Shown here piece by piece: positions 1 through 26,792 of a stretch of DNA of 26,792 nt. The position numbers were made by a program, and so were the translations under genes. Below the pieces are notes generated by a model. It saw only the letters and a program-made list of their open reading frames with translations. It was not told the DNA's origin and made no database searches. Numbering within the stretch: position 1 is the first letter of the stretch; each line of letters opens with the position of its first letter. Source of the DNA: a virus. The DNA lies in the IMG/VR virus record IMGVR_UViG_3300005549_000028, positions 1 to 26,792 of that record; one strand, given 5' to 3'.

Positions 1-1244
1 CTAAAGCGCCCAGTTCTCCAAGTAAGCCCGCAAGTGCTGCTCCGACGCCCGCAGCAAAGGTGCTGAACCCGTTCGAACAGGCGAACGCCGACATGGAACG
101 TTTCGCGGACCCGGACGAGGATGAACCAAAGCCGCCAGGGGCACCCAAGGCACCTGCGAAGCCGGCCGCCAAGGCTGCTGCCAAGTCAGATGATCCAGCC
201 GAAGACCCGGAAGCCGAAGGTGAAGAACAGCCGCCGACAGAAGAGGAAGGCAAGCCGGCAGAGGAAAAGGTCGACGCAGAAGGCAAACCGGTCGCACCGG
301 AGAAGCCCGGCAAGACGTCGCCTTGGAAGCTCGTGGAGTCGTACAAGAAGTCGAATGCCCAGTTGCAGCAGGAGATTGCTCAACTGCGCACCTCCATGAA
401 GCCGGGCGAACTGCCCAAGGAACACCAGGAGCGTTTCGCCGCCATCGAAGCCCGCAACAAGGAACTCGAGGACGAGATTCGTTACGTCAACTTTTCCAAG
501 AGCAAGGAGTTCGTCGACAATTATCAGAAGCCCTACGAACAGGCATGGGCCAACGCGATTTCCGACCTGAAAGAACTCGTCATCACCAACGATGACGGTA
601 CCTCCCGGACTGCCACGGCTCACGATCTAATGGCCTTGGCGAACATGCCGCTCGGACAGGCCCGGCAGACGGCCAAGGCATGGTTTGGTGACTCTGCTGA
701 CGACGTGATGTCGCACCGTCGCGCCATCCGGGAACTGTCCGAAAAACAGAACAAGGCTCTGGAAGATTCCAAGACGACCGGCAGCGAACGCGAGCAACAG
801 CGCACGGCGGAGATGCAGGCCAAACAGAAGGCCCGGGCGGAGGAACACGCCAAGGTTTGGAACGCCATCAACGAGGAAGCCGTCGCGAAGTACGAATACC
901 TCCGACCGGTGGAAGGCGAGACGGACCGAAACGAGAAGCTCGAGAAGGCGGTGAAGTTCGTCGACCAGACGCTCAAAGCCAATCTCAACCAAGCCAAGAC
1001 TCAGGAGGAGCGTGACCAGATTTTGAAGGCGCACGCCGCCGTCAGAAACCGGGCGATCGGCTTTTCTGTCCTCAAGCACGAGAACGTTTCGCTCAAGGCC
1101 AAACTGGCGGAATTGGAAAAGGCACTCGCCGAATTTCAGGAGTCTGAACCAGCCAACGGAGACAGCCGCCGTCCTAAAAACGGTGAAGTTTCAGCCGATA
1201 CTTTGGATGGTGCGGTTGCCCGACTCGCGAATTACGTGACTTGA
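1..1244 (+). CDS. Scaffold-like virion assembly protein (5' end outside window)
   Basis: The frame is open from the first bases (first complete codon at 3), so the protein starts outside the window; the GTG at 60 is probably not the true start. The visible part, about 413 residues, has an Ala/Pro/Lys/Glu-rich, probably disordered N-terminal third (PAKPAAKAAAKSDDPAEDPE), then a long charged helical region predicted to form coiled coil (EEHAKVWNAINEEAVAKYEY; a C-terminal segment LKAKLAELEKALAEFQ). No catalytic motif is visible. An acidic, helical protein directly upstream of the major capsid gene is typical of phage scaffolding proteins, which guide capsid assembly and then leave or are degraded. 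That role is inferred from position and composition, not from recognised homology. It could instead be a minor capsid or head-core protein. Confidence 0.6.
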   Translation, partial: KAPSSPSKPASAAPTPAAKVLNPFEQANADMERFADPDEDEPKPPGAPKAPAKPAAKAAAKSDDPAEDPEAEGEEQPPTEEEGKPAEEKVDAEGKPVAPEKPGKTSPWKLVESYKKSNAQLQQEIAQLRTSMKPGELPKEHQERFAAIEARNKELEDEIRYVNFSKSKEFVDNYQKPYEQAWANAISDLKELVITNDDGTSRTATAHDLMALANMPLGQARQTAKAWFGDSADDVMSHRRAIRELSEKQNKALEDSKTTGSEREQQRTAEMQAKQKARAEEHAKVWNAINEEAVAKYEYLRPVEGETDRNEKLEKAVKFVDQTLKANLNQAKTQEERDQILKAHAAVRNRAIGFSVLKHENVSLKAKLAELEKALAEFQESEPANGDSRRPKNGEVSADTLDGAVARLANYVT

Positions 1245-1269
1245 CACGTTCTTCACTCCAGCGTAAACC
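1241..1269 (+). promoter_or_regulatory. Candidate sigma70-like promoter before the capsid gene
   Basis: A perfect -35 hexamer TTGACA (1241-1246) overlaps the stop codon of the scaffold-like gene. Seventeen bases later comes TAAACC (1264-1269), a poor -10 match. It would transcribe the long leader and the capsid gene. The weak -10 makes this tentative. Confidence 0.22.
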
Positions 1270-1276
1270 CCCGATC

Positions 1277-1294
1277 AGTCAGGGAAACCTGACT
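1277..1294 (+). other. Perfect 7-bp hairpin with GAAA tetraloop in the capsid leader
   Basis: AGTCAGG-GAAA-CCTGACT forms a perfect 7-bp stem closed by a GNRA tetraloop. No U-tract follows, so it is not an ordinary terminator. It lies in the 225-bp gene-free stretch 1245-1469, which also holds a smaller hairpin, TGCCA-AGTG-TGGCA (1353-1366). Apart from the candidate promoter, nothing else is recognisable there. The hairpin could be an RNA processing or stability element at the 5' end of the capsid mRNA. Confidence 0.5.
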
Positions 1295-1469
1295 TCGCCC
1301 GCCGATGGATTTCGGCAGCGGCTAGTCGCCCGCTTCATCAACCGGCCCGGCTTGCCAAGTGTGGCAGGAAGATAAGATCGCCGGCTTCTAAAACACGTCC
1401 CAGTCGAAGTGCGCTTGCAGCATGACGCCGCTCGCACGGTTCGCTGGTAACTCAATGTTTTGAAGCCTT

Positions 1470-2822
1470 ATGGCCACAATTTCTTGCACCAAATTTGCGC
1501 AGTATCTGGTCGACCAGCAGCCCGTTTACGACAAGCTCATTCTCTCCGACATCCGCCCCACTGACTCGTGGGTGCTCAACGTTGCCACCGGCACGTTTGA
1601 AGCCTTCTCCGGTGTCGAACACACCCTGGATCGTTTCCGGCACGTCTTCCCGAACACCACCAAGCAATGGAATCGCACTCAGTACGCGTCCTGCGTAGGA
1701 ACGCCTTGCGATAAGACCGAGCACTGCATCGGGTGGGGTGCGACGCGCATCACTTACTTCCTCGAGGAACAGTCCTGGCAGACGCCGCTCCTGTGCTTCG
1801 ACCAGGAGATGCACGTCGTCAAGGCTCAGGAACACTTCCGCCAGATCATTTCCGACATCCTTCGGCCGGCGACCACGGACATCATGTCCAACTTCCTGCG
1901 CAAACGGGCGCTCCAGTTTGCCGACAAGAAGTTCATCGCGAACCGGAACATGACGGAATTCACCTTCACCTGGACCGTCGTCGGCGATGAGGAAATCTTC
2001 TTCGACACGTCGGCGAATCCGGCCACGGTGTTCAAACTGGTGCCGCAGATGTTGCAGAGCCGCTTCGAGCCGCTCATGCGCCGCGGCTACGGTGGCAAGA
2101 ACCCGTTCAAGGAAACGGCCCCCTACATCGAACTGGTGACCGACATCTCCACCGCGTGGGAGTTGGACAAGCTCGGCGGCCAGACCGGTGTCGGCGGTGT
2201 TCCCTCGGTGACAGGCAACTGGCGCTTCACTCAGTGGGACTCGGCGAACGCCTACTGGCGGTATGGCTTCAGCGGCCAGATCGGAAACTTCATGGTCCGG
2301 GTGGATCCCATGGGGCTGCGATTCAACTTCGTGCGCGATCTCGGCGCCGGCTTCGGTGTGAACCGGTTCCGCTACCAGATCGTGCTGCCCTACAAGAACG
2401 AAGTGACCAGCGGCGCGGGCGGCGCCCCGGGCCTTGGCAGCGTTGAGAATCCCGACTTCGATCGAGCCCAGTTCCGCATCACGTACATCTGGCACAAGAA
2501 GGGGCTGGAGGCTCTGGTGATGGATGCCTCTCCGGTGAATCCGGAGATGCCTTTCTCGAGCCGTAACTTCGGCGGGAAGTGGCAATTCGTGATGGATAAC
2601 CTCGGGGCTGGTGAAAACGGCTGCGTGGTTGAGAACAAGCGGCGCAACAAGGGTCAGTTCATCGCTGACTTCAAGCTGGCGATCCGCCCGCTCTACACCG
2701 AGTTCATCAACGTGTTCTTCCACCGCGGCGAACCGTTCTGTGTGCCGGAAATCAGCAACTGCAATGTGGATCCGGGTTACCCGACCCAGACCTACAACAG
2801 TTGCAACACGGCTTGTCCGTAG
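1470..2822 (+). CDS. Major capsid protein (probable)
   Basis: This 450-residue protein starts at ATG 1470 with no clear Shine-Dalgarno sequence. It is called capsid from length, position (after the scaffold-like gene and before a strong terminator, so a self-contained transcription unit) and composition: mixed alpha/beta with many aromatic beta segments (NWRFTQWDSANAYWRYGF, FRYQIVLPYKNEV) and no enzyme motif. Conserved-looking blocks include the N-terminal helix FAQYLVDQQPVYDKLIL and a central RFEPLMRRGYGGKNPFKETAPY. It is unusually Cys-rich for a capsid, with about ten cysteines, four of them in the last 30 residues (FCVPEISNC and SCNTACP). These could give disulfide or metal cross-links. 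No family was recognised by name; a HK97-type fold is expected but cannot be proven from sequence alone. Confidence 0.72.
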   Translation: MATISCTKFAQYLVDQQPVYDKLILSDIRPTDSWVLNVATGTFEAFSGVEHTLDRFRHVFPNTTKQWNRTQYASCVGTPCDKTEHCIGWGATRITYFLEEQSWQTPLLCFDQEMHVVKAQEHFRQIISDILRPATTDIMSNFLRKRALQFADKKFIANRNMTEFTFTWTVVGDEEIFFDTSANPATVFKLVPQMLQSRFEPLMRRGYGGKNPFKETAPYIELVTDISTAWELDKLGGQTGVGGVPSVTGNWRFTQWDSANAYWRYGFSGQIGNFMVRVDPMGLRFNFVRDLGAGFGVNRFRYQIVLPYKNEVTSGAGGAPGLGSVENPDFDRAQFRITYIWHKKGLEALVMDASPVNPEMPFSSRNFGGKWQFVMDNLGAGENGCVVENKRRNKGQFIADFKLAIRPLYTEFINVFFHRGEPFCVPEISNCNVDPGYPTQTYNSCNTACP

Positions 2823-2848
2823 TCGTTGTTTGTTGGCAATGTGGGTGA

Positions 2849-2891
2849 GAGCCTCGCCTGTTCGGCAATGGGCAGGCGGGGCTCTTTTTTT
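2849..2891 (+). terminator. Rho-independent terminator after the capsid gene
   Basis: GAGCCTCGCCTG (2849-2860) pairs with CAGGCGGGGCTC (2873-2884) as a 12-bp stem with one G-T wobble and a 12-nt loop, followed by seven T (2885-2891). It starts 26 bp after the capsid stop. It separates high-level capsid transcription from the genes downstream. Confidence 0.92.
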
Positions 2892-2905
2892 GCAGAAAGA
2901 TTTTT

Positions 2906-3187
2906 ATGGAAGGCGACATGTACGACGACGAGGCGGCTCCTTCGGAGTCACCTTCAACCCCTGCCGAAAACAAGGAGAAGGGCGACGAAACCGAAGACAA
3001 TCTGGCGCTCGTGCCGAACAACTTCTTCAAGCAGGAGCCCAAGCCTGGGATGCGCGAAATGGTCGAAGTCGTGGAAGTCTACGAAGGGGAGTGCTCGATC
3101 AAATGCGTCTACGGTGAGGCGAAGGAGGAGAAGGAAGAGGAAGCCGCCGAGCCCGCTGAGAGCGAATCCGACGAGATGATGACCTGA
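2906..3187 (+). CDS. Small acidic protein of unknown function
   Basis: This 93-residue protein starts at ATG 2906, just after the terminator. Both ends are strongly acidic (MEGDMYDDEAAPSESPSTP; a C-terminal Glu/Lys/Ala-rich stretch). They flank a short possibly folded core, LVPNNFFKQEPKPGMREMVE followed by VVEVYEGECSIKCVYGEA, which contains a CSIKC pair. It ends two bases before the next gene, so it is probably co-transcribed with the CDPN-module genes. Its position right after the capsid gene fits a small capsid-associated or decoration protein, but no family is recognised and the role is a guess. Confidence 0.6.
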   Translation: MEGDMYDDEAAPSESPSTPAENKEKGDETEDNLALVPNNFFKQEPKPGMREMVEVVEVYEGECSIKCVYGEAKEEKEEEAAEPAESESDEMMT

Positions 3188-3189
3188 TT

Positions 3190-3426
3190 ATGGCGTGCGA
3201 CCCGAATACCCTCCTGGAAGCGGCCAAGTGCTTCGATTGCACCCTGACGGGGGATTTGTTCCTCGCCGTGGAAATCGTGCTGCTGTGTGCCATCCGTGAC
3301 GGCACCACGTTATCCTGTGATCCTCAGACGCTGGTTGCACAGGCCAGTTGCATCCGGTCCTGCATTCCGGTGGGCATGATGCCGGCCGTAAAACTCGCCA
3401 TCCTTTGCGAGATTGCGAACCTGTGA
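3190..3426 (+). CDS. CDPN-module protein, two tandem copies
   Basis: This 78-residue protein consists of two copies of a roughly 37-residue Cys-rich module. Copy 1 (residues 1-37) begins ACDPNTLLEAAKCFDC and ends VLLCAIRD. Copy 2 (residues 41-78) begins SCDPQTLVAQASCIRSC, continues IPVGMMPAVKLAILCEI and ends at the stop. The shared pattern is CDP(N/Q)xL, a C(I/F)xxC pair, (I/V)PxGMM, and LAxLCxI. The next two genes begin with the same module fused to larger domains. A stand-alone double module beside fused versions suggests it is a docking or oligomerisation unit for the virion surface (inference). Similar short Cys modules seem familiar from metagenomic phage tail proteins, but I know no named family. 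Confidence 0.72.
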   Translation: MACDPNTLLEAAKCFDCTLTGDLFLAVEIVLLCAIRDGTTLSCDPQTLVAQASCIRSCIPVGMMPAVKLAILCEIANL

Positions 3427-3429
3427 CTT

Positions 3430-4215
3430 GTGGCTTGTGATCCGAACACGCTTCTCGAACAGGCGAAGTGCATTGCGACCTGCGTCCCGCCGGGAATGAT
3501 GCGGTCGGCGAGTCTCGCCGCGTTATGTCGGATCGGTTCCGCTCCCGCTGGTTCCAATCCCTCCCTGACTGGGTTGGTGGCGTACTGGAAGATGGATGAG
3601 GCGGGGAGCATTCAAAGGAATGATGCCTCTGGAAATGCTCACCATCTTTCCGTGGCCGGGACGGTGAACAGTGGGACGGGCAAGATCAACAATGGCTCCG
3701 TTTTCAACAGCAACCCTGCGAACAATCTTTCGAACGCAGACCCGGTGTTTTCTGGAGCGGCTCCGTTCTCGGTGTTTTTCTGGGTGAACTTCAGCGCCTT
3801 GGGAAACCAAATCTTGATGGCTCATGGAACGTCGGGCGGCTTGGGCCAGGGATGGGAAATCCGAACGGTATCCGGCCCAGACAATGTGTTGCTGCGAACG
3901 TTCGACGGGGCTGGTGCGCAGTCTGATTTGATTTACCCCACCGTTCTTGTGACCGGGACATTCTTCCTGGTGATCGTGACGTTTGACGATGCCACGCACG
4001 CCACGATCCGCGTCAACAATGGGGCTGATGTTTCAGGGGTCATGGTGACTCCTAACAATCCTGCTTTCTCGTTTCGAATCGGCACCGATCAAGTCGGGGT
4101 GCTTGGCGTCGGTGCTGTGGTCGACGAGGTGGGCGTTTACAGTCGTATTCTGACGAGTGCGGAGAAAGATGCTTTGTGGAATGCCGGCGCCGGGAAGCAG
4201 TATCCTTTCACGTAA
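3430..4215 (+). CDS. CDPN module fused to LamG/concanavalin-like domain
   Basis: This 261-residue protein starts at GTG 3430, three bases after the preceding stop. Residues 1-37 are a CDPN module (ACDPNTLLEQAKCIATC, then VPPGMMRSASLAALCRI). After a short Ala/Gly/Pro linker, residues about 46-261 look like a LamG/concanavalin A-like jelly roll. Typical elements are LTGLVAYWKMDEAG, DASGNAHHLSV, FSVFFWVNFSA and, at the end, VVDEVGVYSRILTSAEKDAL, the usual close of LamG domains. Such domains bind glycans, so a receptor-binding or particle-decorating role is likely. The N-terminal module would attach it to the virion (inference). The neighbouring genes have the same architecture. Confidence 0.82.
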   Translation: MACDPNTLLEQAKCIATCVPPGMMRSASLAALCRIGSAPAGSNPSLTGLVAYWKMDEAGSIQRNDASGNAHHLSVAGTVNSGTGKINNGSVFNSNPANNLSNADPVFSGAAPFSVFFWVNFSALGNQILMAHGTSGGLGQGWEIRTVSGPDNVLLRTFDGAGAQSDLIYPTVLVTGTFFLVIVTFDDATHATIRVNNGADVSGVMVTPNNPAFSFRIGTDQVGVLGVGAVVDEVGVYSRILTSAEKDALWNAGAGKQYPFT

Positions 4216-5097
4216 ATGGCTTGTGATCCGAATCAGCTTATCCAGGACGCCCGCTGCATCGAACTTTGTATCCCTCAAGGGATGATGCGAGCGGCCAGTC
4301 TTGCCGCGCTCTGCCGATTTTCGTCCATCGCTCCTCCCGTCGTCTGTCAGGGTACCATCGTCGACTTCATTCAAAGGATGGAGGTGGGCACCAACGGAGC
4401 GACGCCTTCGATTGCCAACCTCAATTCCGGTACCTACGGACTCGCCGCCGGCACCTGGACGAAGGTCGGGGCGGACGGATTCTGGCTTCGAGACTCCACG
4501 GTCAATTTGTCCGTGCCAGGGTTGAAGCTCGCTGACGGCTCCGGCTGCGGAGATGCGATCGGTGGGGTGTCGTCAATGAACCTCGCTTCCATCCCGGGCG
4601 ATCGTTACGCCCTGATGACGTGGGCTGCTAGCAAGGCTGTCATCACCGCCGGCTTCGCCTTCCGATTGGTGTCCTCAGTGGCTGGTGACGTCGGTGATAT
4701 CCGCAACTTGTTCCGGTTCGACACGGGCGGAGGAAACTTCCTTTCCGTCACGATGGAAATTGAGGGGACGAACAACAAGTTCCAAATCTACGCGCACGCC
4801 GGGGGTGCCGATGGGGCGCACAACATCACCGGTCTGGATGCCGGCACGATCTACTGGGCGACGCTTCGCTTGAACGCCACAGTGAACGGCCCGGTGAGGA
4901 TTTATCGCCTGTCGGATCTGGCGTTGCAGGGCGCCGAGAGTCTTGCCACCCGCGGCGGGACTGATGCTTGCACAGCCATGCGTTGCTTTGGGCTCACTGA
5001 TACCACAGGCCAGCAGGCGACCGGTGCGTCGATTCTTCAGATGAGCGATCTCGCGGTTGCCTTCTCCGACGTCTATCCTTTGCTTCCGATTATATGA
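4216..5097 (+). CDS. CDPN module fused to a beta-rich binding domain
   Basis: This 293-residue protein begins at the ATG immediately after the preceding TAA, with no gap. Residues 1-37 are the fourth copy of the CDPN module (ACDPNQLIQDARCIELC, then IPQGMMRAASLAALCRF). The remainder is beta-rich and probably another concanavalin-like or jelly-roll binding domain: a FRLVSS strand, DIRNLFRFDTGGGNFLSVTM, NNKFQIYAHAGGADGAHN, YWATLRLNATVNGPVRIYRL. It shares the module but not the LamG body of the preceding gene. This fits module-plus-variable-head diversification of surface proteins. The binding role is inferred. Confidence 0.72.
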   Translation: MACDPNQLIQDARCIELCIPQGMMRAASLAALCRFSSIAPPVVCQGTIVDFIQRMEVGTNGATPSIANLNSGTYGLAAGTWTKVGADGFWLRDSTVNLSVPGLKLADGSGCGDAIGGVSSMNLASIPGDRYALMTWAASKAVITAGFAFRLVSSVAGDVGDIRNLFRFDTGGGNFLSVTMEIEGTNNKFQIYAHAGGADGAHNITGLDAGTIYWATLRLNATVNGPVRIYRLSDLALQGAESLATRGGTDACTAMRCFGLTDTTGQQATGASILQMSDLAVAFSDVYPLLPII

Positions 5098-5612
5098 AAT
5101 CCATCCTGACCTTACTTTTGCTCTCGGCTGTCTCCTGCTTCGGGCAGTTGACCAACCTCATCTTTGCCTGGGACGCGTCTGCTGACGCCACCGGCTACCG
5201 GTTCTACGAGGTGCAGGGTACCAATCGCATTCTGCTTGGAATGACGGCCGCGACGACTTTCACGGTGTCGAACTGGAATGTCAGCACGTCAAGGACGGTG
5301 ACCGTGACAGCGACCAATATGCTCGGGGAAACTCTGCCGGCGCCTTCGTTGGTGGTACCACCGAGCCCGAAGACACCATTGAACCTGAAGCCGATTCCGC
5401 TCTCCATTGTGTCGCCCGTGCCCGGTGTGTTAGAGTTGAGTACTGACTTGGTGGATTGGTCACAACGTTTTCGGTTGGCACTTGGCCCGACGTCTGGGGC
5501 CGTTCAAGTGACATGGATTCGATACCCAACGGAGCCAATGGTGTTCATGCGAAGCCGGCTGAGCGTACCAGTGTCTCTTCCTCCGTTGCCGACTATTCGA
5601 CCGCCGCCGTAA
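5094..5612 (+). CDS. Secreted FN3-domain protein with Verrucomicrobia-like C-terminal domain
   Basis: This 172-residue protein starts at ATG 5094, overlapping the previous stop by ATGA. It opens with a signal-peptide-like MKSILTLLLLSAVSCFGQ. Residues about 20-95 read as a fibronectin type III domain (LIFAWDASADATGYRFYEVQ, then TVTVTATNMLGETLPAP). The C-terminal part (LELSTDLVDWSQRFRLALG, later PMVFMRSRLSV) resembles, from memory, the '(S/T)TDLxxW ... FYRxxL' domain frequent in secreted Verrucomicrobiota proteins. That makes it either a host-derived gene or one acting in the host envelope. A signal peptide on a phage protein next to lysis genes could mean export to the periplasm; its function is unknown. 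The last 100 bp overlap the next ORF in another frame. Confidence 0.7.
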   Translation: MKSILTLLLLSAVSCFGQLTNLIFAWDASADATGYRFYEVQGTNRILLGMTAATTFTVSNWNVSTSRTVTVTATNMLGETLPAPSLVVPPSPKTPLNLKPIPLSIVSPVPGVLELSTDLVDWSQRFRLALGPTSGAVQVTWIRYPTEPMVFMRSRLSVPVSLPPLPTIRPPP

Positions 5613-5830
5613 AGCGCCGATTCAACGAGGCTTTCGCGAAGCCTCTGAACCGCCTGTTAGCCTTGGAAGCCGACCGTCAGACCATCATCAACATTGAGGA
5701 ATATCTGCATGGAAGAAATCATGAAACAGGCGCTGAGCGAGGCGATCCGACAAGTCCCGGGAATGGTAGTGCTGGTGGTGGTGGTATGGATCTTCGTCAA
5801 GGTGATCTTCCGGTTCATCAAACACATTGA
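5513..5830 (+). CDS. Overlapping small ORF in the lysis region, possibly frameshifted
   Basis: The ORF runs from ATG 5513, inside the end of the FN3 gene, to TGA 5830. Codons up to about 5705 look genuinely coding, with G/C-rich third positions and an amphipathic helix (STAAVKRRFNEAFAKPLNRL, then LALEADRQTIINIEEYL). After that point coding character moves to the holin-like frame at 5709, and the last 35 or so residues (GAERGDPTSPGNGSAGGGG) look like out-of-frame noise. Either the gene really ends by overlapping the holin gene, or a frameshift or indel near 5710 removed its stop, or ribosomes switch frame there. Function is unknown; its position suggests a lysis or small structural role. Confidence 0.45.
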   Translation: MDSIPNGANGVHAKPAERTSVSSSVADYSTAAVKRRFNEAFAKPLNRLLALEADRQTIINIEEYLHGRNHETGAERGDPTSPGNGSAGGGGMDLRQGDLPVHQTH

Positions 5831-5972
5831 GGACCGCGGCCACATCTTTGAGAACTTGCATCGTGAGCACATGGAGGAGCGGCGTGCGTCCCGGGAAGTG
5901 TTGCTGGGCGTCACCAGTGCCATCGCAGCATTGACCGTCGCGGTCGAACGGTTCAAGAATCACAACTCATGA
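5709..5972 (+). CDS. Holin-like single-span membrane protein
   Basis: This protein has 87 residues from the ATG at 5709; an upstream ATG at 5694 is less likely. A short amphipathic N-terminus (MEEIMKQALSEAIRQVPG) is followed by one strong transmembrane helix (MVVLVVVVWIFVKVIFRFI). A charged helical tail comes next (HIEDRGHIFENLHREHMEER) and a final amphipathic helix (VTSAIAALTVAVERF). Small membrane proteins with charged cytoplasmic tails next to a lipoprotein gene are typical phage holins or lysis accessories, which permeabilise the inner membrane at lysis. No endolysin is visible beside it. The stop overlaps the lipoprotein start as ATGA, so translation is coupled. A holin is the best guess; a membrane-anchored i-spanin-like protein is an alternative. 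Confidence 0.65.
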   Translation: MEEIMKQALSEAIRQVPGMVVLVVVVWIFVKVIFRFIKHIEDRGHIFENLHREHMEERRASREVLLGVTSAIAALTVAVERFKNHNS

Positions 5973-6163
5973 AGTGTCTTCTTCTCCTTCTGTGCCTGAC
6001 TGCCGGCTGTTCCACGACCAACATCACGAAACTCGTCGGTGCCCTGGCCAAAGATCCGGCTACGGTTGCGGTGAGCGTCCAGAGTGTCTATGGCACGGTT
6101 TACATCCTGCGCACGGGCAACACCAATCAGCAGATCCTGCTCGGACCAATCTCGGTGAAGTAG
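5969..6163 (+). CDS. Small lipoprotein, lysis-cassette associated
   Basis: This 64-residue protein overlaps the holin-like gene by ATGA. The N-terminus, MKCLLLLLCLTAGCSTTN, is a textbook lipoprotein signal with lipobox LTAGC, giving an acylated Cys at residue 14 after signal peptidase II. The mature part, about 50 residues (ITKLVGALAKDPATVAVSVQ and SVYGTVYILRTGNTNQ), resembles small lipoproteins I recall next to holins in environmental phages. It may act as an outer-membrane o-spanin-like or lysis accessory factor, but it is not Pro-rich as Rz1 is. Its stop codon begins a tandem 8-bp repeat TAGGTCAG-TAGGTCAG (6161-6176) that also contains the terminase stop codon on the other strand. Confidence 0.68.
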   Translation: MKCLLLLLCLTAGCSTTNITKLVGALAKDPATVAVSVQSVYGTVYILRTGNTNQQILLGPISVK

Positions 6164-6164
6164 G

Positions 6165-7940
6165 TCAGTAGGTCAGCCGGTGGTTGGCTTCCAGTTTTTG
6201 CATCCGGTCGCGATACCGGTTCTTCCAGCCGTCATCCGACTTGATCGCATCCTTGGCCACGATCATGGAGATGACGAAGCCCAGTCGCCGGGCCATCTCC
6301 ACTCCGGACACCAGGGCATCGAACAAGTCCGGACTCCGCCCAGTCTTGAGCTTCATCTTCTCTTTTGGTTCCACCTCGATCTTGTTCGCCCCGACGATGC
6401 CCCATTCGCGCATACAGCCTTCGTTCATCACCTCTTCGGTCATCCCTCTGAACTGCTGGCTCTGAATTGTCAGCGCCACCGAGTACCAGAGTTCACTGAC
6501 GAACTTCGAGTAGTAATCGCGGCAGGTCATTTTGAGCGCGTTCGGGATCCACGTCACTTGCCGTTCGGAAGGTTTCCCACCGAATTCAATGGGCACGACG
6601 TGCGGGCTCCAGAGACGGCCGAAGGCGCCGACCAAGGTGCCGCGGCCGGTGGAGTCGAACCCGAACTGCTGTGGTGGGATCCCAGATGCCTCACACTGCT
6701 CTTTGACGAATTTCGCAATCTGGTCTTCGGGGAGATCGTCGACTTCCACGCTGACCGGCACGAGGAGCGTCTTAATCAGTTGCATGATCTGGCGCTCATT
6801 AGGGTCACTGCCGAACTCCAGTTCACCATAGACACAGCGGTCGCCGCCGACCGAACCATAGGCCGCATCCAGGAAACCGATCTTCGTGCGCTTTTCGTTC
6901 TTCCAGACGGCCGGCTCCATCGCACCGAACTTGAGGCACATTTGCCGCGTGATGACTCGGCGAAGCCCCTGCCCGCGGGGCATCCGGCCTTCGTCCATCA
7001 TCGTGAACTGAAGGCTGTCCTTGCCATAAAACGCGATGTCAACGTCGATGTCCTTTTGAGTGATGAGAGGAATCCCAAGCTGCCCGTCCAGGTTCGGTGA
7101 GTCGCTGCCCACCAGTTGGACGCAGATACCTTGATCGATGCGGGTGGGCCACGTCTTCGTTTTCGAAGATTGGTCGATGCCTCCATCCCAGCCTCCCAAG
7201 TGAGCGGCAGGCTCGCAGATGACGCCGAGCGCATCCGTGGTGTCCTTCGGATTGCCCATCGCAACGCACTTGAAATCGGCATTCTTGTTCAGGTTGGCGA
7301 TCGCATCGACGAAGACCCGGCTCATCAGGTGACACTCGTCGGCCACCATTCTCATCCGCTTGTTCTTGATGCCGGCGTAGCTGCCCAGCCCGACATAGGC
7401 GCCGCCCTTTTTGCAAGGCACGCCGCAGATGCCATTACGGAAGTCACGTCCTTCGGCGTTCTCGAATCGACTGTCGGTGATAATGCGTTGACGGGATTCG
7501 ATGAGGTTACCTGACACTTCGGATGGAAACCGGCTCTGGGCCATACGATGGTACTTCTTGATTTCACCCCATACGCGCATCTCGAGCATTTCCCGTTCGG
7601 TGGAGGAGACAAGGACCGTGGTACAATCGGGCCAGACATAGTAATCCGACAGGACGTTGATTGCTGCGGAGTGAGTCTTGCCGCTGGAAGCCGGCCCCAT
7701 CTCACCGATGATCCGGTTGCTCAGGTAGCACTGCAATTCCAGTTCGTTCCATCGATGCCAGACGTGCTCCGGCCAGAGCAGGCTGATGAGCGCCTTGAAG
7801 TGGTAGAACAGTCCGTTGCCCTCTCCCTTGATGGTGCCTCCTTCGCGCACCATGGTCATTTCGATCGCAACGTCGGTCAGGAGCGGCTCCCAGAGAAGTC
7901 CGTACTTCTCTTTTTTGGGGAGGTTACTTCGTCCGGCCAT
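6165..7940 (-). CDS. terL: Terminase large subunit (packaging ATPase-nuclease)
   Basis: This 591-residue protein is the DNA-packaging motor, which uses ATP to thread DNA into the prohead and cuts concatemers. Visible motifs, numbered from ATG 7940: Walker A GPASSGKT (82-89), Walker B RMRMVADE (catalytic Glu near 202), coupling motif AMGNP (227-231), then an RNase H-like nuclease with acidic residues in GFLDAAYG (Asp near 358), FGFDSTGRGT (Asp near 429) and SPDLFDAL (Asp near 560). All key residues are present, so it should be active. The frame extends upstream to 7997, but the start at 7940 avoids overlapping the divergent fibre gene and leaves 44 bp between them. It lies on the opposite strand to the capsid and tail genes around it. 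No small terminase or portal gene is seen beside it. Confidence 0.93.
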   Translation of the reverse strand: MAGRSNLPKKEKYGLLWEPLLTDVAIEMTMVREGGTIKGEGNGLFYHFKALISLLWPEHVWHRWNELELQCYLSNRIIGEMGPASSGKTHSAAINVLSDYYVWPDCTTVLVSSTEREMLEMRVWGEIKKYHRMAQSRFPSEVSGNLIESRQRIITDSRFENAEGRDFRNGICGVPCKKGGAYVGLGSYAGIKNKRMRMVADECHLMSRVFVDAIANLNKNADFKCVAMGNPKDTTDALGVICEPAAHLGGWDGGIDQSSKTKTWPTRIDQGICVQLVGSDSPNLDGQLGIPLITQKDIDVDIAFYGKDSLQFTMMDEGRMPRGQGLRRVITRQMCLKFGAMEPAVWKNEKRTKIGFLDAAYGSVGGDRCVYGELEFGSDPNERQIMQLIKTLLVPVSVEVDDLPEDQIAKFVKEQCEASGIPPQQFGFDSTGRGTLVGAFGRLWSPHVVPIEFGGKPSERQVTWIPNALKMTCRDYYSKFVSELWYSVALTIQSQQFRGMTEEVMNEGCMREWGIVGANKIEVEPKEKMKLKTGRSPDLFDALVSGVEMARRLGFVISMIVAKDAIKSDDGWKNRYRDRMQKLEANHRLTY

Positions 7941-7984
7941 GCGCAAGTTGACTTTGTAACTGCTTGGATTCAGCGTCCAGACTA
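7941..7984. promoter_or_regulatory. Divergent intergenic gap between terL and the fibre gene
   Basis: Only 44 bp separate the two divergent start codons (7940 minus, 7985 plus). Any promoters for the terminase and for the collagen-fibre operon must lie here or inside the opposing genes. A TTGACT hexamer (7948-7953) is present, but no convincing -10 sits at the right distance. This is called from geometry alone. Confidence 0.25.
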
Positions 7985-9499
7985 ATGCCTCTGCCAACGT
8001 CGCAAAACATCTTCAGATTCGAGGATCAAGAAACGACGGTGTACGGGGACAAGGTGCAAATCGGAACGGTGTCGCTCTACCAATTCCTTTCGACGATGCC
8101 TCCAACGTTTTCCGTTGCGACCAATGGTTCAGCAGCGGACTTCATCAAAGGACAGGTTATCGGAAGAGGACCGGCCGACACCGGTTACGTTTTGGCCGAC
8201 AATTCCACCTTGGATCGTCAGGCCATCGGTTTGGCTTGTGAGCCGAGTCGGGTTAATTCCGGGTGTACCGTTCAACTCAACGGCCAGTTCAGTTTGATGG
8301 ATTGGACCGCAATCATCGGCACCCAAAAGCTTGCTCCCCGCACGACCTACTATCTGTCGGCTGTGCCCGGGAAATTGACTTCAGTTCTTCCAGTGGCTCC
8401 GGCTGTCGTTCAACGGATCGGGTATTCCATCTCACCGAATGTCCTGAATTTGAACTTGGAGTTTATCGGGGCTGGTGGCGGGGCAGCAGGTCCGACAGGT
8501 CCTACAGGACCAACTGGGCCAGCCGGCGCAACCGGTCCAACCGGGCCAACGGGTGCGGCTTCCACTGTCCCGGGGCCAACCGGACCGACAGGTCCAGCGG
8601 GTGCCACTGGCCCAACAGGACCAACGGGTGCCGCCTCAACTGTTCCAGGACCAACTGGTCCGACCGGTCCCACGGGGGCAACCGGAGCTGCGTCGACCGT
8701 TGCCGGTCCGACCGGTCCAACTGGGCCAACTGGAGCAACAGGCGCGGCAAGCACAGTGGCAGGACCAACCGGGCCGACCGGACCGGCTTCGACTGTTCCT
8801 GGCCCTACAGGTCCGACCGGACCCACTGGCCCAACCGGTCCAGCCTCGACAGTCCCTGGTCCGACTGGCCCGACTGGACCGACCGGTCCAACTGGAGCGG
8901 CGTCAACGGTGCCTGGACCCACGGGACCAACCGGACCCACGGGGGCGACCGGTCCCACTGGACCTACGGGGCCGACTGGACCCACTGGGCCAACCGCAGG
9001 ATTCTACAACGCCAATTCCACGGATGTTGTGGCCAATGCCACGGACACTTACATGACAGGTTCGGATTTGCCCGTGTCTGGCCATTTGAAGATTGGCACG
9101 ATCCTGAAGTGGCGGCTTTCTGCGACCAAAACGTCGGCTGGGACAGCGGTGCCAGCGTGGAATATTCGTTTCGGGACAGGTGCTACAGTCACAGATACCG
9201 CTCGCTGCTCCGTTACTGGAGTTGCACAGACGGCGCTAACGGATTTCGCTATTTTCGATGTCGTCGCTGTGGTGAGAGCGACCGGAGCGACAACCGTTGT
9301 GCAAAGCAACTGGGAGTTCAATCACAGCAACACGGTGTCAGGCTTCCAGAATCAGGCTCAAGAAATCATCCGTAATTCGCTTTCCACGGCGTTCGATTCC
9401 ACCCCTGCCAGTACCAAGGCCGGCTTGTCAGTCAACCCGGGCACTGCGGGAGTTTGGACCTTCCAAGTAATTGCAGCGTCGTTGGAGAATGTGGTGTGA
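7985..9499 (+). CDS. Collagen-like fibre protein (Gly-Pro-Thr repeats)
   Basis: This 504-residue protein starts at ATG 7985; a TTG at 7964 would overlap the terminase reading frame. Residues 1-168 form an N-terminal domain likely to attach to the virion, with an internal [16 protein letters not shown]. Residues 169-337 are Gly-X-Y collagen repeats, overwhelmingly Gly-Pro-Thr. They are broken seven times by the same short interruption, (A/P)ASTV(P/A). Residues 338-504 form a beta-rich head ([34 protein letters not shown]) resembling the trimeric heads of collagen-like fibres. Such proteins form trimeric rods; the head probably contacts the host surface. The stop overlaps the glycosyltransferase start, suggesting that the Thr-rich rod is the glycosylation target. 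Confidence 0.88.
8489..8995 (+). repeat. Low-complexity Gly-Pro-Thr coding repeat
   Basis: About 500 bp of 9-bp units (GGNCCNACN) encode the collagen rod, arranged in blocks separated by seven copies of an 'ASTV' interruption. Third positions vary between units, so the DNA repeat is degenerate while the protein repeat is strict. The stretch is likely to change length by recombination and to assemble poorly from short reads. Confidence 0.9.
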
Positions 9500-10575
9500 G
9501 GATTCACCTGCTCGCGTTGCCCAACGTCCAGACGACAGGCGCCTACTTCCTGGACGGCTTCTGCATGGCGACAATCCGCTTTGCCACGATGCTCAAGAGT
9601 CTGGGTTATCACGTCACGCTCTACGCTTCCGAAGAGAATGATGCGCCCTGCGATGAACTCGTTACAGTCATCACGAAGGAGGAGCAAACCACGATTCTAA
9701 ACGGGCTCGAGTACCAACATGCGGCTCTCACCAACTTCGCTGCCCCGCTCTGGACGTTATCCAACAATCGGACGATCAAGGAGATTTCCAAACGTAAGCA
9801 GGCTCGTGATTTCATCTGCATCATCGGTGGGACATCACAGGAGCCGGTTGCCCGGGCGCACCCTGATTTGATGAGCGTGGAATACTCGATCGGATACGTC
9901 AGCAGTTTCTCTCAGTACCGGGTTTACGAGAGCCATATTTGGAGGTCGATGACGCACGGTTACGAACATCAGATTGACGGCCGGTTTTTCGACGACGTGA
10001 TCCCGCTGTTCTTCGATCCTAGCGAGTTCACTTTCAGAGAGAAGAAAGATGACTTCGTGCTCTACGTGGGCCGACTCATTCCAAAGAAGGGCTTGTCCAT
10101 CGCCTGCCAAGCCGCGACCAAGGCCGGACTGCCGCTGAAAGTAATCGGCCACGGTGACACTTCACTCATCACCGATGGCGCCGAGTATCTCGGACAACTG
10201 GGTGTAGATGAGCGAAACGAGTGGATGTCCAAGGCATCGGCGCTCATCTGTCCGACCCTTTACATTGAGCCGTTCGGCAGCGTTGCCGTTGAGGCGCAGA
10301 TGTGCGGGACGCCAGTCATCTCGACCGACTTCGGAGGATTCGTGGAAACCGTAGAGCAGAGAAAGACTGGCTTTCGTTGCCGTTATATGGGTGAGTTCGT
10401 CCAAGCTCTGCGTGATGTGGCTGGGTTGCCACGGCTTTACATCCGGGAGCGGGCAGTGGAGAAGTACGCGATAGAAAACGTGAAGCACGACTACCAGCGT
10501 TATTTCGAGCGATTGATGTTACTCTGGGAAAAGGGCTGGGACACTTGTGACGTGCGCGAGAAAGCAGAGGAATAA
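9496..10575 (+). CDS. GT4-family (GT-B fold) glycosyltransferase
   Basis: This 359-residue protein starts at GTG 9496, overlapping the fibre stop as GTGA. It transfers a sugar from a nucleotide-sugar donor. The N-terminal half has a beta-strand/Gly opening ([20 protein letters not shown]) and a Rossmann-like [19 protein letters not shown]. The C-terminal half has the donor site: [13 protein letters not shown] (about 188-200), then [20 protein letters not shown] with the E-x7-E motif (258-266), then [16 protein letters not shown]. These are classic GT4 signatures and all key positions are intact. Because it is translationally coupled to the Thr-rich collagen-like fibre, the likely acceptor is that fibre (inference). 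Alternatives are modification of host glycans or of phage DNA bases. It could have been taken from a host envelope cluster. Confidence 0.9.
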
Positions 10576-13011
10576 GTGGCAAACGGCGGCGGAAATGGAC
10601 CTATCAGGATGGTCGATGGGCAACTCGATTGGAGTGCCGGAATCGATTCTGGGGTTGTGCCGACGATGGTTTCGCCCGGGTTCGACACCGGACTGAAGCG
10701 CAATCAACTGGCGTGGCTCACCAACGGGACCGTCCGCGGCGGAGGCGTCAGTCAGCGCACCGGCTGGAAACCTCTGTTGCGAGACGTACCTTGGAAGGGG
10801 ATTTTTCAAGGCGCCTTCATGTATGAGACGTCCTTCGGGGATCCTTACATCGTGGTGTCCATCGGCGGGATCACCTACCGGGTACGTGTCGATACGGACA
10901 ACTCCGTTGAGAATCTCACGGCCGCTTTTGGTGGTACCCAGATGCCGCCCAACGAGCCGGAAACCTTCTTCGTCCAGGGTGAACAATTTCTCGTCATTCA
11001 GGCGGGCGACCTTTCTACGCTGCCGCTGTTTTGGGATGGCGCGAAGCTTCGTCGCTCAGTGGGCTTTCTCGGCGTGGGCAATCCCGGGAATGAAATCCCG
11101 GCCGCCGGCCCGATGGATTACTACATGGGGCGACTCTGGTACGCGTTCGGGCGACAGTATGCCGGCGCTGACATCGTAGGCAGTCAGGCCTCCGGAAGTG
11201 CCATCTACAACTTCCGGGATTCCATCCTGAAGAACACCGAGAACCCGGTGTCACTGGCAGGAGATGCTTTCATCGTTCCGACCATGGCCGGGAACATCAG
11301 GGCGCTGAAACACTCTGCGAATCTGAACACGGCGCTCGGCCAGGGCACTCTCTACGTATTTACCCGTAAGTCGATTTACGGCACGGATGTTCCTCCAACC
11401 CGGACGGAATGGGCGAACCTCAAGGAGCCGCTCCAGCGCGTGGCCCAGATTGACTTCGGCGCGGTTGGCGATCGGAGCATCGTTCCGGTGAACGGGGATC
11501 TGTTCTATCAGTCGGTCGATGGCATTCGAAGTCTTGCCCTCGCGATTCGTTATTTCGACCAATGGGGAAATGTCGCCATCAGCACCCCAGAGGAGCGTAT
11601 CCTTCGGTTCAACGATCGCGCTCTGCTGCGTTTCTCGTCAGGCATCAATTTCGACAATCGCCTCTGGCAAACCGTCGTTCCATTCCAGACGGCGGTCGGT
11701 GTCGCTCATCAGGGTGTCATCCCGCTGGACTTCGATATTTTGAGCACCTTGGCAGAGAGACGTCCGCCAGCGTGGGAAGGGATGTACGAAGGGCTCTATT
11801 TCCTGCAACTGCTGACCGGTGATTTCGGCGGGTTGCAACGGGCCTTCGCTTTCGTCACCAGCAAGCTGACCGGCAACATCGACCTCTGGGAACTGACGAC
11901 TCAGGACCGGTTCGACAGTCAGGTCAACGGCAACGGGGATCGGGTGAGTTGGTTTCTCGAGACGCCGGCCTACACCTGGGGCGATCCGTTCAAGCTCAAG
12001 AAACTGGACGGCCTTGACCTTTGGTTCGACAAGATGCTCGGCACGGTTCAGTTCATGGTGGAGTACAAGGTCGACCAGAATCCGTGCTGGATTCAATGGC
12101 ACTCCTGGAAGCAATGCGTGGCCAAGGACTGCCGGGAGGATCCGGAGGCGGTGAGTTGTCCGGAGTATCCCGTGCAACCGTACTGCGAAGGGTTCAAGGC
12201 CACCGTGAATTTGCCGACGCCTCCGGTGATTTGCGAGCCGAACAACGCCAGACCCAGCACAGAGGGGTATCAATTTCAGATCCGAATCACGATCAAGGGC
12301 TGGTGCCGGCTGCGGGGGTTGCGCGTCTACGCCCTGCCGAAGATGCAGGAGCCGTACAAGAATATGGTTTGCGCCAGCCATTCCTTCTTCGATTCCGGCG
12401 GCACGCCCGCACCCGCGCCGACTCCGCCGACTCCGCCTGTACCTCCAATTCCACCGGAGCCTCCGGTTGAAACCATCTCGTGGACCCCTGCATCGGCTGA
12501 AGTCTACTGGGAGGACAACGCAGCGAATTTCTTTCTTGGGGATCTGGCTGTTTTTCTGGCGACGGCCGATTTGAACAACATGGGTGACTGGGAACTGGCC
12601 AGCGTGGCAGTGACCGAAGTCACCGGTCTTTCGCTGCTGGTGGACACTGAGCGCATCGTTCTCTTCGGGAACTCGCTTACTTCGATTCCAGCCCTTCCGA
12701 CGACTGGCAATCTTACCTTTTTCGATTGTCAGGCAAATCAGATCACCTCGATCACGAATCTGCCGGCGAGTCTTGTTACCGTCGCGGTCGGAGCAAATCT
12801 ACTCACATCACTGCCACCGATCCCGCCGTTGGTTTTAGAATTGTCACTCTCAATAAATAATTTCAGCGCCGCGATGGTCAACTCGATCCTTGGAGAACTC
12901 GTGGCAAATGGGCTAAACAACGGCACGGTGCAACTGGTCGGACTGGACACGTCTCTCTCTGGAGCGAATATGGCTACGCTCAGCGGCAGAGGATGGACGG
13001 TGGTTATATGA
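10576..13011 (+). CDS. Tail nozzle-like protein with Pro linker and LRR-like C-terminus
   Basis: This 811-residue protein starts at GTG 10576, directly after the glycosyltransferase stop. Residues 1 to about 610 read like a podoviral tail tubular protein B / nozzle (T7 gp12-like). They have a beta-propeller-like opening about the DNA exit channel (WSAGIDSGVVPTMVSPGFDT, NQLAWLTNGTVRGGGVSQRT), YMGRLWYAFGRQYAGADI, and a Cys-rich block near 505-560 (WIQWHSWKQCVAKDCRED). Residues 611-631 are a Pro-rich linker (APAPTPPTPPVPPIPPEPP). The last 180 residues include leucine-rich-repeat-like turns (LFGNSLTSIPALP, CQANQITSITNLPASL, GANLLTSLPPIPP), an unusual adhesin-like extension. The nozzle assignment rests on pattern and context, not a database match. 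The stop overlaps the next start as ATGA. Confidence 0.72.
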   Translation: MANGGGNGPIRMVDGQLDWSAGIDSGVVPTMVSPGFDTGLKRNQLAWLTNGTVRGGGVSQRTGWKPLLRDVPWKGIFQGAFMYETSFGDPYIVVSIGGITYRVRVDTDNSVENLTAAFGGTQMPPNEPETFFVQGEQFLVIQAGDLSTLPLFWDGAKLRRSVGFLGVGNPGNEIPAAGPMDYYMGRLWYAFGRQYAGADIVGSQASGSAIYNFRDSILKNTENPVSLAGDAFIVPTMAGNIRALKHSANLNTALGQGTLYVFTRKSIYGTDVPPTRTEWANLKEPLQRVAQIDFGAVGDRSIVPVNGDLFYQSVDGIRSLALAIRYFDQWGNVAISTPEERILRFNDRALLRFSSGINFDNRLWQTVVPFQTAVGVAHQGVIPLDFDILSTLAERRPPAWEGMYEGLYFLQLLTGDFGGLQRAFAFVTSKLTGNIDLWELTTQDRFDSQVNGNGDRVSWFLETPAYTWGDPFKLKKLDGLDLWFDKMLGTVQFMVEYKVDQNPCWIQWHSWKQCVAKDCREDPEAVSCPEYPVQPYCEGFKATVNLPTPPVICEPNNARPSTEGYQFQIRITIKGWCRLRGLRVYALPKMQEPYKNMVCASHSFFDSGGTPAPAPTPPTPPVPPIPPEPPVETISWTPASAEVYWEDNAANFFLGDLAVFLATADLNNMGDWELASVAVTEVTGLSLLVDTERIVLFGNSLTSIPALPTTGNLTFFDCQANQITSITNLPASLVTVAVGANLLTSLPPIPPLVLELSLSINNFSAAMVNSILGELVANGLNNGTVQLVGLDTSLSGANMATLSGRGWTVVI

Positions 13012-14483
13012 ATGTTCCCTGCCAACTGGTTCTCAAAGACTGTCTGCCCTGCAACGATTCGCCGATCGCGAATCTGAGCGCGGAGGAGCCGGACGTTGAC
13101 GTCTTCATCGCCTTCCGTGACTTTAGGGGCAATCCACCCCTTGGCGTCATTTACGCCCAGCTTGCTTGCAAGGCGATCTGCTTCTCGGCGGTGTCCCAGC
13201 AGGAGGCGGACGATTGCGCTCAGCGTCAGGCCCAAGACTGCGCGTGGAGAAACTGGCAGCCGCCTCTGTCTCCACCGTTGCCGCCCGGGCCACAGAACAC
13301 AGGCGGGAAAGGAACGCCGCCGAACACGCCGGGAGGTGTTCCGCCGAACAATCCACGATTCCCGGTACGCCGGTTCTTCAACACGCTCCAGACGTGCGAT
13401 CAACCGTGTCCGGATGGAACGCCGTTCACGGGTACCGTCACGCCAGGGACGATCGTCGCCTTGAACCAAGCGACGGCCGACGAGCAGGCCCACAGCCTTG
13501 CCTGCAAACGGGCGCTCCATGACCGAATCTGTTTCTCCTCGAGCCTGCTGCCGGGCTCTTGTGTCGGTGAGATTTACCTCTTTCAGTTGGAAGCCAGCGG
13601 CGGGACTTGGTTCGCCTCCCACGATTATAACTGGACTATTACCTCCGGAATGCTTCCACCTGGAATCGAGATTGATCCCAACTTCGGTCTGATTTCGGGG
13701 CTTCCAATCACCAGCGGGAACTTCGATTTCACGGTCACCATCACCGATGCCGTTGGCCGCTCCCAGAGCAAGGACTTCTCGATCTGCATCATGGAGATTG
13801 TGACCGGTGCGACGTTGCCGGATGCGACGGATGGGGACGCTTACGCCCAGCCGCTGATTCAGGAGCCGGCCACGGTCGCCTCTGAAGTTTGGTCGCTGGT
13901 GAGTGGAAGCTTACCACCAGGAATCACGCTCGCTGCCAATGGCGCTCTGTCGGGAACGCCAACCGATCTTGGCTCCTTCGAGTTCACGGTCCAAGTGGAC
14001 GCCGACTGCGGGACATGCACGAAGACGTTCACGCTCGAGGTTCAGTCTGGTGTGGATTGCCTTGGCGCGGTCGAAGCGATCCAAGACTGCGTTTGGACCC
14101 TGCTCAACACTCCAGTCCAGGGCACCCTTGCCATTGCCGGTGGAGACGGGACGTTCAGCAACGTTCAGCCGGCCGCCATCTACATCGAAGGCACGGTCCA
14201 AATCTGCAATCCAAGCCCAGACCCCTATCCGTTCACAGTCGACTTTGCTTGGACGGTGGCCGGCGGCGGTGTGGTAGCTGGCAATTCTCAGACCACGGTA
14301 CGGCTCAATGGCGTGGATACGAACAGCCCGGTGAAACCGCTGACTGGCAGCTTTACGTTCCATTTCGACGGGATGCTTTTGTCTGGCGTGAACACCTTGA
14401 ATGTCGTCTGCAACGGAAGCCTCGTGTTCGGTCCGATCACCGTAAACGGCACCATCACGATCCGTCCTTTGACCCCTCCATAA
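13008..14483 (+). CDS. Virion protein with tandem putative-Ig (He_PIG-type) domains
   Basis: This 491-residue protein starts at ATG 13008 (ATGA overlap); the in-frame start at 12993 is less likely. The N-terminal 150 residues are Cys-rich (CQLVLKDCLPCND, a CKAICFSAV segment, DDCAQRQAQDC) and may mediate disulfide-linked assembly. A Pro/Gly-rich linker follows. Two beta-sandwich repeats come next: residues about 200-265 (WTITSGMLPPGIEIDPNFGL, ISGLPITSGNFDFTVTITDA) and 265-350 (WSLVSGSLPPGITLAANGAL, SGTPTDLGSFEFTVQ). The 'LPPGI ... G..SGxPt..G.f.FTv' pattern is the hallmark of cadherin-like putative Ig domains in bacterial surface proteins. A further beta-rich domain ends the protein. It is probably a tail- or fibre-associated adhesion component; its partner is unknown. 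Confidence 0.75.
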   Translation: MNVPCQLVLKDCLPCNDSPIANLSAEEPDVDVFIAFRDFRGNPPLGVIYAQLACKAICFSAVSQQEADDCAQRQAQDCAWRNWQPPLSPPLPPGPQNTGGKGTPPNTPGGVPPNNPRFPVRRFFNTLQTCDQPCPDGTPFTGTVTPGTIVALNQATADEQAHSLACKRALHDRICFSSSLLPGSCVGEIYLFQLEASGGTWFASHDYNWTITSGMLPPGIEIDPNFGLISGLPITSGNFDFTVTITDAVGRSQSKDFSICIMEIVTGATLPDATDGDAYAQPLIQEPATVASEVWSLVSGSLPPGITLAANGALSGTPTDLGSFEFTVQVDADCGTCTKTFTLEVQSGVDCLGAVEAIQDCVWTLLNTPVQGTLAIAGGDGTFSNVQPAAIYIEGTVQICNPSPDPYPFTVDFAWTVAGGGVVAGNSQTTVRLNGVDTNSPVKPLTGSFTFHFDGMLLSGVNTLNVVCNGSLVFGPITVNGTITIRPLTPP

Positions 14484-14484
14484 T

Positions 14485-15522
14485 ATGCAATTATTACGCC
14501 TGAAAGATGTGCGGCAGTCGCGGATTCCGGAGACGATCGGTTCGTGCGCCGCGGACAACGGAAAGCTCATCGAAGTGGTAAACGAGGCACAGCAGCGTCT
14601 GATTTTTGCAGGCGGGGAAACTGGCTGGTGGGGTTCATGGGTGAAGACAGCTTTCACCGTAGACACGGTGGCCGACCCGTTCATTACCTTGCCTCGCAAC
14701 ATCGCCAGACTCATTAACCTGGACGTCTGCAAACGTCCGGTGCGAATCCAGAATGAGTTCTACGAGTTCCTCGAGGCTGGCATTGGTCTGCAACCGTCAC
14801 ACTGTGACTGCAACCAGATCGAGACGTACGACCGCGGCGTTTACCCGACGTTTTCGGATTTGGTGTCACCGAACAAACGGCTTCGATTCTACATCACCGA
14901 TGCGGCTGATGTCGGGCGCCGGGCGCTTGTGCAAGGAACGGACCAGAACGGTAAGACGATTTACAGTCTGGACGGCATCGACCAAGTGACCGGCATCTAC
15001 GTGAATTTCGTCCAGCCGTTCGTCGACACCCCGTTCAACATCAATCTGCTTACCGGGCTTCAGAAGGACGTCACGATCGGTCAGGTAATGGTGTTCGAGT
15101 TGGACGTGGTAACCGGTGCCACGCGGCTCATCCTGACGATGGAGCCAAGCGAGGAAGTGGCCGGCTACCGTCGTTACTTCCTCAACGGGCTTCCGCGCAA
15201 CTGCTGCAACCCGACCGATCCGGCTGTGACAACGGTCCAGGTGTCGGCCATGGCGAAACTCGAATTGATTCCGGTCGCCGTGGATACGGATTATCTCGTG
15301 ATCCAGAATTTGGCGGCACTTAAGGAAGAGTGTCAGGCGGTCAGGTTTGGAGAGATGGATGATACTTCAGCAGTCGGGCAGGCTGCCATCCGTCACAGGA
15401 AAGCGATCAACCTGCTCAACGGCGAGTTGATCCATCATCTCGGCAAGGAGCGGCCAGCCGTGAATTTTGCTCCATTTGGAACGGCTAAACTCTCACGTCA
15501 GCGCATCGGAAGTCTTGTATGA
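14485..15522 (+). CDS. Probable head-tail adaptor / tail tubular A-like protein
   Basis: This 345-residue protein starts at ATG 14485, two bases after the previous TAA. It has an N-terminal helical segment (DNGKLIEVVNEAQQRLIFAG) followed by a central beta-rich region (FYEFLEAGIGLQPSHCDCNQ, LRFYITDAADVGRRALVQGT, GIYVNFVQPFVDTPFNINL). The C-terminal helical bundle (DYLVIQNLAALKEECQAVRF and INLLNGELIHHLGKERPAV) looks like the end of phage neck adaptors. Its position after the nozzle-like gene and before the ejection genes suggests a gp11-type (tail tubular A) adaptor. This is inference from shape and context; no motif fixes it. Confidence 0.55.
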   Translation: MQLLRLKDVRQSRIPETIGSCAADNGKLIEVVNEAQQRLIFAGGETGWWGSWVKTAFTVDTVADPFITLPRNIARLINLDVCKRPVRIQNEFYEFLEAGIGLQPSHCDCNQIETYDRGVYPTFSDLVSPNKRLRFYITDAADVGRRALVQGTDQNGKTIYSLDGIDQVTGIYVNFVQPFVDTPFNINLLTGLQKDVTIGQVMVFELDVVTGATRLILTMEPSEEVAGYRRYFLNGLPRNCCNPTDPAVTTVQVSAMAKLELIPVAVDTDYLVIQNLAALKEECQAVRFGEMDDTSAVGQAAIRHRKAINLLNGELIHHLGKERPAVNFAPFGTAKLSRQRIGSLV

Positions 15523-15524
15523 TC

Positions 15525-16043
15525 CTAAACGTACTTCCACGTCTTACGGCTGATGATGTTGTAGACTGTCGCCTGACACACTTTAAATTGTTTGGCCAAG
15601 GCTTTGTGTTTTGCTCCTTGTTTGCGCAATCGTCGAAGCTCCAAAACCTGATTTTTGCTCAATGTGACATTGCCGTGTTTTTCGCCTCTGGCCTTTCCAA
15701 GTCTTCCCTTTACTGCGGCATCAACAGTGTTTTCCTTTGGCGTCCCTGCAAACAGGTGAAGCGGATTAACGCACGCTCTATTATCGCAAGTATGACACAC
15801 TTGAAGTCCTTTCGGGATTGGTCCATTGCACAATTCAAAAGAAACTCGGTGCGCTTGCTTCCACCTACCTTGCGTCATGATCCCGCCGTATCCACTCGTA
15901 GTTCTGGAACCCGTCCATTCCCAGCATTCGATTGGCTCTCCAATTTCTACTTTTGTCCAAAATCGTTTGAGCACATTTATCGGGTTGTTGACAATGGCTT
16001 GATACGCTTTTCTAGCCAGTTTACAGGATTCTTTATTCGTCAT
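15525..16043 (-). CDS. Free-standing HNH homing endonuclease
   Basis: This 172-residue protein has the common phage HNH architecture: KRFWTKVEIGEPIECWEWTG (27-46), GYGGIMTQGRWKQAHRVSFE (51-70) carrying the first catalytic His, then VCHTCDNRACVNPLHLFAGT (82-101) with zinc-binding Cys and the second His. A C-terminal helix-turn-helix (about 128-168, KALAKQFKVCQATVYNIISR) gives DNA specificity. These enzymes nick or cut DNA and spread by homing. It lies antisense between two virion genes: its stop is 2 bp from the upstream gene's stop, and a 56-bp A/T-rich spacer (16044-16099) follows its start. The locus is visibly richer in A/T than its neighbours, a mark of recent insertion. All catalytic residues are intact. 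Confidence 0.93.
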   Translation of the reverse strand: MTNKESCKLARKAYQAIVNNPINVLKRFWTKVEIGEPIECWEWTGSRTTSGYGGIMTQGRWKQAHRVSFELCNGPIPKGLQVCHTCDNRACVNPLHLFAGTPKENTVDAAVKGRLGKARGEKHGNVTLSKNQVLELRRLRKQGAKHKALAKQFKVCQATVYNIISRKTWKYV

Positions 16044-16099
16044 TTAGAAAATTATTTATCACTTAAATTTCTAAATCAATCTCTAACCTAGGAACTTTT

Positions 16100-17155
16100 A
16101 TGCCAGCAGGACTTTACGTTACCGGTGGAGGCGGGGGAGGCGGCGGCGGATTGCCCGGCGCCCGTCCTCGTGACTACAACTCGGCCAGTGGCGGAGTCCC
16201 GGGCGTCACCTCACCGGTCGACACCATCACCGGCAACCTGGGCAACTTCGGGAACATCATCAACTCGTTGACTGGCGCTTCCACGAAAGCTCTGCGTGAC
16301 CAATATCCGGAGGATTACTTCTCCATCCTTGGAACGCTGCTGGGTAACACCCAACGCCGGGCGGCCGGTGACATCTCAGACTTGCTGCCTGAGCTTCAGC
16401 AAAGCTCTGCCGAAGCGGCTGTGGCTGGTGGCGTTTCCGGGAGCGGCGCCCAGAATACGAAGTTGCTGCGGGACATGGGGCTCACTCGATACGGCGTGGA
16501 GAATCAGGCGCTCAAGGATCTGTCCACGCTGCAAGGCGAGATCCCAACGGTGCGTCCGTTCGATCCCAACGACATCATCCGCCAGCAATTGGATGCTCAG
16601 GAACGGGCTGACCTTTACGCCGCGGCTCCTTCCCCGGAAGCGGCTTACCAGCGGGCAGCGGCGGCGGCCGGCGGCGGAGGTGGTGGTGGGAGCGGCACGC
16701 CAGGATTCCGCTACAACATTCCCGGGGGCGGCGGAGGCAAGACAGCCGATGTCGCATTCAGGGGATTGCCCCAGATGGCACCGCAATTCGGCACAGCTAT
16801 GAACCCGTTCGGTGGTTCGATGGGGATGTCACCGGCTCCTTACGGCAGTTTTGGCGGGGGAGAGGATGATTTCAGTGACGTGTTGAGCGTGTGGAACGAC
16901 AACGACTTTGGAGGGAGCACCGGCTACGGCGGAGGTAACAACTTTTCGACGTCGCTCCAGAATTACGAGGACTTCGACCCGTGGCTGGCGTCTCTCCTGG
17001 ACACGGGCGGCGGCTTGAATTTCGGCAGTGACCAAGGCTTCGGGGGAAGTCTGGATTACGGCGGCGGGAACAGCTTCTATGGTGGCGGGGAAGATTTTGG
17101 GCTGACCGATTACGGTGGTGGCGGCGGCGACTACTTCGATTACTGGGACGCTTAA
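16100..17155 (+). CDS. Gly-rich probable internal virion protein
   Basis: This 351-residue protein starts at ATG 16100, 56 bp downstream of the antisense HNH start. After a polyglycine run near residue 9, a helical segment (residues about 50-160; STKALRDQYPEDYFSILGTL, SSAEAAVAGGVSGSGAQNTK) resembles the small ejection protein of podoviruses (T7 gp14-like) in length and place, just before a coiled-coil protein and a giant protein. The last 100 residues are a low-complexity Gly/Tyr/Phe/Asp/Ser tract (GSLDYGGGNSFYGGGEDFG, DYGGGGGDYFDYWDA) with no Lys or Arg. Aromatic-Gly tracts of this kind tend to self-associate. The role in DNA ejection is inferred from gene order. Confidence 0.55.
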   Translation: MPAGLYVTGGGGGGGGGLPGARPRDYNSASGGVPGVTSPVDTITGNLGNFGNIINSLTGASTKALRDQYPEDYFSILGTLLGNTQRRAAGDISDLLPELQQSSAEAAVAGGVSGSGAQNTKLLRDMGLTRYGVENQALKDLSTLQGEIPTVRPFDPNDIIRQQLDAQERADLYAAAPSPEAAYQRAAAAAGGGGGGGSGTPGFRYNIPGGGGGKTADVAFRGLPQMAPQFGTAMNPFGGSMGMSPAPYGSFGGGEDDFSDVLSVWNDNDFGGSTGYGGGNNFSTSLQNYEDFDPWLASLLDTGGGLNFGSDQGFGGSLDYGGGNSFYGGGEDFGLTDYGGGGGDYFDYWDA

Positions 17156-17168
17156 ACGACTCTGACCT

Positions 17169-18149
17169 ATGGCTGTCACAATTCCTCAATGGTTGAACAT
17201 CGACCCGATCGCTCCGGCGAGGATCAAGCTTCAGGCCAACGCTCAGCGCAACGCCGCCGCGGCCAGTGAACGTGCCGCCCAGCAGCAGGCCGAAGAACTT
17301 CAGTTCCGCCGCGAACAAGCCGCCTCCCATGAGGCAGCACAAGAACGTGCCGCCGTGCGCCGGGAGCAGGTGTTCAAACAGACGCAGGACCAAGAACTGG
17401 CTCAAGCGGCTCAGCAGATGCAACTTCGCCGAGAGGCTCAGGCTGCGAAGTCCCAGCAATTCCAGCAGAGCCTTCGGCTGAAACAGCAGGCAGCGGAACA
17501 GGAAGCCAAGTCTGCCGCCCAGCAGATGCAGGGGATGCAGGCGGTCCAGAAAGGCCTGCAAGCCGGTCAGCCGCTGCAAAAGCTCATCTCGGAGAATGCC
17601 CCGTTGCTGTTTGCCAAGCATCCTGAGCGGATCACCTCTGCCATTCCGAAGGCTGTGCCCGGGCCGGCTGATTACGTGGCGCGGCAACTCAAGGACGAGG
17701 CTGGTAATCCGCTTGGAATCAATGTCATCCCGGGGGCTCATGGCTCGATTAAGCCGCTGCCACGTACCACGATGTCGCCTGAAGGAATGCTGCGGGCCGA
17801 CCAACTTCGGCTCGGGGTCATCAGCAGGCAACTCGAGGAAGCCGATCCGTCGTCGCCGCAATATGAACAACTGACGAAGGCCCGCGACGCGATCATGGGC
17901 CGGCTGGAGCAAATCACTTCCCGGCGCGGAGTCGCGATTCCTGAGCCCGGCGCTTCTCCAGTGCCGACTGCGGCGCCCGCGCCATCTTCTGATACGGTCC
18001 GGGTGAAGTCGCCCGATGGCAAACCCGGCATCATTCCAAGAACGCAATTGGAAGAAGCCTTGAAAGCGGGTTACATCGACTTGTCAGCACCGGCTCCGGC
18101 GCACGAACAGGAAGACACAGAGGTACCGGAGGACGATGAGGAAGAGTAA
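17169..18149 (+). CDS. Coiled-coil probable internal core protein
   Basis: This 326-residue protein starts at ATG 17169. Residues about 15-130 are an Ala/Gln/Glu/Arg-rich predicted long coiled coil (QRNAAAASERAAQQQAEELQ, QQMQLRREAQAAKSQQFQQS). A second helical region follows (MLRADQLRLGVISRQLEEAD, near 205-245). The C-terminus is acidic (EDTEVPEDDEEE). Its place between the Gly-rich protein and a 1618-residue protein matches the gp14-gp15-gp16 order of T7-like ejection proteins, which form the internal core and a channel across the envelope; this assignment is by order and composition only. The stop TAA shares its last base with the next ATG (TAATG), so translation is probably coupled. Confidence 0.58.
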   Translation: MAVTIPQWLNIDPIAPARIKLQANAQRNAAAASERAAQQQAEELQFRREQAASHEAAQERAAVRREQVFKQTQDQELAQAAQQMQLRREAQAAKSQQFQQSLRLKQQAAEQEAKSAAQQMQGMQAVQKGLQAGQPLQKLISENAPLLFAKHPERITSAIPKAVPGPADYVARQLKDEAGNPLGINVIPGAHGSIKPLPRTTMSPEGMLRADQLRLGVISRQLEEADPSSPQYEQLTKARDAIMGRLEQITSRRGVAIPEPGASPVPTAAPAPSSDTVRVKSPDGKPGIIPRTQLEEALKAGYIDLSAPAPAHEQEDTEVPEDDEEE

Positions 18150-21100
18150 TGCCTATCGATTTCATTGCCGACGAAGAGGACCAGGACGAGAGCGAAATAG
18201 ACTTTATCCCAGACGCTCCCGTTGCTGTCGCTGAGCCTCCGCGCTCAGTTATTCCTCCACCTGCATTGCTGGCTGACGCTCAGAGTAGAGCCGAGAAGCA
18301 AGCGGACCTGTTCGCTCAACAGCAGGAAGCCCGAAGGCAAGGTGAATACTGGGAAGGGGTTGCCAATCGCGCCGAGAACCTCACTCGCAATGTCGTAGAG
18401 CCGTTGACACGTCCTGTTTCTGGAGCACTTGGACGCGCCTTGGACGTGCCCTTGAATCTCATCAGAGGACAGGCACCCAGTACCCCGGAACAGCCAGGGA
18501 CAATCGAGCGAACCCTTGCGGCTCCCATCGTGAATTTGCCACGGGCGCGTGAAGCCGAGACGACGGGTGGAAAGATTGCCGCGGGCACCTACAACGCCGT
18601 GGCCGATTTGGTCGCTGGCTTCTCGAGTCCCGACATGCTGGCTCTCCTGCCTGCGGGCGGGAATAAAACGGTGCTGACGACGTGGCTTTCACAGATGGCT
18701 GGCCATGCACCAGAAAGAGTTCTGCGGGCCAATCAACTGCTCAAGGAAGGGAAAACGCAGGAGGCTGTTCAGGAAATCGGCACTGGGGTTGCAGAGCTTG
18801 GGATGGCTGGCATGGGCGCCCGTCATATGGTTCGTGAACCGGGTGCCATTACTGCGCGAGACTTGGGGCCAGAGAGTGTCGATCCTCGATTTGCACAGGA
18901 CGTAGCCCTTCAACTCACCAATCCACGCAACGCACAGCGGAACATCCGAATGCCAGAATCCATTCGGGAACTGTCCAAAGAACCCTCAACCATAGGAGTA
19001 CCCAATGCCCTACAAGAGCGACGCACAGAGGCGCCTAATGGAAGGTTGCCGGAACAACCCGTCGAAAATGCACAACTGCCCGCCCAAGAAGGTGGTGGAG
19101 AAGTTCCACCAAGCAGAGTACCACCAAGAAACGAGATCCGCCCACCATCAGCAGAAGAAACGGGGTCCGGTGCGTTACCATTAGAACTTGCACGTGGAAC
19201 AAGTTCCACAGGAACATCTGGCCGTGCGTTACCAAAAGAACAACTGCCAGGAGTGCAAAACCAACCCGCGCCCGGGCCAGAAGTATTGCAGGAAGTGTCA
19301 CGCCGAGTGGATGAAGCGTTGGAGAACATCAAATCCGCTGAAGCCAGAGGCGCGACGAAAAATGAACTGTCGCAGTTACGCGCACGTTTATCTGAAGCGC
19401 GGAAAACTGAAGAAGCGGCCTTGCGTGGATTGCGGCAATCCGAACAGCCAAATGCACCACCCGGATTACAACCGACCGCTGAAAGTGGTCTGGGTGTGTC
19501 GCCCGTGTCATCTAAAGCGACACCATCCGCACTGACCGAAGCATCGTCGCCACTTCCGGAACGCTTTAGAGACAAGCCAATTGCAGAGATTGCCGATGCG
19601 GTGAAGGACGTTACCAGCGACGAGATCACCGGTTACCAGGGCAACCTGACGGGCGGCGCCACCGGTTTCATGTGGGACATCGGCGCCCGGGCCAAGACTC
19701 CGGCTGACGTCGCTGCCCTTCGGAAGATCGGGGAGGAAGCATCCGCCAAGACGAAGGAACTGATGGCGGCTGGCGACCTGGAAGGCGCGATGAAGGTCAT
19801 CGGCCGGCAGCCTGCGGAAGCCTACGAGTTCGCCACCGGGGTCAAATTGGACGGTACCCCGAAGTGGGACACGCTCGAAAAGCTCGCGGCGAACAAGGGG
19901 AAGACCTATACGCCCCCAGTTCCAGATCTGCAGTACTTGAAAGCCAAGGGTTTGGAACCCAGTAAGGCTACAGAATCGGCCAAATTAGAGCCGTCCGCGA
20001 TGGCCGCTGCAACTCCAGAAGCATTGCCAGCCGATCTCCCATCGCTTGCCCGATTGAGAATCACCAAGCCAGAGTTGCGAGAGCAGATCGACGCCAAGAT
20101 CGCCGAACTGCAAACCGCTGCCGCTCCCGCCGCCGCCGCTCTGAAGCAGTTGCCGCCCGTCCCAGCCGGTCACGTCCGGCTGTTCCACGGCGAGGGTGGG
20201 CCGCAGGGTGGTGGGACTGGAGGCGCGTTCTACACGTCGAACATCACCAAGGCGTCCACGTTCGGACCAGACATCAGTTGGGTGGATGTGCCCACCGATC
20301 GAGCGACGGCGGCTTTCGCGAAGGCCAAAGGGAGCGCATTTGCTGGTGGGGACAACTTCATCCTTGAGCCAACGGACATCAGCCGCAGCCAGAAGATCGG
20401 CCAAAAGGTCGAACCGCCGACGCACGTTCTGGATGAACCAGTTGCTCCAAAGGGTATCGCCGCCTCTGTGCGTGGTCCTGGTGGGTTGAAAGGTTCTGAA
20501 ACTGGCGCAATCTCTCTCGCGCCATTGCAGTCTCTTGTCCGTAGTACGGCTCCGCCAGTAAAAGCGGCTGTTGAAGCGGTCACTGACATCGCCAAAGGTG
20601 CCAAGGAAACCGGCAAGGAGGCGTTGGGCACTGAACGGATGACTGACTATCGCCGGAGTGTGCTCAACTGGAGCGCCAAGTTGCAGAAGTCATTCGGTGA
20701 AGCTGCTGCCACTCAGAAAGATATTCAGACCAAAGTGCCGAAGGAAGTGCGCCGAGAAGGCATCACGAACTGGATTCAGGCTGACGGTGATGCTGCTGTG
20801 CTCAAGCAACGGGCTGCGTCCACGAATGATCCAAAGCTCAAAGCAGGATACGAAGCCGCCTTGAATCTGACACCAGAGGAAATTGCTGTGGCCGATCAAG
20901 TGCGAGGGATTTACGAGCGCATGGGCCAACGCGGACAAGCCGCGGATGTACTGAACAATTTCAAAGACAACTACGTTACCCAGATATGGGATTTGGGTAA
21001 GACCAAGGCTCCTGCTGGTGGCTCATCCCGGACGCTGAAAGAGCGATTCAAGTTTTCAAAGGCCAGCACGTTCCCGACGTTTTTCGATGGTGAACAGGCA

Positions 21101-23005
21101 GGCTACGTGCCGAAGACCAAGGACATCTCGAAATTGCTTCCGGTCTACACGCATGAGATGAACTCGGTGATTGCCGCCCGGGAATTGGTTGCACAGATGA
21201 GCAAGGGACGGGCGTCCGATGGCCGTCGTTTGGTGGCTCCAAGAGGAGGAGGCGTGCCAGTGGAAGGAGAGCAGGGAGGTGCAACCCTCGTGCTGCCAAA
21301 GAAAATCAAAGGCGATACAGCCGACTACAAGGTGCTGGCCAATCAGCCGGCGCTTCAAGGGTGGCGTTGGGCATCGAAGGATTCGTCCGGTAACCCTATC
21401 TTTCTAAAAGGCGATCTGGCGCTTCACCCTGAAGCCTATAACCGGTTGAAGAACGTCCTTGGTCGCTCAGCTATTCGGGAATGGTACACGACGCCCACGA
21501 CCAAGGTCGCGGCGATTCCGAAGGCCATCGTGCGAGGGATCGACTTCGCCAATTCGGAAACGAAGCGGACGATGCTTGGGCTCCTCGCACCGTTCCATCA
21601 GGTGCAAACCGGGACTCACGCCATTGGTCATCGGGTGAATCCCTTTGGCGGCATTCCAAAGGTGGATTTGACTGGTAATCAGACTCAGATGGACGCAGCC
21701 AAACATGGGCTGATGTTGTTGCCAGACCGCGCTAGCGAAGGGCAATTCATGGAAGGGTTCAAGACAAGTGGGCTCGTCAGCAAGATTCCTGGCATTGGTC
21801 CGCTGTCGGACATGTACGCGAACTACTTGTTCAAGCAGTACATCCCAGGTCTTAAGTTCAAAACTTACGAAGCGATCCTAAAGCGGAACAACGAGGTTTA
21901 TGCAAAGGATTTGGCTGCCCGAAAACTAAAGCCAGAGGACATCAAAGTATTGTCCGCTGAGCAGGCCAATGCAGCATACGGCCATCTCAATTACGCCGAC
22001 TTGGCCCGTAATCCAACTGTTCAGCACATGGCTCAGATTGGGTTGCTTGCGCCAGATTTCCTTGAGGCTCGTGGTCGCTTCGCGGGGCAAGCTATCAAAG
22101 GCGCGACTGGAGCCAAGGTGGGCCGGGAACAACTCGTCGCGCTGGCCACTCTAGCCATTGCCCAAGCTGCCGCGGCGTTCGTGACGGCGAAGCTTTCAGG
22201 TGGCGATTGGGACAAAGAACATCCGTTCGAGTTCCATGTTGGCAGCCGAAAGTACACCATGAGATCGGTGCCAGAGGACATCTCGGGGCTCATCTCCAAC
22301 ACGCGCAGTTTCGTTCACAGCCGCCTGAGCCCGCTTGTCGGTAAAGGGGCTCTCCAATACGCCAGCGGAGTGGATTACGCCGGTCGCAAGGTAACTGCGG
22401 GCCAGACAACGAAGGAACTGCTGACTCAACCCATTCCGATGACGCTACGGAGTCTTCCTGGCGTGCGTTCGCTCAGCGGTCAAGACCGTCCAGGAGCCAT
22501 TAAGGCCTGGGAACAACTGGCTGGTGCTGTTGGGTTGAAAATCTCCCGCTACAACACACGCACCAAGCTCAACGAACTTCACGCGGACTGGATGAAGAAC
22601 AATCCTGACCCGAAAGTGAAAGCCGATTATGAGCAGCAACAGACGGCGACCTTTCCGGTCAGCAAGTACAAAACTTTGGATTCGGCTTTGGCGGATCGAG
22701 ATGAAGATGGCGCGATTAAGGCGCTCGCAGAACTCAAGGCTGAAGGTCAGAAGAACAAGGACATCTTGAGACGGATGCGTCCCTACGTGGGTGAGGGAAT
22801 CAACTCTCGGACGAAACCGCTGTTCCACGAGTCGCACAAGTTGGAGGCGGCATTCAGGAACAGTCTGACGGCGGAGCAACGAACCGAGTATCGGAAGGCG
22901 ATTGAGGAACGGGCGGCGACATGGCGCGAGTTCCTGAAGGCGTGGCGTAAGCGTGGAACTACGACTGCGGCGCCGAAGATCGACTTTGTTCCTGACACAC
23001 CGTAG
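18149..23005 (+). CDS. Giant internal virion / polyvalent protein (1618 aa)
   Basis: This is the largest protein in the window, coupled to the preceding gene by TAATG. The N-terminus has two related acidic motifs (PIDFIADEED and EIDFIPDAP) and the C-terminus ends with the same motif (KIDFVPDTP). Residues about 60-250 are helical with a conserved-looking GKIAAGTYNAVADLVAGFSS. Residues about 286-462 are Pro/Gln/Glu-rich plus a coiled coil and overlap two small genes in another frame. Residues about 671-760 (VRLFHGEGGPQ, GAFYTSNITKASTFGPDISW) resemble an ADP-ribosyltransferase-like or polyvalent-protein fold, tentatively. The C-terminal half is helical with a hydrophobic segment (QLVALATLAIAQAAAAFVTA). 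It is most likely the gp16-like ejection protein, delivered into the host with the DNA (inference). No transglycosylase motif is evident. Confidence 0.75.
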   Translation: MPIDFIADEEDQDESEIDFIPDAPVAVAEPPRSVIPPPALLADAQSRAEKQADLFAQQQEARRQGEYWEGVANRAENLTRNVVEPLTRPVSGALGRALDVPLNLIRGQAPSTPEQPGTIERTLAAPIVNLPRAREAETTGGKIAAGTYNAVADLVAGFSSPDMLALLPAGGNKTVLTTWLSQMAGHAPERVLRANQLLKEGKTQEAVQEIGTGVAELGMAGMGARHMVREPGAITARDLGPESVDPRFAQDVALQLTNPRNAQRNIRMPESIRELSKEPSTIGVPNALQERRTEAPNGRLPEQPVENAQLPAQEGGGEVPPSRVPPRNEIRPPSAEETGSGALPLELARGTSSTGTSGRALPKEQLPGVQNQPAPGPEVLQEVSRRVDEALENIKSAEARGATKNELSQLRARLSEARKTEEAALRGLRQSEQPNAPPGLQPTAESGLGVSPVSSKATPSALTEASSPLPERFRDKPIAEIADAVKDVTSDEITGYQGNLTGGATGFMWDIGARAKTPADVAALRKIGEEASAKTKELMAAGDLEGAMKVIGRQPAEAYEFATGVKLDGTPKWDTLEKLAANKGKTYTPPVPDLQYLKAKGLEPSKATESAKLEPSAMAAATPEALPADLPSLARLRITKPELREQIDAKIAELQTAAAPAAAALKQLPPVPAGHVRLFHGEGGPQGGGTGGAFYTSNITKASTFGPDISWVDVPTDRATAAFAKAKGSAFAGGDNFILEPTDISRSQKIGQKVEPPTHVLDEPVAPKGIAASVRGPGGLKGSETGAISLAPLQSLVRSTAPPVKAAVEAVTDIAKGAKETGKEALGTERMTDYRRSVLNWSAKLQKSFGEAAATQKDIQTKVPKEVRREGITNWIQADGDAAVLKQRAASTNDPKLKAGYEAALNLTPEEIAVADQVRGIYERMGQRGQAADVLNNFKDNYVTQIWDLGKTKAPAGGSSRTLKERFKFSKASTFPTFFDGEQAGYVPKTKDISKLLPVYTHEMNSVIAARELVAQMSKGRASDGRRLVAPRGGGVPVEGEQGGATLVLPKKIKGDTADYKVLANQPALQGWRWASKDSSGNPIFLKGDLALHPEAYNRLKNVLGRSAIREWYTTPTTKVAAIPKAIVRGIDFANSETKRTMLGLLAPFHQVQTGTHAIGHRVNPFGGIPKVDLTGNQTQMDAAKHGLMLLPDRASEGQFMEGFKTSGLVSKIPGIGPLSDMYANYLFKQYIPGLKFKTYEAILKRNNEVYAKDLAARKLKPEDIKVLSAEQANAAYGHLNYADLARNPTVQHMAQIGLLAPDFLEARGRFAGQAIKGATGAKVGREQLVALATLAIAQAAAAFVTAKLSGGDWDKEHPFEFHVGSRKYTMRSVPEDISGLISNTRSFVHSRLSPLVGKGALQYASGVDYAGRKVTAGQTTKELLTQPIPMTLRSLPGVRSLSGQDRPGAIKAWEQLAGAVGLKISRYNTRTKLNELHADWMKNNPDPKVKADYEQQQTATFPVSKYKTLDSALADRDEDGAIKALAELKAEGQKNKDILRRMRPYVGEGINSRTKPLFHESHKLEAAFRNSLTAEQRTEYRKAIEERAATWREFLKAWRKRGTTTAAPKIDFVPDTP
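18994..18998 (+). promoter_or_regulatory. Shine-Dalgarno for a gene nested in the giant ORF
   Basis: AGGAG lies 6 bases before ATG 19005, an ideal spacing in a window where most starts have no recognisable Shine-Dalgarno sequence. It sits inside the giant gene and serves a different frame, which supports genuine internal initiation. Confidence 0.55.
19005..19184 (+). CDS. Nested small gene, MPYKS-type phage protein
   Basis: This 59-residue protein starts at ATG 19005 in the +1 frame relative to the giant gene and has its own Shine-Dalgarno (18994-18998). Its N-terminus, MPYKSDAQRRLMEGCRNNP, is strongly like a family of small phage proteins starting 'MPYKSxAQRRFF...' (from memory, usually annotated hypothetical). 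In this frame codons end mostly in G or C (TAC AAG AGC GAC), whereas the giant frame here is rich in CAA and CCA, as expected of a shadow. The remainder is Lys/His/Gln-rich. Function is unknown. The pairing with the next nested gene suggests that the two moved in together. Confidence 0.6.
   Translation: MPYKSDAQRRLMEGCRNNPSKMHNCPPKKVVEKFHQAEYHQETRSAHHQQKKRGPVRYH
19170..19241 (+). repeat. Direct repeat pair around a perfect palindrome between nested genes
   Basis: GTGCGTTACCATTAGAAC (19170-19187) and GTGCGTTACCAAAAGAAC (19224-19241) match at 16 of 18 bases, 54 bp apart. Between them is the palindrome GTGGAAC-AA-GTTCCAC (19194-19209). The first copy contains the stop of one nested gene and the second copy begins the other. 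The pattern could be a duplication scar, an insertion footprint or an RNA or operator element. Confidence 0.6.
19224..19535 (+). CDS. Nested HNH-like zinc-binding protein
   Basis: This 103-residue protein runs from GTG 19224 (a TTG at 19188 is also in frame; AGGA at 19210-19213 precedes the GTG), in the +1 frame inside the giant gene. It carries two zinc-type elements: NCQECKTNPRPGQKYCRKCH (C8, C11, C22, C25), and RPCVDCG (C67, C70) with NSQMHHPDYNRPLKVVWVC and VCRPCHLKRHH (H78, H79, C92, C95, H96). The 'CxxCG...HHPDY.RPL.V.WlCrpCH...H' pattern is well known in small phage HNH-type zinc proteins. Codon choice in this frame is typical of the genome. It is probably a mobile HNH endonuclease or nuclease-like factor carried within a virion gene. 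Confidence 0.75.
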   Translation: MRYQKNNCQECKTNPRPGQKYCRKCHAEWMKRWRTSNPLKPEARRKMNCRSYAHVYLKRGKLKKRPCVDCGNPNSQMHHPDYNRPLKVVWVCRPCHLKRHHPH

Positions 23006-24086
23006 GGAATTCCCTTACACGCAGATCCTCGGGCCATTCGGCAGGGTCGCCGCCTTTGGGGTGTTTCGTTTTCAAAGACCACAAGCCGGTTTTGCAATCT
23101 CGTTTAGTCCACTTGAATCCGACCGAATTAACATCGTCTGCGATTGGCACGCTCCCCAACTGCTTCACGAAGCACGGCACGCCCGCCGCTTTGCACTGGC
23201 GCACGATGTCGCGGATCCATTCCACGTTGCACGGACGGGCACCCGGTCCGCTCTCGCCGCCAACGATGACCCAGTGAATTCCGTTGTCGCATCTAGCGAT
23301 ATAAGTTGCCCGCGCAGTCTGCGCGATCCAGTCGTCGCGTTGCTTCTCCGTCCTGTCTTTGAAGTCTGCCGGGAACTTAACATCCGTGCTGCCTTTGAAA
23401 CCGAGATCCACCGGCCCCAGCAACGGCTCCACGCTCAGGAAACGCACTTTGGCCGGAATCTTCAGCAACTCCGGGATCCGTTCATCCGCCCGCTTTTGGT
23501 CCTCTACGCTGGTACCGATCCAGATGTTGGCGGGTGGTTTTCCGCCGCACCAATTCACCAGCATCGCCGACATCGGAAGGTTATAGGCAACTGGCTCCAA
23601 CGACTCGTGCGCTTTGATAATGCGCGACTCCCAATTCTCCGGCCTCTTCGTTAGCAAAAGCCAATCGAGATGCTGGCAGTCTTTGGTCAGCTTCAGAAAA
23701 TCCGCCAGCCATTCGATCGGCACCTCGTCATCCAGCCAGTCGCAAAGGCTCGGGAACACCCGGAAACGATTCGGGTTCGTGCCCCTCAAAGCACCGCAGC
23801 GAAAGCACGTTGGCATCCGTTGATCGCCACCGTTCCCGCACTGCGGACACGCAAATGGATACTTCTGCAATTGCCGATTCCACTTCAGCGGATTGCGCCA
23901 TGTTGCTGCGCTCGTTCGGCTACGGGCCTTTCCTTTACCCCAAGTCTCATGACCCTGACTGCGCAGCACCCTGGCCCGCGTAGTGTTCTCGGCGTAACAG
24001 TGGGCGCACCCCGGACTGACCTTCGTGCAACCGATCCACGGGTTAAAGGTCGCTGTCGCCCACTCGATTTTAGTTTCGTCACTCAT
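22959..24086 (-). CDS. Phage Gp37/Gp68 family protein (DUF5131) with zinc-ribbon insert
   Basis: This 375-residue protein starts at ATG 24086; the frame extends to 24158 but the family begins at MSDETKIEW. Recognised elements: FNPWIGCTKVSPGCAHCYAE (C20, C27, C30, a cluster-type Cys motif), RVFPSLCDWLDDEVPIEWL, LDWLLLTKRPENW, IWIGTSVEDQKRADERIPEL, RFLSVEPLLGPVDL, WVIVGGESGPGARPCNVEWI and CFVKQLGS. This DUF5131 family is common in phages and has a TIM-barrel/radical-SAM-like pattern; its substrate is unknown to me. Between the first two blocks lies an apparent insert with paired CPQC and CFRC (C80, C83, C94, C97), probably a zinc ribbon. The C-terminus overlaps the end of the giant gene by 47 bp, convergently. 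Confidence 0.9.
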   Translation of the reverse strand: MSDETKIEWATATFNPWIGCTKVSPGCAHCYAENTTRARVLRSQGHETWGKGKARSRTSAATWRNPLKWNRQLQKYPFACPQCGNGGDQRMPTCFRCGALRGTNPNRFRVFPSLCDWLDDEVPIEWLADFLKLTKDCQHLDWLLLTKRPENWESRIIKAHESLEPVAYNLPMSAMLVNWCGGKPPANIWIGTSVEDQKRADERIPELLKIPAKVRFLSVEPLLGPVDLGFKGSTDVKFPADFKDRTEKQRDDWIAQTARATYIARCDNGIHWVIVGGESGPGARPCNVEWIRDIVRQCKAAGVPCFVKQLGSVPIADDVNSVGFKWTKRDCKTGLWSLKTKHPKGGDPAEWPEDLRVREFPTVCQEQSRSSAPQS

Positions 24087-24673
24087 AGCCTTTTGAACTC
24101 GATCACCCACACCCACGGATTCGTTTTCCAGGAGCCTTTGCCATTGATGGATTCCCACAAGTTTCGGTAACAGAGAAAACCTTCATCTGCTCCCGTCGCT
24201 TGTGGATCTTCAGCGTAAGGATTTACCCACCACCCGCGGTGCACATGCATCAATCCTTCCGCTTCACAATCGCGATAGCTGATGTCCTGCAACCGCTCCA
24301 CGCGCACCGAGACTATTTCGAGCGTGATGCGGGAATGTTTTCGGCGCATGAAAATGGATGGTTTCCATTTCATGTCGGTGAGGTTCTTCTCCCCGCCGGC
24401 GCGATAGACTGTTTGTCCGTGATGGCAATCGAGCGTTGAAAACGTCTCCCTCACCCACAGCCGATCGCCGGGTTTGCCGTAGAGGTTTCTTACCGACTGT
24501 TCAGCGGCTTCAAGGTCCAGAAATTCCCATCGGTCACCTTCGTAGCAGATAGGCGAAATGCCCCCCTCTCTATCTTTTGGCTGCGGCTTCACCACCCGCC
24601 GCGTCTGAGTCTTGCGACCTTCGAGGATGGCGCGGACCATCGGGCCACTGAACAGAATCGGTCTTTCGATCAT
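24083..24673 (-). CDS. ASCH/PUA-like phage protein
   Basis: This 196-residue protein begins MIERPILFSGPMVRAILEGR followed by KTQTRRVVKPQP, an opening I recognise from a widespread family of phage proteins with an ASCH-like (PUA-related) fold. Further blocks are KPGDRLWVRETF, ITLEIVSVRVERLQDISYRD and the closing NPWVWVIEFKRL. ASCH domains are thought to bind RNA or nucleotides; a precise role here is unknown. The gene overlaps the DUF5131 start and the preceding stop by 4 bp on each side, so it is translated as part of the minus-strand operon. It lies next to DUF5131, as I recall is common in other phages. Confidence 0.82.
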   Translation of the reverse strand: MIERPILFSGPMVRAILEGRKTQTRRVVKPQPKDREGGISPICYEGDRWEFLDLEAAEQSVRNLYGKPGDRLWVRETFSTLDCHHGQTVYRAGGEKNLTDMKWKPSIFMRRKHSRITLEIVSVRVERLQDISYRDCEAEGLMHVHRGWWVNPYAEDPQATGADEGFLCYRNLWESINGKGSWKTNPWVWVIEFKRL

Positions 24674-25014
24674 TGCAAATCCGGGTGTTTGGAGAGGAAG
24701 GCACTCTTTGCGTCGTTCATCATCATGGAATCCAGCAACGGTTTCACGTCCTCGCGGAGTGTGGCCAGTTCGTGGTGAAGCGCCGCGATATTCGCATCGG
24801 CATTGGCCAGGGCTGACTCCTTCTCCTTTTGGAGCGAGGAGAGTTGTTCAGCCATCAGCTTAACCGTAATGACAGCGCCATCGTTCTTCCTCTTCGCATA
24901 CTCCCTACAAGCAGTGGAGATAGACTCAACAGCTTTGAAGAAGTTCACTGGCAGTTGGTGGACAATTTGCGATGCTGCCTCTCTCGCCTCTGGTATGTCT
25001 TGGTCTTCGCTCAT
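24670..25014 (-). CDS. Helical phage protein of unknown function
   Basis: This 114-residue protein starts at ATG 25014, chosen because it overlaps the upstream stop as ATGA; a longer frame reaches 25035. It is nearly all helical: REAASQIVHQLPVNFFKAVE, then EYAKRKNDGAVITVKLMAEQ, then a coiled coil (LSSLQKEKESALANADANIA and ALHHELATLREDVKPLLDSM). There are no catalytic motifs. Its position in the replication operon suggests an early protein, perhaps a small dimeric nucleic-acid-associated factor, but no family is recognised. Confidence 0.7.
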   Translation of the reverse strand: MSEDQDIPEAREAASQIVHQLPVNFFKAVESISTACREYAKRKNDGAVITVKLMAEQLSSLQKEKESALANADANIAALHHELATLREDVKPLLDSMMMNDAKSAFLSKHPDLQ

Positions 25015-25223
25015 GATGATTTCTGAGGTAACCACTCACCTTGTGCCGGCGGCACTTTCACAATCTCCTCGATCGCTTCGCTCGCCTCTTTTTCGGCCAT
25101 CTCCACCATCCAGGGCTCAGGCTCCGCTGACTCACAGAGGCTCCCAAGCCGTTCATCTCGTCGATAGTTCCACTCCTCGAGCAACTGGCTCCACGTCCAA
25201 CCGTTTCGGGCAAGTCGGCTCAT
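25011..25223 (-). CDS. Small acidic protein in the replication operon
   Basis: This 70-residue protein starts at ATG 25223, overlapping the replication gene's stop as ATGA, and its own stop overlaps the next start the same way. An N-terminal Trp-rich basic segment (MSRLARNGWTWSQLLEEWNY) precedes an acidic helix (EPWMVEMAEKEASEAIEEIV). No family is recognised. The tight overlaps on both sides support it being real and translated with the operon. Confidence 0.68.
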   Translation of the reverse strand: MSRLARNGWTWSQLLEEWNYRRDERLGSLCESAEPEPWMVEMAEKEASEAIEEIVKVPPAQGEWLPQKSS

Positions 25224-26074
25224 GTCTGAATCCCCAGCAGTTTCTTCAACTCATCGCGCCTGGCCTTGAGCTTGTACCACTTCCCCTTGTCCTCCTCTGA
25301 CCAATTCTGGTGCCCCGAATAAGTGCTTCGAATCGATTGCATCTTTGAAAGAACCTCGTCCAGTTCCTTCTGATGTAAGATGGCCCGTGTAGTCGGACTT
25401 ACGTTGGTTTTGGCCGGTGCCGTTTCCTCTCTCCAGCGTCTTGCCCAACCAGCCACGGAATGACCTACGCTCACCATTTTTGTTTTGCCAACCATCCAGC
25501 CTTTCGACTGGTAGAAATCCCAGAACGCATCCGCCTGTTCGATGGGCATTCCAGCTTTGGCGGCGAGAAGCCCTACTTCCTCCCGGCTCGGTGGAATTTG
25601 CCTTTTAGGTTTGAGTGATCTCTCAGTACTTGCTTCTGCTTCTGCTTCTGCTTCTGCATAAGCCGGTTTTTGTCCTGCTTTGTCCACGGCATGTCCACGA
25701 GTTTTTAGCCTCTGCCTTCTCTCTCCTTCTTTAACCCGCTTGTACTCACGGCGTTCCTCTTTTGACATCAACTCTCGATATTCGTCGTAGTTCAAAAGGC
25801 GCCAGCCATTGTGAATCGCCACTATCCTACGACCTTCATTGGCCTTGTTTCTCGAGTACTCGTCTGGAGCAATAAACTTATTCAGAGCCTCTTGCACAAC
25901 TTCAATGGTCACATTTGCCACCCGAGCCAGTCCTGGAATTGAAGTGCAAACCTCACCATATTGGTCGGCTAAAGCGAGCATTGTGACCCAAACCACTCGA
26001 ATATCTGACCGTTCGCTCCAAACTGATGACGTGACCAAACTACAGGCAATCTTAACGTAGGCTCGGTGATTCAT
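25220..26074 (-). CDS. Phage replication initiator / replisome organiser
   Basis: This 284-residue protein starts at ATG 26074, chosen because the family begins near MNHRAYVKIACSLVTSSVW; a GTG at 26134 (GTGA overlap) would add 20 residues. Residues 1 to about 110 form a winged-helix domain of a common phage replication family (RVVWVTMLALADQYGEVCTS, GLARVANVTIEVVQEALNKF). A basic segment follows (SKEERREYKRVKEGERRQRL), then an Ala-Glu dipeptide linker (AEAEAEAEAS) and a C-terminal domain with W-x-x-A-x-W-type pattern (SVGHSVAGWARRWREE). Such proteins bind the origin and load the helicase. Iteron-like repeats lie inside the gene (25671-25699) and just upstream (26085-26146), as in lambda, where the origin lies within the O gene. 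Confidence 0.8.
   Translation of the reverse strand: MNHRAYVKIACSLVTSSVWSERSDIRVVWVTMLALADQYGEVCTSIPGLARVANVTIEVVQEALNKFIAPDEYSRNKANEGRRIVAIHNGWRLLNYDEYRELMSKEERREYKRVKEGERRQRLKTRGHAVDKAGQKPAYAEAEAEAEASTERSLKPKRQIPPSREEVGLLAAKAGMPIEQADAFWDFYQSKGWMVGKTKMVSVGHSVAGWARRWREETAPAKTNVSPTTRAILHQKELDEVLSKMQSIRSTYSGHQNWSEEDKGKWYKLKARRDELKKLLGIQT
25631..25657 (-). repeat. Hexanucleotide microsatellite in the replication gene
   Basis: TGCTTC is repeated four and a half times (plus strand), encoding the Ala-Glu linker of the initiator on the minus strand. Slippage by whole units changes linker length without a frameshift. It lies between the DNA-binding and C-terminal domains. Confidence 0.85.
25671..25699. 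promoter_or_regulatory. Iteron pair TGTCCACG inside the replication gene
   Basis: TGTCCACG occurs at 25681-25688 and 25692-25699, with a period of 11 bp (one helical turn). A partial copy, TGTCCTGC, is at 25671-25678. The same octamer pair with the same period recurs at 26085-26103. It is a likely binding site for the initiator encoded here. Confidence 0.6.
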
Positions 26075-26084
26075 GGATAGTAAT

Positions 26085-26146
26085 TGTCCACGGTCTGTCC
26101 ACGTAGTCAACGCCAAGGAAGCCGAGTTACTCACAAGTTATTCACA
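26085..26146. promoter_or_regulatory. Candidate phage origin: iterons and DnaA-box-like sites
   Basis: TGTCCACG occurs at 26085-26092 and 26096-26103 (11-bp period). TTACTCACA (26127-26135) and TTATTCACA (26138-26146) are also 11 bp apart; the second fits the DnaA-box consensus TTATNCACA exactly. The cluster lies in the 56-bp gap between the small HTH gene and the ATG of the replication gene, extending into the HTH gene's end. Together with the matching pair inside the replication gene, it looks like an origin. Confidence 0.55.
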
Positions 26147-26316
26147 GAGGCTCTCCGGACGAACACCACCCGGGCGTTCAAACGGCGGGTGATTTCGGGT
26201 TTGAGTTTGCCGCTGGCGATCATCCGGCGAATGGTGCCGATGCTGACCCTGCGCTCCAGAGCCCTTTCGAAAACCCACTCCTTCAACCGCTGTTCGCTGC
26301 GGGCAGTTGTTATCAT
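26131..26316 (-). CDS. Small helix-turn-helix (excisionase-like) protein
   Basis: This 61-residue protein starts at ATG 26316 (ATGA overlap with the preceding reading frame's stop). The core ERALERRVSIGTIRRMIASG followed by KLKPEITRRLNARVVFVRR is a MerR/excisionase-type helix-turn-helix: recognition helix, short wing, and a strand reading ARVVFVRR. Such proteins are small DNA-binding regulators, or excisionases when an integrase is nearby; no integrase is visible here. Given the iterons just downstream, it may regulate the replication gene. Confidence 0.75.
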   Translation of the reverse strand: MITTARSEQRLKEWVFERALERRVSIGTIRRMIASGKLKPEITRRLNARVVFVRRASVNNL

Positions 26317-26579
26317 GGATTGATGTACTCGAGAATTGAATCTCCACCCGGGCGACGTCGGCCGCTCTGCGGATGTCGCATCCAGCCGATTGGTTCTTTT
26401 TCAGTCATGGGATTCCATGTGAGAGCGGCGGCAACTGCCACCGATGGGGAGGCGTATCACCACGAGTCATCGAACACGACTTCGTTGCCGATGCTTATCC
26501 TGGCGCGTCCGAAGGTCAGCGGATGGACGTAAACAGTCCGCCCATCGCCGGCTGGCTTCGTGAAGTAGAACTCGCTCAT
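26313..26579 (-). pseudogene. Small phage protein gene interrupted by one in-frame TGA
   Basis: Reading from ATG 26579, the first 40 codons give MSEFYFTKPAGDGRTVYVHP, then LTFGRARISIGNEVVFDDSW. A TGA follows (26457-26459), and the same frame continues for 47 codons (YASPSVAVAAALTWNPMTEK, EPIGWMRHPQSGRRRPGGDS, ILEYINP) to a TGA at 26313-26315 that overlaps the HTH gene start. The two halves together match a family of roughly 90-residue phage proteins I recall ('...DGRTVYVxPLTFGRARI...W.Y..P..A......W....EP.GWxRHPxTGRRRPxGD...EYI'), so the interruption is a single codon in an otherwise intact gene. Causes could be a point nonsense mutation (from TGG or TGC), UGA readthrough or a sequencing error. 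Other genes here use TGA as a true stop. Confidence 0.72.
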
Positions 26580-26590
26580 GAAAGGAGAAT

Positions 26591-26655
26591 CACCGGGCCA
26601 ACGGCCAAGGAGGTGCCCGTGAGGAACGGGGCTGAAGAAACCTGCTGACCCGGTG
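26591..26655 (-). other. Structured RNA candidate before the early operon
   Basis: CACCGGG and CCCGGTG (26591-26597 and 26649-26655) form a perfect 7-bp closing stem around a region with an inner hairpin (CCCGT-GAGGA-ACGGG). On the minus strand it lies 12 bp before the ATG of the interrupted gene. It may be a leader structure. Apart from it and the tRNA-like element, no gene is supported in 26580-26792. Confidence 0.35.
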
Positions 26656-26663
26656 AAAGTGAT

Positions 26664-26791
26664 TGGATGCGGCGGGATTTGAACCCGCTTTCTCTAGTAT
26701 GCCCGGTTATGAACCTGGGTTGAGCGAAGGACCACGACCTACACGCGTTCGATCGTGGTGTCTCGGCGGCTGTCCATCCGCTGTCGCACCC
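26664..26791 (-). tRNA. tRNA-like element with CAT anticodon and an extra hairpin
   Basis: On the minus strand, GGGTGCG (26791-26785) pairs with CGCATCC (26671-26665; one G-T) as a 7-bp acceptor stem, followed by discriminator A (26664). A perfect T arm precedes the 3' strand: GCGGG-TTCAAAT-CCCGC (26688-26672). A 7-nt loop TTCATAA with anticodon CAT sits on a stem with one A-G mismatch (CCAGG/CCGGG, 26718-26702). A D-arm-like GCGG/CCGC follows the acceptor. An additional 7-bp hairpin (ACCACGA/TCGTGGT) lies between the D and anticodon arms, giving 128 nt instead of about 75. No CCA is encoded. It may be a degenerate or intron-like-containing tRNA-Met/Ile2, or a tRNA mimic. Confidence 0.45.
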
Positions 26792-26792
26792 G

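Follow-up and report, generated by a model that had tools for sequence, protein, structure and literature searches.

Phased octamer pairs in and ahead of an initiator gene suggest a lambda-type replication origin in an uncultured phage

Introduction

The replication origin of phage lambda is located inside the O gene, where 19-bp inverted-repeat iterons are followed by a 40-bp A+T-rich stretch (PMC5043065). Two other kinds of short site bear on the locus described here: the actinobacterial DnaA box, TTGTCCACA (PMC4285127), and the arm-type sites of P2-like integrases, which have a pair of arms, each made up of two direct repeats (PMC3931495).

We analysed a 26,792-nt stretch of viral DNA, referred to as the window, which is the entire IMG/VR record IMGVR_UViG_3300005549_000028. 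The record is linear and may be a fragment, and our counts cover 26.8 kb that may not be the full genome. Among known arrangements, lambda ori in gene O comes closest, and by analogy the region around the boxes may work like an origin of that type. In both, repeated initiator-type sites lie within the coding region of what appears to be the phage's own initiator. The repeats themselves differ, being 19-bp inverted repeats in lambda and 8-bp direct repeats, paired one turn apart, here; the window also has a second pair on a candidate promoter, and no strong A+T-rich stretch. This is a likeness of arrangement, and protein homology is not part of the comparison.

Results

The octamer TGTCCACG occurs on the plus strand at 25681, 25692, 26085 and 26096. 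The original prediction had described four copies as two pairs with exact 11-bp spacing, one pair inside a replication gene and the other just before its ATG, and both the spacing and the placement hold. Written as 20-mers, the in-gene pair TTGTCCACGGCATGTCCACG (25680..25699, plus strand) and the upstream pair TTGTCCACGGTCTGTCCACG (26084..26103, plus strand) are identical at 18/20 positions and lie 404 bp apart, and such 20-mers are found at two places only across the whole record. The in-gene boxes map to codons 126 and 129 in the initiator gene and to two different reading frames, so the protein sequence does not explain the repeats there. The upstream pair is at -28 and -17 from the initiator ATG, in the spacer of a candidate promoter. 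A fifth, single copy at 16521 is the only one outside the pairs, giving five found against 1.05 expected over the 26.8-kb window, a count that 0 shuffles reached; four of the five fall within 423 bp. The pairs are far beyond chance. Beside the in-gene boxes, tandem TGCTTC units at 25631-25657 code for an EAEAEAEA stretch in the linker of the protein.

The prediction had further drawn attention to TTACTCACA (26127-26135) and TTATTCACA (26138-26146), both on the plus strand, reading the latter as a DnaA box. Their 11-bp spacing is as described, and they could be degenerate iterons or DnaA-like boxes, but as a DnaA-box signal TTATTCACA is weak. It is the sole match to TTATNCACA in the window, at 26138, where a DnaA-box cluster would hold several, and since 18/100 shuffles also contain a match, it is not significant alone. 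The pair is therefore weak evidence by itself. A strong AT-rich unwinding element was sought near the boxes and none was found, AT content being at most 58% in 50-bp windows. GC skew of the linear record follows gene strand and is hence uninformative on the origin.

The gene that holds the first pair (25220..26074, minus strand) is predicted to encode a replication initiator of 284 aa, as judged from a phrog_15768 match in its C-terminal part (E 7.5e-14), its relatives, an AlphaFold (AF2) model and viral fold matches. The tail of the protein (FWDFYQSKGWMVGKTKM...W) recurs in many phage proteins, some of them annotated as replication initiation protein or DUF4373. The model (mean pLDDT 78) is laid out as a winged helix at about residues 20-95, a linker at 129-154 with pLDDT below 50, and a helical C-terminal tail, and the in-gene box pair sits where the linker begins. 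Named best viral fold matches include replication initiator, DnaD-domain and Lin1244/Lin1753-like proteins. Foldseek against the PDB returned no confident match, and the solved-structure match from VIA-align is a CRP-type winged helix (Z ~8, residues 21-95), a generic fold. Sequence and model together indicate a winged-helix protein with a tail common to phage replication initiators and DnaD-like loaders.

Upstream of the initiator ATG at 26074, a GTG-started frame extends to 26134. Homology with relatives begins at the ATG, which most likely places the second TGTCCACG pair ahead of the coding region. There it lies between the -35 TTGACT and the -10 GACAAT of a candidate initiator promoter, TTGACT-16-GACAAT (26083..26110, minus strand). 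Just upstream of the initiator is a small HTH_17-like gene of 61 aa (26131..26316, minus strand; its Pfam HTH_17 match, E 0.007, does not reach the family cut-off), whose 3' end overlaps the TTAYTCACA boxes. A DUF5131 gene at 22959-24158 (minus strand; Pfam E 6e-69) is part of a minus-strand gene cluster. A search for near relatives of the phage via its 1618-aa protein found none.

Homologues of the initiator N-terminal domain provide a view of the upstream boxes in other phages. L158, found by DNA pattern alone, has five boxes directly before a gene matching this domain (phmmer E ~6e-16), with TGTCCACG at -90, -79 and -68 and TGTCCATT at -59 and -50. Besides L158 there are two independent homologues, one of them without boxes. 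The other, represented by L191 and L192 and found by protein search, carries TGTCCAC-like boxes upstream (TGTCCACT at -79, TATCCACG at -68, TGTCCATT at -59 and TGTCCACT at -50) at exactly four of the positions in the L158 array; four such boxes appeared in 0/20,000 Markov shuffles. Recurrence in relatives, on which the original prediction had staked itself, is thus seen at L158 and L191/L192 and fails at L193, a homologue that lacks the octamer. Relative to the gene, the boxes of the window are oriented opposite to those of L158 and L191. L158, L191 and L193 share with the window a TTGAC at -34 to -36 (4/4 members). In these three homologues the hexamer would place the 5' end of the transcript on or next to the start codon, and the mRNA may be leaderless. 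No match was returned by tblastn of the L158 protein against phages or of the N-terminal domain against plasmids, and Rfam found nothing on the homologues' loci. The sole other exact matches to the 20-mer pattern, L067/L068, have no homologous gene near their boxes and offer no test of the origin idea.

These upstream arrays bear on the possibility that the TGTCCACG boxes are only operators, with the winged-helix protein autoregulating its own promoter and the origin lying elsewhere. The position of the upstream pair between candidate -35 and -10 elements fits such a role, as do the L158 and L191 arrays, which lie just upstream of a TTGACA hexamer. Neither the L158 nor the L191 gene contains an array, though a single reverse copy stands at the start of the L158 gene; the two proteins have no tail and could be plain regulators. 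The other pair of the window, however, lies ~375 bp from the gene start, in the linker region; phased iterons recur there across the tail-bearing family, and we consider a purely regulatory role for the boxes unlikely.

To describe that family we assembled 27 distinct initiators with the shared C-terminal tail, chosen without regard to the octamer and made distinct by loose k-mer clustering, and took 326 further windows from the contigs that carry them as controls. At a spacing of 22 bp, exact 8-mer repeats were present in 10/27 initiators and 6/326 control windows (p 7e-9), and at 11 bp in 8/27 and 12/326 (p 3e-5). Repeats at 10-12 and 21-23 bp are mostly found shortly before the tail, 0.73-0.80 of the way to it. 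Neither 11 nor 22 is divisible by three, so amino-acid repetition does not produce such repeats; 24 is divisible by three, and a 24-bp spacing too is frequent in the family genes (9/27), which means that some of the repetition may arise at the protein level. L044, L058, L187, L056, L057 and L186 each have 4-6 copies of their own 8-mer, one per 11 or 22-23 bp, in linker-coding DNA. Members such as L132, L127, L187, L056 and L058 share with the window the kind of C-terminal tail, a variable linker and phased linker iterons, and differ from it in their N-terminal domains and mostly in iteron sequence and spacing (11 or 22-23 bp). The octamer itself occurs inside DnaD-like or phrog_15768 initiator genes at L132 (7 boxes), L127 (3) and L171 (2), which are non-integrase loci among the matches listed, and the seven boxes of L132 are in the gene with none elsewhere in 10 kb. 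Because it was the octamer that brought these three loci into view, the sequence they have in common does not count as separate evidence for one recogniser.

Linker iteron sequences differ from phage to phage (TATCGCAA, CTATTAAA, GAACAGCA, CCAACAAG), and such divergence among related initiators favours sites for the cognate initiator over host DnaA boxes. Were the boxes host DnaA boxes, they would bring DnaA to the origin or promoter of the phage. TTGTCCACG is two positions off TTATCCACA and one off the actinobacterial TTGTCCACA (PMC4285127); the L191 array holds TTATCCACG in register, and TTATTCACA lies near the TGTCCACG boxes. Yet all four boxes end in G rather than A, the base preceding TGTCCACG is variable, and the linker iterons of the related initiators are unlike DnaA boxes, all of which makes a host DnaA role decidedly unlikely.

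The octamer is also found in a different setting. An IMG/VR scan for TGTCCACGNNNTGTCCAC gave at least 119 matches, with 85 distinct contexts among the matches listed, and a control scan with the reversed pattern gave 41 matches in all, with 32 contexts. Among the matches listed, 24/85 distinct TGTCCACGNNNTGTCCAC contexts have a tyrosine integrase gene no more than 600 bp away, compared with 0/32 in the control (Fisher p 1.6e-4). In several listed contexts, two pairs on one strand, separated by 201-252 bp, sit next to the integrase, as P2-type arm sites do. At eight viral_contigs loci (L081, L122, L126, L128, L170, L099, L073 and L091), tandem TGTCCACG pairs with 11-bp spacing lie beside or within integrase 3' ends, and these are apparently arm-type sites common to very different phages. 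At L176, a cluster of ~11 TGTCCAC boxes (~6185) is located where a ParB-like gene begins.

The two pairs of the window could accordingly be arm-type sites of a tyrosine integrase, flanking the core of a P2-type attP. They share with such sites the tandem TGTCCACG, the 11-bp spacing and the two direct pairs, and because the tandem octamer is common beside integrases, the motif alone cannot decide between origin and attachment site. A tRNA-like sequence at the contig end would also suit an attachment site. It folds at 26663-26791 (minus strand) with an acceptor, a D-like arm, an anticodon-like arm (CAT) preceded by an extra hairpin, and a perfect T arm; the fold z is -2.8. ARAGORN called no tRNA there, and the Rfam tmRNA model matches weakly (14 bits). 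Arm sites are nonetheless very improbable here, as the record, which may be a fragment, has no PF00589 match even at E 1, the 43-kb record of L191 lacks a tyrosine integrase, the pairs lie at a replication gene and further apart than P2-type arms (404 bp, with coding sequence between), and homologues keep boxes at fixed places ahead of an initiator-like gene.

Discussion

Our preferred reading, that this region is a lambda-type phage replication origin in and around the initiator gene, together with an autoregulatory operator, is probably correct. An origin of this type combines an initiator-like DNA-binding protein encoded at the site with multiple phased iterons inside the coding region. The window appears to have the first in its predicted winged helix and initiator tail, and the second in one pair at codons 126 and 129, a placement matched by the family-wide enrichment. 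The repeats with their phasing and position are observed, as are their recurrence in homologues and the linker iterons throughout the family. The original prediction's parallel between helically phased repeats within an initiator gene and lambda ori is therefore supported by the linker iterons across the family and by the arrays upstream of L158 and L191/L192, with qualifications: L193 lacks the octamer, the case for a DnaA box is weak, integrase arm sites match the octamer as well, and no strong AT-rich element is visible. Against an origin, too, are the presence of only four paired boxes, the AT content of at most 58%, the generic fold of the winged-helix N-terminal domain, the reversed box orientation in L158 and L191, and the missing tail and in-gene array of those two homologues.

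We suggest that the phage's own winged-helix initiator would bind the TGTCCACG boxes, two per site and on the same helix face. The linker-coding pair would serve as origin iterons, where bound initiator could open or mark the origin, after which the tail might bring in or load the replicative helicase in the manner of DnaD-like and O-like initiators. At the pair over the promoter, the initiator may repress its own synthesis or couple transcription to it.

More broadly, it is conceivable, though doubtful at present, that phage initiators sharing one tail repeatedly carry their origin as phased linker iterons whose sequence changes with the DNA-binding domain, some having converged on, or sharing ancestry with, the TGTCCACG motif of integrase arms. 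Tandem TGTCCACG pairs by themselves do not separate an origin from an attachment site. Overall, this work provides a candidate origin for a phage that had no near relative in our analysis, and it suggests a rule for locating origins in uncultured phages, namely to search the DNA coding for the initiator's linker for 8-mers that recur at 11 or 22 bp.
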